DNA of 63,514 nucleotides, from positions 1-63,514 of the forward strand of contig CANGMZ010000003.1 of assembly GCA_947454715.1 (NCBI GenBank), in the 5' to 3' direction. The notes beneath the pieces were generated by a model, which was not told where the DNA came from, ran no database searches, and was given only the letters and a program-made list of their open reading frames with translations. A program made the translations under genes and the position numbers. Source of the stretch: Chitinophagaceae bacterium (GTDB taxonomy: Bacteria; Bacteroidota; Bacteroidia; Chitinophagales; Chitinophagaceae). Every line of letters begins with the position of its first letter. Within the stretch, counting starts at the first letter, position 1. This document shows, piece after piece, positions 1 through 63,514 of the stretch.

Positions 1-2
1 AT

Positions 3-452
3 GCCGGTGATACTGCATGGGTAGGTAATCATGATGATTACTTGCCGTGTAAGTGGTATACTGTAACCGGTGCGCTTATAGATAGTAACCATGCAGGTTT
101 TGCTGTTCACCCTACCACCACCACCCGCTACGTAATGGAGCTCGATGTTTGTGGTACGCTCAGTTATGACACTATTACTGTGTCTGTAATACCCGTGGGC
201 ATTAATGGCATCAGGGCCCTAGGTAATATAAAAATCTACCCTAATCCGGCTAAAAATGACATCACTATCACCGGCATTGAAGCCCCTACTAATTACCAGA
301 TACGTAATGTAGTTGGCTCATCCCTCACCACCGGCACCCTTTCAAAAGGTAACAACAACCTCCCGCTCGATGGTTTATCACCGGGTGTGTATTTGTTGGA
401 ACTATTAGATAATAATGGTGGTCGTTATGTGCAACGAATTGTGAAAGAGTAA
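3..452 (+). CDS. C-terminal part of a T9SS-exported protein (5'-truncated by window edge)
   Basis: The reading frame is open from the left edge to the stop at 452, so only the last ~149 residues are present and the start lies outside the window. The final ~75 residues have the layout of a type A T9SS sorting domain (TIGR04183-like): an IYPNPAKN motif, a hydrophobic beta segment, the GVYLLEL strand and a basic KE end. The preceding part (repeated Thr, a CGTLSYDTITV strand) looks like an Ig-like or PKD-like beta domain common in cell-surface cargo. Such proteins cross the outer membrane through the SprA translocon, which is encoded at the other end of this window. The enzymatic or adhesive domain lies outside the window, so the specific function is unknown. 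Confidence 0.85.
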   Translation, partial: AGDTAWVGNHDDYLPCKWYTVTGALIDSNHAGFAVHPTTTTRYVMELDVCGTLSYDTITVSVIPVGINGIRALGNIKIYPNPAKNDITITGIEAPTNYQIRNVVGSSLTTGTLSKGNNNLPLDGLSPGVYLLELLDNNGGRYVQRIVKE

Positions 453-487
453 ATTTAACACATTCTATAGACCACGGTTGTTGGTGA

Positions 488-1270
488 TTATCCATTAATG
501 AGGTTCTGCAAATAGGCAGGTGCCAATTTCATGCGGCTGCCATACCAGCTAAACATTTCCCCATCTACCAAATGAATTGTTGCATTGGGGAGGACTGCCT
601 GTATCTCTGCAATGTGTTTGTCTTTAAAGGGGTATGGCTCTGAGGAAAGTAGCACCATATCAATGTTACGGGTAGTTAATTCTTCCAATGTTACGGCAGG
701 GTAGCGGTTCATATCTGCCAATGCATTGTGCCAGCCCATGCGGGTAATCATGTCGCTGATAAAGGTATCGCCGCCGGCACACATCCATGGATCACGCCAT
801 ATAAAGTAGGCGACATTGTGTGTTTTTTTGGGTTGGCTAAGGGCGTTAAAGCCTGTGGTAATATGGTTGGTGAGTTGTTCTGCCTCAGTTGATTTCCTTG
901 TTATTGCACCTACCTCACTGATCATCTGTAAGCCCTGGTCTATCGTCTTAATATCACTTATCCACACCGGGAAAAGTGATGCCAATTCTTCTATTTGCTC
1001 TCGGGTGTTTTCCTCTTTATTCGCCAGTATAAGGTCTGGTTGCAGCGACCTTACAATATCAGTATGGACTGTTTTAGTGCCGCCTATTCGTTTCTTATTT
1101 CTGAACCAATCGTTGGGGTGTATGCAGAACTTTGTAATGCCCACAACCTCATCGCTGAGCCCAAGATCATAAAGCAGTTCTGTTTGTGATGGCACGAGCG
1201 ACACAATACGCTGAGGTGGATATGCGACCTCAACTGTTCTGCCGGTCATATCTGTAAATACCCGTTGCAC
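488..1270 (-). CDS. Helical-backbone metal receptor / BtuF-like cobalamin-binding protein
   Basis: 260 residues with the fold signature of PF01497 periplasmic binding proteins: an N-terminal PPQRIVSLVPSQTELLYDLGL segment, the VVGITKFCIHP strand, and paired lobes ending in a DGEMFSWYGSR region. Family members bind cobalamin, haem or siderophores for ABC importers. There is no signal peptide or lipobox, and no ABC permease or ATPase nearby, so export and a transport partner cannot be shown. The start codon is GTG and overlaps the stop of the upstream membrane-protein gene (TAGTG), indicating translational coupling. A cytoplasmic or scavenging role is possible. The family call is firm; the ligand is not known. 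Confidence 0.8.
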   Translation of the reverse strand: MQRVFTDMTGRTVEVAYPPQRIVSLVPSQTELLYDLGLSDEVVGITKFCIHPNDWFRNKKRIGGTKTVHTDIVRSLQPDLILANKEENTREQIEELASLFPVWISDIKTIDQGLQMISEVGAITRKSTEAEQLTNHITTGFNALSQPKKTHNVAYFIWRDPWMCAGGDTFISDMITRMGWHNALADMNRYPAVTLEELTTRNIDMVLLSSEPYPFKDKHIAEIQAVLPNATIHLVDGEMFSWYGSRMKLAPAYLQNLING

Positions 1271-1629
1271 TATCTGAATCTTTTAAAATAGAACATGATG
1301 AAGAAGCAGAACAGAATATCGAGTATAAAAATAGGGCTGGCATAGGTAAGCCACGACGATTTATCGTGAATATTGAAATAGAGGATAATAGACACTACGG
1401 TAACACCTACATAGCCCATTGCGCCCCATTTGCGCATATCTGCTGCCCCAAACCACATGAGGCTATAGCCGAGCATCCACGCCACGCTTATCTCTGTGCT
1501 GCTGCCGGGCTGCTGTATGGCACTATAGATGGTCCATAGCAGTAATACCAAATGAAACAAAGCCACCAGTGGGAAAAGTACCGGTGGCTTTGTGATCATG
1601 TCTTTTAATATTGTCTTTACGTCACGCAA
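1270..1629 (-). CDS. Small multipass membrane protein, unknown function
   Basis: 119 residues with about four hydrophobic segments: residues ~18-38 (FPLVALFHLVLLLWTIYSAI), ~48-62, ~70-84 and ~95-113, ending in a basic KRFR tail. I do not recognise a named family. It lies directly upstream of the BtuF-like gene and its stop codon overlaps that gene's GTG start, so the two are almost certainly co-transcribed. A membrane partner for the receptor is conceivable, but it is far too short to be a classical BtuC-type permease (about 10 membrane helices). Confidence 0.7.
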   Translation of the reverse strand: MRDVKTILKDMITKPPVLFPLVALFHLVLLLWTIYSAIQQPGSSTEISVAWMLGYSLMWFGAADMRKWGAMGYVGVTVVSIILYFNIHDKSSWLTYASPIFILDILFCFFIMFYFKRFR

Positions 1630-1654
1630 GGTGTATGTATTTAGTCAACAGTCA

Positions 1655-1703
1655 AGCGTCATAAATTGTAAATGTCAATCTGTCATCTACAATTTATGAC
1701 GCT
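1655..1703 (-). terminator. 16-bp perfect inverted repeat downstream of the cystathionine beta-synthase gene
   Basis: The arms 1655-1670 and 1688-1703 (AGCGTCATAAATTGTA and its complement) are perfectly complementary around a 17-nt loop. The repeat lies 13 nt after the stop of the upstream minus-strand gene and 26 nt before the next minus-strand start. The stem is AT-rich and has no clear T tract, so it may be an attenuator, a transcript-end stabiliser or a protein-binding site rather than a strong intrinsic terminator. Confidence 0.5.
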
Positions 1704-1715
1704 GCAATTCAAATA

Positions 1716-3083
1716 TTATCCTTTAGAAAAGGCATTCAAAATATCGTACTTAGTAAGGATATTGTACTGTCCGCTTTCATCACGCACCAATACAGCACCG
1801 TTATCTTTGTTGATAAAGTGAGTCAGGCGCTCCAGTGGAGTTTCCATCTCTACCATTGGTAGTGAGGCTTCCATAACATCGCCTACTAATTGATCACGAA
1901 CATCTGTTACTTCAATCAGCTTTTTAAACAAGCCAGACTGTGTTACAGAGCCGGTAACTTCATTGTTCAGCATAACAGGTATCTGTTCGATATCGTATTT
2001 TTTCATGAGTTCCAGTGCATCCATCACTTTGCTGTTCTGGTCTATTGTCACTAATCTTCTGCGACCTAATCCGCTCAGCAATTCACGTACTGTTTTTACC
2101 TCAAGGAAACCGCGATCGAGCATCCACTCATCGTTATACACCTTAGCTACATAACGGCTACCATGGTCATGGAAAATAACAACCACCAGGTCGTCCTTAG
2201 TCAGCTGGTCTTTCATTTGGCGTAATCCTGCAACTACTGAACCTGCAGAATAACCAATGAAGATACCTTCTTCTTTAGTGATGCGGCGTGCCATAACAGC
2301 ACCATCCTTATCGGTTACTTTTTCGAAATGGTCGATAGCATTTCTGTCGTAGTTCTCCGGTAAGAAATCTTCACCGAAACCTTCAGAGATATAAGGGTGT
2401 ACTTCGCCCATATCGAGCTCACCTGTATCGAACCATTTTTTCAGTAAGCTACCATAAGAATCTATAGCCCATACTTTGATGTTCGGGTTTTGTTCCTTCA
2501 GATATTTACCTGTACCAACAACAGTACCACCTGTACCGGAAGCGACTACAAGGTGCGTTACCTTACCTTCTGTTTGCGCCCAGATCTCAGGACCTGTTTG
2601 CTCATAGTGTGCTTGTCTGTTAGCCAGATTATCGTACTGATTTACATACCATGAGTTAGGAATTTCCTGTTGCAGTCTGCGTGCTACCTGATAGTAACTA
2701 CGCGGATCTTCAGGTTCTACGTTAGTAGGGCAAACAATCACTTCAGCACCGTGTGCTTTAAGGATATCGGCCTTTTCCTTACTTTGCTTATCTGTAGTAG
2801 CGAATATACATTTGTAGCCCTTGATGATAGCTGCCAATGCAAGACCCATACCTGTGTTGCCACTTGTGCCTTCTATGATTGTGCCGCCCGGCTTTATCTT
2901 ACCTTCTTTTTCTGCTGTTTCGAGCATTTTTAGGGCCATGCGGTCCTTGATACTGTTGCCCGGGTTGAAGGTTTCTACTTTTGCATAAACCTTACACGGG
3001 AAATCTGCAACAACTTTATTAAGGCGCACCAGTGGGGTATTGCCTATAGTCTGCAGTATATTGTCGTAAACACGATTTGACAT
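1716..3083 (-). CDS. Cystathionine beta-synthase (PLP enzyme with C-terminal CBS domain pair)
   Basis: 455 residues. Residues 1-~325 are a fold type II PLP enzyme: the Schiff-base lysine is K46 in NPGNSIKDR, the phosphate-gripping loop is SGNTG at 74-78, and the glycine-rich SGTGGTVVGTGKY lies near 185. Residues ~335-453 form two CBS motifs that may sense adenosyl ligands. The reaction is serine (or O-acetylserine) plus homocysteine to cystathionine; a cysteine synthase activity cannot be excluded from sequence. The EGFGEDF motif and the CBS tail favour cystathionine beta-synthase over CysK. It is a single gene with its own upstream region; a TAnnTTcG-type -7 element lies at 3111-3118 on the minus strand, 27 nt before the ATG. 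Confidence 0.9.
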   Translation of the reverse strand: MSNRVYDNILQTIGNTPLVRLNKVVADFPCKVYAKVETFNPGNSIKDRMALKMLETAEKEGKIKPGGTIIEGTSGNTGMGLALAAIIKGYKCIFATTDKQSKEKADILKAHGAEVIVCPTNVEPEDPRSYYQVARRLQQEIPNSWYVNQYDNLANRQAHYEQTGPEIWAQTEGKVTHLVVASGTGGTVVGTGKYLKEQNPNIKVWAIDSYGSLLKKWFDTGELDMGEVHPYISEGFGEDFLPENYDRNAIDHFEKVTDKDGAVMARRITKEEGIFIGYSAGSVVAGLRQMKDQLTKDDLVVVIFHDHGSRYVAKVYNDEWMLDRGFLEVKTVRELLSGLGRRRLVTIDQNSKVMDALELMKKYDIEQIPVMLNNEVTGSVTQSGLFKKLIEVTDVRDQLVGDVMEASLPMVEMETPLERLTHFINKDNGAVLVRDESGQYNILTKYDILNAFSKG

Positions 3084-3385
3084 AATATCGTTTTATTTTA
3101 TTTGCTGCCGCGAAGTTAAAAAATAGTTCCTTATTGTTTGCAGGAATATTATATGTTTATTGTTATGTGATGTTCAGCTTTGCTTATTTGTTAGGGGTTT
3201 GTTGCTTGCGTTTATCAGTGTTTGTGGGCGCAAAATCTGTAGCTTCATCTTCTTGATGTATTAAGAAAGAAGGTGTTAGGTGATATGTTTTTTGTTGTTG
3301 AACCTAACTAAATCTGAGAGGAAATTTTTTCAGCAGTTTATCAATTCGAAATATTATATTTTAATTTTGTAAATAAAATATAGTT
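3084..3385. other. Divergent intergenic region
   Basis: 302 nt between the divergent cystathionine beta-synthase gene and a small plus-strand gene. It holds a TAACTTCG-like -7 element for the minus strand (3111-3118) and an exact TAnnTTTG match for the plus strand (TAATTTTG, 3362-3369). I see no RNA gene, riboswitch core or open reading frame of note. Confidence 0.5.
3362..3369 (+). promoter_or_regulatory. Bacteroidota-type -7 element (TAATTTTG)
   Basis: Exact match to the Bacteroidota TAnnTTTG -7 consensus, 16 nt before the ATG of the small gene at 3386. No clear -33 TTTG is present at the expected spacing. Confidence 0.4.
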
Positions 3386-3667
3386 ATGAATGATATTTAC
3401 GTTACTATGGTGATAATGCCAGGAGTGAATAACATGGCTCTAGCCCAATATAAGCTGAGTGAAAATGAGGAAATTGTCGTTCTTAATTGTGTTCAATTTG
3501 ATCCTCTAATGAGTTATTCGGATGCAGAGTGTGCTGATTTATTGCCGAAAGTGGATAAAAAATTGAGAAAAGCTATGCTTTTTATTTTTCCTAATCAGCC
3601 ATTTTTGTTGTGTGCAAATAGTAATGACTTAGCTGCTGTTCGAGGTAAAATTAATAAATACAGGTAA
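3386..3667 (+). CDS. Small protein of unknown function
   Basis: 93 residues with no recognisable family, signal peptide or membrane segment. The composition is mixed and globular-looking, with an acidic Asp/Glu patch around residues 45-57 and a basic PKVDKKLRKAM helix around 59-69. The ATG is preceded by a TAATTTTG element, supporting expression. It sits beside the higBA pair in an AT-rich stretch between two conserved metabolic genes, suggesting a recently acquired islet. The codon pattern is plausible, but I cannot assign a role. Confidence 0.5.
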   Translation: MNDIYVTMVIMPGVNNMALAQYKLSENEEIVVLNCVQFDPLMSYSDAECADLLPKVDKKLRKAMLFIFPNQPFLLCANSNDLAAVRGKINKYR

Positions 3668-3914
3668 AAGACAAATCAAGTACTGCTTTATTATTGTTAA
3701 CGAATATATTTATCGGTTGCACCTAAGGGATCGTATGAAACTAGTATTATAGTAGAGTTTAAATATGTATAATTAGTCCTAACTTTTCGTGTGTAATTGT
3801 TGATTAAAGCTATTTTATAAAACCGGGGTTACAGTTATTTTTTCTAAACTTCATGTGGTTTAGATTTTTTATTTGTTTCACTTGTCTAATGAGACTTGTT
3901 TTTGTGATAATTTT

Positions 3915-4280
3915 TTAGGCAATCAATGTTTCTGCAGGTATATGTAAATTAAGATAGAGCGCTTTAATCATTTTCAATGTTAATGGTCTTTTTCTGTTTA
4001 ATACTTCAGATACTCTATTCTCTCCGCCAAGGTATTTAGCAAGATCTTTTTGAGATAGATTCAATTGTTCCATTCTGTATTTAATTGCTTCGATTGGGTC
4101 TGGTGCTTCAATCGGGAAGTGTTTATTTTCATAATCGTCGGCAAGGATAGAAAGCACCTCTAAAACCTCCGCATCTTTTGATTTTGGAGGACATTCTAAT
4201 AGCGATTCAATCATTTTCATTGTATGCTCGTAATCTTTCTTAGTTCTAATCGGTTTAACTTCTATTTCGCTGTGTTTCAT
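3915..4280 (-). CDS. higA: HigA-type antitoxin (HTH transcriptional regulator)
   Basis: 121 residues of the COG5499 type. The N-terminal half (to about residue 60) is the toxin-contacting region. The C-terminal half carries an XRE-like helix-turn-helix (LSQKDLAKYLGGENRVSEVLNRKR, residues ~74-98) followed by the typical LTLKMIKALYLNLHIPAETLI end. It would neutralise the HigB toxin by direct binding and repress the shared promoter. It starts 17 nt after the toxin stop, in the toxin-first order characteristic of higBA modules. A strong palindrome upstream of higB (4624-4638) is the probable binding site. Confidence 0.92.
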   Translation of the reverse strand: MKHSEIEVKPIRTKKDYEHTMKMIESLLECPPKSKDAEVLEVLSILADDYENKHFPIEAPDPIEAIKYRMEQLNLSQKDLAKYLGGENRVSEVLNRKRPLTLKMIKALYLNLHIPAETLIA

Positions 4281-4297
4281 TGTACGTTTTTTAAGCT

Positions 4298-4600
4298 TTA
4301 AATATTTTTTATGTCGCTAATTTTATCATACTGCTTATGGGTGCCAATAAACTTTATATACCCGATATGAATATCATATCTGAAGAATACGATGAGCCTG
4401 TATTTATTTTGACATATATTAAATACGATTCTGCCATTTCCTACTTGGTCAGAGTCGGTAAAGTAATTGGTGATTTCATGCGGGCTGCTCCAGTCTTTTT
4501 CTGTAATAACCTTGTACCAAGCTTTTAATTGTTGCTCGGCATCCTTGTATTCCGGCTTTTCCCAAAATGCTTTAAGTGTGCCTTTGGCTATGATCCTCAT
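4298..4600 (-). CDS. higB: HigB-family toxin (RelE-like mRNA interferase)
   Basis: 100 residues matching the HigB toxin family (PF09907): an N-terminal RIIAKGTLKAFWEKPEYKDAEQQLKAWY segment, a central NGRIVFNICQNKYRLIVFFRY core and the IGYIKFIGTHKQYDKI end. Family members cleave mRNA, usually in a ribosome-dependent way. The basic residues of the C-terminal half (K, R, H) are where catalytic residues lie in RelE-fold toxins. It is the first gene of a two-gene operon with higA. The start follows a TATTTTTA -7-like element by 7 nt. The reading frame is intact, so the toxin is probably functional and held in check by HigA. Confidence 0.92.
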   Translation of the reverse strand: MRIIAKGTLKAFWEKPEYKDAEQQLKAWYKVITEKDWSSPHEITNYFTDSDQVGNGRIVFNICQNKYRLIVFFRYDIHIGYIKFIGTHKQYDKISDIKNI

Positions 4601-4607
4601 ATTGGTG

Positions 4608-4643
4608 TAAAAATACTAAAAACTTCCCATAATGGGAATTTTT
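4608..4643 (-). promoter_or_regulatory. higBA promoter and autoregulatory operator
   Basis: A perfect palindrome, TTCCCATAATGGGAA (4624-4638), is extended with one mismatch by A and T tracts to 4619-4643. A -7-like element (TATTTTTA on the minus strand, 4608-4615) lies just downstream, 7 nt before the higB ATG. The palindrome therefore sits where the -33/-7 spacer would be, so HigA binding should exclude RNA polymerase. Confidence 0.75.
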
Positions 4644-4703
4644 ATTGATTTGTGATGTAGATTAATTGGTTTAAAGTGAGCGTTCATGTGCATAAAACAA
4701 ATG

Positions 4704-4725
4704 GCCCCGGCCAAAGGACCGGGGC
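4704..4725 (-). terminator. GC-rich hairpin, probable terminator of the carbonic anhydrase transcript
   Basis: Arms GCCCCGG (4704-4710) and CCGGGGC (4719-4725) enclose an 8-nt loop. On the minus strand the stem is followed by a T-rich CATTTGTTTT stretch, as in a weak intrinsic terminator. Confidence 0.55.
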
Positions 4726-4809
4726 ATTCGCCAAACATCTAAAAACCACTCAAGATGCAAAGTCAGTATGTTGATGTATTAATTAGTCAAATTGTAGTGT
4801 AGTGGCTGT

Positions 4810-4925
4810 AACAATAAGTAGAAAGGGGCAATTCAAATAGCAGGAGGATTATCACAACACACCTCTTATCCTACTGCTATTATTCACTGTTCGGTTTGCG
4901 CTATTGCCCCTTTCAACTTATTGTT
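4810..4925. repeat. Large two-tier imperfect palindrome
   Basis: The outer arms 4810-4832 and 4903-4925 pair over 23 nt with one mismatch. The inner arms 4836-4849 and 4868-4881 pair over 14 nt with one mismatch. An asymmetric internal bulge (4882-4902) separates the two on the right side. Weaker complementarity continues outward into the stop codon region of the carbonic anhydrase gene. It could be a 3' UTR structure, a terminator or a remnant of a small mobile repeat. Confidence 0.6.
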
Positions 4926-4947
4926 TTAATCAACCACTAACCACTTA

Positions 4948-5622
4948 TTACATTACAAATTCCCGTTCCAAATCCTCGACAATAGCCGGTAACTGGGCTT
5001 CTTTATCAAAGAAATGCACCTTGCCTGTTGCCAGGTCGTACATAGCAGGTATGATGCCTACTTTGCCTGCTTTTACCAGATCTTTAATAATAACACTGCC
5101 ATCCATTATCTCATGAACCGTGTTTTTTACATGTAGCGTTGCAACGGCATTTACAAATTCCGGGTTGTGGCCGGTGCGGTCTCCTATTATCTTGTCTTCC
5201 GCATTGAGTGCAGGTTTTATCTTGTCGAGCAGTGGGGTAAGATTACCCATTTCTACGTGATCGCAAGCTCCTTTTATAGCACCGCAATTGGTATGCCCAA
5301 GCACTACTATCAGTTTAGAACCTGCTACCCCTGTAGCATATTCTAATGACCCCAATACATTGCCGGATATGACATTTCCTGCTATTCGTATGCTGAAAAT
5401 ATCACCAAAACCCTGATCGAAAATGAGCTCAGCAGATGTGCGGGAGTCCATGCAACTGAGAATAGCAGCAAATGGGCTTTGTCCGTCTTTTGTTTCATTC
5501 ATTAATTCGAGCAGGTCTCTGTTGAGTCCAATATTATTCATGAAGCGGAAATTTCCATGCTTCAATAAGTTGAGTGCTATGCCCGGCGTTAATCTATCTG
5601 CCGGATGATTGAATGTTCTCAT
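4948..5622 (-). CDS. can: Beta-class carbonic anhydrase
   Basis: 224 residues. The family zinc ligands are visible: C57 in SCMDSR, with D59 and R61 forming the catalytic dyad, and H110 and C113 in LGHTNCGA. It interconverts CO2 and bicarbonate in the cytoplasm. It begins 25 nt after the stop of a SulP-family transporter gene on the same strand. The pairing suggests a bicarbonate uptake and hydration module supplying carboxylases. The length is typical of the family. The gene ends in a long palindrome that may act as its terminator. Confidence 0.93.
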   Translation of the reverse strand: MRTFNHPADRLTPGIALNLLKHGNFRFMNNIGLNRDLLELMNETKDGQSPFAAILSCMDSRTSAELIFDQGFGDIFSIRIAGNVISGNVLGSLEYATGVAGSKLIVVLGHTNCGAIKGACDHVEMGNLTPLLDKIKPALNAEDKIIGDRTGHNPEFVNAVATLHVKNTVHEIMDGSVIIKDLVKAGKVGIIPAMYDLATGKVHFFDKEAQLPAIVEDLEREFVM

Positions 5623-5647
5623 TGTTTTGTTTTTTTATCGGTGAATA

Positions 5648-7312
5648 CTATTCCACGCTTCCCGCGCCACGTAATTGTTTCAGTAGTTTTTTATAGTTGC
5701 CGGATGATCGTTTAGGAACTTCATTGGCATTGACAAATTCTGATATTATATCTCGTTCACTTACTGTTTTAGGTACGTTATACCTGTTTTTGAAATCGAT
5801 AAGCGAGATGCTGATTTTTCGTTCCGGAGCGGTAATGTTGCTGAAATCTGTGATGAGGTCCAGCACATCGAAATCGATATATTGTGTGTGACTGGCATCA
5901 ATGATAACGTTGCTGCCTTCCGGTATGTGATCTAATGTTTCTTTAATGCTTGCCTTGTTGAGGAAAGATACTTCCTGTGCGAGTGTTATCTTTATCAGTT
6001 CACCATTACTAAAACTGCTGCGCTGGAAATAGTAGGGTATGCGTGCATTTTGGCGGAGGATATAGAAGATGCTGATGAGCAAGCCTAGACCTACTCCCTT
6101 GAGCAGATCTAACGATACAACAGCAGTAGCCGTGAGCACAAATGGCATAAACTGAGTCCAGCCACCTTTCCACATGTGTACAAACACAGATGGCTTACAT
6201 AGCTTGTAGCCGGTGAAGATGAGTATTGCCGCCAGTGATGCCTTTGGTATCATATTGAGCAGTATGGGAATAGATGCTGCACAAACAAGCAGAAGCACAC
6301 CATGTATGATAGTAGAAGCTTTAGAGCGAGCCCCTGCATTGATATTGGCAGATGACCGAACAATAACAGAGGTCATAGGTAAGCCACCCATGAAGCCGCT
6401 GAGGATATTGCCGATGCCCTGCGCTTTAAGTTCTCTATCAGTAGAGGTAAAGCGTTTATGAGGGTCGAGCTTGTCGGTAGCTTCAATACAAAGTAAGGTT
6501 TCGATAGATGCTACAATAGCTATGATGAGCCCTGTTTCCCATACATGAGGGTCTTTAAAACCTGCAAAATCAGGTAGTGTAAACTGACCGAGAAATTCGC
6601 TGAAAGTATTGGCGACAGGCAAGCTCACCAGATGTGTACTGTCAAGTGCTAAGGCTGAATTATTGCCTTTGAGCAGCGTGTTGGTGAGTATGCCCAGTAG
6701 AACTACTATAAGCCCTGCCGGTATCATTTGTAATTTTTTCAATGCTTTTGTTTGCCATAAAATCAGCACCAAGAGACCGATAGCAGCTATAATTACCGCG
6801 GCTATTTCAATATGATTGAGCGAGTTGGTGATGGTATTCATCAGAAAACCATCATCAGCGTCAACCATTTCATCGGTTTTGTTTTTTACGAAGCCAATAG
6901 CGTCGGGTACTTGTTTGATGATTATTGTGAGGCCTATGCCTGCCAGCATACCTTCAATGACACTTGATGGCATAAAATTGGCGATACGTCCGGCTTTTAA
7001 AAAGCCAAGTAAAAGCTGTACTGCACCTGCTATGATGACAGAGCAGAGGAATATATCGAAGGCGTTGAATTTGGTAATTGCGGCGAGCACAATAGCTGTT
7101 AGACCTGCAGCAGGGCCTGTAACACTAAGGTTAGATCCGCTTAAGAAACCAACAACGATACCGCCAATAACTCCACTGACAATACCTGCAAACAGAGGGG
7201 CGTGTGATGCCTGTGCAATACCCAGGCAAAGAGGGAGGGCTACTAAAAATACTATAAGCCCTGAGAAGAAATTTTTCTTGATATTTTGAGAAAATGAGCT
7301 GTTCTGTTCCAT
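5648..7312 (-). CDS. SulP-family inorganic anion transporter with STAS domain (probable bicarbonate transporter)
   Basis: 554 residues. About the first 430 residues form the multi-helix SulP membrane domain, beginning with the conserved FFSGLIVFLVALPLCLGIAQ helix and including SVTGPAAGLTAIV. A C-terminal STAS domain (~440-535) contains the ASHTQYIDFDVLD segment. SulP proteins move sulfate, bicarbonate or other anions, usually with sodium or protons. The gene lies 25 nt upstream of the carbonic anhydrase gene, which favours bicarbonate as substrate (inference by context). It is in an apparent operon with can. About 200 nt upstream separate it from the next gene. Confidence 0.9.
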   Translation of the reverse strand: MEQNSSFSQNIKKNFFSGLIVFLVALPLCLGIAQASHAPLFAGIVSGVIGGIVVGFLSGSNLSVTGPAAGLTAIVLAAITKFNAFDIFLCSVIIAGAVQLLLGFLKAGRIANFMPSSVIEGMLAGIGLTIIIKQVPDAIGFVKNKTDEMVDADDGFLMNTITNSLNHIEIAAVIIAAIGLLVLILWQTKALKKLQMIPAGLIVVLLGILTNTLLKGNNSALALDSTHLVSLPVANTFSEFLGQFTLPDFAGFKDPHVWETGLIIAIVASIETLLCIEATDKLDPHKRFTSTDRELKAQGIGNILSGFMGGLPMTSVIVRSSANINAGARSKASTIIHGVLLLVCAASIPILLNMIPKASLAAILIFTGYKLCKPSVFVHMWKGGWTQFMPFVLTATAVVSLDLLKGVGLGLLISIFYILRQNARIPYYFQRSSFSNGELIKITLAQEVSFLNKASIKETLDHIPEGSNVIIDASHTQYIDFDVLDLITDFSNITAPERKISISLIDFKNRYNVPKTVSERDIISEFVNANEVPKRSSGNYKKLLKQLRGAGSVE

Positions 7313-7509
7313 TGAAACAAAGAGGTTCTGTATCGTTACCCGTAGCAGGAGCGTGGCTCACAGCAAGCAGGCAGAGTGGTTAATAAATACTTATGAACAC
7401 GAATGAGAATGGCTATAAGCACAGCGCATGATATAGTAACAGAGGTGCATAGCCCTATTGGGGGAATACAGCATACTACATGTCTGACTTACAGCTAGTT
7501 AAGTATTTA

Positions 7510-7821
7510 TTAGCAGTTAGGGGGAGGAGTGGGTATTCGGGGTACAAAGTGGTCGGGTAGTACCGATGTGCCATGTATAGCAACGAGCACTTTGTGATTA
7601 TAACTTTCAATGATGTTGGTCTCTTCAGCAAAAAACATTTCCGTAAACGGATCTATTTCTTTTTTTACTTTTCCTGCGAGGTCGTTGTCGGGACCGGGTG
7701 CATCATCGTTGTGAACTTCTTCTGTCGTTTGGCCCTTGCTCATGAGTTTGCCCAACTCACGTACAGGTAGTACGGAGAAAAGGAAAACGATGAAGAATAT
7801 GCAAGCGATGAATTTTTTCAC
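7510..7821 (-). CDS. Small exported protein, unknown function
   Basis: 103 residues beginning with a GTG codon. Residues 1-20 (KKFIACIFFIVFLFSVLP) are a strong hydrophobic signal or anchor. The mature part is acidic and polar, with an HNDDAPGPDND stretch, and ends in a proline-rich VPRIPTPPPNC tail with a terminal cysteine. I do not recognise a family. It lies 85 nt after the FUSC gene and upstream of the SulP gene on the same strand. The absence of a better reading of this stretch and the clean signal sequence support it as a real gene. Confidence 0.6.
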   Translation of the reverse strand: MKKFIACIFFIVFLFSVLPVRELGKLMSKGQTTEEVHNDDAPGPDNDLAGKVKKEIDPFTEMFFAEETNIIESYNHKVLVAIHGTSVLPDHFVPRIPTPPPNC

Positions 7822-7906
7822 AAGAGCAAAGTAAGGGGAAAATGATCAAGTTTGTGCAATATGCAGTGCAAGAAATTGTTAATTGTAAAATAAGCGAACA
7901 TGTACA

Positions 7907-10045
7907 TCACTTGGTCATAGACTCCATGTCTTCTTTCATAGCTTTTAGTTCTATGCGGAGTTTTTCAAGAGATACCAGCTGTACATCATTCAGTCGGAAT
8001 GGAGGTGGTGTGTGGTCGTCTATTTGAAGTGTGGTTGTGTCAACATGGCTGTTGAGTTTTTTGAGCATAGGTAAAAGTTCATGAAACAAATCCAGACATT
8101 CGTCGAGAATTTTTTGTTGTGCAGGGTATGGTTGAGAGTCTATTACTTTCTTTTCTTCCTGTTCAATATTAATTGTGTTCAGATCGCGGGTGATACGGAC
8201 ATTGCAAGTAATAATGTCGTAGTATTCTTCTGTTTTTTCTTTACCCGGCTCTTCCATATACCTATTGAATGAGTCGAATACATCACTGTTTTTAGACTCT
8301 ACCTGACGCTTGTTACGGGTCCAGTTGTTGGTTTTGCCGAAGAAGGTATCTGTAAAGTAGTTGTAATTGCTTTTGATAGCATCTGCCAGATGGGTAGGCA
8401 GCCATTTCTTATCCCATGCCGGTAGCAGGGCAAAACCTGAGATGACCGCCAGTAGGGAGCCTGCAATAGTGCATCCTGCACGGTAGAGGAGCAGTGTATT
8501 ACTGTATGATTTGTCAATATTGAACAATAACACGAGGTTCACCGTTACCACAAAAGCAGCAATAGCATAGTTCTTACGCACGTAGAAAACCATCAAAATG
8601 AAGGTTAAGAACATGATGAACTCTTTTACGTGAAGCCCCGTAGGCACGAGTAGCAGCAAGCTACCTGTAAGCCCTCCGAGTAGTGTGCCTGCAACCCTAT
8701 CAGTAGCTTTTTTGAGTGTAGCACCAAAATAAGGTTGAATTACAATCATGAGGCTGAATGGAATCCAGTAGCCATGATCTATTTTAAACCATTTATAGAT
8801 AAGCATACCTACAGATGCGGCAATTGCAGACCTGAGCGCAAAACGGAATGTGAGCGTGTTGAAGTGGGCAAGCGTTTTGATATTGCTGATGATCTTTTTG
8901 GGGCGCAATACAAACATTGTTTTCACTAATGAGTAGGATCTGAAAACGGGTGTGTCTTCTCCCATCATCTCAATACGTTGCAGCGCACTTTCGAGCAGTT
9001 TTACTGTTCTGCCGGTGAGTTGTAGTATTCTGAGAATGGCTTCTGTTTGTTTGCTGCCTTCTTCGAGCGGGTATTCTTTAATGAGAATGGTGAGTTTTTT
9101 GAGTCTGTTTATCTGAGACGTAGCTAAAAGTTTTTCTTCTGCCTTGAGGGTGAGCACGAACACAGATACGCGGCTTACGGCTTCTTTGAGTGCGCTGAAG
9201 AGTGTAGCTGCTTTAATACGGAGTGTTTCTTCCAGATCATTGATGGAGATATGTTCCATTTCATCGGCAATGGCGATAACATTGACGGCTACGAGTGCCG
9301 CATTTTTGCGTAGCAAAAGCAGTTGATATTGCCGGTTGTCTTTGATGTTTGCCTGGTGCGCCATGCGACCATAGAACTCGAAAGAGTGATCTATTGCGAT
9401 ACGTACCTCTTTTTCTTTCAGGTAAATATCGTGTTTTGCTTTAGGGTCTACTGCACTTCTTGTTATGGTGTCTACCAATGCGGAGATTGACCGCCATATA
9501 AGAGCTATCTGCCTTCTGAAGGGTTGCTGAACAGGCATTAATAGTGATGCAGATATCCCTACAACAATGGGCCATGCAGCACCAACAGCAATAATGAATA
9601 ATCTGTGTCTGACATCAGCTACATCTCTATCGGGGTATGCATTACAGATGATAAATAGCAGGTAAACGCAAATAGCCAGCCCACTGGCTCTATCGCCGAG
9701 GTTTTTAAGCAATGTAGCCATGAATGCCGCAATGAACATAAATACGACACTCAGGAAGATACTATCGCCGGTAAGAGTGCCAAGTATGCCCCATATAAGA
9801 GCGAGAATTGCCCCTATAAATAAAGTACGTACCCGCCAGTTAAAAGAGCCTTTCATTTCCACCCACGAAATGGCTTCAGCGGTTAGGGTAATCCACACAG
9901 CGTCATTGAGGTGGTGGGTGGCAAGCCCCCATAATATTGGCACTGTGCCGGCTACTGCCATGCGCACACCCCAACTGACCATTGGTTCAAAACTTTCATT
10001 TTGAATAAATGCATTCAGCTTTTTATATGAGTTCAATATGCCCAA
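7907..10045 (-). CDS. FUSC-family membrane protein (YccS/YhfK-like)
   Basis: 712 residues with two repeated membrane blocks, at ~20-170 and ~395-540, each of about 5-6 helices. Each is followed by a cytoplasmic helical region (~180-390 and ~545-712). This duplicated layout is typical of YccS/FUSC proteins, related to aromatic-acid efflux proteins (AaeB). The substrate is unknown. The start is a TTG codon: no ATG or GTG occurs in frame before an upstream stop. An exact TAATTTTG -7 element lies 25 nt before it (10071-10078). The next in-frame Met would remove part of the conserved N-terminus. It has no partner genes of an efflux complex nearby. Confidence 0.85.
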   Translation of the reverse strand: MGILNSYKKLNAFIQNESFEPMVSWGVRMAVAGTVPILWGLATHHLNDAVWITLTAEAISWVEMKGSFNWRVRTLFIGAILALIWGILGTLTGDSIFLSVVFMFIAAFMATLLKNLGDRASGLAICVYLLFIICNAYPDRDVADVRHRLFIIAVGAAWPIVVGISASLLMPVQQPFRRQIALIWRSISALVDTITRSAVDPKAKHDIYLKEKEVRIAIDHSFEFYGRMAHQANIKDNRQYQLLLLRKNAALVAVNVIAIADEMEHISINDLEETLRIKAATLFSALKEAVSRVSVFVLTLKAEEKLLATSQINRLKKLTILIKEYPLEEGSKQTEAILRILQLTGRTVKLLESALQRIEMMGEDTPVFRSYSLVKTMFVLRPKKIISNIKTLAHFNTLTFRFALRSAIAASVGMLIYKWFKIDHGYWIPFSLMIVIQPYFGATLKKATDRVAGTLLGGLTGSLLLLVPTGLHVKEFIMFLTFILMVFYVRKNYAIAAFVVTVNLVLLFNIDKSYSNTLLLYRAGCTIAGSLLAVISGFALLPAWDKKWLPTHLADAIKSNYNYFTDTFFGKTNNWTRNKRQVESKNSDVFDSFNRYMEEPGKEKTEEYYDIITCNVRITRDLNTINIEQEEKKVIDSQPYPAQQKILDECLDLFHELLPMLKKLNSHVDTTTLQIDDHTPPPFRLNDVQLVSLEKLRIELKAMKEDMESMTK

Positions 10046-10070
10046 TAGTTGTTCGTTGCGGTTGAGGGTT

Positions 10071-10078
10071 CAAAATTA
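10071..10078 (-). promoter_or_regulatory. -7 element (TAATTTTG) of the FUSC gene
   Basis: Exact match to TAnnTTTG on the minus strand, 25 nt before the TTG start codon. It supports the TTG as the real start. No good -33 element is visible. Confidence 0.5.
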
Positions 10079-10228
10079 TAAAGTAGAATGTCAAAATAGT
10101 GTGAAGTTTGGATAACTTTTTGCTTTTCTTTTTAATAGAGGTCTAAATTGAGCAAAAGGCAATGCCATTGTACCAATATACTAATAGTGAATGGATAAAT
10201 ATGGTAATTTACACATCAATCTTGGGTT

Positions 10229-10708
10229 ATGAAAAAGTTGTTTTTTGTTTTTGCAATATTATTGGGTGCACAACAAGCAGGTGCACAACAAATAAAGGCT
10301 GTATCTGCTGATGGGATCATGCATAAGACCTCATCGAGCGATACGGTATATATTATTAATTTTTGGGCTACCTGGTGTATGCCATGTGTGCAGGAGTTGC
10401 CTGAGTTCAATACGCTGTACGACCGATATAAAGGCAAGGCAGTGAAAATCTTAATGGTGAGTCTTGATTTTAAGGATGCGTATCCTTATAAATTGGCTAG
10501 TTTCTGGGAGCGGAAACGAATGAGCCCGGAAACAGTATGGTTATCAGACACTGACCCTAACAGTTTTATTCCGAAGATTGAAGATAAGTGGCAGGGGTCA
10601 ATACCTGCAACCCTCATTATAAAGCCGGGTACATTTAGGAAGTTTATTGAAGGGCAAATTGAGGCAAAGCAGGTTGCAGGTATTGTAGATGATGTTTTAG
10701 GTCATTGA
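10229..10708 (+). CDS. TlpA-like periplasmic thioredoxin
   Basis: 159 residues. A signal peptide covers residues ~1-19 (cleavage after AQQAGA). The thioredoxin fold carries the WCMPC active site (C50 and C53) inside the canonical INFWATWCMPC motif, and the cis-proline region is SIPATLII. It is predicted to reduce or exchange disulfides in the periplasm, as in cytochrome maturation or protection of secreted proteins. No cytochrome genes are nearby, so the client is unknown. It is the first of a run of exported plus-strand proteins, possibly co-transcribed with the next two genes. Confidence 0.9.
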   Translation: MKKLFFVFAILLGAQQAGAQQIKAVSADGIMHKTSSSDTVYIINFWATWCMPCVQELPEFNTLYDRYKGKAVKILMVSLDFKDAYPYKLASFWERKRMSPETVWLSDTDPNSFIPKIEDKWQGSIPATLIIKPGTFRKFIEGQIEAKQVAGIVDDVLGH

Positions 10709-10777
10709 CATCTGCAGGAGATGACGATTGTCTTTTTTTACTATATTTTAACTAATTTTACGTAATTTATAAACAAT

Positions 10778-11296
10778 ATGAAACTAAAATATATAGTTAG
10801 TGCTTTAATTGTGTGTGTTCTTGCCGCAGGAAGTGCAGATGCAACGGTAAAAAAAGCTAAGAAGTCTAAAAAAGAAAACTTCAAGCTGATAGAGGCATAT
10901 ACACAGAAAATTGCTCCCGGAACACAGCAGGCTCCGCCACCTACAGGTGAGCATTTTATTATAGTATGGAAAGCTGCTTCTTACCCTGAAACATTTTACT
11001 GGAGAGGAAAGAATGGTTTTATGATGTGCAGCATACAAAAGACGCATAAAATAAGTAAGGCAGAGGCAAAGAATTTTCCTCCGGGAATGGTATATACATC
11101 TCAGAATGTAACGGGAGATCAGATACATAAAGGTGATACACTGGAGATAATACCAGTGGCACGCGGTAAGGTGCGGATCCCGGATGAAATACCACAGAAC
11201 GCAACTAATACGTTATTTTATAAAACAGGTGGTAGTGGCTGGTTGCTATTCCCTGTGAAGAACATAGCTAAGAAGTCAGATATTTCAATGCAATAA
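10778..11296 (+). CDS. Exported protein of unknown function
   Basis: 172 residues. The N-terminal signal peptide (residues 1-~22, ending ADA) is followed by a lysine-rich KKAKKSKKENFK stretch and a small beta-rich domain with EHFIIVWKAASYPETFYWRG. I do not recognise the family. It lies 69 nt after the thioredoxin gene and 23 nt before the large BNR-repeat gene on the same strand, so the last two are probably co-transcribed. A TAATTTTA element upstream could be its own promoter. A role as a periplasmic or surface partner of the next protein is plausible but unproven. Confidence 0.7.
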   Translation: MKLKYIVSALIVCVLAAGSADATVKKAKKSKKENFKLIEAYTQKIAPGTQQAPPPTGEHFIIVWKAASYPETFYWRGKNGFMMCSIQKTHKISKAEAKNFPPGMVYTSQNVTGDQIHKGDTLEIIPVARGKVRIPDEIPQNATNTLFYKTGGSGWLLFPVKNIAKKSDISMQ

Positions 11297-11319
11297 CCCT
11301 TTCAAACAACCCTCAAGTC

Positions 11320-13929
11320 ATGTATAAGTTCATTTTTGCTTCGTTCCTGGCCTTATCTTGTTTCTCATTGTCGGCACAGCCATGGATGCCTAAAGACAAT
11401 AAGCGTGTAAAGCTTAGCGAGATTATAGAAAATTATAAACCTGCTGATTCAAAAGAGGAAGAGCGTGAGCGTCATGAGCATGGTATGGTTGAAAAAGAAG
11501 GTCCTGAGTATTTGTTTCAGAGATGGGTATGGCATCAGCAACAGCATCTGGATCAGGATGGATATATTGTTGCTCCGCTGACGACATGGCAGGAATGGAG
11601 CAAGTATCTGGTAAACGAAGAAAGGAAAAAGGCTAAAGGATTATCAAAGACTACAGCCACAGGTGCCAATTGGGTGTTTCAAGGGCCGGATTCATGTGCC
11701 GGTGGTTATTCCGGTCTGGGTCGTGTCAATACAGTAGCATTTCACCCAACGGATCCGAATATTATCTATGCAGGTTCTGCAGGCGGTGGCACGTGGAAGT
11801 CGCTTGATGAAGGCCATCACTGGACACCAATATATGGCAATTTGCCAACTTTGGGTGTATCTGCAATAGTGGTCAACTATTTACGTCCGAATACGTTGTA
11901 TGTATGTACCGGAGACGGAGATGCCGGCGATAATTACAGTATGGGTGTTGTGAAAAGTTATGATGGGGGTGCTACATGGAACACAACAGGTTTGTTGTGG
12001 ACGCCTACAACATATATGTGGTGCCGCTCAATGGTGATGAATCCACTGGATACAAATATGTTGGTATTGGCAACAAACACCGGAATATTTATCACCCGTA
12101 ACGGAGGAACAACTTGGACCAATGTACATGCAGGTGACTACAAGCAGGTATTATATAACCCTGCAGATACCAATATCATTTATGCAACTAATTATGCAGG
12201 TGGGTCGGCTCAGGTATTGCGCTCAACAAATGCCGGAATCAGTTGGACAACCGTTACGTCTTTTGCTAATGCACAACGAGTGAATATTGCGGTTTCCCCG
12301 GCAGACCCTACGATTGTGAAGGCACTGGTAGCTGATAATGCTACTTCGGGTTTAATGGGTGTGTACGGTTCTAATAACAGTGGCGCAAGTTTCACTCCTT
12401 TGTATGTTAATGATGCGGCGTGCTCTAAGAACCTTTTGGGTTTTGATTTAGGTTTGCCAACGACTACGTGTGGTGGTCAAGGGTGGTATGATCTGAGTAT
12501 TGCTATAGATCCGGCAAATGCTAATAAAGTTATAGTAGGAGGTGTTAATAATTACTATTCTGCTGATGGTGGATTAACCTGGCAAATTGTAACTACGTGG
12601 TATGGTGGTTTGCCTGGTGTACAGACTGTTCATGCAGACAAACATTGCCTGGCGTACAATCCGCGTGATGGGGTATTGTACCAGGGTTGTGATGGTGGTT
12701 TGTATAATACTGTTGATCCGCTGACGGGTGTATGGAATAACATAACCAATGGTATGGGTATCACACAGTTTTATCGTAATGCGGTTGCCAATGGAGTGCC
12801 CTGGAGTATAGGGGGCGCACAGGACAATGGCACTAAGATGGTGAATAATGGTACATTCAGCGACCTTACAGGTGGCGATGGTATGCAGTGCCGTATTGAT
12901 TACGAAAACCCTACTACAATATGGTATACTGCCAGCCAGAATGGTAGTATTGACCGAACATCTGATGGTGGTGCTACTTATGATAATATCAGTGGTGCTA
13001 TACCAACAAGTTCTACCGGAATATGGATTACACCATATATCATACATCCTTTGGTGAGTGCCAACTTATTGGTTGGTATTGAGAAGTTATATTCTTCATC
13101 TGATTTAGGTGCTTCATGGGTTGCGATATCTCCGCAATTCAGTACGTCTAACAATATTAACCATATTGCTATGTGCCCAACAGATGGTAACTATATATAC
13201 CTGACCCTGGAAGATAACACCCTTCATTTTTCACCAGATTATGGTGTTACATGGTCTGTAATTTCTACGAGTGCATTTGGTAATAATATTTCACGAATAG
13301 CTGTAGAGCCTAAAAACAGAGAAGTAATATGGGTGACGTTCAGTGGTTATGGTGGTACAAGAGTTGCTTCTTATAATAGATTAACGAGTAGCTGGACGGC
13401 GCATAATGGTACATTGCCCAACATTCCGGTTAATTGTATAACAATAGATTCATTTTCTAAGACTAAGTACATAGGTACTGATGTTGCTATTTACTATATG
13501 GATACAACTATGACGGATTGGGCATTGTACAATACCAATTTGCCTTCTGTAGAAGTGACTGACCTGTGTATTAATTATGATAACAATGAGATTTGGGCTG
13601 CTACTTATGGTCGTGGTATGTGGAAGTCTGTAAAGAAGGAGCATCCTGATGGTATTTCTATTGTTCCTTACGTAGCAGATGTAATTAATGTAGCGCCTAA
13701 TCCTAATCGTGGTGCATTTACAGTGACTGCTACTTCTAAGAAGTATTTTGGTCAGAATGTAACGATGAAGATGATTTCGACAGATGGCAGAACGCTGTTT
13801 CAGGATAATATGACATTTGATGCTACAGGTGCATTGAAGGTAAATGCGAAAAATCTATTGCCGGGTAACTATATCTGTGAGGTAACGAACAATAATTTGG
13901 CAGCTCGTTGCAGAGTAGTGATTTACTAA
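11320..13929 (+). CDS. BNR/sortilin-type repeat protein with T9SS sorting domain
   Basis: 869 residues. Signal peptide ~1-19 (ends SLSAQ). The body holds many BNR/Asp-box-like beta-propeller motifs, seen as SxDGGxTW, SLDEGHHW, SYDGGATW, TRNGGTTW, SADGGLTW and SDGGATYD, as in sortilin-type (VPS10-like) propellers and sialidases. The last ~80 residues form a T9SS type A sorting domain (VAPNPNRGAFTVTATSKKY, then LPGNYICEV and a final basic strand). It is therefore predicted to cross the outer membrane by the T9SS and stay on the surface or be released. No glycosidase catalytic set is evident; the propeller may bind proteins or glycans. It is followed by a clear hairpin terminator. Confidence 0.88.
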   Translation: MYKFIFASFLALSCFSLSAQPWMPKDNKRVKLSEIIENYKPADSKEEERERHEHGMVEKEGPEYLFQRWVWHQQQHLDQDGYIVAPLTTWQEWSKYLVNEERKKAKGLSKTTATGANWVFQGPDSCAGGYSGLGRVNTVAFHPTDPNIIYAGSAGGGTWKSLDEGHHWTPIYGNLPTLGVSAIVVNYLRPNTLYVCTGDGDAGDNYSMGVVKSYDGGATWNTTGLLWTPTTYMWCRSMVMNPLDTNMLVLATNTGIFITRNGGTTWTNVHAGDYKQVLYNPADTNIIYATNYAGGSAQVLRSTNAGISWTTVTSFANAQRVNIAVSPADPTIVKALVADNATSGLMGVYGSNNSGASFTPLYVNDAACSKNLLGFDLGLPTTTCGGQGWYDLSIAIDPANANKVIVGGVNNYYSADGGLTWQIVTTWYGGLPGVQTVHADKHCLAYNPRDGVLYQGCDGGLYNTVDPLTGVWNNITNGMGITQFYRNAVANGVPWSIGGAQDNGTKMVNNGTFSDLTGGDGMQCRIDYENPTTIWYTASQNGSIDRTSDGGATYDNISGAIPTSSTGIWITPYIIHPLVSANLLVGIEKLYSSSDLGASWVAISPQFSTSNNINHIAMCPTDGNYIYLTLEDNTLHFSPDYGVTWSVISTSAFGNNISRIAVEPKNREVIWVTFSGYGGTRVASYNRLTSSWTAHNGTLPNIPVNCITIDSFSKTKYIGTDVAIYYMDTTMTDWALYNTNLPSVEVTDLCINYDNNEIWAATYGRGMWKSVKKEHPDGISIVPYVADVINVAPNPNRGAFTVTATSKKYFGQNVTMKMISTDGRTLFQDNMTFDATGALKVNAKNLLPGNYICEVTNNNLAARCRVVIY

Positions 13930-13950
13930 AGATTATTTGAACTGTTTATG

Positions 13951-13984
13951 CAAAGACCGGGCGCATTGTCCGGTCTTTGTATTG
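13951..13984 (+). terminator. Terminator after the BNR-repeat gene
   Basis: A perfect 10-bp stem (CAAAGACCGG at 13951-13960 with CCGGTCTTTG at 13970-13979) and a 9-nt loop lie 21 nt after the stop codon. The following TATTGTT is only moderately T-rich. Confidence 0.65.
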
Positions 13985-14158
13985 TTGGTGTGACAATCGA
14001 TAGTTTTACGTATATATGTAACAATTATGTATTAAAAATTGCATTCTTGTTAATGTAACAAAATTTGATTTACTTTTACCATGCTTAGTATACTACGTAT
14101 TGATTAACTACATATATAATGTGTGGTTGAAAAAGGGTAGTATTTTAAGGTTATAGAT

Positions 14159-14166
14159 TACCTTTG
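14159..14166 (+). promoter_or_regulatory. -7 element (TACCTTTG) of smc
   Basis: Exact TAnnTTTG match 22 nt before the TTG start codon of smc, placing the transcript start about 16 nt before it. No clear -33 is present at normal spacing. Confidence 0.5.
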
Positions 14167-14188
14167 CAATCCCCTAAATTCTTATATT

Positions 14189-17100
14189 TTGAAGTTAAAG
14201 TCGCTGGAAATAAAAGGGTTCAAATCTTTTGCCGATAAGACCCATATCATACTCGATAATCCTATTACGGGAATCGTAGGTCCGAATGGTTGCGGCAAAT
14301 CTAATATCGTAGATGCGATACGCTGGGTAATTGGTGAGCACAAGATCAAGGCCTTGCGTTCAGACAATCTGGAGGATCTGATATTCAACGGGTCGCGTAC
14401 AAGGACCGGGTCGGGTATGGCTGAGGTGTCGCTTACATTTGAGAATACCCGTAATCTGTTGCCTACTGAGTTTACCACTGTTACAATAACCCGTAAATTT
14501 TATAAGAACGGAGAGAGTGAGTATAGGCTCAATGATGTTTCGTGCAGACTGAAGGATATTCATAACCTGTTTTTAGATACTGGTGTGAGTAATGACTCTT
14601 ATGCTATCATAGAACTGGGGATGGTAGATGATATCATCAAGGATAAGGAAGGATCGCGCAGGCGTATGCTGGAGCAGGCTGCAGGTATTTCAATCTATAA
14701 GACCCGCAAGAAAGAGGCAAAACAAAAGCTAGAAGCCACGGAGCAGGATATAGCCCGTATTGAAGACTTGTTGTTTGAGATCAGTAATAATTTGCGCACG
14801 CTCGAAAGTCAGGCCAGAAAGGCAGAGCGTTACTTTGCTGTAAAAGGGGAATACAAAGAAGTAAGTATAGAGCTGGCAAAGGCATCTTTAGAACATTTCA
14901 ACGAACAATATAAAACACTCAACGATCAGCATGACAATGAAACTGACCGCAGAACCCAACTGGAAGCTATTGTAGCTACAGAAGAGGCATCTGTTGAGCA
15001 GCAGAAGGTGAAGTTGATAGAGAAGGAACAAGAGCTGAATGGATTGCAGAAACAGTTCAATGAACTGGCCAACCGTATCCGTCAGTTGGAAAGTGATAAG
15101 AAGCTGGCTGCTCAGCGCTTTGAGCACCTTAAGGAAAGAGAAAAGAACCTTCGCGATTTCTTATCGGGTGCGGGCGGTCAATCGCAGAAGCTGGAAGAGT
15201 CTATAGAATTTTCTGAAGAACAAATAAAGGAAGAGACTGTAGTATTGGAGAAAATGCGTGCAGAGCTGGAGACACTACGGGTAACTGTAGATGAAAGCCG
15301 TAAAGCATTTGACGAGAAAAAGAAGGTGCTGGAGCAAATGCGCAATGATTACCAAATGCGCCAGCGTAGCCAGTTTGAAGCCGAAAAGAAAGTTGCGGTA
15401 GCTGATACCTCAGTGATGAATATTCAGCGCAGTATGCAGCAGGTGCAAGAGGAGAAAACGCAGCGTGGTTCTCAGATCAGCCAATTGGGCACTGAACTAA
15501 AAGATACTGAAGAGCAACTGGAAGATAAGCAGGAAGAATTGCAAGATCTCGTTGCTAAATATGAAGAAGTAAAATCGAAGATACTGGATAGCCAGGCACA
15601 AATGGAAACATACCGTGCCAAGCTTGTAGATGAGAACCGTAAGCTGGATGCCCGGAGAAATGAGCATGATTTGCTTAAATCATTGGTAGAGAGTTTAGAA
15701 GGTTATCCGGATAGTATTAAGTTCCTTAAAAAGAACAAAGAGTGGGATAACAGTGCACCATTGCTGAGTGATGTATTTGTAGTTAAAAATGAGTACCGTA
15801 CTGCATTGGAAAATGTGTTGGATAATTATTTGAACTACTATCTGGTACCTAATACCAATGAGGCTGCTAAGGCGTTGTCATTACTGGAAGCAAATAAGAA
15901 GGGCAAGGCTAATTTCTTTATTCTTGATCATTTGGGTGCATATCAGGAAGTGAATGCTACTGTGCCTTTGAATGCAGTGCCGGCATTAAGTGTTGTGACT
16001 GTAGATGATCAATATGCAGAACTGGCAAAACGATTGCTTGGTCATGTGTACATCATGGATAACACTGATGAGATACCGGGGGCTGAGTTACAACAAGGTA
16101 CTGTGTTGGTAGATAAGACCGGTAAGATGGTACGTGGTAAGTACACTCTTGGAGGTGGTTCTGTAGGTTTGTTTGAAGGCAATAAAATAGGTAGGGCAAA
16201 AAATCTGGAGCGATTAGCGCAGGAAATTGAGGACCTTAAAAATACTACAGCTGAGTTGAAGCAGTATATTGCTGATACGCAGACCTTGATTACCGGCTTT
16301 AATAATGAGTTGAATGACAGAGCAATAGAGCAGGCGCGTCAGGAGATCAACAGGTTACAAAATCATCTGGTGAACCTGAAGAATAGGATAGAAAATTTCG
16401 AACACCTGAATCAGGCGGGCGAAAAGAGACTGGGTGACCTACAGGAACAATTAGAAGATACACATGAAAGTGTGCAAGATACCCGCGCATTGCTGGAAGA
16501 TATAACAGCGGAGTTGCAGGGATTACAACAAAATATACAGGAGGCAGATACTGAGTTCAGAGGTGTTGAGAAAGTGTTTAATGAAGCCAGTGCACAGTAT
16601 AACCAACACAATATAGCCAGCACACGCCAACAGAGCAAACTGGAAGGTCTGAAGCAGGAGTTGCAATTCCGTAACAATCAGTTGAGTGATCTGAAAAAAC
16701 AGATCAGCAGTAACAGTGAACAACTGCAACAGATAAATGCACAACTGGAAGAAACAGAAAAGCTGTTACACAGTGGTGATAATGAATTGTATGATCTTTT
16801 GGTGCGTAAGGAAACAGAAGAAAAAGTGCTGAATGAAAAAGATCGGGACTACTACACCATGCGTAATGGCATTAGCGGACAGGAAAGTCAGCTGAACCAA
16901 AAGCGCAGAGAGAAGGAACAAGCAGAAATGCTGCTGCAAACCATTAAGGAAAAGCTGAACAGCATGAAGCTGCAGGTGGCAGGTATGAGTGAACGATTGG
17001 CAATAGAGTTTAAGGTAAAGCTTGATGATATTCTCGGTGAGCCAAGAACCGGCACACAAACGATAGAAGAGCTTACTGCGGATACCGATAAGATGAAGAA

Positions 17101-17719
17101 ACGCCTTGATAATATGGGCGAAGTGAATCCGACTGCTATAGAAGCATACACGGAAATGAAGGTTCGCCATGACTTTATTGTGGAACAGCGCAATGACCTT
17201 GTGAGTGCAAAAGACTCGTTACTGTCTACAATTGAAGAAGTAGAGAATACTGCCAATACTAAGTTCCGTGAGACATTTGATTTGGTGCGCGAGAACTTTG
17301 TAACTGTATTTAAAGCACTGTTTACACCGGAGGATAGCTGCGATTTACGTTTGACCGATCCGGATAATGTTGCGGACAGCAATATAGAAATATATGCACA
17401 GCCAAAGGGTAAAAAGCCAAGTACGTTGACTCAACTTTCTGGTGGAGAGAAGACGTTGACATCAACTGCGTTCTTGTTTGCAATTTATCTGATTAAGCCG
17501 GCTCCATTCTGTATATTGGATGAAGTTGACGCACCGTTGGATGACGCCAATGTGGGCAAGTTTACGCAGATGATCCGTAAGTTCTCAGACAACTCGCAGT
17601 TCATTATTGTTACGCACAATAAACAGACAATGGCATCTGTAGATGTTATTTATGGTGTAACTATGCAAGAGCCGGGCGTTAGTAAATTAGTGCCGGTAGA
17701 TTTCAGAAGTCTTAATTAA
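14189..17719 (+). CDS. smc: Chromosome segregation protein SMC
   Basis: 1176 residues, normal for SMC. The N-terminus is canonical (KLKSLEIKGFKSFADKT) with Walker A GPNGCGKS at 31-38. Long coiled coils (~165-505 and ~690-1020) flank a hinge (~515-680). The ABC signature LSGGEKTLT (~1082) and Walker B CILDEVDAPLDD (~1108) are at the C-terminus. It forms the condensin ATPase that compacts and separates chromosomes. The only start that fits the family is a TTG codon at 14189, supported by the family N-terminus and the nearby TACCTTTG element. It is transcribed alone, ending in a strong terminator; scpA and scpB are not in the window. Confidence 0.97.
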   Translation: MKLKSLEIKGFKSFADKTHIILDNPITGIVGPNGCGKSNIVDAIRWVIGEHKIKALRSDNLEDLIFNGSRTRTGSGMAEVSLTFENTRNLLPTEFTTVTITRKFYKNGESEYRLNDVSCRLKDIHNLFLDTGVSNDSYAIIELGMVDDIIKDKEGSRRRMLEQAAGISIYKTRKKEAKQKLEATEQDIARIEDLLFEISNNLRTLESQARKAERYFAVKGEYKEVSIELAKASLEHFNEQYKTLNDQHDNETDRRTQLEAIVATEEASVEQQKVKLIEKEQELNGLQKQFNELANRIRQLESDKKLAAQRFEHLKEREKNLRDFLSGAGGQSQKLEESIEFSEEQIKEETVVLEKMRAELETLRVTVDESRKAFDEKKKVLEQMRNDYQMRQRSQFEAEKKVAVADTSVMNIQRSMQQVQEEKTQRGSQISQLGTELKDTEEQLEDKQEELQDLVAKYEEVKSKILDSQAQMETYRAKLVDENRKLDARRNEHDLLKSLVESLEGYPDSIKFLKKNKEWDNSAPLLSDVFVVKNEYRTALENVLDNYLNYYLVPNTNEAAKALSLLEANKKGKANFFILDHLGAYQEVNATVPLNAVPALSVVTVDDQYAELAKRLLGHVYIMDNTDEIPGAELQQGTVLVDKTGKMVRGKYTLGGGSVGLFEGNKIGRAKNLERLAQEIEDLKNTTAELKQYIADTQTLITGFNNELNDRAIEQARQEINRLQNHLVNLKNRIENFEHLNQAGEKRLGDLQEQLEDTHESVQDTRALLEDITAELQGLQQNIQEADTEFRGVEKVFNEASAQYNQHNIASTRQQSKLEGLKQELQFRNNQLSDLKKQISSNSEQLQQINAQLEETEKLLHSGDNELYDLLVRKETEEKVLNEKDRDYYTMRNGISGQESQLNQKRREKEQAEMLLQTIKEKLNSMKLQVAGMSERLAIEFKVKLDDILGEPRTGTQTIEELTADTDKMKKRLDNMGEVNPTAIEAYTEMKVRHDFIVEQRNDLVSAKDSLLSTIEEVENTANTKFRETFDLVRENFVTVFKALFTPEDSCDLRLTDPDNVADSNIEIYAQPKGKKPSTLTQLSGGEKTLTSTAFLFAIYLIKPAPFCILDEVDAPLDDANVGKFTQMIRKFSDNSQFIIVTHNKQTMASVDVIYGVTMQEPGVSKLVPVDFRSLN

Positions 17720-17733
17720 TTTATAAACAATAC

Positions 17734-17776
17734 TGCCGGGATATGTTCACTCAGAGCATACCCCGGCATTTTTCTT
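17734..17776 (+). terminator. Intrinsic terminator of smc
   Basis: TGCCGGG(AT)ATG on the left pairs with CATACCCCGGCA on the right (17734-17745 with 17757-17768), followed by a T-rich TTTTTCTTTTT tract. It lies 14 nt after the smc stop. Confidence 0.85.
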
Positions 17777-17790
17777 TTTAAAAAAACATC

Positions 17791-18567
17791 ATGAAAACAA
17801 CAACTATACGCAACCTTTGCGTACTCATATTTGTGGCATTATTGATCAGCAATACCACCAATGGACAGCGTTTAAGTAGTAAAAGCACTATAGCATGGAC
17901 CAGTAGCTTTAATACAATCTATCTGACAAAAAATGTTTCGGTATGGCTGGAATACCAATGGCGCAGAGAGGCATTGGTAGCTAACTGGCAACAATCGCTG
18001 CCGAGGGTGGGGTTACAGTATCATTTTAAAAACAATGTAAGTGCCATGGTGGGGTATGGCTATATTATCACCTATCCTTATGGAGACTATCAAACAGGTC
18101 CATATAGTTTTCCTGAACACAGAGTATTTGAGCAGTTGGTTTGGAACGATAATAGTCATGGCAGATTAATGATTAATCACAGGCTGCGACTAGAGCAGCG
18201 TTTGCTGGGAAAGGTGAACCAAAAAGCGGCTGAATATGCAGTAGATGGGTATAATTATCTGAATCGTGTTCGTTACCAGATGAGGGTTGCCTGCCCGATA
18301 AATAATGCCAAATTAATAGACAAGACATGGTATGTAGCGGCATTTGATGAGTTGCTGATAGGGTTTGGCTCAAATGTAAATCAGAATATTTTTGACCAAA
18401 ACAGGGTAGGGGTATTAGGAGGCTATCAATTTAATAAACAGTTTAGACTGGAGGCCGGTTATATTAATCAGGTTTTGCAGCAGCCTGGTCTGGTAGGCGG
18501 CAAGCAGGTATACCAATATAACAATGGCGCATTGCTGAGCTTATACTATACGAGGGGAGTGAAGTAG
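17791..18567 (+). CDS. DUF2490 outer-membrane-type protein
   Basis: 258 residues. The signal peptide (1-~25, ends NTTNGQ) is followed by amphipathic beta strands (SVWLEYQWRRE, GLQYHFKNNVSAMVGYGYI, RLRLEQRLLG, LLSLYYTRG), as expected of a small outer-membrane barrel. The pattern matches DUF2490, a Bacteroidota family of unknown function. It follows smc after a terminator, with its ATG only about 15 nt beyond the T tract, so expression may rely on read-through or an unrecognised promoter. It ends just before a perfect bidirectional hairpin. Confidence 0.8.
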   Translation: MKTTTIRNLCVLIFVALLISNTTNGQRLSSKSTIAWTSSFNTIYLTKNVSVWLEYQWRREALVANWQQSLPRVGLQYHFKNNVSAMVGYGYIITYPYGDYQTGPYSFPEHRVFEQLVWNDNSHGRLMINHRLRLEQRLLGKVNQKAAEYAVDGYNYLNRVRYQMRVACPINNAKLIDKTWYVAAFDELLIGFGSNVNQNIFDQNRVGVLGGYQFNKQFRLEAGYINQVLQQPGLVGGKQVYQYNNGALLSLYYTRGVK

Positions 18568-18584
18568 TGAATGTTGTAGATACT

Positions 18585-18633
18585 TTGTTACATAGAAAAA
18601 GGAAGCCCTGGGCTTCCTTTTTCTATGTAACAA
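18585..18633. terminator. Bidirectional terminator: 24-bp perfect palindrome
   Basis: The arms 18585-18608 and 18610-18633 are perfectly complementary about a single central base. The stem core GGAAGCCC/GGGCTTCC is flanked by A and T tracts, so either strand ends in a U-run. It separates the DUF2490 gene (+) from the convergent serine hydrolase gene (-). Confidence 0.85.
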
Positions 18634-18642
18634 TATTTTTTG

Positions 18643-19845
18643 TTATTCTTCTGTATCTGTAGCATTGTCTGCGGATGTTCCTCTTACAATATCGCAAATA
18701 GAAGATGCATGGTGGTAAATGGCTTTGTTGAATTTATTACCTAATACGATTACTGTAAAGTTGTCTTTAATGAGTCGGTAGAACGAAGTGTTGTTGCCAT
18801 GCCACCAGCCATTGTGATAAATTACTTTATTGCCGTTAGGGAAGCAGAGCATACGCCACCCCAAGCCGTAGTTCTTAATGCCTGGTCTTTCGAAAGAACA
18901 AGGACCATAAGCCAAATCAACAGTTTCGGGGCTAAGGAGCGTATTCTGGTAGAATGATTGATCCCATCTGTACATATCTTCAGGAGTGCTGTAAATACCC
19001 TTGTCGCCATATACACCATCGGCAAACATATCAGGTTCTCTTACCCAGTTGTATCTGTAGCTGATTGCCGCATCTACGGGCAAGCCTTTTGCCGGGTCAT
19101 AAACAAAGGTGTGTTTCATACCCAATGGTTGAAATATGTAGTCATTCATGAATTGGCTGAACGGCATTTCAGACACAACCTCTACAATCTTTGCCAGTAC
19201 TGCAAAATTGGTGTTACAATAAGTGAAGCGCGTATTTGGTTTAAACTCAAGATGTGGTTTGTTTTTTACCATCAACTGCAGCATCTCATCATTATAGATA
19301 GGCGTGCGTTGGTCTTGTTTATAGTTAGGTACCCACTTTGTGTAATCGGGCAGTCCGGAGCGGTGATCGAGCAACATCCGTACGGTGATCATAGGGTAGG
19401 GGAAGTCCTTAATGTAGGTAGTTACGGGAGCGTCTATATCCAGGTGTTTACGTTGATAAAGATAAAGCACAGCAGCACCTGTAAACGTTTTACTAACAGA
19501 TGCCAGTTGGCAAGAACTGTTTGCGGTCAGTGGTATTTTTCTTTCTCTGTTGCTGAAACCATAAGCACGCTCATAAAGTATGTGCCCTTTATAACCCACC
19601 AGTACATTGCCATTAAACCCTGCTCTTACCTGAGCTGCATAAAATTTATCCAACTTGGCTATGAGCTCTCTGCTTTGAGGAGAGGTAGTGTCATAGATAA
19701 GTGGCATTGGTGGTTTTGTGATCGGTGTTTCGTGGAAGTTTGTTTTGTTGGTGCGTGCAGATACTTGCTGCGACTTAGAGTGGCAGGCAATAAATAGCAG
19801 CGATAAAATAATGGTAACTATATAAAAGTGTTTGGAGCGATGCAT
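18643..19845 (-). CDS. Serine hydrolase of the beta-lactamase / PBP4-like family (lipoprotein)
   Basis: 400 residues from the ATG at 19845; an upstream TTG would add four residues. A lipobox (LFIAC, Cys21) indicates a lipoprotein. The catalytic S116-x-x-K119 lies in ASVSKTF, a Y-x-N motif lies in TYCNTNFAVLAKI, and an HNG-type third motif is in HNGWWHGN. This is the class C beta-lactamase/DD-peptidase/esterase family (PF00144). Members cleave D-peptides, esters or beta-lactams; the substrate here is unknown and no resistance role should be assumed. It faces the DUF2490 gene across a bidirectional terminator. Confidence 0.88.
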   Translation of the reverse strand: MHRSKHFYIVTIILSLLFIACHSKSQQVSARTNKTNFHETPITKPPMPLIYDTTSPQSRELIAKLDKFYAAQVRAGFNGNVLVGYKGHILYERAYGFSNRERKIPLTANSSCQLASVSKTFTGAAVLYLYQRKHLDIDAPVTTYIKDFPYPMITVRMLLDHRSGLPDYTKWVPNYKQDQRTPIYNDEMLQLMVKNKPHLEFKPNTRFTYCNTNFAVLAKIVEVVSEMPFSQFMNDYIFQPLGMKHTFVYDPAKGLPVDAAISYRYNWVREPDMFADGVYGDKGIYSTPEDMYRWDQSFYQNTLLSPETVDLAYGPCSFERPGIKNYGLGWRMLCFPNGNKVIYHNGWWHGNNTSFYRLIKDNFTVIVLGNKFNKAIYHHASSICDIVRGTSADNATDTEE

Positions 19846-19979
19846 AATTGGTGTCAAAAAATCCGGTCAATGAAAAATTGCTTTGCAATGATTAACTAAC
19901 AGCACAATAAATACATGCCCCTAAAAAATACATTTCACTGCAAATGCTGGCAAAAATAAATTTTCTAACTGAAGAATAA

Positions 19980-20570
19980 TCACTTCTTTATTTCATTTTT
20001 GACAAAAGAAATCAAATCATCAATTAACTCGTAGTAACATTGGTTCAGTTGATAAAATTGTGATACAAATATTTCGTAGGCTTTTTCAGGTGGTGGCATG
20101 TGTGCTGCTCTTCTTGAAAGCCCTGTCAGTGAACGTTCCATGCCTTTGATGGTGCGATAGCCGTATAGCCAGTTATGTTCCTGCATGTGAGGAAAATATG
20201 CAGCAAAAGCTGCCGGAAAATATGCAGAGTTAACAGATAATTTTTGATAAGTTTCTTTTGAAAATATTTCCAGCTCGGGGTAGCCCGGGAACATTTTAGG
20301 GTCATTAGCCAGAAAATGATCATATAAGGTATCCATAATGGCACCGGCATACAGACCATAATCTTCTCTAAAAAATATTTTGGCTCTTCTTGTAGCAGAG
20401 TGGTTGTCAGAAAATTCATCGATCTTTCTGTGGAGCATAATACCTTTCCAAATCTCAGGTGGGTAGTGTTCTTGTGCTACCAATTTACCTTTTACATGAT
20501 CCCCGATCATGTTGCCGGTGAGGATGTTTGTATCTCCGAAAGATAGATATGCGTGCCCCAGATAATTCAT
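19980..20570 (-). CDS. acpH: Acyl-carrier-protein phosphodiesterase (AcpH/DUF479 family)
   Basis: 196 residues matching the AcpH family: N-terminal MNYLGHAYLSFGD with the conserved His, then TGNMIGDHVKG, the HRKIDEFSD metal-site motif and AGAIMDTLYDHFLA. The enzyme removes 4'-phosphopantetheine from acyl carrier protein, although function outside E. coli is less tested. It lies 69 nt downstream of the recN stop's upstream neighbour region and reads in the same direction as recN. A TAGCTTCG -7-like element lies just 4 nt before the ATG, suggesting its own promoter with almost no leader. Confidence 0.85.
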   Translation of the reverse strand: MNYLGHAYLSFGDTNILTGNMIGDHVKGKLVAQEHYPPEIWKGIMLHRKIDEFSDNHSATRRAKIFFREDYGLYAGAIMDTLYDHFLANDPKMFPGYPELEIFSKETYQKLSVNSAYFPAAFAAYFPHMQEHNWLYGYRTIKGMERSLTGLSRRAAHMPPPEKAYEIFVSQFYQLNQCYYELIDDLISFVKNEIKK

Positions 20571-20639
20571 ATTGCGAAGCTACATTTTAAATATTAAATG
20601 TAGGATAAGGCAATATTGTGGAATGTGTTAATGTTTGGA

Positions 20640-22298
20640 TTATACGCCTACAAGTTCTTTTGCGTTGTTGATAGCTGCTTCGCTTGGTTGTTCGCCACCT
20701 ATCATGCGGGCAATTGCTAATACCCGTTCGCTTTGTTCCAGTGTTCTGATGTTTGTAGCCAGTTTTCCGGTTTTGTCTGCTTCTTTATACACATAAAAAT
20801 GTCTTGAACCCCTTGCCGCTACTTGTGGCTGGTGGGTAATGCAAATAACCTGATGGTACTGCGATAGTTCGCGCAGAAGGTTGCCTACTTGTCTTGCTGC
20901 TTCGCCTGAAATGCCGGTATCAACTTCGTCGAAGATGAGGGTAGGCATGTGCAGCGCTTTTGCAGTAAGGGATTTTATGCAGAGCATGATACGGCTCATT
21001 TCGCCACCGGATGCTGCTTTTTGTATTGGTTGGAAAGAACCACTTTTGTTGGCATCTAACATAAACAATACATTGTCTGTGCCGTAAGGTGTTGGTTGTG
21101 CGTTGTCGAGTTTTACCTCGAAACGTGCGTTTGGCATGCCGACCAATATCAGCAGCTCATTCATTTTTTGTGTAAATGAAGGAATGGCTTTTTTCCTTCG
21201 GTTGCTTAGTGTTTCTCCGTCTGTAATAAGTTGTTGATGAAGTTGGGCTTCTTCTTTTGCCAGTCTGTCTATAGCACTGTTGATATCTAAAGTTGCCTTC
21301 AGTTCTTCTTCAAAGTTATTTTGAATAGCAATCAATTCATTGGTTGTATTGACGGCATGTTTTTTCATGAGCTTGTAGCCATTATCGAGTCTTTGTTGTA
21401 ACTCATTCATAGCCTCAGGGTCGAGGGTTACATTTCCTTCTTCAATACCCAGTTCTGAAGCAATATCTTTTAACTCCAGCCAGGTAGAGTTGATGCGCTC
21501 TTGTAGTGGTTTTATGGAAGGGATCACATCGAGTATGCCTTGCATTTGCTGATTTATGCGTTTCAGCTCATTCAGAAATGGTTGTTCCCCTTCTTCGAGC
21601 AGATGGCGTGCGCCACCCAATATCTGTATGATGCGCTCTGCATGGCTCATTTGTTTGAGTTGCAGTGCTGCTTGTTCTACTTCATCGGGTTTGAATGATA
21701 ATTGTACAAGCTCATCGAGCAGGTATTGTTTGTAGTCTGCTTCTTTTTGCCATTGTGCCTGCCGGTCGAGATTGGCGGTCAGTTCTTTCTTTATTTTTTT
21801 ATGGTGGTTGAAAAGTGCTCTATATGCAATTGTGATTTCTGTTGTGCCTCCTATAGCATCGAGTGCTTCCATTTGAAAGTGGTCGTCTTCGAGAGCCTGA
21901 TGATCGAATTGCTGGTGTAAATCGACAAGCAGGGAGGTGAGTTTGTTGAGTATGCTTAATGTGACCGGTGTGTCGTTAATAAAGGCTCTTGATTTGCCAT
22001 TTGCGGCTATTTCTCTGCGTATAATACATTGCTCTTCGTAGTCGAGCTCGGCTGCTGCAAGAGCTGTTTTAAATGGCTCATTGTCACTGACGTCGAAATA
22101 GCCTTCAATTACTGATTTTTCTGCTTTGTTGATGAGCACGGCGGTATCTGCACGCTCACCCAGAATAAGGGATAGTGCGCCTAAAATGATACTTTTTCCG
22201 GCACCGGTTTCACCGGTAACTGTATTGAGATGAGCATCGGGCTCAATAGCCAGATGATCTATAATTGCGTAATTATTAATAACAAGCTTCTGTAGCAT
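20640..22298 (-). CDS. recN: DNA repair protein RecN
   Basis: 552 residues, typical of RecN. The Walker A motif GETGAGKS is near residue 28-35 after LVINNYAIIDHLAIE. Coiled-coil arms span ~150-370. The SGGEMSRIMLCIKSL signature (~430) and LIFDEVDTGISG Walker B (~465) follow. It acts as an SMC-like ATPase in double-strand break repair. In many Bacteroidota, recN sits downstream of bamD-rpoZ-coaBC; here it is instead next to acpH and the end of the dcw cluster. A TATTTTTA -7-like element lies 20 nt before the ATG. Confidence 0.96.
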   Translation of the reverse strand: MLQKLVINNYAIIDHLAIEPDAHLNTVTGETGAGKSIILGALSLILGERADTAVLINKAEKSVIEGYFDVSDNEPFKTALAAAELDYEEQCIIRREIAANGKSRAFINDTPVTLSILNKLTSLLVDLHQQFDHQALEDDHFQMEALDAIGGTTEITIAYRALFNHHKKIKKELTANLDRQAQWQKEADYKQYLLDELVQLSFKPDEVEQAALQLKQMSHAERIIQILGGARHLLEEGEQPFLNELKRINQQMQGILDVIPSIKPLQERINSTWLELKDIASELGIEEGNVTLDPEAMNELQQRLDNGYKLMKKHAVNTTNELIAIQNNFEEELKATLDINSAIDRLAKEEAQLHQQLITDGETLSNRRKKAIPSFTQKMNELLILVGMPNARFEVKLDNAQPTPYGTDNVLFMLDANKSGSFQPIQKAASGGEMSRIMLCIKSLTAKALHMPTLIFDEVDTGISGEAARQVGNLLRELSQYHQVICITHQPQVAARGSRHFYVYKEADKTGKLATNIRTLEQSERVLAIARMIGGEQPSEAAINNAKELVGV

Positions 22299-22421
22299 AA
22301 GTAAGGGGTATGCGACTGTAAAAATAATGAACTGAACTGTAACTGTAGCTCATTTGTTTTATAAAGCGTTAAAGCATGATAATGAATGTGGTAGAATGTA
22401 GTAATGTGTTAACATGGGGCA

Positions 22422-22452
22422 TAAAAAAAGCTCCCGTTTTGAGGCGGGAGCT
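22422..22452 (-). terminator. Terminator at the end of the dcw cluster (after ftsZ)
   Basis: AGCTCCCG (22429-22436) pairs with CGGGAGCT (22445-22452). On the minus strand the stem is followed by a run of seven T (22422-22428). It lies 28 nt after the ftsZ stop and is a textbook intrinsic terminator. Confidence 0.92.
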
Positions 22453-22480
22453 AAGTGTGTGTTATTCGTATTTATCAGAA

Positions 22481-24106
22481 TCAATCTGGTTTGTTACCGT
22501 CAAGGAAAGTATTGATGGTATTGATGTTTCCTTTGTTGTCGCCACCTACAGTGTAACCGCTGTAGTGAGTTGATGATGAACCGCTGTTATCGAGCTGAAC
22601 ATTTTTGCGCATATAAGCAGGAACGCTTTCCATTTCGTCTGTGCTATCAGAACCTTTGATGTTAAAGCTCATGCGGCGAAGACGCTCTGCACGATCTTCC
22701 AGAGCTCTCTTCTGTTCTTCGAATCTTCTTTTTTCTTCGAGTTCATCAGCAGAAAGGATACGCTCACCAATTTTTACTACAACTTCCTGAGCTGGTTCTT
22801 CCTTCTTAATTACCAACTGCATTGGCATTTCTTCTTTTCTTTCCTCATAGAAGAATACCGGAGCCGGAGCTGGCGTTGGTTCAGGGATGTATTCAGGTTC
22901 TCTTTCAACAATAACCATTTCAGGCATTGGTGTAATTTCCTCTTCTTCCTTAATGATCAAAGTCATTTCAGGCTCAGGAGTAGATACCACCAATGTTGGT
23001 GTCATGTCGATAGGTTGTCTTTCTTCCACTTTAGTTTCGAAGCTCATAGCTGTGTTGTTAGCTATTGTGCTGATGTCTTCAAGTTTGAAGTTGATTTTTT
23101 CAGGCTCTCTGTTTCTTGCAGGCATGTCGATGTTAATCTCCTTGTAGTTGAAGCCTGTAGCGATAACAGTAACTGCTATTTTATCACCCAGATTAGGATC
23201 GTGACCCATACCAAGGATAACGTCGCAATTGTCGCCGGCTTGTTGCTGAACATAAGCCTGAATTGCTTCAGCTTCATCCATTGTATGTTCGAACTCACCT
23301 GCTGCTGAAGTAATATTCAATAACAACCATTTAGCACCGCTGATATCGCTATCGTTCAACAATGGAGAGTTCAATGCTTGTTCAACTGCATGTAAAGCAC
23401 GGTTTTCACCAGATACAGATGCGCTGCCCAATATTGCTACACCACCGTTTTTCATAACTGTGCAAACATCTGCAAAGTCAACGTTCATAGAACCGGTAGT
23501 TGTGATTACGTCAGTGATACATTTTGCAGCTGTAGCAAGGATATCATCGGCTTTAGCGAACGCCTGAGTGAACGGTAAGTTACCGAACTGCTGACGCAGC
23601 TTATCGTTAGAGATAATCAAAACTGTATCAACGTGCTCACGCATGCGCTCAATACCTTCTTGTGCCTGCTTCATGCGCTTACGGCCTTCGTAAGTGAATG
23701 GAGTTGTTACGATACCAACAGTAAGGATATCCAGGTCGCGGCAGATTTTTGCAACGACAGGAGCACCACCTGTACCTGTACCACCACCCATGCCGGCAGT
23801 AATGAAAGCCATGCGGGTATTTACTTTCAATATTTTAGATATATCTTCAAGACTTTCTTCACTTGCTTGCTTGCCAATTTCAGGGTTAGCACCTGCACCC
23901 AAACCTGAAGTAAGATGTGGTCCGAGCTGAACTTTATTAACTACAGGGCTCAAAGTAAGCGCCTGAGAATCTGTATTACAAACCACGAAGTCAACGCCTT
24001 CAATACCGAGGCTGTACATGTAGTTTACAGCATTGCTTCCGCCGCCGCCTACGCCAATAACTTTAATGATAGACGATTGATTTTTTGGAATTTCGAAATG
24101 TATCAT
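22481..24106 (-). CDS. ftsZ: Cell division GTPase FtsZ
   Basis: 541 residues, longer than the ~380 of E. coli. The tubulin-like core (1-~325) carries the GTP-binding signature GGGTGTG at 107-113 and the T7-loop region. The extension is a ~200-residue linker rich in Glu, Pro and Met (EPEYIPEPTPAPAPV), a basic or helical segment (DELEEKRRFEEQKRALEDRAERLRR) and a VPAYMRKNVQL motif like the C-terminal peptide of Bacteroidota FtsZ, followed by ~35 more residues. It polymerises at mid-cell to form the Z-ring. Last gene of the cluster, 77 nt after ftsA, ending in a strong terminator. Confidence 0.97.
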   Translation of the reverse strand: MIHFEIPKNQSSIIKVIGVGGGGSNAVNYMYSLGIEGVDFVVCNTDSQALTLSPVVNKVQLGPHLTSGLGAGANPEIGKQASEESLEDISKILKVNTRMAFITAGMGGGTGTGGAPVVAKICRDLDILTVGIVTTPFTYEGRKRMKQAQEGIERMREHVDTVLIISNDKLRQQFGNLPFTQAFAKADDILATAAKCITDVITTTGSMNVDFADVCTVMKNGGVAILGSASVSGENRALHAVEQALNSPLLNDSDISGAKWLLLNITSAAGEFEHTMDEAEAIQAYVQQQAGDNCDVILGMGHDPNLGDKIAVTVIATGFNYKEINIDMPARNREPEKINFKLEDISTIANNTAMSFETKVEERQPIDMTPTLVVSTPEPEMTLIIKEEEEITPMPEMVIVEREPEYIPEPTPAPAPVFFYEERKEEMPMQLVIKKEEPAQEVVVKIGERILSADELEEKRRFEEQKRALEDRAERLRRMSFNIKGSDSTDEMESVPAYMRKNVQLDNSGSSSTHYSGYTVGGDNKGNINTINTFLDGNKPD

Positions 24107-24183
24107 ACTGTTTTAATTTGCAGGTTAATAAATAAGATGGTTAGTTGTGAGTTATTATTAGTTGTGTTTGTTATTATCGTTAG

Positions 24184-25608
24184 TTATTCAATTATCTGAT
24201 CGTCGACATCTTCGAACATACTGATGAATTTTCCTTTCAGCATATCGAACATGCCCTTGACTTTTTCATTGCGTTTGCGGACTTTTTCTTTCACATCTTC
24301 TTTCTGCAATTCTTCCTGCAGTTCATCAGTTATGATTTCTGTCTGGTCTTCAACTGCAACGGGCTCCAGATCTATCTTTTCAACTTCTGCACCTGAAACA
24401 TGCATGTAGTTGCCACCTTCGCCTGTGAACCTCATCCGGCCATTTTCGAAGTCGTGATAACCGCGAAGGATAAGACCGATACAAGTAGAATACATAGGGT
24501 TCATGAGTGCTTCTGCGTGACCACCTGCAAGGTGTTCGTTAGGAAGACCTACACGAGCACTAAGACCTGTAACGAATTCGGTCATTTGAGTGAGGTGCTT
24601 TAAGCGAGCTCCGCCACCTGTAAGGATGATACCACCCAACAATCTTTTGTCGAGGTCTATCTGCTTGAGGTGATACAGAACGTAGTCAAGAATCTCCTGC
24701 ATACGTGCCTGAATGATATGAGCCAGGTTCTTTACAGAAATTTCTTTCGGAGGTAAGCCACGAAGACCCGGGATAGTGATGTATTCGCTTGCGTTAGCTT
24801 CCTGCGCCAATGCCATACCGAACTGTACCTTCATCTGTTCAGCTTGTGCTTTGAGCACGCCCAAGCCGTTACGGATGTCGTTAGTGATATTAACACCTGC
24901 ATAAGGAATAACAGCAGTATGTTTTAGAATACCATCGTAGAATACCGCCATATCGGTAGTGCCACCACCAATATCAACAATAGCTACACCAGCTTCCAGA
25001 TCTTCGTCGTTCATAACAGAAGCTGCAGAAGCTAATGGTTGCAGAACGAGGTCAAGCGTTCTGAGGTTAGATTTTTCTACACAACGATTGATGTTACGGA
25101 TAGCGTTTCTGTCACCTGTAATGAGGTGGAAGTTAGCTCCGATTTTTACACCGCTCATGCCGATAGGGTCAGTAACGAAAGACGTGCTGTCTACGGTAAA
25201 GTCCTGAGGAATGATGTCGATGATCTGATCACCGGCAGGGATATAAGTCTTGTACTGATCTTTGATCAATAGTTCGATGTCTTCCTTGCTGATTTCGCTG
25301 TCAACATTCATGCGCACTCTGTCGCCACGTGTTTGTAGGCTTTTGATGTGCTGGCCTGCAATGCCCACATATACATCCTTTATTTCCAGTTGCGGATTAG
25401 AAAGGATGCATCTTTCAATGGCTTGTTCTATAGAGCGGATACACTGCTCTATATTCATTACAACACCATGGCTCACACCAGCAGATTCTGCGCGACCGAA
25501 ACCGAGAATTTCGATTTTGCCGAACTCATTTTTCCTGCCTGCTATGGCCACTACCTTTGTGGTCCCAATATCCAGGCCAACGATGATAGGTTGTTGTTTT
25601 TTGCTCAT
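24184..25608 (-). CDS. ftsA: Cell division protein FtsA
   Basis: 474 residues of the actin/HSP70 fold: phosphate-1 motif VGLDIGTTKVVA (residues 10-21), the inserted 1C domain, VDIGGGTTDMAVF (phosphate 2) and LTGGGARLKHL (adenosine). FtsA anchors FtsZ filaments to the membrane. The C-terminus is extended and highly charged (EELQKEDVKEKVRKRNEKVKGMFDMLKGKFISMF), with an amphipathic segment near the end that could serve as the membrane-targeting helix. It begins 21 nt after ftsQ and lies 77 nt before ftsZ. Confidence 0.96.
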   Translation of the reverse strand: MSKKQQPIIVGLDIGTTKVVAIAGRKNEFGKIEILGFGRAESAGVSHGVVMNIEQCIRSIEQAIERCILSNPQLEIKDVYVGIAGQHIKSLQTRGDRVRMNVDSEISKEDIELLIKDQYKTYIPAGDQIIDIIPQDFTVDSTSFVTDPIGMSGVKIGANFHLITGDRNAIRNINRCVEKSNLRTLDLVLQPLASAASVMNDEDLEAGVAIVDIGGGTTDMAVFYDGILKHTAVIPYAGVNITNDIRNGLGVLKAQAEQMKVQFGMALAQEANASEYITIPGLRGLPPKEISVKNLAHIIQARMQEILDYVLYHLKQIDLDKRLLGGIILTGGGARLKHLTQMTEFVTGLSARVGLPNEHLAGGHAEALMNPMYSTCIGLILRGYHDFENGRMRFTGEGGNYMHVSGAEVEKIDLEPVAVEDQTEIITDELQEELQKEDVKEKVRKRNEKVKGMFDMLKGKFISMFEDVDDQIIE

Positions 25609-25629
25609 ATCACTTAAATTTAAAACTAC

Positions 25630-26784
25630 TTAATGATTTTCAGGAAGTGTATACTTTGGTGTATGTTTTTCCTTGTCTTTATTTTTGTCTTTACTTACTG
25701 GTTCTTTTTTCTGAGGTTCTTTAGCCGGATGCATTTCTTTTTTCCCGTCTTTTTTTACATCTTTCTTCGGGTCTTTTTTTGCATCTTTTTTATCGTCTTT
25801 CTTTCCCTCTTTTTTTATGTCTTTTTTGTCGTCTTTCTTAGTTGTTTTCTTTTCTTCTTTCTTTTCCTCTTTTTTATCAGGTTCTGCTTTTGCTTGTTTT
25901 GCAGCGGCAGCGATTGCTTTACCTGAGTCAATTCTGGCTTCTGTTTGCACGATACTATTTATCCAGTTCATGCTTGCATTGGCTTTGTCTACCGGTCCCT
26001 TATAAGGAAGAGAAGGAGACGCAATAACCTGACCTTTGAACCTGACATCAAGTGTTTCGTATTTGTCCCAGCCTATGCGGTTCAGCACATTCATATAAAA
26101 TGAATAGAGATTATTGAATTTTTCTTTCATTCTTGAAGTGTCACCAAATACAATCTTCTGTTGTCCAAGAACCGGAATTAATTCAAAAGAATAATCAGAG
26201 TCAACAACAATCTGCGAAATCTGTGCATTCCAGAAAGTATCTGCCTGAATATTGCGCACGAGCATCAGTACTTGTTTTTTCAGTGCCATACCTGCGCTGT
26301 CGTCTTTAACAGGAGGCATATTGGTCACTACTGAAGTATAGTATATGAAGTTAGGTGCCAGAGGCATAATACTCATTGTATTGTCCATGTAGTAGCTGCT
26401 GCCACCTTGCTCAAACAAACGAACTACAGGTATACGCTGTGTTACAGACATGTGCAATACTCTCTTAGCATCGATATATAGTGATGCATCAGCCACCCAA
26501 GGGTCTGCCTTGAGTACGCGCTCCATACTCTGGATATCCAGTTTTTTGAGCGGAGTGTGCATGATATCTATATTCCTGTAGTTGATAGTTTCGTTGAGTA
26601 TTTGTTTTTCTTCAATAAAATGATACTTTTTGCCACTGTTGATGTGTACTTCTACACGTTCCAGAGTTTTCTCTCCTTCTATTTTGGCTGCGCTGATGAT
26701 GGCTATGATACAAGAGGTAGCTGCCACAAATGTTGTGAACACTTGCAGTACTTTCCTGATTGATATCTTTCTTTTTTTAGCCAT
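25630..26784 (-). CDS. ftsQ: Cell division protein FtsQ with lysine-rich C-terminal tail
   Basis: 384 residues. A short basic cytoplasmic N-terminus (KKRKISIRK) and one membrane helix (~13-30) precede a periplasmic POTRA and beta domain (~40-290), including VEVHINSGKKYHFIEE and VTQRIPVVRLFEQGG. FtsQ links early and late division proteins in the periplasm. Residues ~302-384 are an unusual tail with repeated KKDx units and almost no hydrophobic residues (coded by 25630-25881). Position between murC and ftsA is conserved. The murC stop is directly followed by the ftsQ start. Confidence 0.92.
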   Translation of the reverse strand: MAKKRKISIRKVLQVFTTFVAATSCIIAIISAAKIEGEKTLERVEVHINSGKKYHFIEEKQILNETINYRNIDIMHTPLKKLDIQSMERVLKADPWVADASLYIDAKRVLHMSVTQRIPVVRLFEQGGSSYYMDNTMSIMPLAPNFIYYTSVVTNMPPVKDDSAGMALKKQVLMLVRNIQADTFWNAQISQIVVDSDYSFELIPVLGQQKIVFGDTSRMKEKFNNLYSFYMNVLNRIGWDKYETLDVRFKGQVIASPSLPYKGPVDKANASMNWINSIVQTEARIDSGKAIAAAAKQAKAEPDKKEEKKEEKKTTKKDDKKDIKKEGKKDDKKDAKKDPKKDVKKDGKKEMHPAKEPQKKEPVSKDKNKDKEKHTPKYTLPENH

Positions 26785-28143
26785 TTACTTTGCTTCCAAA
26801 ATTTCTTTTATGGGGGTAACCAGTTTGTCAATATCACCTGCACCGGATGTGATGAACATATCGAGCGGGTTGTTTTTTACATATTCTATTAATCCCTCTT
26901 TTGATACTATTGAGTGAACAGGGTTAACCATTCTGTCCGTAATCATTTTTGATGTTACGCCTTCCATTGGTAATTCGCGAGCCGGGTAGATGTCGAGTAA
27001 TAATACCTCATCAGCCATGTCCAGACTTTTAGCAAACCCATCTGCAAAATCGCGGGTGCGAGAGAACAGGTGCGGTTGAAAAGCGACAACACACTTGCGG
27101 TTAGGGAAGAGGTGTTTAGCACTGTTGATAAGTGCTGCTAACTCTTCGGGGTGGTGTGCGTAATCATCTATAAATACGGTTTTGTCTGTTTTGATGATAT
27201 ATTCAAACCTACGCTTGATGCCTCTGAAGTTTTCGAGTGCTGTTCTTACTTTTTCCGGATCTATACCCAACAACTGAGTTACAGCAACTGCTGCTACCGC
27301 ATTTTCCACATTGTGTAGTCCACCAATATTTAGGTGGAGGTGTCTTACTGTGAAGCCTTTTCCTAAGACATCGAAAGTATACCCCCCCTGACGCTGCATG
27401 AGGTGTTCACTATAAATATCTGCTGCATGATCTGACAGGCTATAAGTCAGCTTGTTGCTGGCTGTTAATTCTGCTGATCTATGCAAGCCATGTTTTACCA
27501 ATAGGATGCCACCCGGTTTAATGTTCTTTGTATATTGAATAAATGCTTTTTCTATTTCTTCTACTGTTCCATATATATCAAGGTGGTCTGCATCTATGGC
27601 TGTAAGGACAGCAACATCCGGAAACAGCTTGAGGAAGCTACGGTCATATTCGTCTGCTTCAATAACTGCTGTATCTCTTTCGCTGCTCCAGTAATTACTT
27701 TGGTAATTAACTGAAATGCCACCTAAGAAAGCATTGCAACCATATCCGGTTTCGCGGAGCAGGTAGGCAATCATTGTAGAAATTGTTGTCTTACCGTGAG
27801 TGCCGGCAACAGTGATGGCATGAAGTGATTCTGTGATCCACTGCAGTACATCGCTGCGCTTGTAAACCGGGAAGTTGTTGTTTTTATACCAGTTGAGTTC
27901 GGTATGGTCTTTAGGAATAGCAGGTGTATAAACTACGAGTTCAGTATCCTTACTGAGTAGGGCTACATCATCGGTATAATGAATGTTCATACCTTCTTCA
28001 GCAAGCTTTTTAGTGAGCGCAGTTTCTGTGCGATCGTAGCCACTGACAATAGCTCCCTGCGCGCGGAAAAACCGTGCGAGTGCGCTCATGCCTATGCCGC
28101 CTATGCCTACGAAATACACTTTCTTTATCTCTTTTACGTTCAT
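26785..28143 (-). CDS. murC: UDP-N-acetylmuramate--L-alanine ligase
   Basis: 452 residues. The N-terminal Rossmann motif GIGGIGMSALA (13-23), ATP-binding GTHGKTT (114-120) and the C-terminal ligase domain with DDYAHHPEE are the MurC hallmarks. It adds L-Ala to UDP-MurNAc, the first amino-acid step of peptidoglycan stem synthesis, in the cytoplasm. Its ATG overlaps the murG stop in an ATGA, and ftsQ follows immediately. Confidence 0.97.
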   Translation of the reverse strand: MNVKEIKKVYFVGIGGIGMSALARFFRAQGAIVSGYDRTETALTKKLAEEGMNIHYTDDVALLSKDTELVVYTPAIPKDHTELNWYKNNNFPVYKRSDVLQWITESLHAITVAGTHGKTTISTMIAYLLRETGYGCNAFLGGISVNYQSNYWSSERDTAVIEADEYDRSFLKLFPDVAVLTAIDADHLDIYGTVEEIEKAFIQYTKNIKPGGILLVKHGLHRSAELTASNKLTYSLSDHAADIYSEHLMQRQGGYTFDVLGKGFTVRHLHLNIGGLHNVENAVAAVAVTQLLGIDPEKVRTALENFRGIKRRFEYIIKTDKTVFIDDYAHHPEELAALINSAKHLFPNRKCVVAFQPHLFSRTRDFADGFAKSLDMADEVLLLDIYPARELPMEGVTSKMITDRMVNPVHSIVSKEGLIEYVKNNPLDMFITSGAGDIDKLVTPIKEILEAK

Positions 28144-29246
28144 CTTGCTGTGTTTGCTATTGCTATTACTTTATGTGCTATACGTTCATCCGCGTCTTTT
28201 ATTGCCATCGATTTCAGGTTTTGAGACATTATTGCCTGTTTGCCATTATCGTTCAGTAGTTCTTTTATTGTTGGTATCAGTTCTGCAAGTGCTGCTTCAT
28301 TTTTTACCATTATTGCTGCATTCTGCTTTACTAATGCCATTGCATTACTTGTTTGGTGGTCTTCTGCAGCTGTAGGCAGCGGAACGAATATTGCTGGTTT
28401 TCCTGCGATACATAATTCTGCTATCGCCAATGCTCCTGCTCTGGATACAACAACATCAGCAACGGTATAAGCATAGGCCATTTCCCTGATGAAGTTGAGT
28501 ACCGTAACCCGACCCGGATAAGCCTCTGCACGCTTGCCTGCCTGCTGATAGTAAGGGTTGCCGGTCTGCCATATCAGCTGCACATTTTCCTTCATCAGTT
28601 CATCAAGATTAGCGTCTATGCTTTCGTTGATTGCTTTAGCTCCCAGACTGCCGCCAATAACCAATATTGTTTTTACGCCTGTTTTAAGACCAAACATTTT
28701 CTTTGCAGTGTCCATATCTGCGTTCATTTCCGTAATCTCTTTTCTTACAGGGTTACCTGTAAGAATTAGCTTGTCTTTAGGAAAGAAACGCTCCATTTGT
28801 TCATACGCTACACAAACTGCTTTTGCCTTACGACCAAGAATTTTATTGGTTTTTCCTGCAAAAGAATTTTGTTCCTGAATGAGGGTAGGAATGTTCATAG
28901 CCTGTGCTGCACTGAGCATAGGGAAACTTGCATAACCACCAACACCTATAACTACATCAGGTGTAAACTTTTTAAGAATACTCCTGGCTGCTATTCTGCT
29001 TTTCAACAATTTGTAAGGAAGCATGAAGTTTTTCAGAATGTTACTTCTGTCAAAGCCCGCAATGTCAAGTCCTACTATTTCGAACCCTTCCAATGGCACT
29101 TTTTCCATTTCCATTTTTCCTTTTGCGCCTACAAACAATAGCTGAGTGCCTGGCAGCAAACGCTGCAAAGCATGGCCTACTGCCACTGCGGGGAAGATAT
29201 GCCCACCGGTTCCGCCACCTGCTATTATGATACGCAAATTGCTCAT
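28140..29246 (-). CDS. murG: UDP-N-acetylglucosamine transferase MurG (lipid II synthase)
   Basis: 368 residues, GT28 family. The N-terminal GGGTGGHIFPAVAVG loop (10-24) and the C-terminal UDP-GlcNAc site (VVSRAGALAIAELCIAGKPAIFVPLPTAAEDHQ) are present. It transfers GlcNAc to lipid I on the inner face of the membrane to give lipid II. It is one base from the ftsW stop and overlaps murC by four bases, indicating coupled translation. Confidence 0.96.
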   Translation of the reverse strand: MSNLRIIIAGGGTGGHIFPAVAVGHALQRLLPGTQLLFVGAKGKMEMEKVPLEGFEIVGLDIAGFDRSNILKNFMLPYKLLKSRIAARSILKKFTPDVVIGVGGYASFPMLSAAQAMNIPTLIQEQNSFAGKTNKILGRKAKAVCVAYEQMERFFPKDKLILTGNPVRKEITEMNADMDTAKKMFGLKTGVKTILVIGGSLGAKAINESIDANLDELMKENVQLIWQTGNPYYQQAGKRAEAYPGRVTVLNFIREMAYAYTVADVVVSRAGALAIAELCIAGKPAIFVPLPTAAEDHQTSNAMALVKQNAAIMVKNEAALAELIPTIKELLNDNGKQAIMSQNLKSMAIKDADERIAHKVIAIANTAR

Positions 29247-29247
29247 A

Positions 29248-30576
29248 TTAAATACCTGCCGGAACTATTCCTCCTGCCGGTCCTTTTTTACCTGTTTGAA
29301 TAAATATTTTTGATCCGCTTTCTTGTTCTTCTTCCTCTTCTTCTGTTACTACATCGTCGACTGCGCTATCTGTAGTAACTACTCCTTTATCTTGTTTGTC
29401 TGTTTTTCTTTTACCGGCCTTTTTCTTACCACCTTCCATTTCATCGACATACTTGCTTACACTAAGAATGATGCCAATAGCAATGCTGGTGAACCAGATA
29501 GAAGAACCACCCATACTTACCATAGGTAATGTAAGACCTGTTACCGGTACCAGATGCACATTAACGGCCATATTCAACATTGCCTGGAATACCAGCGTTA
29601 TACTCAACCCTACTGCAAGGAATGCTCCGAATGCAAATGGACAACGTTTGAAGATGAGAATGCTCCGCCATAGGAACAATAGATAAAAGAACACCATCAA
29701 TGCGCCGCCTAACAGGCCATATTCCTCAATGATAATTGCGAATATGAAATCTGAATAAGGATGTGGCAGGAAGTTGCGCTGAAGGCTATTACCCGGACCG
29801 CGACCTGTGAGTCCGCCATTTGCAATAGCAATTTTTGCTTGCTGCACTTGGTAAACATCTTCCTGCTTTGCATCTTTTTTCTTTCCACCTACAAAATCTG
29901 TAATACGCTGTTCCCAAGTTTTAGCACGACCTATGCCTGTAATTTTTGAGACAGTGAATAAAACAGTAACACCGATAATACCTACAACTACTAACAACAA
30001 CAGGTGCTGCACCTGAACACGACCAATGAAAAACACTATACTGCAAGTTGCCCCAAGCATGAGTGCTGTAGACAGATTAGCCGGAGCGATGAATGCGCAA
30101 GTGAGCAGCATTGGTAATAGTACGGGAAGAAACCCTTTTTTGAAATCTTTAATGACTGCTTGTTTCATGCTTAACACACGAGCTAAGAACATGAATAAAG
30201 CAAGCTTGGCAAGGTCGGAAGTCTGAAAGGTAAGATGCACTACCGGAAGCATTATCCAGCGGGAACCTTCGTTCAAATTAGTACCGAATGCCAGCGTATA
30301 TAACAGAAGCGGAAGGCTTATGAGATATAAGAAAACCGCTATTTTAGCAAACTTTGTATAGTTGATATTGTGAACCCAGTATATGATTAATAAACCAAGT
30401 CCTAAAACCATTACTTGCTTAATAAGGAAGTAGCTGGAGTTTTTTTCTGTACGATAAGCCAAAGAACCTGTAGAACTGTACACAGCAAGGAGGCTGATGA
30501 GCGAAAGCATCAGCACCACAGCCCAAATGACCTGGTCCCCCTTTGTTTTGTTCAGTATTTTTTTGATTCCGCTCAT
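29248..30576 (-). CDS. ftsW: Septal peptidoglycan glycosyltransferase FtsW
   Basis: 442 residues with about ten membrane helices of the SEDS family (FtsW/RodA/SpoVE). The motif GGLTGRGPGNSLQRNFLPHPYSDFIFAIIIEEYG is present, as is VTGLTLPMVSMGGSS. It polymerises lipid II at the septum with FtsI. The C-terminus carries a charged cytoplasmic tail (~375-442, Lys-rich then Glu-rich) longer than in E. coli. It is placed between murD and murG as in most dcw clusters. FtsW rather than RodA is chosen by context. Confidence 0.94.
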   Translation of the reverse strand: MSGIKKILNKTKGDQVIWAVVLMLSLISLLAVYSSTGSLAYRTEKNSSYFLIKQVMVLGLGLLIIYWVHNINYTKFAKIAVFLYLISLPLLLYTLAFGTNLNEGSRWIMLPVVHLTFQTSDLAKLALFMFLARVLSMKQAVIKDFKKGFLPVLLPMLLTCAFIAPANLSTALMLGATCSIVFFIGRVQVQHLLLLVVVGIIGVTVLFTVSKITGIGRAKTWEQRITDFVGGKKKDAKQEDVYQVQQAKIAIANGGLTGRGPGNSLQRNFLPHPYSDFIFAIIIEEYGLLGGALMVFFYLLFLWRSILIFKRCPFAFGAFLAVGLSITLVFQAMLNMAVNVHLVPVTGLTLPMVSMGGSSIWFTSIAIGIILSVSKYVDEMEGGKKKAGKRKTDKQDKGVVTTDSAVDDVVTEEEEEEQESGSKIFIQTGKKGPAGGIVPAGI

Positions 30577-30592
30577 TTTGATTTTCTAAATA

Positions 30593-31948
30593 TTATAAGC
30601 TGCGTACTGCATCTTTAAACTGTTGACCTCTGTCTTCGTAATTTTTGAACAAATCGAAACTTGCGCAAGCCGGAGACAGCAAAACGACATCACCTTTATC
30701 TGCGAGTGCATAAGCTGCGTGAACGGCATCTTTTGCACTTGTTGTATCGACGATGCTTGGAACTATGTTATCAAAGAATTCATGGATAGGCTCGTTGTGC
30801 ACGCCAAGGCAAACGATAGCTTTTACTTTTTCCCTTACTAACCCTTCGATTTCCTGATAGTTATTACCCTTGTCCTGTCCGCCAAGAAGCAGGATCACAG
30901 GTTTGGTCATACTTTCTAATGCAAACCATACAGAGTTTACATTTGTTCCTTTGCTGTCGTTGATGAATTCCACACCACGCACTGTAGCTACATATTCGAG
31001 TCTGTGTTCGAGACCTTCAAAAGATTCAAAGCTTTCGCGGATCTTCTCTTTTCTGATATGCGCTGCGCGTCCAGATATGCCCGCTGCCATAGAGTTGTAT
31101 TGATTGTGCTTTCCTTTGATAGTGAGGTCGTGAACGGATGTTTTCATTTCATCTCCCTCGAAATTGATATGCAGGTAATCCTTGTTCACAAAAGCTCCGT
31201 CGTCGTGAATCTTGTTTTCGTCCATTGTAAAAAAAACTGTTTTGGCGTGAATCGAATGGGTACTCAAATAGTTAGTAATAGCAGGGTCGTCACTGTTTAC
31301 GATAAAACAGTCATCTGGCTGCTGGTTTTGTGTGATTTTAAATTTAGAGGCAACATAATTGTCAAATACATAATTGTATCTGTCCAAGTGATCGGGTGTG
31401 ATATTGAGCAGTACAGCGATATCTGGCCTGAATTGATGAATATCATCAAGCTGAAAGCTGCTTACTTCAATAACATACCATTCGCAAGGTTTTTCAAATA
31501 TTTGTAGGGCAAAGCTGCGGCCAATATTTCCAACCATGGCTACATCGTAGCCGGCAGTTTTCAGAATGTGCCAAGTTAGCTTTGTAGTTGTGCTTTTTCC
31601 ATTGCTCCCGGTGATAGCAATTATTTTGCTATCGCCTTTGTAGCGGAATCCGAATTCTATTTCACTGCAAACTTCAATTCCTTTCTCCCTTATGTGCTTT
31701 ACAATTGCAGCTTTGTCTGGTATTCCGGGGCTTTTTACTACGCAATCTGCGTTCAATATGTTTTGTTCTGTATGGCCACCCTCTTCGAAAGTGATACCAT
31801 TATCCAGCAATGCAGCTTTGAACTGAGGCTTGATAGTGCCGCCATCGCTCACAAACACGTCCCAGCCCTGCTGGTTTCCCAGCAATGCAGCACCTACGCC
31901 GCTTTCAGCAGCGCCAAGTATTACAAGGCGTTTTTTGTTTGTTTCCAC
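30593..31948 (-). CDS. murD: UDP-N-acetylmuramoylalanine--D-glutamate ligase
   Basis: 451 residues. The N-terminal dinucleotide-like VILGAAESGVGAALL (9-23), the ATP loop TGSNGKST (113-120) and the C-terminal LLSPACASFDLFKNYEDRG motif identify MurD. It adds D-Glu to UDP-MurNAc-L-Ala. The start codon is GTG at 31948, two bases after the mraY stop. A leading METNKK rather than a longer extension is consistent with family starts. Confidence 0.97.
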   Translation of the reverse strand: METNKKRLVILGAAESGVGAALLGNQQGWDVFVSDGGTIKPQFKAALLDNGITFEEGGHTEQNILNADCVVKSPGIPDKAAIVKHIREKGIEVCSEIEFGFRYKGDSKIIAITGSNGKSTTTKLTWHILKTAGYDVAMVGNIGRSFALQIFEKPCEWYVIEVSSFQLDDIHQFRPDIAVLLNITPDHLDRYNYVFDNYVASKFKITQNQQPDDCFIVNSDDPAITNYLSTHSIHAKTVFFTMDENKIHDDGAFVNKDYLHINFEGDEMKTSVHDLTIKGKHNQYNSMAAGISGRAAHIRKEKIRESFESFEGLEHRLEYVATVRGVEFINDSKGTNVNSVWFALESMTKPVILLLGGQDKGNNYQEIEGLVREKVKAIVCLGVHNEPIHEFFDNIVPSIVDTTSAKDAVHAAYALADKGDVVLLSPACASFDLFKNYEDRGQQFKDAVRSL

Positions 31949-31950
31949 AA

Positions 31951-33225
31951 TTATTGCATTTTTAATGTTACGATACTTAATATAGCCAGTATGATACCTA
32001 TTATCCAGAATCGGGTTACGATCTTAGCCTCATGGTAACCTAACTTTTGATAGTGATGGTGCAATGGCGCCATCTTGAAAATTCTGATACCTTCTCCGTA
32101 TTTTTTCTTGGTCCGCTTGAAGTACCATACCTGCAGCATAACCGAAATATTCTCTACTAAGAAGATACCGCAGATGATAGGTATCAATAACTCTTTACGA
32201 ACTATAATAGCCAGAGATGCAATAATGCCGCCCAGAGCAAGGCTACCTGTATCGCCCATGAATACCTGAGCCGGATAAGCGTTGTACCAAAGGAAACCAA
32301 CACATGCTCCAACGAATGCCCCGATAAAAATAGACAGTTCACCCAGGTTAGGAATATCCATAATGTTGAGGTATCCTGCGAAGATGTAGTTGCCAGATAC
32401 ATAGGCGAACACACCAAGACAGACCCCAATTATGGCTGATGTTCCCGTTGCCAGTCCATCGATGCCGTCAGTAATATTCGCCCCGTTAGAAACTGCTACG
32501 ATGATAAATATGACAAATAGTACATAAATGAATGGAGTAGTGAAGCCTATATATTTCTGACCGAATACTTCAGCGATTTTCTCGTATCTGAATTCATGTG
32601 TTTTTATGAATGGCAGGGTAGTAGTGGCTGTTCTTACATTTACGTAGTTGTGTTCTTTACCATTGTCGTCTTTACGAGTGAAACGACCTCTTTCCAGTTT
32701 CTCTTCACTATTGTAAACACCTGTACCCGTTTTTACTTCGCGGCTGATGATTACATTGTCGTTGTAATACATTGTAAGCCCTACTATGATACCTAATCCT
32801 ATCTGACCTATTACTTTAAATCTACCTGCAAGACCTTCTTTGTTCTTTTTAAAGACCTTGATATAATCATCGATAAATCCGATAATACCCAGCCATATTG
32901 TAGAAACAATCATCAAAACGATGTATACGTTCATAACACGTGCAAACAGCAGTGTAGGGATCAAGATAGCTGCAATGATGATTAGACCACCCATTGTAGG
33001 GGTTCCTTTCTTTTGTTTTTCACCTTCCAGACCCAAATCACGTACTGTTTCGCCTATCTGCTTATTGCGGAGGAACTCTATCAATCTTTTACCGAGGAGC
33101 ATGGATATTACCAATGAAAGGATAATAGCCATAGCTGCTCTGAAGGTGATATAGTTGAACACACCTAGCCCCGCCAGTCGTAACTGTAATGTGTCGTGCA
33201 GATATTTATATAAATAGTACAGCAT
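31951..33225 (-). CDS. mraY: Phospho-N-acetylmuramoyl-pentapeptide transferase
   Basis: 424 residues, versus ~360 in E. coli. About ten membrane helices carry the conserved aspartate motifs DDYIKVFKK and [10 protein letters not shown], and the [19 protein letters not shown] end. It makes lipid I. The extra length comes from a soluble insertion at ~150-215 ([21 protein letters not shown] and following residues) between helices, seen in Bacteroidota enzymes. It lies between murE and murD, in the place where murF would lie just before it in E. coli. Confidence 0.96.
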
Positions 33226-33234
33226 CTATGCCTG

Positions 33235-34701
33235 TTATTTATTTAGTGTTTCAAATGTTTTTGTCAATTCCTCACGGTCGTCAAAATGATGTTTAATGCC
33301 TTTGATTTCCTGATAAGTTTCGTGGCCTTTACCTGCTATGAGGATGATATCACCTGCCATAGCCAGAGAGCAGGCTACTTTTATTGCTTCATGCCTGTCG
33401 GTGATACGAAGGCATTTTCTTTTCATTCCTGTATTCAGACCACTTTCCATGTCATTGAGTATCTGTTCGGGATCCTCGCTTCTTGGGTTGTCTGATGTGA
33501 GTATGGTTTTGTCGCTATGTTCGCAAGCGGCTTCTGCCATAATCGGTCTTTTTGTTTTGTCTCTGTCGCCACCGCAACCTACTACTGTAATAAGGCGTTG
33601 GCCGTTAGTGCGCAGTTGGTTGATGGTTGCAAGTACATTGAGTAAAGCATCAGGTGTGTGTGCATAGTCAATAATGCCCAATACCCTGTCTTTTGGAGAC
33701 ATATATGTTTCGAAGCGACCCTGAGCGCCACGTAATGCGCTAAGCACTTCAAGAATCTGCATTTTGTCTTCGCCCAGTTGCTTTGCTGCGCCGTAAACTG
33801 CAAGCAAATTGTAGGCATTGAAGATGCCTATCATACTAAAATGTGCTTCGACACCATCTACCTGCATTACCAAGCCAGTCAGGCTGTTTTCCAGCACTTT
33901 ACCTTTAATGGTTGCTGGCATACGCAGGCTGTAAGACATCTTCTCTGCCTTTGTGTTTTGCAACATTACCGCACCTCTTTTGTCATCAGCATTGGTGAGT
34001 GCAAAAGCTTCAGCAGAAAGACCATCAAAGAATGCTTTCTTTACCCTGATGTATTCATCAAATGTTTTGTGGTAATCGAGGTGATCGTGGGTGATGTTTG
34101 TAAATACACCTCCCGCAAACCTGATACCAGCAATACGCTGTTGGTGAACGGCATGAGAGCTAACTTCCATAAACGCATGTGTGCAGCCGGCATCGACCAT
34201 TTGCCTGAGTAATGCATGAATGGAAATTGCATCGGGAGTAGTGTGCGTAGCAACGACTACTTCCTTATGAATATGGTTCTGTACGGTTGATAATAAACCG
34301 CATTTGTAACCTAGTTTTTCAAAGAGCTGGTAGAGCAGGGTAGCTGTGGTTGTTTTACCATTTGTGCCTGTAATACCTACTATTTTTAATTCTGCTGAAG
34401 GGCAGCCATAGAATGCATCAGCCATTAAACCTGCAGCTGCAGCACTGTCTTTTACCTTTATATAAGTAATGCCTTCCTGAATTTGAGCAGGCAATGTTTC
34501 GCAAACTATAGCAACGGCCCCGTCGTTGATTGCCTTTTCAATATATGTATGACCATCAGAGAGCGTTCCGTGAATAGCAATAAATGCTGATCCTGCCGTT
34601 ACTTTACGAGAGTCGATGCATAAGCCGCTTACAGCAATAGCTGTAGCACCCTTCACTTGTGACGGCTCCAGATTGACCAATATGTCTTTTAAAGTTGGCA
34701 T
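33235..34701 (-). CDS. murE: UDP-MurNAc-tripeptide synthetase (meso-diaminopimelate adding)
   Basis: 488 residues. The ATP loop TGTNGKTT is at 111-118, the carbamylated lysine region is in YSLRM-flanking sequence, and the substrate motif DNPR is in LTSDNPRSEDPEQIL. DNPR is the mark of meso-diaminopimelate-adding enzymes, so the peptidoglycan third residue is predicted to be mDAP. The start overlaps the ftsI stop by one base (TGATG). murF does not follow it here. Confidence 0.97.
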   Translation of the reverse strand: MPTLKDILVNLEPSQVKGATAIAVSGLCIDSRKVTAGSAFIAIHGTLSDGHTYIEKAINDGAVAIVCETLPAQIQEGITYIKVKDSAAAAGLMADAFYGCPSAELKIVGITGTNGKTTTATLLYQLFEKLGYKCGLLSTVQNHIHKEVVVATHTTPDAISIHALLRQMVDAGCTHAFMEVSSHAVHQQRIAGIRFAGGVFTNITHDHLDYHKTFDEYIRVKKAFFDGLSAEAFALTNADDKRGAVMLQNTKAEKMSYSLRMPATIKGKVLENSLTGLVMQVDGVEAHFSMIGIFNAYNLLAVYGAAKQLGEDKMQILEVLSALRGAQGRFETYMSPKDRVLGIIDYAHTPDALLNVLATINQLRTNGQRLITVVGCGGDRDKTKRPIMAEAACEHSDKTILTSDNPRSEDPEQILNDMESGLNTGMKRKCLRITDRHEAIKVACSLAMAGDIILIAGKGHETYQEIKGIKHHFDDREELTKTFETLNK

Positions 34702-36797
34702 CAGCTTAATTGCAGTATTATGTTTTGTCCTTTATTTATTCTTGCTCCCGGTACTATAGACTGAGATTGTACTTTTCCTTTTCCTAAAACCTGAACTTGC
34801 AATCCGCTTGATTCAAGCATATAAACTGCATCTTTCAGGCCCATTCCCTTTACATCAGGCATTACATTTCTGAATATTTTTGCCGGTTGAACAGAAACGT
34901 TTCTGCTTGAGTCAACAGACAATTGCATCATTGCGTTGAGGTAGTCGCCGGGAGTTTGTACCGGTTTCTTAATAGCATTGAGCAAAATCCTATAGTTTCT
35001 TGCTGTAGCCATACTCGATGTAAGTCTACCGTTGTTAGTCTTAGCTAGACTATCTAACGGGCCTGCCCATGCGCCCATGTTTGCAGAAAATATCTTGTCA
35101 GCCACCATTCTGAATACCGGAGCAGCAATAGCACCACCGTAATATGCAGCCGAATGTGGCTTAGTACGAATCACAACACATATAGTGTATTTAGGTGCTT
35201 CTGCCGGCAAGTAGCCTACAAAAGAGCCCTGATATACGCCATCAGTGTATCTGATGCCTTTATCTGCAACCTGAGCGGTTCCGGTCTTGCCTGCCATTGT
35301 GTAGTATGGTGACTCAATACCTTTACCTGTTCCTTCCGTAACAACAGCGCGAGTACATTTGTGTAATTGTGCTATTGTATTAGAATCCCCTATTTGCTCT
35401 ATTTCGTGTGGGCCAAAAGTTTTAATCTCCTTGCCGTACTCTTTTATAGAACTTACCAAGTAAGGGCGCATCATTTTACCATCGTTAGCCACTGCATTGT
35501 ATAACATGCAAGTATGCAGCGGTGATATCAATACGCCATAGCCAGTTGCCATCCAAGGAAGAGTAGTATTACTCCATGTAGCATCTCCGGGCTTGGTGAT
35601 CACTGTTCTGCGCTCGCCCAGAAGATCTATGCCTGTTGGTTTGTCGAGGTGCAGTTTCAGCAGATGATCTATATACTTAGACGGATTGTCTTTGTAATTA
35701 GCATTAGCCAGTTTAGCCATAGCGGCATTACTAGATTCTGCATAGGCTTTCCAGATAGGCATAGCATGCAAGCCCAGATGAGAGTCGTTCATTACTCTGT
35801 TTCCGAAACGAATAGCACCACCTTCTGCATCAACTATATCATCTACACGAATCATTTTATCATTCAGTAATGATAACAGTGTTACCAATTTGAATGTAGA
35901 GCCTGGTTCTGTAGGTATCATAGCATAGTTGAAGTCCTCGTAATAGCTGCCGTCAGGCTGCCTTCCAAGGTTTACCAATGTGCGTATTTTACCTGTTTTA
36001 ACCTCCATTACGATACAAGTACCATATAGACACTCATACTTCTGCAAAATGCTCAGCAGCGCATGCTCTGCTACGTCCTGAATGTTCATATCCAGTGTAG
36101 TGACAATGTCTTTTCCGTTCTGAGGGTCTATCTCAGAGCCGTCAATAGGCACCCATGTGCCTCCTGTTGTTTTCTGTACTATGCGGCGACCATTTTCACC
36201 AGTCAGTGTATCATTGTAAGTAGCTTCAAGACCTGTAACATTACTGTCTCTGAAAATACCAATTGTGCGATAAGCCAGATTCTTATATGGTGTTTCTCTC
36301 TTCTCTTTAGGGTCTGAGATGAAACCGCCTAAACCCTTTCCTTTGTTGAAAATAGGGAACTGACGCAATGCTTCGTGTTGATAATACTTCAACTTACGGC
36401 CCAGCAGATAGTATTTATCTCCTTCTTCGTAAGCGTGAATGAATTCATCTTTATACTGTTCTGCTGTTTTGTCGCTGAAAAGAGTAGCCACACAAACAGA
36501 CAAGGTGTCAATATTTTTAGCGAACAAAGAAGAATCAATAACCGAGAAGTCGATATGTACTTCGAACTCCGGGATAGATGAACTCAGCAATACACCGTCT
36601 TCATTATAGATATTACCTCTGTCTGCTTTCAGTGTATCGAAGCGGGTGTGCATTTCTTTTGCCAGTGCACGCAGCTTAGGTCCTTCTTTAAACTGGATCA
36701 TTGCGGCCTTAATGACAATAGCGATACCGAACAGGCAAATGCCTGTAAACGCCATGTACACTCTGAACCTAATGTCCTGTTTAATGCTGATACTCAT
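34701..36797 (-). CDS. ftsI: Septal transpeptidase FtsI (PBP3) with PASTA domain
   Basis: 698 residues. One membrane helix (~15-33) is followed by the PBP dimerisation domain (~55-215) and the transpeptidase domain: S300-T-F-K303 catalytic serine, SSN in the second motif (AYAESSNAAMA) and KTGT in AGKTGTAQVA. A C-terminal PASTA-like domain (~635-698, MPDVKGMGLKDAVYMLESSG) ends the protein; such domains are usual in Bacteroidota and Gram-positive FtsI but absent in E. coli. It cross-links septal peptidoglycan with FtsW. It overlaps murE and is 18 nt from ftsL. Confidence 0.96.
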   Translation of the reverse strand: MSISIKQDIRFRVYMAFTGICLFGIAIVIKAAMIQFKEGPKLRALAKEMHTRFDTLKADRGNIYNEDGVLLSSSIPEFEVHIDFSVIDSSLFAKNIDTLSVCVATLFSDKTAEQYKDEFIHAYEEGDKYYLLGRKLKYYQHEALRQFPIFNKGKGLGGFISDPKEKRETPYKNLAYRTIGIFRDSNVTGLEATYNDTLTGENGRRIVQKTTGGTWVPIDGSEIDPQNGKDIVTTLDMNIQDVAEHALLSILQKYECLYGTCIVMEVKTGKIRTLVNLGRQPDGSYYEDFNYAMIPTEPGSTFKLVTLLSLLNDKMIRVDDIVDAEGGAIRFGNRVMNDSHLGLHAMPIWKAYAESSNAAMAKLANANYKDNPSKYIDHLLKLHLDKPTGIDLLGERRTVITKPGDATWSNTTLPWMATGYGVLISPLHTCMLYNAVANDGKMMRPYLVSSIKEYGKEIKTFGPHEIEQIGDSNTIAQLHKCTRAVVTEGTGKGIESPYYTMAGKTGTAQVADKGIRYTDGVYQGSFVGYLPAEAPKYTICVVIRTKPHSAAYYGGAIAAPVFRMVADKIFSANMGAWAGPLDSLAKTNNGRLTSSMATARNYRILLNAIKKPVQTPGDYLNAMMQLSVDSSRNVSVQPAKIFRNVMPDVKGMGLKDAVYMLESSGLQVQVLGKGKVQSQSIVPGARINKGQNIILQLS

Positions 36798-36815
36798 TGT
36801 TGCTTACTTCTCCCT

Positions 36816-37172
36816 TTACTTCTTACTTATCTTATATGCCGGCAGCAGAGATGGTTTCAAGCCAATTGCTTCGGCATTTTTTATTACCTGTGTTTCTGTT
36901 TTTACCTGCATCAGCTGCGATTTGGTATCCATATACTTCCAGCGCAGCTCTTTGAGGGCTTTATTTTGTTTGTTCATTTCCCGCTGTATCTCGATAGAGC
37001 GGTGGCTGTTACTGATATAGAAAACGCATAAAAGCGCAATGAAACCGAAGTAAGGGATGTTGTTGACGATAGCTTTATAAGATAACTTGTCCACTAGTGA
37101 TTTCCAGTCACTTCTCACTCTCTGTGCAGGTGTTGCAAGGTCCTGCGGTAAATTGCTCTCTTCGTTACTCAT
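36816..37172 (-). CDS. ftsL: FtsL-like division protein
   Basis: 118 residues: a polar N-terminus, one membrane helix (~36-54, YFGFIALLCVFYISNS) and a periplasmic coiled coil (~58-95, IEIQREMNKQNKALKELRWKYMDTKSQL). This is the architecture of FtsL, which with FtsB and FtsQ activates FtsW-FtsI. Sequence similarity across phyla is very low, so identification rests on topology and position between rsmH and ftsI. Its ATG overlaps the rsmH stop (ATGA). Confidence 0.85.
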   Translation of the reverse strand: MSNEESNLPQDLATPAQRVRSDWKSLVDKLSYKAIVNNIPYFGFIALLCVFYISNSHRSIEIQREMNKQNKALKELRWKYMDTKSQLMQVKTETQVIKNAEAIGLKPSLLPAYKISKK

Positions 37173-38062
37173 AATCGCTCTGCTATTCTCAACCGTGCAC
37201 TGCGTGCGCGGGGATTTTTCTTTATTTCTTCTTCTGTGGGTTCTATCGGTTTGTTGTTGATAGGCTTCAGTAATGGGTTACTGTCTTCATTATCATCCCA
37301 AACCCCACGTTTTACATATTGTTTTACTATCCTGTCTTCTAACGAATGGAAGGATATAATACTTAATCTGCCTCCCGGTTTTAAACTCTGTGCAGATTGT
37401 TGCAGCAAGTCTTTCAATACGCCCAGTTCGTCGTTAACCTCTATTCTGAGTGCCTGAAAAACCTGAGCCAAATATCGGTTAGGGTTTCCTCCTCTGATCA
37501 CCGGAGCCAGCATAGCTTTCAGTGATGCTATTGTACTTACCTGCATTGCCTTGCGGTTGTCTGCAATGTGCTTTGCCAGTTGCTTAGAGTTTCTTACTTC
37601 GCCATATTGCTCGAACAGCTTGTGTAGCTGCGGTTCGGTATATGTGCGGAGTATGTGTGCGGCAGTCAACTCTGATCGCTGATCCATTCTCATGTCGAGC
37701 GGGCCATCGTATCTCAGTGAGAAGCCGCGTTCTGCGGTATCGAACTGGAAAGAACTAACTCCAAGATCTGCAAGGATGCCATCTACTTCGCTATGTCCGT
37801 GCAGCCTTAAAAAGCGGCGCAGGTACTTGAAGTTTTCTTTAACCGGTATCAGTCTGTCGTCTTCCGGTTTGTTTCTCCATGCGTCTTCGTCTTGGTCAAA
37901 CGCTATCAATTTTCCTTCCGGTCCCAGCTTTGAGAGTATAAGTTTGCTATGTCCACCACCACCGAAAGTGGCATCAACATAAACACCGTTCTCTTTTATT
38001 GCCAAACCATCTACTGCTTCATTTAAAAGAACTGTTGTGTGGTAAAAAGCCGGATCAGTCAT
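37169..38062 (-). CDS. rsmH: 16S rRNA (cytosine(1402)-N4)-methyltransferase
   Basis: 297 residues matching RsmH/MraW: HTTVLLNEAVDGL at the start, the SAM motif VDATFGGGGHSKLIL, DGILADLGVSSFQFD and the SFHSLEDRIVKQ end. It N4-methylates C1402 in the ribosomal decoding centre. The start overlaps the mraZ stop by eight bases and the end overlaps ftsL by four, so the first three genes are coupled. Confidence 0.97.
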   Translation of the reverse strand: MTDPAFYHTTVLLNEAVDGLAIKENGVYVDATFGGGGHSKLILSKLGPEGKLIAFDQDEDAWRNKPEDDRLIPVKENFKYLRRFLRLHGHSEVDGILADLGVSSFQFDTAERGFSLRYDGPLDMRMDQRSELTAAHILRTYTEPQLHKLFEQYGEVRNSKQLAKHIADNRKAMQVSTIASLKAMLAPVIRGGNPNRYLAQVFQALRIEVNDELGVLKDLLQQSAQSLKPGGRLSIISFHSLEDRIVKQYVKRGVWDDNEDSNPLLKPINNKPIEPTEEEIKKNPRARSARLRIAERL

Positions 38063-38531
38063 CTGCTAAGTTTTCAAATGGGTTACCGTAATCTTTAGCC
38101 ACGTCTGCTGCCAATGCGCTAAAATTCGCTGCATGTTGGCGCAGGTACTCATAATATGTATCTTTATCCCACAGCTCTACTTTGCTTCCTTGTGCTGCTA
38201 CGATCATGTCTTTTTTAATTCCGGCGTATTCCAGCAGCGACTTAGGTAGCAATAGTCTGTCAGCACTATCTAATTCCAAAGGCGTGGCTCCATTCATAAA
38301 TAATCTTTTGAACTCTCTGACACTTGGTACCAGGTCATTCATCTTGTTGATTTTATTGGCAATTGGATTCCAAACCTCTGTAGTATACAGTGTCAAACAT
38401 TTTTCAAAACCACGATTAACGACAAAATTACCCCCGTTGCTTTCCGGCAATTGCTTGCGGAAGCCCGATGGTAGCAGGAAACGCCCTTTGGCGTCGATTG
38501 CTACTTCATATTCACCGAGGAAATTTGTCAT
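38055..38531 (-). CDS. mraZ: Transcriptional regulator MraZ
   Basis: 158 residues with two SpoVT/AbrB-type repeats: FLGEYEVAIDAKGRFLLPSGFRKQL (residues 4-28) and LELDSADRLLLPKSLLEYAGIKKDM (~80-104). MraZ proteins form rings that bind several short direct repeats upstream of mraZ and modulate the whole dcw operon. Matching 10-bp repeats lie at 38551-38590, 20-59 nt before this ATG, so autoregulation is expected. First gene of the cluster. Confidence 0.96.
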   Translation of the reverse strand: MTNFLGEYEVAIDAKGRFLLPSGFRKQLPESNGGNFVVNRGFEKCLTLYTTEVWNPIANKINKMNDLVPSVREFKRLFMNGATPLELDSADRLLLPKSLLEYAGIKKDMIVAAQGSKVELWDKDTYYEYLRQHAANFSALAADVAKDYGNPFENLADD

Positions 38532-38550
38532 TGTTTGTAATATTGTCGTT

Positions 38551-38590
38551 TGTCAACACAAAATAACACAATTTCCCACAAATCGACACC
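38551..38590 (-). promoter_or_regulatory. Four 10-bp direct repeats: probable MraZ operator
   Basis: Plus-strand decamers at 38551, 38561, 38571 and 38581 each end in ACACA, ACACA, CCACA and ACACC; on the minus strand they read (T/G)GTGKKNN. Known MraZ sites are direct repeats of a GTG-containing core with a 10-bp period. A TATTTTG -7-like element (38559-38565) overlaps the array, so binding would act on the promoter. Confidence 0.7.
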
Positions 38591-38803
38591 AAAAACGAAC
38601 TACTTAATTATCCACATTCTTATATGTGGCTGTAATGCTTACTGAGTATGCATTACAGCTGTTTTTGTGTATTAGTTCGAAAAAGGCGTGTTGATAACTT
38701 GTGAATAAGGGTGGATAAGCTGTTAATTAGCTTGCATATAGTAAATTTGCATTTAAAAAACATCATTTAACAAATCAGATAAGGGAAAAACCAACTTTTT
38801 GAA

Positions 38804-38811
38804 TATCTTTG
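38804..38811 (+). promoter_or_regulatory. -7 element (TATCTTTG) of bamD
   Basis: Exact TAnnTTTG match ending 9 nt before the ATG at 38821, predicting a leader of only a few bases. Confidence 0.55.
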
Positions 38812-38820
38812 TCACCCTAT

Positions 38821-39636
38821 ATGCAGTTACGCGTTAAAAATTTATTGTATTTGTTTTTAGGCCTTGTGATGTTCAGCTCATGCGGGAACTTCGAGAAGGT
38901 TAGAAAAAGCAGTGACGTCAACTATAAGCTGACGAAGGCGAACGAATACTTCGACAAGAAGGATTATACGCATGCATACGAGCTGTACAAGGATTTGATG
39001 CCTATCATGAAGAGTACACGTAATTTTGAAGCGTTGTATTATAGGTATGCGTACACGTTTTACTACATGAAGGCATACATTGATGCATCTTACAATTTCA
39101 AAAACTTTACTGAATATTTCCCTACAAGCAAGCTGTCTGAAGAATGTGAGTTCATGAGTGCTGTGTGTTTGTATAAATATGCACCAAAATATACACTTGA
39201 CCAGACGAATTCAATAAAGGCATTGGAAGCATTGCAATCTTATGTGAACAGATACCCGAATTCAACAAGAGTAGCTGAAGCCACTAAGTACATTGATGAG
39301 AGTCACAAGAAATTAGAGACTAAGGAGGCGGATGCTGCGAAACTGTATTTCAATATCAGTCAGTTTAAAGCGGCAACTGTGGCTTATAAAAGTGTTTTAC
39401 GTAATTACCCTGAATCAGCGAACAGCGATTTGTATCAGTTCATGATTATGAAGGCAATGTACAAATATGCAAAAGCAAGTGTACCTGAAAAGCAGGAAGA
39501 GCGCTATGCGAATGCAATAAGTGCATACAGGGAGTTAAAAGATAATTATCCGAAATCGAAATATCTTTCTGAAGCGGAGCAATTAAATACAGAAGCAAAT
39601 AATAACGTCAAAAAAATACGCGATGAGCACAAGTAA
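38821..39636 (+). CDS. bamD: Outer membrane protein assembly factor BamD
   Basis: 271 residues from the ATG at 38821; an in-frame TTG four codons earlier is less likely, because it falls inside the TATCTTTG promoter motif. A lipobox (MFSSC, Cys21) marks it as a lipoprotein. Tetratricopeptide-like helical repeats follow (DYTHAYELYKDLMPI, NSIKALEALQSYVNRYP, QFKAATVAYKSVLRNYP, ERYANAISAYRELKDNYP). It works with BamA to insert outer-membrane beta-barrel proteins. The 3' end overlaps the start of the rpoZ-like gene by 14 nt, as commonly seen for this pair in Bacteroidota. Confidence 0.93.
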   Translation: MQLRVKNLLYLFLGLVMFSSCGNFEKVRKSSDVNYKLTKANEYFDKKDYTHAYELYKDLMPIMKSTRNFEALYYRYAYTFYYMKAYIDASYNFKNFTEYFPTSKLSEECEFMSAVCLYKYAPKYTLDQTNSIKALEALQSYVNRYPNSTRVAEATKYIDESHKKLETKEADAAKLYFNISQFKAATVAYKSVLRNYPESANSDLYQFMIMKAMYKYAKASVPEKQEERYANAISAYRELKDNYPKSKYLSEAEQLNTEANNNVKKIRDEHK

Positions 39637-39943
39637 AAAATCCCTCGCATCTGTTAATCCATTAGTGGAAACGCGTGATGTGATCGCACTTAAAGAAAAG
39701 ACCGGTAACCTGTATGAGTCAATTGCAGTTATTGGTAGACGTGCTAACCAGATATCTGTTAACATGAAGGAAGAACTTCACCGTAAGTTGGATGAGTTTT
39801 CTGTACATGCAGATAATTTGGAAGAAGTTCACGAAAATAAAGAGCAGATAGAGATATCTCGCATTTATGAGCGTATGGCCAATGCACCATTGCAGGCGCT
39901 TACAGAATTTAACGACGACAGGATCTATTACCGTAAAAAGTAA
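39623..39943 (+). CDS. RpoZ-like RNA polymerase omega subunit (Bacteroidota type)
   Basis: 106 residues of the divergent Bacteroidota omega family: NPLVETRDVIALKEKTGNLYESIAVIGRRANQI (residues 12-44) carries the helix found in omega/Rpb6 that clamps the beta' subunit. Sequence similarity to E. coli RpoZ is weak. The overlap with bamD supports translational coupling. In related genomes coaBC and recN tend to follow, but here a terminator comes next and recN lies elsewhere in the window. Confidence 0.88.
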   Translation: MSTSKKSLASVNPLVETRDVIALKEKTGNLYESIAVIGRRANQISVNMKEELHRKLDEFSVHADNLEEVHENKEQIEISRIYERMANAPLQALTEFNDDRIYYRKK

Positions 39944-39962
39944 GGGTTTATCGATACTGAGA

Positions 39963-39996
39963 AGGCTATTCCGGACATCCGGAATGGCTTTTTTAT
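39963..39996 (+). terminator. Terminator after bamD-rpoZ
   Basis: AGGCTATTCCGG (39963-39974) pairs with CCGGAATGGCTT (39979-39990) with one G-U pair, followed by TTTTTTATTT. It lies 20 nt after the stop. Confidence 0.85.
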
Positions 39997-40096
39997 TTAG
40001 CATACCCCTTACAATATCTGTAGGGTAACTGTGTTATATTTATACTTACAGGACATTGTTGTTTTATATCATTAGTTGTAAAAGATTATACCCAAT

Positions 40097-40795
40097 ATGC
40101 CAAAACAATACAAACACCTTTTTTTTGATCTGGATCATACCCTTTGGGATTTTGATAAGAACTCTGAGGCTACACTGAAACAACTGTATCAGGAATATGA
40201 TTTGAAGAGCATGGGTATCGAAGATTTTGATGCGATGTTTGCAGCATATAATGTGCATAATGACAAGCTTTGGGATCGTTATCGCAAGGGTTTTATAAAA
40301 CGAGATGAACTTCGCTGGAAACGTATGTGGTTGATGTTGCTCGATTTCAGGGTTACAGATACTGCACTGGCGCATGAGTTAGGGGTGGCTTATCTTGAAA
40401 TATTACCAACGCAGACACTGCTGTTGCCACATACTAAGGAGCTGCTGGAGCACTGCAAGGGTAGGTATGAAATGCACCTGATTACGAATGGTTTTGAAAC
40501 TACTCAACGATTGAAGTTGCAATACTCAGGAATTGCCCGTTATTTTACTCATCTTATTACATCTGAAAAGAGTAATAGCATGAAGCCATATAAGGAGATA
40601 TTTGATTTTGCGCTTAATGCGGCTAATGCAGATGTAGAACATAGCATTATGATAGGTGATGCGGTAGACATAGATATATTGGGTGCTATAGATGCCGGAT
40701 GGGATTCTGTCTACTTCAATCCGCATAATAAACCACATGACCGAAAACCCACTTATGAGGTGCAACACCTTAAAGAGTTAATGGAAATATTTTAA
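40097..40795 (+). CDS. yjjG: YjjG-family noncanonical pyrimidine nucleotidase (HAD)
   Basis: 232 residues. HAD motif I is FFDLDHTLWDF with D11 and D13; motif II is LITNGF; the motif III lysine is in SNSMKPYKEIF; motif IV is MIGDAVDIDILGA. The match is to the YjjG family (TIGR02254), which dephosphorylates noncanonical pyrimidine nucleotides and so cleans the nucleotide pool. It is a single gene ended by a strong hairpin 5 nt after the stop. The exact substrate is not predictable from sequence. Confidence 0.9.
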   Translation: MPKQYKHLFFDLDHTLWDFDKNSEATLKQLYQEYDLKSMGIEDFDAMFAAYNVHNDKLWDRYRKGFIKRDELRWKRMWLMLLDFRVTDTALAHELGVAYLEILPTQTLLLPHTKELLEHCKGRYEMHLITNGFETTQRLKLQYSGIARYFTHLITSEKSNSMKPYKEIFDFALNAANADVEHSIMIGDAVDIDILGAIDAGWDSVYFNPHNKPHDRKPTYEVQHLKELMEIF

Positions 40796-40800
40796 TGTCA

Positions 40801-40828
40801 AAACCTACCCTCACAGGTAGGTTTTTTT
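40801..40828 (+). terminator. Terminator after yjjG
   Basis: AAACCTACC (40801-40809) pairs with GGTAGGTTT (40816-40824), loop CTCACA, then more T. It begins 6 nt after the stop codon. Confidence 0.88.
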
Positions 40829-40923
40829 CATAGATATAAGTGTTGTATCAAACAATATTTTATTGAAGCAGGTAGGTTTAAAATTATTGATAGCTAGCTA
40901 TAGTTTATTTATCTTTACGGGTA

Positions 40924-41607
40924 ATGTTGCATAGTAAGGAAAGGGACGATTCATATCTACAAAAGGGATTAAGAAAGCAGTTAGTACAGATTTTACGAGA
41001 AAAACAAGTTGACGGACAACAAGTACTTACTGACGAAAGAGTGCTAGCTGCTATAGAAGCAGTACCCAGGCATTTTTTTCTTGACCCGGCGTTTGAGCGT
41101 CAGGCTTATGAGAACAGGGCATTTCCAATTACTGCCGGTCAAACCATCTCTCACCCATATACAGTAGCATATCAGACGCAATTACTTGAAATCAAGAAGT
41201 TTGATAAGGTTTTGGAAATAGGTACCGGTAGTGCTTATCAGGCATGCGTGTTGGCTGAAATGGGTGTTACCTTATATACAATTGAAAGACAAAGAGAACT
41301 TTATGATTATGTAGGAAAGTTCTTCTTTATGAAGAAATATTTCAACATCAAGCGTTTTTATGGTGATGGTTTTGAGGGGTTACCCACTTTTGCGCCATTT
41401 GATAAAATCATCATCACTTGTGGTGCTCCTTTTATTCCACCAAAGTTGATAGAACAATTAAAACCGGGTGGTATTATGGTCATTCCTGTAGGGGATGATG
41501 GGAAGCAGAAGATGCTACGTATTACTAAGGATGCACAGGGTAAGATTACAGAAGAAGAAACCGGTGATTTTTCTTTTGTACCCATGCTGGAAGGCAAGAA
41601 TAAATAG
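40924..41607 (+). CDS. pcm: Protein-L-isoaspartate O-methyltransferase
   Basis: 227 residues. Conserved PCMT features: VPRHFFLDPAFERQAYENRAFPITAGQTISHPYTVAYQT (~49-87) and the SAM-binding VLEIGTGSAYQACVLAEMG (~100-118). The enzyme methylates isoaspartyl residues so they can revert to aspartate, repairing aged proteins in the cytoplasm. The ATG follows a TATCTTTA -7-like element by 6 nt, so the leader is very short. Transcribed alone between a terminator and a convergent gene. Confidence 0.92.
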   Translation: MLHSKERDDSYLQKGLRKQLVQILREKQVDGQQVLTDERVLAAIEAVPRHFFLDPAFERQAYENRAFPITAGQTISHPYTVAYQTQLLEIKKFDKVLEIGTGSAYQACVLAEMGVTLYTIERQRELYDYVGKFFFMKKYFNIKRFYGDGFEGLPTFAPFDKIIITCGAPFIPPKLIEQLKPGGIMVIPVGDDGKQKMLRITKDAQGKITEEETGDFSFVPMLEGKNK

Positions 41608-41638
41608 GTTCTTATTTGTGATTAGTTCAGGTAAAAAA

Positions 41639-42178
41639 CTAATACATAGGTTTCCTTCCTATCTGGAATCCGAAGTGGAAGTTAATATCAACAATGGAGC
41701 CTGGGCCGCTTATATAGAAGAGTTGGATGGAGCCGCCATTAGGGTCTGTTATTATTCGCTGGCACCCTTTCAGGCCTAGGGAAAGATCCATAAAAAAGAC
41801 TTTTGACTCACCAATATTGAAGTGATAACCCATGCCGCCCCCGGCTAAGATATAGGTAAAAGGCCCTGTAGAGCCCGCATCTATTCCGTGTTCATTACCA
41901 TTACCAATGCCTGCTTTTCCGTAGAAGAACATTTCGGTTCTACGAGTGGTAAAATGATAGTTTCTATATTCTGCATACCCCTGAGCCCCCGGACACAAAC
42001 CCCAATAAGCTGTGCCGGCAAATAACACGGAATTGTTGTTGTTAATTCTGTATTCTAATTTCACTCGCTCTTTGCTTGCCAGCCCCAAAGGGTTTGATTG
42101 ATAGATGGCAATTTGAGCGTTTGTTTCGATACTCGTCATGCAAAGTAATATGGTCAAACAGTAGTAGAAGCGTTTCAT
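41639..42178 (-). CDS. Exported, probably outer-membrane, protein of unknown function
   Basis: 179 residues from the ATG at 42178, chosen because it begins a clean signal peptide (MKRFYYCLTILLCMTSIETNAQ). The mature part has alternating hydrophobic strands (VKLEYRINNNNSVLFAGTAYW, FFYGKAGIGNGN, YILAGGGMGYHFNIG, VFFMDLSLGLKG, DINFHFGFQIG) and ends with a polar IGRKPMY, suggesting a small beta-barrel. I do not recognise a named family. It faces pcm and lies 96 nt after a Crp/Fnr regulator on the same strand, which may control it. Confidence 0.7.
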   Translation of the reverse strand: MKRFYYCLTILLCMTSIETNAQIAIYQSNPLGLASKERVKLEYRINNNNSVLFAGTAYWGLCPGAQGYAEYRNYHFTTRRTEMFFYGKAGIGNGNEHGIDAGSTGPFTYILAGGGMGYHFNIGESKVFFMDLSLGLKGCQRIITDPNGGSIQLFYISGPGSIVDINFHFGFQIGRKPMY

Positions 42179-42273
42179 TTGCATAGATTTTGTGTAAACA
42201 ATATTATTCTGTGCAAGATGTACATTACGAATCAGATATTCTTTGATAAATGTCAAATAAGTATGATGGCGTT

Positions 42274-42849
42274 TTATTTTGTTGCAATTTTTTTTCTAAT
42301 GCGACTTAATGTTTCGAGTGTAAGTCCAATATATGAAGCGATATAGGTAAGCGGAACCCGCTGCAGTAGGTGGGGGTAATTATCCATAAAATAGAGATAG
42401 CGTTCCTCTGCACTTTGTTTGCGTAAGAGGTATTGCCGCTCTTCACTTCTTATAAAATATTGCTCGGTTATTACTCTGGCTATATAGTTAAACTCGTCAT
42501 GTTCTTTATAAATGAGCTCTAGTTCATCCTTATGAATTCTTGCCAATATGCAAGGCTCCAACGTTTCAATATACTCATCTCCCGGTTGTCTGCTGTAAAA
42601 GCTTTTCACAGAGATTGCCATCAGCGATTCGTCAATAAAGCGTGAGCATACTTCTTCTCCATCTTTCATATAATACATACGTAAGAGTCCGCTTACAACT
42701 ACGTGAATATGATTACAAGTTTGCCCCTCACGCAGCAATAAAGTTTTTTTTGGAACTTCAATTATCTCTAATTTTTGCGCAAGCAATTCTTTTAGTTCAT
42801 TGCTGATGGGCTTTATGTTAGATATGAAGTTGAAAAGAGGAGAAAGCAT
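42274..42849 (-). CDS. Crp/Fnr-family transcriptional regulator
   Basis: 191 residues. The N-terminal cyclic-nucleotide-binding fold (~15-110) has the LLREGQTCNHIHVVVSGLLRMYY strands. The C-terminal helix-turn-helix is in LTYIASYIGLTLETLSRIRKK (~168-189). There is no FNR-type cysteine set and no clear PRSRSS-type cAMP pocket, so the effector is unknown. Short Bacteroidota members of this type commonly regulate nearby genes. The start lies 50 nt from an 11-bp inverted repeat that could be a binding site. Confidence 0.85.
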   Translation of the reverse strand: MLSPLFNFISNIKPISNELKELLAQKLEIIEVPKKTLLLREGQTCNHIHVVVSGLLRMYYMKDGEEVCSRFIDESLMAISVKSFYSRQPGDEYIETLEPCILARIHKDELELIYKEHDEFNYIARVITEQYFIRSEERQYLLRKQSAEERYLYFMDNYPHLLQRVPLTYIASYIGLTLETLSRIRKKIATK

Positions 42850-42898
42850 TTTCTAATAGCGTTATGATGTTGACAATAGTTTTAGTATTCGTTTTGTG

Positions 42899-42927
42899 TT
42901 ATTTGTATTCTATTAAAATACAAATAA
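42899..42927. promoter_or_regulatory. 11-bp inverted repeat upstream of the Crp/Fnr gene
   Basis: TTATTTGTATT (42899-42909) and AATACAAATAA (42917-42927) are perfectly complementary with a 7-nt spacer, 50-78 nt upstream of the regulator's ATG. It may be an operator; the AT-rich composition makes chance more likely than for GC-containing repeats. Confidence 0.35.
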
Positions 42928-43059
42928 TTATAAAATGTGAAATGCAAATGTAAATACTTTGGTATGTAACAATCTGTGGCTACTATTGGTAGTATTGCAG
43001 AGGTTTATTCAATGAAAAGCAGGAGTCCAATTTAGCGTTTATCTATTTAAAACTGCTAT

Positions 43060-43989
43060 CTAATCAATTCTTAATAAACTAATATTCCTTTGAATGCCTT
43101 TCCACTTAGATCTTTTGAGGGGGGAGTTTTTGAATATTTTATTAAAGGCATCTTCAGATATTTCTTCCCAATCGCGGAGGGATAAATTGAGGATCTCTGC
43201 GATGGGTGTGAAGTGTTGTTCTGCGTGGGGTTTTGAAAAGCGGTTCCATGGGCAAACATCCTGACAAATATCGCAGCCAAACATCCAGCCTTCCATTTTG
43301 TTTTGGTACTCAGATGGTATTAGCGCGTCTTTCAACTCAATAGTGAGGTATGAGATACATTTATTAGCATCTATGCGGGTTGGTGATACTATAGCATCTG
43401 TAGGGCAGGTATCTATGCAACGTGTGCAGGTGCCACAATGGTCTGTAGAGAATGGTGGATCTGCAACAAGTTCTAAATCAGTTATCAGAGTAGCTATGAA
43501 GAAAAATGAGCCGGAGTGGCGGGTAAGTACATTTCCATTTTTGCCTATCCAGCCCCGGCCACTGCGGACTGCCCAGCTACGCTCCAGTACAGGGGCGCTA
43601 TCAACAAAGCCCCGGCCATCGACTGCGCCTATATTGGTATTTATGAAGTCGAGTAGCTGGTTTAGTTTTTCTCTGATTACATAGTGGTAGTCAGTACCCC
43701 AAGCATATTTTGCAATTTTGGGTGCTTGTAGTTGTTGTTTTTCTGCAGGGAAATAATTGAAGGTGAGTGTTATTACCGACTTAGCACCTGGTACTAATTT
43801 TCGTGGGTCAATTCGTAAATCGAAGTTGCGCTCCATGTATTCCATGCCGGCATTGAAACCCTGTTTGAGCCACTGTTCCAGTCTTACTGCATCATCTTCC
43901 AGTTGCACTGCTTTGGCCACACCGCAACTACTAAAGCCAAGGCGAGTAGCCTCATCTTTTATCAGCAGAGTGTTTTTGTGCGGTGCCAT
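43060..43989 (-). CDS. queG: Epoxyqueuosine reductase
   Basis: 309 residues. Two [4Fe-4S] motifs are visible: CGTCTRCIDTCPTDAI and CDICQDVCPWN. The N-terminal cobalamin-binding region and GRGWIGKNGNVL are typical of QueG. It reduces epoxyqueuosine in tRNA to queuosine, using cobalamin. Start chosen at the first ATG. It follows yigZ by 55 nt on the same strand and closes the ribD-eamA-yigZ-queG run. The cobalamin-binding protein at 488-1270 is distant and no link is implied. Confidence 0.95.
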   Translation of the reverse strand: MAPHKNTLLIKDEATRLGFSSCGVAKAVQLEDDAVRLEQWLKQGFNAGMEYMERNFDLRIDPRKLVPGAKSVITLTFNYFPAEKQQLQAPKIAKYAWGTDYHYVIREKLNQLLDFINTNIGAVDGRGFVDSAPVLERSWAVRSGRGWIGKNGNVLTRHSGSFFFIATLITDLELVADPPFSTDHCGTCTRCIDTCPTDAIVSPTRIDANKCISYLTIELKDALIPSEYQNKMEGWMFGCDICQDVCPWNRFSKPHAEQHFTPIAEILNLSLRDWEEISEDAFNKIFKNSPLKRSKWKGIQRNISLLRID

Positions 43990-44044
43990 GTTTGTGCTTG
44001 TGTTATGTACTTTTGGGGATATTAAAGTTCAGAAAATGATTTGA

Positions 44045-44650
44045 CTATTGTGGCTTTATGGTAACGCCTCTTATCTCTGTCAGCTTCTGAACATAGTTGG
44101 CAATGTGTGGTTTAGGAATACCGGTATTAACGGTGCAAAACAGTTGAAGATCTTGTGAATAAATGGTTGCTTCACATTGTTTGAGCAGATAAAGCACTTC
44201 TCCCATAGAAGGGTAGTCGAAGCTGATTTCGTATAGCCCTTCAATCCATTTTTCTACACGAGGTATATTTTCTAAAGCTAGTGCAGTAGCGGTTTTGTAG
44301 GCATTAATAAGACCCGGAACACCTAATAAAGAACCGCCAAAATAACGTACAACAACAACTAAGATATTGGTAAGCCCCAAGCTGTCTATCTGTCCCAGAA
44401 TAGGTTTACCTGCGCTTCCCGATGGTTCGCCATCATCTGCTGCACGGTAGTTGAACCCGTCTGTTCCCAGTCGCCATGCCAAGCAGTGATGGTTGGCTTT
44501 AGGGTGTTCTTTTTTGAGTGCTTGCTGTCTTTCCTTTATGTCCTGCAAAGTAAAAACCGGATAGCTGAAGGCAAGGAACTTGCTGCCCCTGTCTCTGAAG
44601 TCCCCCGTTCCCGGAGCTGCTATGGTGGTGTATTTGTCGCCTGTTACCAT
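44045..44650 (-). CDS. YigZ/IMPACT-family protein
   Basis: 201 residues of the UPF0029/Impact family: the SRFLAFSYPV-like N-terminus, HHCLAWRLG, the DDGEPSGSAGKPILGQI signature and VVRYFGGSLLGVPGLINAY. Bacterial YigZ has no fully settled biochemical role; eukaryotic IMPACT acts in translation control. The start overlaps the 3' end of the upstream transporter gene by 7 nt, supporting co-transcription. A small C-terminal domain (~145-201) is DUF1949-like. Confidence 0.88.
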   Translation of the reverse strand: MVTGDKYTTIAAPGTGDFRDRGSKFLAFSYPVFTLQDIKERQQALKKEHPKANHHCLAWRLGTDGFNYRAADDGEPSGSAGKPILGQIDSLGLTNILVVVVRYFGGSLLGVPGLINAYKTATALALENIPRVEKWIEGLYEISFDYPSMGEVLYLLKQCEATIYSQDLQLFCTVNTGIPKPHIANYVQKLTEIRGVTIKPQ

Positions 44651-45519
44651 TTCATGTCTGCTGAAGCAATGAGTAGAATAGCTACAATAGAAAGCAGCAG
44701 ACCGATAATGCGTTGGCTGTTTGCTTTCTCTTTGAATATCAAAATAGCTGTGAGTGAAGAGGCTACTAATGTGCCGATATTGAGCACCGGGATAGTAGCT
44801 GAGCTTTGCATGATGCCGCTATTGATGCAGCGGATAAGGAAGTATATAGAGAAATAATTTGGTACACCAATGCAGATGCCTGCGATGATATTGCGCCAGT
44901 GTAGTTCTATTTTTTTTGTGATAATCATCACTGTAACCAAGGCAATACCCAGGCATGCAGCTACAGCAAAACAATAGATGGTATAGGTAGCTTGAACTTC
45001 GGCAGTATCGAGAAATGAACGTTGAACAAAATTGACAAGTGCATCGAGGAGCCCGCTACCTATGAACAAAAGCAAAGGCCATAACAGACTTGGCGTTTTG
45101 CCATTGTTCTCTTTAACGCGAGTGGTGAGATATACTGCAGGGAGTGCAAGTATTATGCCTGCAATTTTGGCTATGCCTGCGGCTTCTTTAAAGAAGACAA
45201 TAGCAATGACCACCGGAATGACCAGAGAAAGTTTATTAGATATAGTAGCGGTGGTGATGCCGTCGACCCGGGTGCAATAGGCGATGAGGTTGAATATGGA
45301 AATAAATGAAGCGCCCATTAACATTGCCCACAGGAACCAGGGTTGGCTGAAATTAGATGTGTGGAATGGTACATGGCCTAAGAATAAACTGCCGGTGATC
45401 ACGCACACGCAGTAATTGACCACGATGGCCTGTAGCGTATCTATCTTGAACTTGGGGAGTACTTTGAAGATAGCAGAGATGACTACGTTAAGTAATATGG
45501 TGATGATGAGGTAAAACAT
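44644..45519 (-). CDS. EamA/DMT-family transporter
   Basis: 291 residues with ten predicted membrane helices in two EamA repeats (~1-140 and ~155-290), as in drug/metabolite transporters that export amino acids, nucleotides or riboflavin-like compounds. The substrate is unknown. Between ribD and yigZ, it might move a flavin or pterin intermediate, but this is a guess from position. It begins 60 nt after ribD and overlaps yigZ by 7 nt. Confidence 0.85.
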   Translation of the reverse strand: MFYLIITILLNVVISAIFKVLPKFKIDTLQAIVVNYCVCVITGSLFLGHVPFHTSNFSQPWFLWAMLMGASFISIFNLIAYCTRVDGITTATISNKLSLVIPVVIAIVFFKEAAGIAKIAGIILALPAVYLTTRVKENNGKTPSLLWPLLLFIGSGLLDALVNFVQRSFLDTAEVQATYTIYCFAVAACLGIALVTVMIITKKIELHWRNIIAGICIGVPNYFSIYFLIRCINSGIMQSSATIPVLNIGTLVASSLTAILIFKEKANSQRIIGLLLSIVAILLIASADMKW

Positions 45520-45579
45520 AGATAAAACTAAAAGATTAAATAATTAAAGTAAAGAAAAACTAAAGCGTGTGTTTGTAGG

Positions 45580-46650
45580 TTAAAGTTCCAATCCATGAAC
45601 GTATGGATATTGGCTTTTTCTATTAGTAACAACCCGTAGGGTGTCACGGTCTAAGTAGGTAGTGAATGCGATATTGCTATTGGTGAGTACAGGGGCGGCT
45701 AAGCCGTTACCTAAATTTACTGTACCTGTGAAAATTCGTGCTTCGTCCCAGAGGTCATTGTTGATGAAGCTGTTGAGCAACTGAGCGCCACCCTCTACTA
45801 TTAGTGACGTAATATTGTGTTGGTGCAGTACCGACATCAGATTGTTGAGTAGCGTTTCGTCAAAATTAAGTTTAATGAAACGGACATTGTTGACAGTTTT
45901 TTCGGTTTGCTCATTAACAATCCAGGTAGGGGCAGCGTTGTCGAGTAACTGGTGCATATCTGGTAAAACACCTGAGCGAGTCAAAGCTATGCGAAGTGGC
46001 TGCTTGCCCTGCCAAATTCTGGCAGTAAGTTGCGGGTTATCATTGATAGCCGTATTGCTGCCCACCATTATAGCGGCTTCCTCTGTTCGCCATTTATGTA
46101 GTAGCTGCTTGCTGTGCTCATTTGTGATCTGGAAACGACTTTTGTCTGCCGGAGCCATAAAGCCATCGGTAGTTTGCGCCCATTTCAGAATAATGTAGGG
46201 CCTGTTTTGGGTATGCATACAAAAGAAGCGTCTGTTGACCCAGAAGCCTTCCTGTTCGCATACTCCGGTAACAACATCGATACCAGCGTTTTTGAGTATA
46301 TCTATTCCCTTACCTTTTACCAGTTCAAACGGGTCTTTATTAGCTATTACAACCTTTGCAATCTGCTCTTTCACCAGTCTGCTGGCGCAAGGAGGCGTTT
46401 TGCCAGTATGTGCGCAAGGCTCAAGACTTACATACATGGTGCTGCCGGCAATAAGGTGTTGGTCTTCAGGTATAACATTGTTCAGGCAGTCTACTTCAGC
46501 GTGAACATTGCCATATACATGATGCCAACCTTCGCCTATGATTCGCCCGTTATGAACGAGCACGGCACCGACCATAGGGTTTGGGGTAGTATTCCCCTTT
46601 CCCTTTTGTGCCAGTTCCAGGCATCGTTTCATATATAGCTCGTGCGACAT
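45580..46650 (-). CDS. ribD: Bifunctional riboflavin biosynthesis protein RibD
   Basis: 356 residues from the ATG at 46650; an upstream extension of 22 residues would add a non-conserved hydrophobic leader. The N-terminal deaminase domain has the zinc motif H50-A-E and P-C79...C88. The C-terminal domain (~150-356) is the reductase. It converts the first pyrimidine product of the GTP cyclohydrolase II reaction in two steps of riboflavin synthesis. A TAATTTCG -7-like element lies 8 nt before the ATG. It heads a probable operon with eamA, yigZ and queG. Confidence 0.95.
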   Translation of the reverse strand: MSHELYMKRCLELAQKGKGNTTPNPMVGAVLVHNGRIIGEGWHHVYGNVHAEVDCLNNVIPEDQHLIAGSTMYVSLEPCAHTGKTPPCASRLVKEQIAKVVIANKDPFELVKGKGIDILKNAGIDVVTGVCEQEGFWVNRRFFCMHTQNRPYIILKWAQTTDGFMAPADKSRFQITNEHSKQLLHKWRTEEAAIMVGSNTAINDNPQLTARIWQGKQPLRIALTRSGVLPDMHQLLDNAAPTWIVNEQTEKTVNNVRFIKLNFDETLLNNLMSVLHQHNITSLIVEGGAQLLNSFINNDLWDEARIFTGTVNLGNGLAAPVLTNSNIAFTTYLDRDTLRVVTNRKSQYPYVHGLEL

Positions 46651-46777
46651 CAAGGGCGCGAAATTAAGCAAATGCAAGTGGAAATAGTAAAATATGAGCG
46701 TTGCCTCCAAAATCATTCTGTTAAGTATGGGAGGAAGAGGAGCATATTAGGTTAACGTCCGGTTTTGAAAATAGGCT

Positions 46778-46785
46778 TAACTTTG
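46778..46785 (+). promoter_or_regulatory. -7 element (TAACTTTG) of feoA
   Basis: Exact TAnnTTTG match ending only 4 nt before the ATG at 46790, so transcription would begin at or next to the start codon. Confidence 0.55.
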
Positions 46786-46789
46786 TAGT

Positions 46790-47035
46790 ATGGTGGATGA
46801 AGAAAAGGCGATCAGGCTATCTCAATTGGCTGCCGGTACAAAGGCGGTGATACATAGCCACGATGAGAGTGAGTTTCAGCTGACCCTGATGGAGATGGGC
46901 TGCATACCCGGAGAGCCGGTATGGGTGGAGATGATAGCCCCTCTTGGTGACCCAATGGCGATACAGATTGCGGGCTACTACCTGAGCCTCAGGAAGAAGG
47001 ATGCTGATAAGATCTGGGTTACATTAAGTAAATAA
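46790..47035 (+). CDS. feoA: Orphan FeoA-domain protein
   Basis: 81 residues of the FeoA SH3-like domain: AIRLSQLAAGTKAVIHSH, the ligand-loop LTLMEMGCIPGEPVWVEMIAPLGDPMAIQIAGYYLSLRKKDADKIWV. FeoA normally supports the FeoB ferrous iron permease, but no feoB is next to it here; FeoA can also be a lone regulatory domain. The start is preceded by an almost contiguous promoter motif (46778-46785). About 130 nt separate it from the following lipoprotein gene. Confidence 0.88.
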   Translation: MVDEEKAIRLSQLAAGTKAVIHSHDESEFQLTLMEMGCIPGEPVWVEMIAPLGDPMAIQIAGYYLSLRKKDADKIWVTLSK

Positions 47036-47167
47036 TTATTTGTCATATTGCAGGTGCTTTTGCTCTAATTAAATGATAGCACTATTTTGTATTCCGTTAT
47101 ATTTAGTATATTAGCGGGATTTTTAGATTTACGCTTAATAAAATAAGCTGTTAACAAACATTCATCT

Positions 47168-48025
47168 ATGCACTACAGTACTATACTTAAAAGAGGTGTT
47201 TTATTTTTTGCTTTCGCTCTGTTTATCTTCGGCGGATGTAAAAAAACAGATTCAAACCCGCTTACTGACGTTGATGACGCTGGTGGTTATGCATCTGATG
47301 CATCGAGGATAGAATGGCTCAGCAATGATGCGATTTCTATTGTTGATGCTGCAGGTACTTATTACAATGGTGTGTACATGCGTACTACGAACACCTTCGG
47401 TGCTTGTGCTACTGTAGCTCCGGATACCACTACAAGCAATCCGCACATAATAATAATTCGTTTTGGCGATGTTAACTGCCAATGTTTGGATGGAAAGAAC
47501 CGCAGAGGTAATATAATAGTTACTTATTATGGTCAGTATACAGATTCAAACAGTATGCATACTATTACTTATGACAATTACTACGTAAATGATGTAAGAT
47601 TGTCAGGTATCACTAAGGTTACCCGTGTAGATACTACTGTAGTTGGTAATTGGTACTATAAAGTGAATGTAAATGATACAATGACTGTTACAGGTAACCA
47701 ATATGTTACGTGGAAAGGTTCTTTGGTGCGCAAATGGGTAGCCGGTTATGCTACAGGCGACAGAAGCGATGATATTTATTCTATTTCAGGTGGTACTACA
47801 TTGGTAAGAGCTAATGGTCACTTGTTTACTTTTGATATTCAGACTCCGTTGAAATTCGCATTGAACTGCGATTATGCTGAGTCAGGTGTGGTTAATGTTA
47901 CCGGTTTTAATGGTGATACCCGTGTGCTGAATTATGCATTGGGTAATAACAATGCTCCTGGCACTTGTGATAACGTAGCACAGCTTAATATTGGTGAGCA
48001 CGTTTATCAACTTACATTGTACTAG
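47168..48025 (+). CDS. Lipoprotein of unknown function
   Basis: 285 residues. The signal peptide ends in a lipobox (FIFGGCKK, Cys24). The mature part is beta-rich, with ser/thr-rich strands (GNIIVTYYGQYTDSNSMHTITYDNYYVND and VTRVDTTVVGNWYYKVNVNDTMTVTG) and Cys pairs, and ends LNIGEHVYQLTLY. It resembles hypothetical Bacteroidota lipoproteins but I know no function. It has a strong terminator 23 nt after the stop. Confidence 0.8.
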   Translation: MHYSTILKRGVLFFAFALFIFGGCKKTDSNPLTDVDDAGGYASDASRIEWLSNDAISIVDAAGTYYNGVYMRTTNTFGACATVAPDTTTSNPHIIIIRFGDVNCQCLDGKNRRGNIIVTYYGQYTDSNSMHTITYDNYYVNDVRLSGITKVTRVDTTVVGNWYYKVNVNDTMTVTGNQYVTWKGSLVRKWVAGYATGDRSDDIYSISGGTTLVRANGHLFTFDIQTPLKFALNCDYAESGVVNVTGFNGDTRVLNYALGNNNAPGTCDNVAQLNIGEHVYQLTLY

Positions 48026-48048
48026 TCGTTATTAAATGATATTTTTTT

Positions 48049-48079
48049 AAGAGGCGGGAAGTTTTCCGCCTCTTTTTTT
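48049..48079 (+). terminator. Terminator after the lipoprotein gene
   Basis: AAGAGGCGG (48049-48057) pairs with CCGCCTCTT (48066-48074), followed by a run of T. It can read as a terminator in either direction. Confidence 0.88.
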
Positions 48080-48214
48080 ATGCTTAAAATTAAGCGCATC
48101 TACCGTTCGTGAACTTTTACGACCGTTGGTGAACAATATTCGGTAAGGAAGTAAGTGGCAATGTACTTTTGGGATGAGGTTAGAAAGAAAAAATTGTGAG
48201 TTGTACAATAAAAT

Positions 48215-48222
48215 TACATTTG
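48215..48222 (+). promoter_or_regulatory. TAnnTTTG motif (TACATTTG) with TTG at -33 spacing, before the NHL gene
   Basis: TTG at 48194-48196, then 18 nt, then TACATTTG, a good match for both promoter elements. The motif ends only 2 nt before the ATG at 48225, so either the start lies further downstream or the true promoter is elsewhere. Confidence 0.4.
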
Positions 48223-48224
48223 CC

Positions 48225-49433
48225 ATGGAACTCAAAGCCATAACTCGGAAAACACTTTTAATTTTAATATTATTTGTTGTTGCATTTGTAAGCAATATCA
48301 ATAAGGTTGCGGCGCAAATGATCATTACTTATGCCGGCACTGCCGATGTAGGCTACAATGGGGAGAATCTGAAAGCAACGGACACTCGCCTTGATGGACC
48401 TGCTGCCGGAGTGATAGATGCATCCGGCACGCTTTATTTTACAGATGTAAATGGGAACAGGGTGCGTAAAATATCTCCTGCGGGTATTGTTACTACAATT
48501 GCAGGTACAGGAGAATCAGGTTATACAGCTGACGGAGAAAAGGCATTTACTGCAAGGATTACACAACCGGCAGGTATTGTTGTAGATGCAGCAGGTAATG
48601 TTTATTTCTCTGAGCGGGTTAATAATGTGGTGCGTAAGGTAGATAAGGTCGGAATACTTACTACTGTTGCCGGTAATGCTACGGGAGGGTTTAGTGGTAA
48701 TGGCGGCCCTGCAACCAAGGCCCAATTACAAAGCCCGGGAGCATTGGCTATTGACAAAGAAGGTAATCTTTATATAGCTGATGCCGACAATAATTGTATC
48801 AGAAAAGTAAGTACAACAGGCGTTATCACTATGTATGCAGGAAATGGTTTTGCTGCGGGTACAGGAACCGGAGGTTATAGCGGGGACGGAGGTAAGGCTA
48901 TATTGGCAAAATTGAATCAGCCGGATGGGTTAAGCATAGATAATGAAGGCAACTTACTCATCTCAGATTGTTTTAATCACTGCATACGTAAGGTAGATAA
49001 ACAGGGTATTATCTCAACTATAGCCGGCACAGGAAATGGCGGGTATAATGGAGATAATGGAAAAGCAAAGATGGCAATGTTGCAATATCCTTATGGCATT
49101 GCTGTTGATAAGAAGGGCTACATATATGTTGCTGACCATGGTAATAACCGTATTCGTATGATAGATGGCAATGGTTTTATCACTACAATTGCCGGAAGTG
49201 GCACAGCGGGTTACGAAGGTGAGGGTGGTCCGGCAGTAAATGCATTGATCAACAAGCCAACATTCGTAACTATAAGTGCGGCAGGAGATATATACATAGG
49301 CGATAATCAGAATGGGCGCATAAGAGTAATCACTTACAGTGGTTCTAATGTTATTGTAAGTGGTCATCAATTGGCACCAGCAGCTACTCATGTATCTGCT
49401 GGAAGTGTGTCCAGTTCAGCTTCAGGTCAATAG
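48225..49433 (+). CDS. NHL-repeat beta-propeller protein (exported)
   Basis: 402 residues from the ATG at 48225, chosen because it begins a signal peptide (MELKAITRKTLLILILFVVAFVSNINKVAAQ). An in-frame ATG at 48174 would add 17 charged residues in front. At least five NHL repeats (e.g. IDKEGNLYIADADNNCIRKVS, VDKKGYIYVADHGNNRIRMID, each preceded by TxAGxGxxGYxGDGGxA) form a propeller. There is no T9SS sorting domain; the Ser/Ala-rich tail SAGSVSSSASGQ ends the protein. Surface or periplasmic binding is likely, but the ligand is unknown. Confidence 0.85.
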   Translation: MELKAITRKTLLILILFVVAFVSNINKVAAQMIITYAGTADVGYNGENLKATDTRLDGPAAGVIDASGTLYFTDVNGNRVRKISPAGIVTTIAGTGESGYTADGEKAFTARITQPAGIVVDAAGNVYFSERVNNVVRKVDKVGILTTVAGNATGGFSGNGGPATKAQLQSPGALAIDKEGNLYIADADNNCIRKVSTTGVITMYAGNGFAAGTGTGGYSGDGGKAILAKLNQPDGLSIDNEGNLLISDCFNHCIRKVDKQGIISTIAGTGNGGYNGDNGKAKMAMLQYPYGIAVDKKGYIYVADHGNNRIRMIDGNGFITTIAGSGTAGYEGEGGPAVNALINKPTFVTISAAGDIYIGDNQNGRIRVITYSGSNVIVSGHQLAPAATHVSAGSVSSSASGQ

Positions 49434-49453
49434 TTTAGGAGATTAGAAATTAC

Positions 49454-50626
49454 TTACAGGCAAGACAGAAGTATTTGACAAGCTTTGTGAATTTCATCGT
49501 GTGTTATTGTCAGCGGTGGTGCTATTCTTATGCAGCCGGGTGCAAAGAGAAACCAATCTGAAAACAATCCTTTATCCAGACATTTATGCAATGTCTGCTG
49601 CACCAACTCAGGGTTTTCCAGATCAATAGCCATTAACAGACCAGCACTTCTGATCGCTTTGATAGATGGATGTTGTAGTAAAGTCAAGAACAGTTGTTCT
49701 TTTTCAGCTACACCTGCTACAATATGTTCATTGTGCAACACCTGCATACCTGCCATGCCGGCAGCACAGCAAACCGGATGGCCACCAAAAGTAGAAATAT
49801 GCCCCAATACCGGGTCGAAGCCAAATGTGGACATAATAGCTTGAGAGGAGATAAATGCCCCCAATGGCATTCCGCCACCTAATGCCTTACCCAGTAACAC
49901 TATATCCGGAGTAACATTGTAGTGCTCAAAGCCCCATAGTTTGCCTGTGCGACCAAAACCGCATTGTATTTCATCAAATATCAGCAGCGTACCTGTTTCG
50001 GTACACTTTATACGAAGTCTTTGTAACCAGTTGTTTTGAGGAACAATTACACCTGCTTCTGCCTGAATGGTTTCAACAATGACGCAGGAAGTTTGCTGAT
50101 TTATTGCATCGATGAGTTCATCTGAATTATAATCATAGTGCCAAACACCCGGTAATAGCGGTCTGAATGCGTTGCGCCAATATTCATCACCCATAACGCT
50201 CAATGCGCCCATGGTGTGCCCATGATAGCTATTGTTGCAGCAGATTACATCTGTGCGTCCGGTATATCTTCTGGCGAGTTTTAAAGCCCCGTCAGTAGCT
50301 TCTGATCCGGAATTGGTGAAGTAGATACAGTCAAGGTGCTCAGGAAGGCAAGCTGCCAACATTTCGGCATACTTTACCTGTGGGCTTTGCACCAACTCCC
50401 CATAAACCATAATGTGCAAATATTGTTGCGACTGCTCTTGTATCGCTTTTACAACTGCAGGGTGGCAATGCCCAATATTGCAGACACTGATGCCGCCAAT
50501 CACATCGAGATATGCTTTGCCATCAACACCGTAAAGGTAATTGCCTGCTGCGGATGTAATTTCAATACCTACAGGAGCAGGTGATGTCGGTGCTAGGTGT
50601 TGCTGAAAGAGTTGGCGATTATTCAT
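49454..50626 (-). CDS. Class III PLP aminotransferase (acetylornithine/ornithine type)
   Basis: 390 residues of the class III family: [74 protein letters not shown], and the PLP lysine in [14 protein letters not shown]. The [15 protein letters not shown] motif follows. The likely substrate is an omega-amino acid such as acetylornithine or ornithine, but no arginine genes are nearby. It overlaps the upstream cca stop by four bases (ATGA), so it is expressed with a tRNA-repair gene rather than a metabolic pathway. Confidence 0.88.
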
Positions 50627-52041
50627 TTTACAGGTTCAATATTTAATTCTTTTGCTTTATTTATAAGCAATGTATGTGCTGCCTCGTAGGTATTAGGTAT
50701 CACACCGTCGAGTATGGCTTCCCTTATTGTTGTTTTGAGTACACCAACTTCACGAGAAGGGGAGAGATTGAACATGGCCATAATCTCATCTCCGGATATT
50801 GGTGGCTGCCAGTTTCTGACCTTGTCGCTTTCTTCTACAGCAATGAGTCTTTCTTTTACCAACTCAAAGTTTTCCAGATAGCGTTTTACCTTTAGTTTAT
50901 TCTTTGATGTGATGTCGCTTTCACACAGTATCATCAAGTCTTCCAGGTCTTCACCTGCATCGAAAAGCAGTCTGCGCATGGCAGAGTCGGTAATATCTTC
51001 TTTAGTAAGACTAATGGGGCGAAGGTGTAGCGAAACCAATTTGGCTACATACTTCATCTTCTCATTGAGGGGCAGTTTCAGTTGTTTGAAGATTTTAGGC
51101 GTCATTCTTTCGCCTACGACCTCGTGACCATGAAAGGTCCACCCGTGCCCATCTTCAAATTTCTTAGTGGCAGGTTTACCTATGTCGTGCAGTAAAGCAG
51201 CCCAGCGCAACCATAAGTCATTGCTCTTGGATGCAGTATTATCAATTACCTGCAGTGTGTGGTAGAAATTATCTTTATGCCCCTTGCCTTCTATTATTTC
51301 CACACCGGATAGTGCGACCATCTGCGGAAAGAAATGTTTGAGCAATCCGCTTTTGTAGAGTAGGTCAAGACCAATGGATGGTTTTGCTACCGACATAATT
51401 TTATTCAATTCATCGGTAATGCGTTCCTGAGAAATAATTTTAATTCTATCGCTGTTTCGGCAGATAGCTTCAAAAGTTTCAGGGAGTATCTGAAAGCCCA
51501 GTTGTGTTGCAAAGCGTATAGCCCGCATCATACGTAACGGGTCATCAGAGAAGGTAACATCAGGTCCCAGAGGTGTTCTGATTATTTTGTTCTTCAGGTC
51601 TTCCTGTCCGTTGAATGGGTCTGTTAATTTGCCATAATCTGCTTTGTTGAGGCTTATTGCCATTGCATTTATGGTAAAATCCCGTCTTAACTGATCGTCT
51701 TCTATTGTTCCGGGTTCTACTTCTGGATTTCTGGAATCAGCAGTATATGATTCTTTTCTTGCGCCCACAAATTCCACGTCAAAGTCGTGGTATCTGAAAT
51801 GAGCGGTGCCATAATTTTTGAAAAAGCTTACATGCATTTTGGGGTTTAATATAGCGGCTACTGCATGAGCCAATGCTATACCATCACCAGTGCAGACGAT
51901 ATCTGCATCCTTAGTTGGGCGGCCTAACAGTTTATCTCGCACAAAGCCACCAATAAGGTAGCAGCTGATATTCATTTCAGTTGCGGCCTTACCTACGGTT
52001 TCAAAAATCAGCAGTTCTTCGGGCGTGCAATCAATTTCCAT
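50623..52041 (-). CDS. cca: CCA tRNA nucleotidyltransferase with HD domain
   Basis: 472 residues. The N-terminal nucleotidyltransferase head has [23 protein letters not shown] with the DxD metal residues, [13 protein letters not shown] and [19 protein letters not shown]-terminal HD domain has [13 protein letters not shown]. It adds or repairs the CCA end of tRNAs. The combination with an HD domain is normal for class II enzymes. It is the first gene of a two-gene operon, starting 7 nt after a TAGCTTTG promoter element. Confidence 0.94.
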
Positions 52042-52048
52042 ACAGCGG

Positions 52049-52056
52049 CAAAGCTA
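52049..52056 (-). promoter_or_regulatory. -7 element (TAGCTTTG) of cca
   Basis: Exact TAnnTTTG match on the minus strand with 7 nt to the ATG. TTTC at about the -33 position (20-nt spacing) is a weak second element. Confidence 0.5.
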
Positions 52057-52153
52057 TGATACCAATGGCAGATATAGAAACCTGAGTGGGTTTCTTTGCG
52101 GTTTTGAGAATGATAAATATAAAATATGGAAGTAAACAGACTAGTGTTAGTGC

Positions 52154-52363
52154 AAAAAAAATAAGACCTCAGAGAACTGAAGTCTTATTTACACCTTATG
52201 AAAAAATATACCCGTTATAAATGTAAAGGATATTATTTAATTTATCTAGAAATATTTTTTATTTTTTTTAATTGTAAGTGCTTGAGGTATATATAAAAAA
52301 ATAAGACCTCAGAGAACTGAAGCCTTATTTACACCTTATGAAAAATATACCCGACATAAATGT
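52154..52363. repeat. Two direct copies (140-bp period) of a ~70-nt hairpin element
   Basis: Copy 1 (52154-52224) and copy 2 (52294-52363) are almost identical over ~60 nt. Copy 1 folds as AAATAAGAC-c-TCAG / CTGA-a-GTCTTATTT with an AGAA tetraloop and A/T flanks. Copy 2 has a change that disrupts one pair of the stem. Both are followed by ACACCTTATGAAAA. Neither lies after a gene, so they are not ordinary terminators of the neighbouring genes. Confidence 0.75.
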
Positions 52364-52470
52364 CGAACTATTTTTGGAAATAACAACATTTTAGTTGTTA
52401 AAATTTATTTTTTTTCAAAAAATGTCTTTTTATGCAAATCAGGTACGCATATTGTATAGAGTATAAGATC

Positions 52471-53040
52471 ATGAAGAATTACACATTGTTGCTCGGCTTT
52501 TTACTGGTGTTTGTGGGTGGCGTAAGTGCCCAAACATCTGTTGAGACAGATACGTTGGTGGCATATCATTTGCAAGATGTAAGCATCAAGGCTAGATTTA
52601 AGAACGATACGGAAAGGTATAAGTATAACCAGATGAAGTATTATGTGACCACCGTATTGCCATATATGGAAGCCTCAACAGCTATGTTTAATGAGATCAA
52701 TAACAAGATTAATAGTCAAGATATATCAAGGGGTGACCGAAAGAGATTCATTGCGCAGAAGCAAGATCAGATGAAGGCGCAGTTTGAGGATAAGATAAAG
52801 GGGCTCAATGTGACTCAAGGCGCATTGTTGGTAAAACTAATAGCCAGACAGACCAATTTGAATATATACAAGATGGTAGCTGAAGTTAAAAACCCGGTGG
52901 TAGCTATGAAGTGGCAGGTATGGGCAAGGCTCAACGGAATGAACCTGGATAAAAAGTATCGTCCGGAAGAGGAGCCGGTGTTAGAAGAGATTATGAATGA
53001 ATTGGGATATGCTTTGCCGCAAAGTTATGCAATCAACTAA
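52471..53040 (+). CDS. DUF4294 protein (exported)
   Basis: 189 residues from the ATG at 52471, chosen because it begins a signal peptide (MKNYTLLLGFLLVFVGGVSAQ). The body matches DUF4294: YHLQDVSIKARFKNDTERYKYNQMKYYVTTVLPYMEAS, then a charged helical region and the VKLIARQTNLNIYKMVAEVKNPVVAMKWQVWARLNGMNL end. It is a conserved Bacteroidota protein of unknown function. It converges on the membrane protein gene with a four-base overlap of the stops. Confidence 0.85.
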   Translation: MKNYTLLLGFLLVFVGGVSAQTSVETDTLVAYHLQDVSIKARFKNDTERYKYNQMKYYVTTVLPYMEASTAMFNEINNKINSQDISRGDRKRFIAQKQDQMKAQFEDKIKGLNVTQGALLVKLIARQTNLNIYKMVAEVKNPVVAMKWQVWARLNGMNLDKKYRPEEEPVLEEIMNELGYALPQSYAIN

Positions 53041-54644
53041 AGTGGCTTATTCTTTTCGTAAAGTAGTGTATGGTTAGTTGGAGATGTGTATACAAGATGG
53101 TAGGCAGTTTTTATTTGGTTATCTAACTCTTTATACTGTCCTTTATTTAAGTAAGAACTGTCGTAGCCCCATAAAACCACATAATCTACTGATACACCTG
53201 AGTAGTTGGTATATGCAGTAATATCAGCTGATGGCGGATGCGCTTCTATTCCCTCATTACGGCTCAGGTGCGTGTATGGGTTTGTTTTGTAAGTCCAAAG
53301 CAATGGGAAATAACCTGCATTAGCTTCGTAATTATCTAGCATTATCCACGACTTTTCTACTGCAGAATAGTGCAGCGCATGAACAAATAAGTAATTAAAA
53401 TCAGAGATTACTTTCCCATTCTTATCCTTACCTCCGGGTGCAAAGTCAAGTGGGAGTACTACAGCATGAGCAGGTATAAAATGGGCAACCGAATTATAAT
53501 CTTCTGCAGCCTCTGACGCTACTGCCATATTTTTAATTCTGATGATGGTTAAACCGGCGAAACACACAAATAAAATTACCCCTCCGGCATTTTTTATTTG
53601 TTGCGAAAGTGTGCAACTAATATAAAGCACTGCCAATGCCAGCACATATAACTGCGCCCTCATGCTCATGAGTATGACCCTCTTCATGAAATCTTCCGGG
53701 AAAAATAAATAGACTCCCATAATGATGAATAAACTAATCAAAAATCCATCGTATTTATGAAAAGAAAACTTGCCTTTCAGGCGAACGGCAATTGATACTA
53801 TTAGTAAGCTGATGATAGTAATGCCGGCTATAGCACAAAAAAAGGCTTCTTTGTTTGTTGCATTGATTGCATACTTAAATTGTACAAGTTCTATAAGCCT
53901 GTAGAAATGGTGATGCAATTCAATGTTCATGCCCCCCTCCTTATTGGTAAACCGGAACATAAGCACAGCAAATGGCGCTACGAGTATCCCCAACGTTATT
54001 GTGCTTTTAAGGAAGTTGTTGACAGGAAGAACGGAGTCGCCTCGTTCTTTTGCAAGGGCATAAGATACTGCTAAAGAAAGGCAGGTGATTACGCCGAAAA
54101 CAAATGGGAGTAATTGAGTAAAAAAGATAAGCCCGGTGAAGAGGAAGAATACTAATGTATTAATGGTATTTCTTTTGTCTATAAAGCGGAGCCAACTCCA
54201 TAACATCCAGAAATAAAATGCGGTACTCAGGGAGAAATTATAAAAACCTTTAGCCAATGTGTGGTGAAAGACGAATAAGAAAATTAGGGTAATCCAATAG
54301 GAGCTGGATCCGCTTACTTTTTTCATTAAAAGAAAGAATCCTCCAATGAGCAGACCGGCATATACTGAGAGGAAAAGCTTTTCTGCAATCACACCGTTAG
54401 TAAAATAGAGCGGCAACCCCAGTAATATATGCGACAACCAATTAGGGTTAGGGTCGTAAATAACCTGATAGAATTTAGAATAAAATGCAACATCATTATT
54501 GTTCCAGATGTTGTGCAGCACATTTGCATTATACAAGTGGCAAGGACCATCGCCTGTAAGGTAATAATGAGGCCACCATATCTGAGACAAGCATAGGGCG
54601 CCCCCCATTATTAACAATACATACAATAGTTTTATTCTAGGCAT
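53037..54644 (-). CDS. Polytopic membrane protein, GT-C glycosyltransferase-like (unknown function)
   Basis: 535 residues. Roughly ten to twelve membrane helices fill residues ~5-380, with a soluble C-terminal part (~385-535). The TGDGPCHLYNANVLHNI loop after the first helix, holding an acidic residue, resembles the first extracytoplasmic loop of GT-C glycosyltransferases. This is fold-level resemblance only, so I do not name a substrate. It lies 13 nt downstream of sprA on the same strand, suggesting co-transcription with the secretion translocon; its stop overlaps that of the DUF4294 gene. Confidence 0.6.
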   Translation of the reverse strand: MPRIKLLYVLLIMGGALCLSQIWWPHYYLTGDGPCHLYNANVLHNIWNNNDVAFYSKFYQVIYDPNPNWLSHILLGLPLYFTNGVIAEKLFLSVYAGLLIGGFFLLMKKVSGSSSYWITLIFLFVFHHTLAKGFYNFSLSTAFYFWMLWSWLRFIDKRNTINTLVFFLFTGLIFFTQLLPFVFGVITCLSLAVSYALAKERGDSVLPVNNFLKSTITLGILVAPFAVLMFRFTNKEGGMNIELHHHFYRLIELVQFKYAINATNKEAFFCAIAGITIISLLIVSIAVRLKGKFSFHKYDGFLISLFIIMGVYLFFPEDFMKRVILMSMRAQLYVLALAVLYISCTLSQQIKNAGGVILFVCFAGLTIIRIKNMAVASEAAEDYNSVAHFIPAHAVVLPLDFAPGGKDKNGKVISDFNYLFVHALHYSAVEKSWIMLDNYEANAGYFPLLWTYKTNPYTHLSRNEGIEAHPPSADITAYTNYSGVSVDYVVLWGYDSSYLNKGQYKELDNQIKTAYHLVYTSPTNHTLLYEKNKPL

Positions 54645-54657
54645 CGGTACGGTATTC

Positions 54658-57600
54658 TTATTGTCCGAATATAAATCTCAATGTCAAGCCGGCCTTGGTA
54701 TTGGTAGTAGGGTATGACGTAGACACGTAAGGTATGGTCTGCTGACGGTCAAAGAAGAAGTGCAGGGTTAATTTAGAATTGACTGCATAATCTACTGACG
54801 GAGACACTCTCAGGACCTTTTGACCGCGCGATGTCACACTAATATTGTTTGCAAGGAATGTATTGCTGTTTTTGTCGTCACGCAAACCGATATCCATTTT
54901 GAAGATCAGTTCATTTTTCAGTTTTTGAATACCCATTATTTTGAAAGGCAGTTTTACTCCTTTCTTTCTGAATCCGAAACCAATAACATACTCAGTACTT
55001 GAGTTCTCACTTACCTGATAGTCGATAAGGCTCAAACTCATTGTCTTAGATTTTCTCAATTCGAATTTCGCTGTCATGTTATTCTTCAGCGCAACATCAA
55101 CACCTATCAGTGGATTAAATGCCTGAGAAATGGTAACGTTTGGTACCTGGAAGAAAGGCACGTAGTTATGCGAGTTAGAATCTATGAATGATGGGAAGCC
55201 CAGACCAAACAGGTCATTATAAAGTAATGACGAGTTAAAACCATTCATAGACATGCTGCCTGTATATGCATGGGTAAGGTTAAGATTATTGAGGTATTTT
55301 GCAAAGAACGGATATTTGCTCAGGCCATTATACGCTACCTTCCAGTTAGGCATCGGCACGAAATATTTGAACGGATTGTCTTGAATGCTGGTATGTGTAT
55401 AATCTATGAGTGCTTGTGATTCCGGTGCATTACCTGTGTATGCGGCTATAAACGATGGTACTAAAACATCTTGTGAAAATTGGGTATAGCCCTTAGCATA
55501 CTTAGGGTTTGCAGGGTCCGGTATACCACCTGTATATGGGTTGCTCTTACCTAATCGCCATGAAATTATTTCTCTGTTTGCAAGGAATTGATTGTAAACA
55601 TCTGAGTACACACCCGTGTTCTTGAAGATTGTTTTCACGGCAATATAACTCACATTGAACGACCCGTTTTCGTAAGGGTTAAAGTGATTGAATGTACCTG
55701 TACCGGTGTCTTTAAATAATTCGCTGTGCGATTTGCTGAATGTTTTTGTCAAAGACAGGTCTATTCTGAAATCTTTAAATGGTACCAATGTGGCACTGGC
55801 ACTAAGATTTTGAGAGTAGGTTTGCTGGAACTGTGCATTGAATAAAGAGTCACGACTAAGCTTACCTGCTGCTGCTTGTTGCTCTAACCATACGCTTGTT
55901 GGTTGGTAGCCATATACATAGTTAAAGCCCGGTGCATTAGAGTAATTATTCACACCCATAAAACGCGTACTGTCCAGATAGCCGGGTAGAATAGTTCCTG
56001 CTGTTTGTGTATAATTAATTGACACACGAGTAAGCATAGTTACCAGATGACCCGCTACCCGCTCCACTGTATTCAACTCAGGTAGCTTTGCTCTTCTGGC
56101 CTTACGTGCTGCTTTGCGCGCTTTTTTCTTTTTCAGTTTTTCAGCTCTTGCTTTAGCTCTGTCTAAATCCTCCTGCACTTGTACCAGTGAGTCTAGCTGC
56201 TCATCTGTCATACCTGCAGTGTTTATATTCTGGAAGATATTGCTTGTGCCCGGTCCTGCATTGGTAACAGGTAGGTTTGTGTTACCTGTAGATGTAACGC
56301 CTGCAGTGCTACCGGTTGTGTTATTTCCGGCATTGTTGGTGTTAGTACTTGTAGTCGGGTTGGCACCACCGGTTTTAGGGTTGCCAGCTCCTTTTATTGT
56401 GTTGCCGCTACCACCGGGCATACTGTTTGTTGGCATGCTGTTGGTAGGGTTGCTATTTGTAGGATTACTGCTAGTAGGGTTGTTTGAAGTTGGTGAGTTG
56501 TTGATAGCCGTAGAATTGCTGCCGCCGCCCTGCTGTCCCCCGGTATTGCCCCCATTGTTGCCCCCGGCTGTGCCATTACCGGCTCCGCTTGTAGGTGTAC
56601 TTGCAGGTGCGCCACCCGGAGCATTGCCGCCCGGGCCTCCAGCCATGCCATTGCCAACGTCGTCTACATCTCCCTGTATTTTTGAGCCGGGTAATAATTT
56701 GCTCTTGAGGTCTTGTGCCTTTGGTGGATTACTATCAGGTTTGCCAGGCATGTCGGACTTAGGAAGGTCAGGTGCTCCGCCCTTTGTTTTATTTGCTGCA
56801 GGTTTAACATTCACTGCTCTTAACCATCTCCATTTGCTGTAGAGTTTGTTGAAGTCCAGGTCGCCTGAAATTTGTTTAGTATTGGTGTTGCCAATAGTAT
56901 TACCTAATTCGTAGGCAACAGGGGCAGCTCCGGTCCAGTTATAAGTTGCAGAATAGCTCATTCTCACATTCATCCAGTCGGTAGCAGGCAACTTAGCAAG
57001 TGGCACTGTATAAGAGCTGTTGAATGTTTGGTTGTAAGCAGTAGTATGCCCGAATTTAGAGATAAGCTTAAGTATAGAATCTTTCTTTGCCTTACTATCT
57101 ATGCGACCATAAGGCTCATCTATGCGCGCCACATTGGTTGCAGTGTAATCAATTGATAATGCCTTAGTTATTTCCCATCTGGTGTTGTAGGTGCGTGTCC
57201 AGTTAAAGTTCTTATAGAAAGTAGAAGGACTATGGTAGTTTGTTCCGTCATTCAAATCACGAACTCTGGTTTCTTCTACAAGTCGGTTAAGGTCATTGCG
57301 CAGTGAGAAGCTTGATGGCAGCGGATTAAAATTAAAGTCTTTAGCTAATGCAAACCATTTTGACTTTGATTTAATTAGCTTCTTAAACGGCTCAATAGGC
57401 TTAGCTTTTATATTGTAGCTATAGTTCACCGCCATGCGCTGCGTATTAATATTATCGAGTGCAATGAGTGAGTTGTGTTTAAATTGATTATTGTAGGAGT
57501 ACGTGAAGTCAAAGTTTTTTACACTCCATGGCATTCTTGCTTTTTTGCTGGCAGGGTTACCATTGATACGTACATTGGTAAGGTTAAGACTGGTGATAGA

Positions 57601-60600
57601 AGTAAAATCTTGTGATGCTTTCTTAATAGAGTCCGCTTTAGCCGCATTTCCTGCTGAGTTCATGGCATCAGACAACAACACATCCTGATTATAAGGATTG
57701 TATTTCGGAGTACTTACGTTTTGGGTATAGCCTGCATAAACAGGAAGCTGAACGCCCCATGTGCGTGGCATCAGTTTACCCATATTCAGGTTAGTAGAAA
57801 CGTTGTATTGATAATAGTCGTCTTGAGAGCGTTGACCTATTTTTTGATCTATGCTACCGTAACCTTGCGAATGCATACTTCCCGATAGGTTCACATTGCC
57901 AAGGTCTGCTAATTGCACTGATACTTTACCAGCTGCTGCATAACCCGGTTGATCTTTTGTGCCTGCCATACGCATTTCATCAAACCAAACTTCCACACAT
58001 TTTGCTAAACCGTCGTCGCCGGGTGTAGTATTGCTTTTCTTAGGGTTGAACACACCCAACATGATGTCTTTAGCTCCCCCTATATTAGGGTTGCCCAATA
58101 CAACGATAGTGTTACCCTTGCTATCTGTGGTGTAGTAAGGAATATAAGATGGCAGGTTCTTTGCGTCACGTGCTTTTTTTGCTTCCACCAAATCCTGTAG
58201 CGTCAGGTTCATTTCATTGGCTGCTGGCCAGACTACATAATCAGGTTTTGCGCCAATAGCAGGTGTTACTGCCAATGGCATACGGTATTCGTAGTAGTTG
58301 CCGGTGAAGTCACTACCGATTCGGATGAACGCATCTAAATCGGCATCTTTCAGCGGAGCCTGACCATCCTGTGATTCCGCATGTATAAACATACGCAAGT
58401 AGTCGAATTGGCGCATATCTACATTCACTTCCTTGAATACACCGCGTGCATCGCCATCTTGTAACGCACAAGCTTTAAGTGCCAGTGATTGCTCATTAAG
58501 CTGAATTGCTGTACCTGTCTGTCCTGTTGTCAGTTGACGCTGCACTCCCGGAGGAATTACGTAAGGAATAGGTGTACGAGAAGCATTCTCTTCAATGCTT
58601 ACTGATGATACAGAGAAATCTGTTGTGCTTGCATTCTGTTGTGGCTGATTTTCTCCCGGAGTAGTCAAAGAGTAGTTGTATGTACGCCATTGGCTACGAC
58701 CCAGCTCCAGAGATGCGAAGCGCATAACTGTGCTGTCCTGCCATCCGCTAAGGAACATACGAATGAAGCGGATAGAACGGAAATCAGAAATACCACCTAC
58801 TACATGGTCATAATTGCGAATAGGTATTTTGAACTGATACCATTTTTCATTGGCTGTTTGACCATTAGGAAGCTTTACACTGCTGACTTGTTGACTTATG
58901 ATATAGTTACTACCTACAGCCATATTCAATGGGTCAAGATCCAGACGATACTGGTAGTAATTCTCAGCTTCATTCAGCGTATTATCTCTATTGATATCTT
59001 CAGACTCAGGAATGGTAGTTGCAGAGGTTGCATAAGCCGAATTCGGGTCTGTTACCGGAGAGTTGCCTTCTGGGTTATTGTACCCTTTGTATCGACCTAG
59101 AATGCCGGTTTTATTGGCATCGTAGTCTGTGCCTCTGTAATATTTATAGTCATCATTAGAAGGGTCTAATAATGCTTTCTGATATGCTGGGTTTGTTGCG
59201 CCAAGTCTGTTACGAAGAGCTGTAAGGAAAGAGTTGAATTGCACGGCTTCTTTCGTGTCATTCATTTCGTCATAGCCCACATCTTGTGCCGCACGTGCCG
59301 CAGGGTCATTATCAAAAGCCCTGGTAATCTGCTGTTGGAAACGAGGTACATATCCCCATATTGTGGTATCTACCTTCTGCTGATCGAAAGGATAGGGTAC
59401 CCCATTTTCAAATGACATTCTTGAGTCTTTTAATACATCTTCTGATACAGACCCCAGATTGATAAACAATGAACCACCAGTAGGTGAGCCATTGGCAAAT
59501 GGATCCATCATCCAGAACTGCACATATTGCACGTTTGATGCTTCAAAGTCTGTATTGTCTACCGGGCGCATGATACCGCCCCATCTGTCTTTAGGGTTGG
59601 TAAGCTTACCGCTATCATCAATATGTACTGCGTCGTAGTTGTAAGGACCTCTGTCTTTGGGGAAGAAGCTAAGGTCAAATGTACTTAGAGAGGTTTGCAG
59701 TGATTGTGTTGGTCTGTTAGGGAATACATCTTTTACCTGTACCAATCTGATAAAGTGCTGCGCACTATCATTTTTTACATAATCCGGTACACCCTGACCC
59801 GGATCTACCAGAGTAGGTTCTATGCTGTACCAGGCTAGCTTAGCTCTGTTTTCACCATACTTCAATTGGTCGCTAAGTGCTGCTTCGGGGAATAACAGTT
59901 TACCTGCTTTATTAGTTGCTCCAAATGGCGTAGATGCCAAAGACCATGCTTGAGCAGGGAATCTCATATCGTAGCTGCTGGTAGTTCCTTCAAAGTCATC
60001 GATATATACTGCTCCTTCCGGGTCAAGTGAGTTGATTTGTTTTGGGTGGCCCGGTAATATTGCAGCTACTTCACCGCTCATATTCACGAACGATGGTGAT
60101 GTTGTTGAGTAAATGGGCAGTTTGTCGAGTGTACGGGTAATGAATGGTGCTTCTGTCTGATAGTTAGCGTCTAAACCTAAAACTGTGTTCTTAATCGGGT
60201 CTTCACCAAATGATACTTTCTGAGTGAATGGTCTTTCGTTCAGTCGCATCATCGTACCTCCTAAAGTCAGTTTCTTGTTCATGTAGTAGTCAAAACGAGC
60301 ACCCATGAAGTTTTGCTGTTGGAAGCCGAAAGTAGAGTTGTCTTCGTATTGCACATTGATAGGAACACCTGAGCTGAGGATACCTGTGTTGAGAATTTTT
60401 AGTCTTCCTAAACCATACTCAATCTGGTAGTCCTGATTTTCTACAAGTTTTGTACCACCCGCAGTTACCGTTACAGAACCGGCAGGTATATTGAACCCAC
60501 CTAAGAATATTTCTGACGAAGAGGACGATTTGTAAGTACCCTTCATAATGTACCTGTTCAGTGCCTGAAACTGCTGTGCAATGGTTTTTGTAGAGTCATA

Positions 60601-62508
60601 CAATGCCTGAAAAATATACCTTCTCTGCAAGATAGGTGTAGCCGGTGCATCAATAGCTTTAGAAAGATCGCTACCGAATGGTTCCAAGACCGGGAATATG
60701 ATTTTTCCTTGTTGCATGTTAATGGTAATACCATCAACAAAGTCAAAGACCCCATCGGGAGAAGCCTCATTCTGTGAGTTGAGTCTATCTAAGTTAAGTA
60801 AAGATATAAATGGAATGCCTTTTTTAGGCCCTTCAGGGAAATAACGCTTGTCCCCGCCACCCGGGTCCTGATACATTACATTGAGGGTGAAATTGTCTTT
60901 CGTTAAACCGAAGCCACCTAAAGCATAAACGTTCTTCATCATCAGTTTCCATACCGGTAAGGCAGGTCTGTTAGACGTTCCTTTCATTAATTTCAGGTAA
61001 AGAACTTTAGGGTTAGTAGTATCTGGCGGTAAATCTTCTGCAAATTCACCTACTTGATAAACCTTTCCTTTGTAGGTATAACGATATGCTACACCCAATA
61101 CATCATCGGGGTTCATCTGCGTATGCAGCATAATGTAACCTAGCTGAGCATTGTAGTTATACTCTGTTGCTGCAAGCTGACGAGCTGTAGTACGTTCAAA
61201 ATCTTTGCCTAGCTCCAGGCCCAGTTGAGTTGCTGCGTTCGATGCATAACGTTGCTGGCGACCATTAGGTGTTTGTAACAGCTCAGTATACAGTCTGTTG
61301 CTGTTGTTGTCAGGCACACCATCACGAATGCCGGGAGCTCCATTATTCATTGATGGCATGTATGGGTTAGCTTCACCAAGATCTTGCAAACACAATACAT
61401 CACGTACTCCATTAACCGCACCTGTGCGGTTGGTAACCCAAACCTGTATTTTGTTGATTTGTACCTGTGAGTTGATTACCGGGAAATTCTGTAACGCAAC
61501 ATCATAACGATCGTGGAAATATTGTGATAAAAGGAAGTCTTTATTTTCTTCATAAGCATCGGCCTTGATACTGAACTGTTGTGCCTGAGATCCGCCTTGT
61601 ATTGTAAGGCTTTTTCGCTGTGATTTCTGCTGAGAGATAACGCCTGTTACCCATAAACGACCAAACTGTAACTGTGTTTTCAGACCAAATAAAGACTGCA
61701 CACCGCTTATAAGGTTACTTTTCAGTGGGAAACTCACATTACCGGCTTCTATTTTTTTGATCATCTCATCTTCCTTGCCGCTGTAGTCCAGCTTTTGCAT
61801 GTTCTGATAATCAAAAGTTGCTTTTGTATTGTTACTGATATTCAGTTTCAACTTGTCACCTACTGTTGCCAGCAAGTTCAGGTTCATCTGCATATCAAAG
61901 TCAAAGATTCCGTATTTCTGTGCTCGCTGCACAAGGGTGGGGTTTTTTATATTTTGCCAGTTGCCACCAAAAGTGACATCTACATTACCCTGAGGTTTTA
62001 CGGATATGGTGTTACTGCCGAAAATACGGTCAAACAAACCTTCTTTATACATTTGTGGCAAAGAAGGCTTTTTGTTAAACATCATCATGGCATCGAGCCT
62101 GCGTTGCCAGTATGCGTCATCATCAATTTTGCCTCTGTATTTTAGATAATCACTCAGGCTCATGTATGTTGGGTTCCTGTTATACATGGAGCCCATTTTG
62201 TCGCTATAGTAATATCTGTTAGAGTCTGCGTCGTATTCAAAGGTCTTTTTTTCCGTCTTTGGGTCGGCCAAATCTATTGATTTTGGTCGGTCAAGATCAG
62301 TGCGTGGGTCACCGGTTTTGTCATGAATAGGGAACTTCAGTTTGTGTGCGGTGTCTTCTGTTACAGTAGTATCAGTTTTAGTAGTATCGCCGGCAGGAAC
62401 AAAAAAGGGCAGGAATGGGCGGCGCGGATTGGCAGCTGCATTAATGATAAATGCAGCTAACCCTATGAAACATAATAGTTTATATCCAAAAAAACGCTTC
62501 GCCTTCAA
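54658..62508 (-). CDS. sprA: SprA/Sov, T9SS outer-membrane translocon
   Basis: 2616 residues, slightly above the ~2400 usual for SprA. The signal peptide (residues ~1-26, GYKLLCFIGLAAFIINAAA) is followed by the repeated barrel motifs of the family, e.g. NLLATVGDKLKLNISNNTKATFDYQNMQKL, MSGEVAAILPGHPKQIN, SLDPEGAVYIDDFEGTTSSYDMRFP and the C-terminal KLTLHFFFDRQQTIPYVS. SprA forms the giant beta-barrel through which T9SS cargo crosses the outer membrane and supports gliding. Residues ~1890-2140 are an unusual low-complexity linker. The start is a TTG preceded by an AGGA-like site; no ATG or GTG precedes it. Adjacent to ruvA, as commonly found. Confidence 0.95.
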   Translation of the reverse strand: MKAKRFFGYKLLCFIGLAAFIINAAANPRRPFLPFFVPAGDTTKTDTTVTEDTAHKLKFPIHDKTGDPRTDLDRPKSIDLADPKTEKKTFEYDADSNRYYYSDKMGSMYNRNPTYMSLSDYLKYRGKIDDDAYWQRRLDAMMMFNKKPSLPQMYKEGLFDRIFGSNTISVKPQGNVDVTFGGNWQNIKNPTLVQRAQKYGIFDFDMQMNLNLLATVGDKLKLNISNNTKATFDYQNMQKLDYSGKEDEMIKKIEAGNVSFPLKSNLISGVQSLFGLKTQLQFGRLWVTGVISQQKSQRKSLTIQGGSQAQQFSIKADAYEENKDFLLSQYFHDRYDVALQNFPVINSQVQINKIQVWVTNRTGAVNGVRDVLCLQDLGEANPYMPSMNNGAPGIRDGVPDNNSNRLYTELLQTPNGRQQRYASNAATQLGLELGKDFERTTARQLAATEYNYNAQLGYIMLHTQMNPDDVLGVAYRYTYKGKVYQVGEFAEDLPPDTTNPKVLYLKLMKGTSNRPALPVWKLMMKNVYALGGFGLTKDNFTLNVMYQDPGGGDKRYFPEGPKKGIPFISLLNLDRLNSQNEASPDGVFDFVDGITINMQQGKIIFPVLEPFGSDLSKAIDAPATPILQRRYIFQALYDSTKTIAQQFQALNRYIMKGTYKSSSSSEIFLGGFNIPAGSVTVTAGGTKLVENQDYQIEYGLGRLKILNTGILSSGVPINVQYEDNSTFGFQQQNFMGARFDYYMNKKLTLGGTMMRLNERPFTQKVSFGEDPIKNTVLGLDANYQTEAPFITRTLDKLPIYSTTSPSFVNMSGEVAAILPGHPKQINSLDPEGAVYIDDFEGTTSSYDMRFPAQAWSLASTPFGATNKAGKLLFPEAALSDQLKYGENRAKLAWYSIEPTLVDPGQGVPDYVKNDSAQHFIRLVQVKDVFPNRPTQSLQTSLSTFDLSFFPKDRGPYNYDAVHIDDSGKLTNPKDRWGGIMRPVDNTDFEASNVQYVQFWMMDPFANGSPTGGSLFINLGSVSEDVLKDSRMSFENGVPYPFDQQKVDTTIWGYVPRFQQQITRAFDNDPAARAAQDVGYDEMNDTKEAVQFNSFLTALRNRLGATNPAYQKALLDPSNDDYKYYRGTDYDANKTGILGRYKGYNNPEGNSPVTDPNSAYATSATTIPESEDINRDNTLNEAENYYQYRLDLDPLNMAVGSNYIISQQVSSVKLPNGQTANEKWYQFKIPIRNYDHVVGGISDFRSIRFIRMFLSGWQDSTVMRFASLELGRSQWRTYNYSLTTPGENQPQQNASTTDFSVSSVSIEENASRTPIPYVIPPGVQRQLTTGQTGTAIQLNEQSLALKACALQDGDARGVFKEVNVDMRQFDYLRMFIHAESQDGQAPLKDADLDAFIRIGSDFTGNYYEYRMPLAVTPAIGAKPDYVVWPAANEMNLTLQDLVEAKKARDAKNLPSYIPYYTTDSKGNTIVVLGNPNIGGAKDIMLGVFNPKKSNTTPGDDGLAKCVEVWFDEMRMAGTKDQPGYAAAGKVSVQLADLGNVNLSGSMHSQGYGSIDQKIGQRSQDDYYQYNVSTNLNMGKLMPRTWGVQLPVYAGYTQNVSTPKYNPYNQDVLLSDAMNSAGNAAKADSIKKASQDFTSITSLNLTNVRINGNPASKKARMPWSVKNFDFTYSYNNQFKHNSLIALDNINTQRMAVNYSYNIKAKPIEPFKKLIKSKSKWFALAKDFNFNPLPSSFSLRNDLNRLVEETRVRDLNDGTNYHSPSTFYKNFNWTRTYNTRWEITKALSIDYTATNVARIDEPYGRIDSKAKKDSILKLISKFGHTTAYNQTFNSSYTVPLAKLPATDWMNVRMSYSATYNWTGAAPVAYELGNTIGNTNTKQISGDLDFNKLYSKWRWLRAVNVKPAANKTKGGAPDLPKSDMPGKPDSNPPKAQDLKSKLLPGSKIQGDVDDVGNGMAGGPGGNAPGGAPASTPTSGAGNGTAGGNNGGNTGGQQGGGSNSTAINNSPTSNNPTSSNPTNSNPTNSMPTNSMPGGSGNTIKGAGNPKTGGANPTTSTNTNNAGNNTTGSTAGVTSTGNTNLPVTNAGPGTSNIFQNINTAGMTDEQLDSLVQVQEDLDRAKARAEKLKKKKARKAARKARRAKLPELNTVERVAGHLVTMLTRVSINYTQTAGTILPGYLDSTRFMGVNNYSNAPGFNYVYGYQPTSVWLEQQAAAGKLSRDSLFNAQFQQTYSQNLSASATLVPFKDFRIDLSLTKTFSKSHSELFKDTGTGTFNHFNPYENGSFNVSYIAVKTIFKNTGVYSDVYNQFLANREIISWRLGKSNPYTGGIPDPANPKYAKGYTQFSQDVLVPSFIAAYTGNAPESQALIDYTHTSIQDNPFKYFVPMPNWKVAYNGLSKYPFFAKYLNNLNLTHAYTGSMSMNGFNSSLLYNDLFGLGFPSFIDSNSHNYVPFFQVPNVTISQAFNPLIGVDVALKNNMTAKFELRKSKTMSLSLIDYQVSENSSTEYVIGFGFRKKGVKLPFKIMGIQKLKNELIFKMDIGLRDDKNSNTFLANNISVTSRGQKVLRVSPSVDYAVNSKLTLHFFFDRQQTIPYVSTSYPTTNTKAGLTLRFIFGQ

Positions 62509-62528
62509 GTTGTTTCCTTTTGTATTTT

Positions 62529-63107
62529 TTACAAAGCGCGAAGCGCCTGTTTTATAAGTTCCTCCACTGTCAAAGAAGATGCGTCTGCTATCTTTTTGAT
62601 CGCATTTTCAGCGATAGCCTTACTGATACCTAAATTGACTAATGCTATTAACGCATCTTCAGGTATTGTATTGTGTTTTGGAAGCGATAACGAGCCTGAA
62701 TTTTTCTGGCGTAATGTTTTGCCTTTCAGCTCTAAAATAATACGTTGGGCAGTTTTATTACCTATACCTTTTACTTTTTCAAGTGTTTTGGAGTCTTCGT
62801 GGAAGATGGCACGCTCCAATTCATCGGTAGTTAATGACGACAATATGATGCGTGCAGTAGCTGCACCCACTCCATTTATATTTAATAACTGACGGAAAGT
62901 GGCTCTTTCTTCTTCATCTGCGAACCCATAGAGTACCCATGCATCTTCCCGCACCTGTAGGTGGGTAAATAGGCGACATTTGTCCAGATTTACGATCTGG
63001 CTATAGGTTTGTAAGGTAATATTGACTTCGTAACCAACCCCTCCGGCCGACAGATATAGTAATGATGGTGACTTATATACCAGTTCACCCTCTAAAAATG
63101 CATACAT
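62529..63107 (-). CDS. ruvA: Holliday junction branch migration protein RuvA
   Basis: 192 residues. The N-terminal OB domain begins MYAFLEGELVYKSPSLLYLSAGGVGYEVNI, followed by two helix-hairpin-helix motifs (LLNINGVGAATARIIL and LEKVKGIGNKTAQRIILELKGK) and a flexible C-terminal RuvB-binding domain (~140-192). RuvA tetramers hold the four-way junction for RuvB. It is 20 nt upstream of sprA and probably co-transcribed. A TATTTTTG promoter motif lies 8 nt before the ATG, with a TTG at -33 spacing. Confidence 0.95.
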   Translation of the reverse strand: MYAFLEGELVYKSPSLLYLSAGGVGYEVNITLQTYSQIVNLDKCRLFTHLQVREDAWVLYGFADEEERATFRQLLNINGVGAATARIILSSLTTDELERAIFHEDSKTLEKVKGIGNKTAQRIILELKGKTLRQKNSGSLSLPKHNTIPEDALIALVNLGISKAIAENAIKKIADASSLTVEELIKQALRAL

Positions 63108-63115
63108 ACTTATTA

Positions 63116-63147
63116 CAAAAATAGTTTATTGCGCCCACAACAGGCAA
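63116..63147 (-). promoter_or_regulatory. ruvA-sprA promoter (TATTTTTG with upstream TTG)
   Basis: TATTTTTG (63116-63123, minus strand) matches TAnnTTTG, with TTG (63145-63147) 21 nt upstream at the -33 position. The motif ends 8 nt before the ruvA ATG. Confidence 0.6.
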
Positions 63148-63306
63148 TAAAAAAGGCATGATTGCTCATACCGAGTGGAAAGATACAAAAAATGTTGGAT
63201 TTATGAATTTTCAGTGGTGTAGAACAGAACGTAAATAGGTATATAGTTGATATAAAATTCGTATGTATCTAAGTGCATATTAAGAATAAATATGTGGTGA
63301 AAATCA

Positions 63307-63514
63307 CTATCCTGCAATTAGCTTGTCTAAGTTTTTTACAAAAGCATTTGTAGCGGGGCAATGCACTATGTTTTTTTTGAATGTTTCGCTGTAGTTGTTG
63401 AAGGGTGTTTTGTCAAAATGTGGAAATTCGGCACAATCAGCAGGTCGTATTTCATAAATAGAGCATTTGTTGTCAGGCAAGAGAAATTGGCAGGGTAGCG
63501 AGGTATTTACCCAA
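63307..63514 (-). CDS. YkgJ-type cysteine-cluster protein (C-terminal part, truncated by window edge)
   Basis: The frame is open from the right edge to a TAG at 63307-63309, giving ~68 codons; the start is outside. The translation holds CQFLLPDNKCSIYEIRPADCAEFPHFDK and HCPATNAFVKNL, matching the C-terminal half of the YkgJ-like putative zinc- or iron-chelating family (PF03692), with its conserved Cys-Cys-His-Cys set. The family role is unsettled. Confidence 0.85.
   Translation of the reverse strand, partial: WVNTSLPCQFLLPDNKCSIYEIRPADCAEFPHFDKTPFNNYSETFKKNIVHCPATNAFVKNLDKLIAG

Follow-up and report, generated by a model that had tools for sequence, protein, structure and literature searches.

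Sigma-A promoter boxes set against start codons point to leaderless and near-leaderless mRNAs for a substantial minority of Chitinophagaceae genes

A sizeable minority of genes in a Chitinophagaceae bacterium carry the sequence TAHHTTTG against their start codon, and these sites are likely to be sigma-A promoters of leaderless or near-leaderless mRNAs. We analysed a stretch of 63,514 nucleotides from this organism (the window), together with further stretches of its genome and samples of related genomes. Throughout, d is the number of nucleotides separating the G of the box from the start codon, and the near share is the portion of the box excess at d 4–54 that is found at d 4–9. On the best reading of the sequences, leaderless or near-leaderless sigma-A mRNAs would form a substantial minority, with near shares of 24–48% in four samples of the family and 5% in a more distant member of the class (G170).

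Boxes in the window

The preliminary description of this DNA had placed exact TAnnTTTG motifs ahead of feoA, cca, ruvA, bamD and an NHL-repeat gene, and all five motifs and their distances proved correct (Table 1). Its one-mismatch versions ahead of pcm, higB, ribD and acpH are likewise present at the distances that it gave. The clustering of exact boxes at starts was also borne out. Four boxes (feoA, cca, ruvA and bamD) lie at d 4–9 where 0.11 are expected (Poisson p = 6e-6), and over the whole window the motif has 50 matches against 70.6 expected from shuffles, with at least 50 in 99 of 100 shuffles. Counted by gene, exact boxes at d 4–9 precede 3 of the 47 called starts, or 4 of 48 with feoA, which the gene caller missed.

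Table 1 Boxes at start codons in the window and the genes that follow them
Feature	Position	Strand	d (nt)	Description
TAACTTTG, exact box	46778..46785	+	4	Ahead of feoA; predicted +1 is the A of AUG
feoA	46790..47035	+		81 aa; Pfam FeoA, E 1.1e-17
TAGCTTTG, exact box	52049..52056	-	7	Ahead of cca; G within nn, doubtful
cca-like tRNA nucleotidyltransferase	50623..52041	-		Pfam PolyA_pol, PolyA_pol_RNAbd, HD
TATTTTTG, exact box	63116..63123	-	8	Ahead of ruvA
ruvA	62529..63107	-		Pfam RuvA_N, HHH_5, RuvA_C
TATCTTTG, exact box	38804..38811	+	9	Ahead of bamD
bamD-like gene	38821..39636	+		Pfam YfiO, E 2.3e-13
TACATTTG, exact motif	48215..48222	+	2	Ahead of the NHL-repeat gene; probably not its promoter
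NHL-repeat gene	48225..49433	+		Pfam NHL, TEN_NHL
TATCTTTA, one mismatch	40910..40917	+	6	Ahead of pcm; gene matches Pfam PCMT
TAATTTCG, one mismatch	46659..46666	-	8	Ahead of ribD, ATG 46650; by eye; gene matches Pfam RibD_C
TAGCTTCG, one mismatch	20575..20582	-	4	Ahead of ORF 19980-20570 (acpH in the preliminary description)
TATTTTTA, one mismatch	4608..4615	-	7	Ahead of ORF 4298-4600 (higB in the preliminary description)

Two of the exact motifs make poor examples. At the NHL-repeat gene, a d of 2 would set the +1 within the gene and d 0–3 is hardly enriched, so this case is unsupported. The box of cca is doubtful because its nn positions include a G, a base avoided there by true boxes; those of feoA, ruvA and bamD are free of it. 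The NHL-repeat gene is preceded by tandem in-frame pairs of box and ATG, each at d 2 (48164-48171 with ATG 48174, and 48215-48222 with ATG 48225; window 48164-48227), and by eye its ATG at 48225 starts an apparent signal peptide.

Within the window, the one-mismatch boxes do not clearly exceed chance, with three seen at d 4–9 of the 47 called starts against 2.2 expected, and they are weak examples. Those of ribD and higB precede starts that the gene caller did not use. An Rfam scan of the window gave no matches. Directly downstream of ruvA lies a minus-strand ORF of 2616 aa (54658-62508), which is about the size of the SprA-type secretion proteins of Bacteroidota.

Distance profile across the genome

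From the assembly (3.53 Mb, 230 contigs) we sampled about 24% of the genome, namely the window and 40 further stretches, which comprise 863,514 bases and 634 upstream regions. Starts came from a simple, codon-based gene caller that is blind to the motif, and the background was the mean of 300 permuted motifs. The preliminary description had proposed a genome-wide count of motif distances; run on this sample, it gave the anticipated excess within 10 nt of starts. The distances form two peaks, at d 4–9 (33 boxes, permuted motifs 2.5) and d 15–34 (89, permuted 12.0), with a dip at d 10–14 (5, permuted 2.2). The remaining ranges hold 5 boxes at d 0–3 (permuted 2.2), 27 at d 35–54 (permuted 9.8) and 34 at d 55–92 (permuted 20.8). 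Extrapolated from the sample to the whole genome, the excess over background at d 4–9 amounts to about 125 genes with an exact box.

The near peak has a sharp lower edge. We pooled five Chitinophagaceae samples: our own, Flavipsychrobacter stenotrophus, Chitinophagaceae bacterium LGM1, G115 and G033. The pooled set has 5 boxes at d 0–3 and 61 at d 4–7, including 28 at d 4 (p = 2.6e-13); from d 0 to d 5 the counts run 1, 2, 1, 1, 28 and 12. The mid range differs both from the near range (p = 5.6e-8) and from d 15–24 (p = 1.8e-4). Among 491 genes that flank feoA at 67 loci, with feoA itself removed, 1 box lies at d 0–3, 14 at d 4, 14 at d 5, 37 at d 4–9, 6 at d 10–14 and 29 at d 15–24, in a set that is partly homologous within itself and thus not wholly independent. 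With starts redefined as the first ATG of ORFs of at least 150 codons (560 ORFs), d 0–3 holds 4 boxes, d 4–9 27, d 10–14 9 and d 15–24 40, and the dip is weaker.

For Flavobacterium johnsoniae, the sigma-A (sigma-ABfr) box was revised from TTTG/TAnnTTTG to TAHHTTTG, and transcription starts 4–5 nt past the box, whose G is at −5 (PMC6847099). Transferred to our genome, this spacing predicts a +1 on the A of AUG at d 4. The edge at d 4 fits a transcriptional origin of the pattern, since at a d of 3 or below the mRNA would begin inside the gene, and the dip at d 10–14 corresponds to predicted leaders of about 6–10 nt.

Pfam look-up of 10 of the 11 d 4 genes in our own sample, which omitted the single GTG-start gene, returned ordinary cellular genes, e.g. 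UbiD, THF dehydrogenase/cyclohydrolase, class I tRNA synthetase (E/Q), DAHP synthase and DciA. No special functional class was evident among these 10 genes.

Sigma-A-like character of the near boxes

We compared near and far boxes in four samples with 1119 genes, 72 near boxes and 125 far boxes. G is absent from the nn positions in 67/72 near and 111/125 far boxes, against 346/609 motifs inside coding cores (p = 8e-12), and nn composition played no part in choosing the boxes. A pyrimidine is favoured after the box G, alike in both classes. When the word after TAnn was left free, TTTG still topped the enrichment at d 4–9 in our own sample, LGM1, G115, G041 and G101. In F. stenotrophus, G178 and G072 it came second, and in G033 and G170 it fell outside the nine best words. 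The sequences of the near boxes support the view that they behave like true sigma-A -7 elements. Near genes start with ATG in 70 of 72 cases, compared with 932 of 1047 other genes (p = 0.03), which suits leaderless mRNAs.

Against the proposal, no peak of a −33 element (TTTG about 19–21 nt upstream), which is also weak in F. johnsoniae, was seen for either class, a purine was not favoured at the predicted +1 of boxes at d 5–9, where the bases are mixed, and the folding of the first 40 nt of near genes was no different.

Shine-Dalgarno-like words precede 39 of the 1119 genes, which is the level of shuffled sequence (45.3). The idea that leaderless use fits this lack of Shine-Dalgarno sites found no support, since most box-bearing genes look leadered (89 boxes at d 15–34 against 33 at d 4–9 in our own sample) and leaderless mRNAs do not explain the missing sites.

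Conservation at individual genes

The box of feoA is conserved. Of 68 loci, the window among them, 63 carry an exact TAnnTTTG at d 4–7, most often at d 5 (43 loci) and otherwise at d 4 (8), d 6 (11) or d 7 (1), a figure that reflects conservation among related loci and not 63 independent events. Three further loci have a one-mismatch box at d 4–6; the exceptions include L081, which has no box, and the distant L087, with a box at d 27. The start at each locus was taken as the in-frame ATG closest to the aligned first residue, ignoring the motif. The nearest named relatives of this feoA are those of F. stenotrophus (91% identity) and Chitinophagaceae MAGs. A block resembling ATTTTTTAGGTGTA, about 25–45 nt upstream of feoA, is common to L048, L064-L066, L070, L071, L073, L075-L077 and L084, and is perhaps a putative regulator site.

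Beyond feoA, conservation of near boxes is thin. We rejected ruvA as a second conserved case, as none of 29 other loci has an exact box at d 4–9. Among 32 homologues of near genes, 29 of which are ruvA, 2 have a near box, 2 a far box and 28 none; 2 of the 3 homologues other than ruvA have a near box. One homologue of cca was found (L056), in which TAGCTTTG is kept at d 9. Homologues of bamD were matched in 40/40 family genomes.

The suggestion of near-leaderless mRNAs in the window is thus partly supported. The near boxes resemble sigma-A elements and their distances begin sharply at d 4, as expected of mRNAs that begin at the start codon. The suggestion appears right in kind for feoA and plausible for bamD and for ruvA, whose exact box is unconserved; it is doubtful for the NHL-repeat gene (d 2) and for cca with its G-bearing box.

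A related sequence, TAnnTTCG, was seen by eye ahead of ruvA, at d 4–6, in 13 of the 29 other loci of the family (L192, L194, L196-L200, L203, L205, L207-L209 and L211), and the window sites at 46659-46666 and 20575-20582 are tied to the same observation. At d 15–34 in our own sample, TTCG follows TAnn 11 times against 2.3 expected. TAnnTTCG could be either a variant of the sigma-A box or a box that another sigma factor uses.

Proposed initiation and alternative explanations

We propose that this bacterium, a Flavipsychrobacter-like one within the Chitinophagaceae, has the housekeeping sigma-A −7 box TAHHTTTG abutting the start codon in a sizeable minority of its genes. Polymerase would start about 5 nt past the box G, so that a box at d 4 would make the A of AUG the first base of the mRNA, whereas boxes at d 5–9 would give leaders of 1–5 nt. 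A ribosome carrying initiator tRNA would take the 5'-terminal AUG of the leaderless message. Alongside, a larger class of genes would have leaders of about 11–30 nt. Leaders of about 6–10 nt would be avoided, perhaps being unsuited to either route of initiation.

The near boxes might instead be promoters of a secondary or conditional kind, with many of the genes served mainly from a promoter farther upstream. Such an arrangement would suit the presence of near boxes in operon-internal genes (7/158, compared with 65/961 elsewhere; p = 0.38) and the poor conservation at ruvA and some other genes. The sharp onset at d 4, together with the conservation at feoA, nevertheless points to selection on an mRNA that starts at that position, and we consider this alternative unlikely.

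Far boxes are depleted from operon-internal genes (5/158, compared with 120/961 elsewhere), and this control fails to mark near boxes as promoters because they are not rarer there. The same result, along with the fixed spacing to the AUG, would be expected if the TTTG ahead of the AUG were a translation signal in the mRNA and not a promoter. Yet the full TAHHTTTG is required and the near boxes shun G at nn as far boxes do, which is a DNA rule of sigma-A promoters in F. johnsoniae (PMC6847099). Moreover, the published translation features of the phylum are A-rich, yet A is scarce upstream of near genes. A translation signal is an improbable origin of the pattern.

Mis-called start codons, with true starts downstream and ordinary leaders, are a very improbable source of the near boxes: the simple caller did miss feoA and pick a later ATG for ribD, but mis-calls would not yield a d 4 peak with almost nothing below it, the peak persists under a different start definition, and nearly all feoA loci agree on the start within one codon.

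Comparison with characterised systems

The leaderless promoters proposed here share with those of F. johnsoniae the −7 box and the avoidance of G at nn, and differ in placement: leaders longer than 10 nt make up 87% of those predicted in F. johnsoniae, whereas 24–48% of the box excess lies at d 4–9 in the four family samples (PMC6847099). In Bacteroides thetaiotaomicron about 3.7% of measured 5' UTRs are shorter than 10 nt (PMC7366714), and in Flavobacterium psychrophilum 5.5% are measured as leaderless (PMC9723704). Both have a near-leaderless class on the same kind of promoter, which would be several times commoner here, with the caveat that their values are measured and ours predicted from sequence.

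Leaderless genes of Actinobacteria and Deinococcus-Thermus likewise keep a promoter box close to the start codon at constant spacing, but theirs is Pribnow-like where ours is TAnnTTTG (PMC3160421). Of the 37 Bacteroidetes/Chlorobi genomes in the same survey (Zheng 2011), 1 was reported to have leaderless genes; the survey sought only Pribnow-like boxes, named that limit and judged large misses unlikely (PMC3160421). Our literature search, which covered few subscription papers and drew in part on the best hits, found no map of transcription start sites for Chitinophagaceae. The general idea is already in print, and the passages of Zheng and Omotajo consulted give no measurement of it for Bacteroidetes; as far as we searched, the placement of the −7 box and a figure for Chitinophagaceae are not.

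If our reading is true, the three model Bacteroidota with published 5'-end data, in which leaderless messages are rare, are not representative of the phylum. Gene-finding programs and expression vectors designed for Chitinophagaceae should then make room for promoters directly adjacent to the AUG. The differences between lineages would also give a natural setting in which to compare how ribosomes select leaderless or leadered messages when they lack Shine-Dalgarno pairing.

Near boxes in other lineages

We lean towards a wider form of this conclusion. In Chitinophagaceae and some other lineages of Bacteroidota, leaderless or near-leaderless mRNAs are predicted for between a quarter and a half of those genes in which a sigma-A box can be recognised, several times the level in model Bacteroidota. 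Leaders would fall in two ranges, 0–5 and about 11–30 nt, with an avoided range between them, and the share would vary by lineage. Such genomes would combine the absence of Shine-Dalgarno sites with two modes of translation start.

Within the family, the near share is 24% in our own sample (634 upstream regions), 31% in F. stenotrophus (152), 48% in LGM1 (172) and 46% in G115 (161). It is 24% in G178 of the same order (100 upstream regions), and in three genomes of the same class it is 33% (G041, 101), 38% (G072, 70) and 5% (G170, 166). The predicted value for G170 is close to that measured in F. psychrophilum (PMC9723704). The sample of G033, also of the family, is uninformative, with 2 boxes within 100 nt of 111 starts (C1 1-200000, L108-L117). 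The whole genome of G033 shows an excess at d 4, and this 200-kb stretch may be unusual. Samples of G045 (14 upstream regions) and of G101 with one contig of G136 (49) are too small to weigh.

Whole-genome pattern counts gave the ratio of sites at d 4 to the mean of d 9–14, tabulated for 82 of 198 counted genomes (families f1-f10, f22 and f23; the other 116 left out). The ratio is 1.70 in our own family (8 genomes), 1.66 in f3 (5), 1.51 in f4 (2), 1.44 in f8 (6), 1.32 in f10 (1), 1.27 in f5 (18), 1.25 in f2 (5) and 0.86 in f22, which lies outside the class (25). It reaches 3.0–4.7 in f6, f7, f9 and f23 (1, 1, 2 and 8 genomes). The eight genomes behind the named records have ratios of 1.3–2.4. 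In f23 the edge is not at d 4, since d 3 is raised too (144 sites against a d 9–14 mean of 43).

Among the tabulated families, f23 (G027, G059, G086, G101, G105, G113, G136 and G144, outside the class of the window) has the strongest excess 3–8 nt before ATG. In G144, 84 boxes lie 3–8 nt before an ATG and 19 lie at 9–14 nt.
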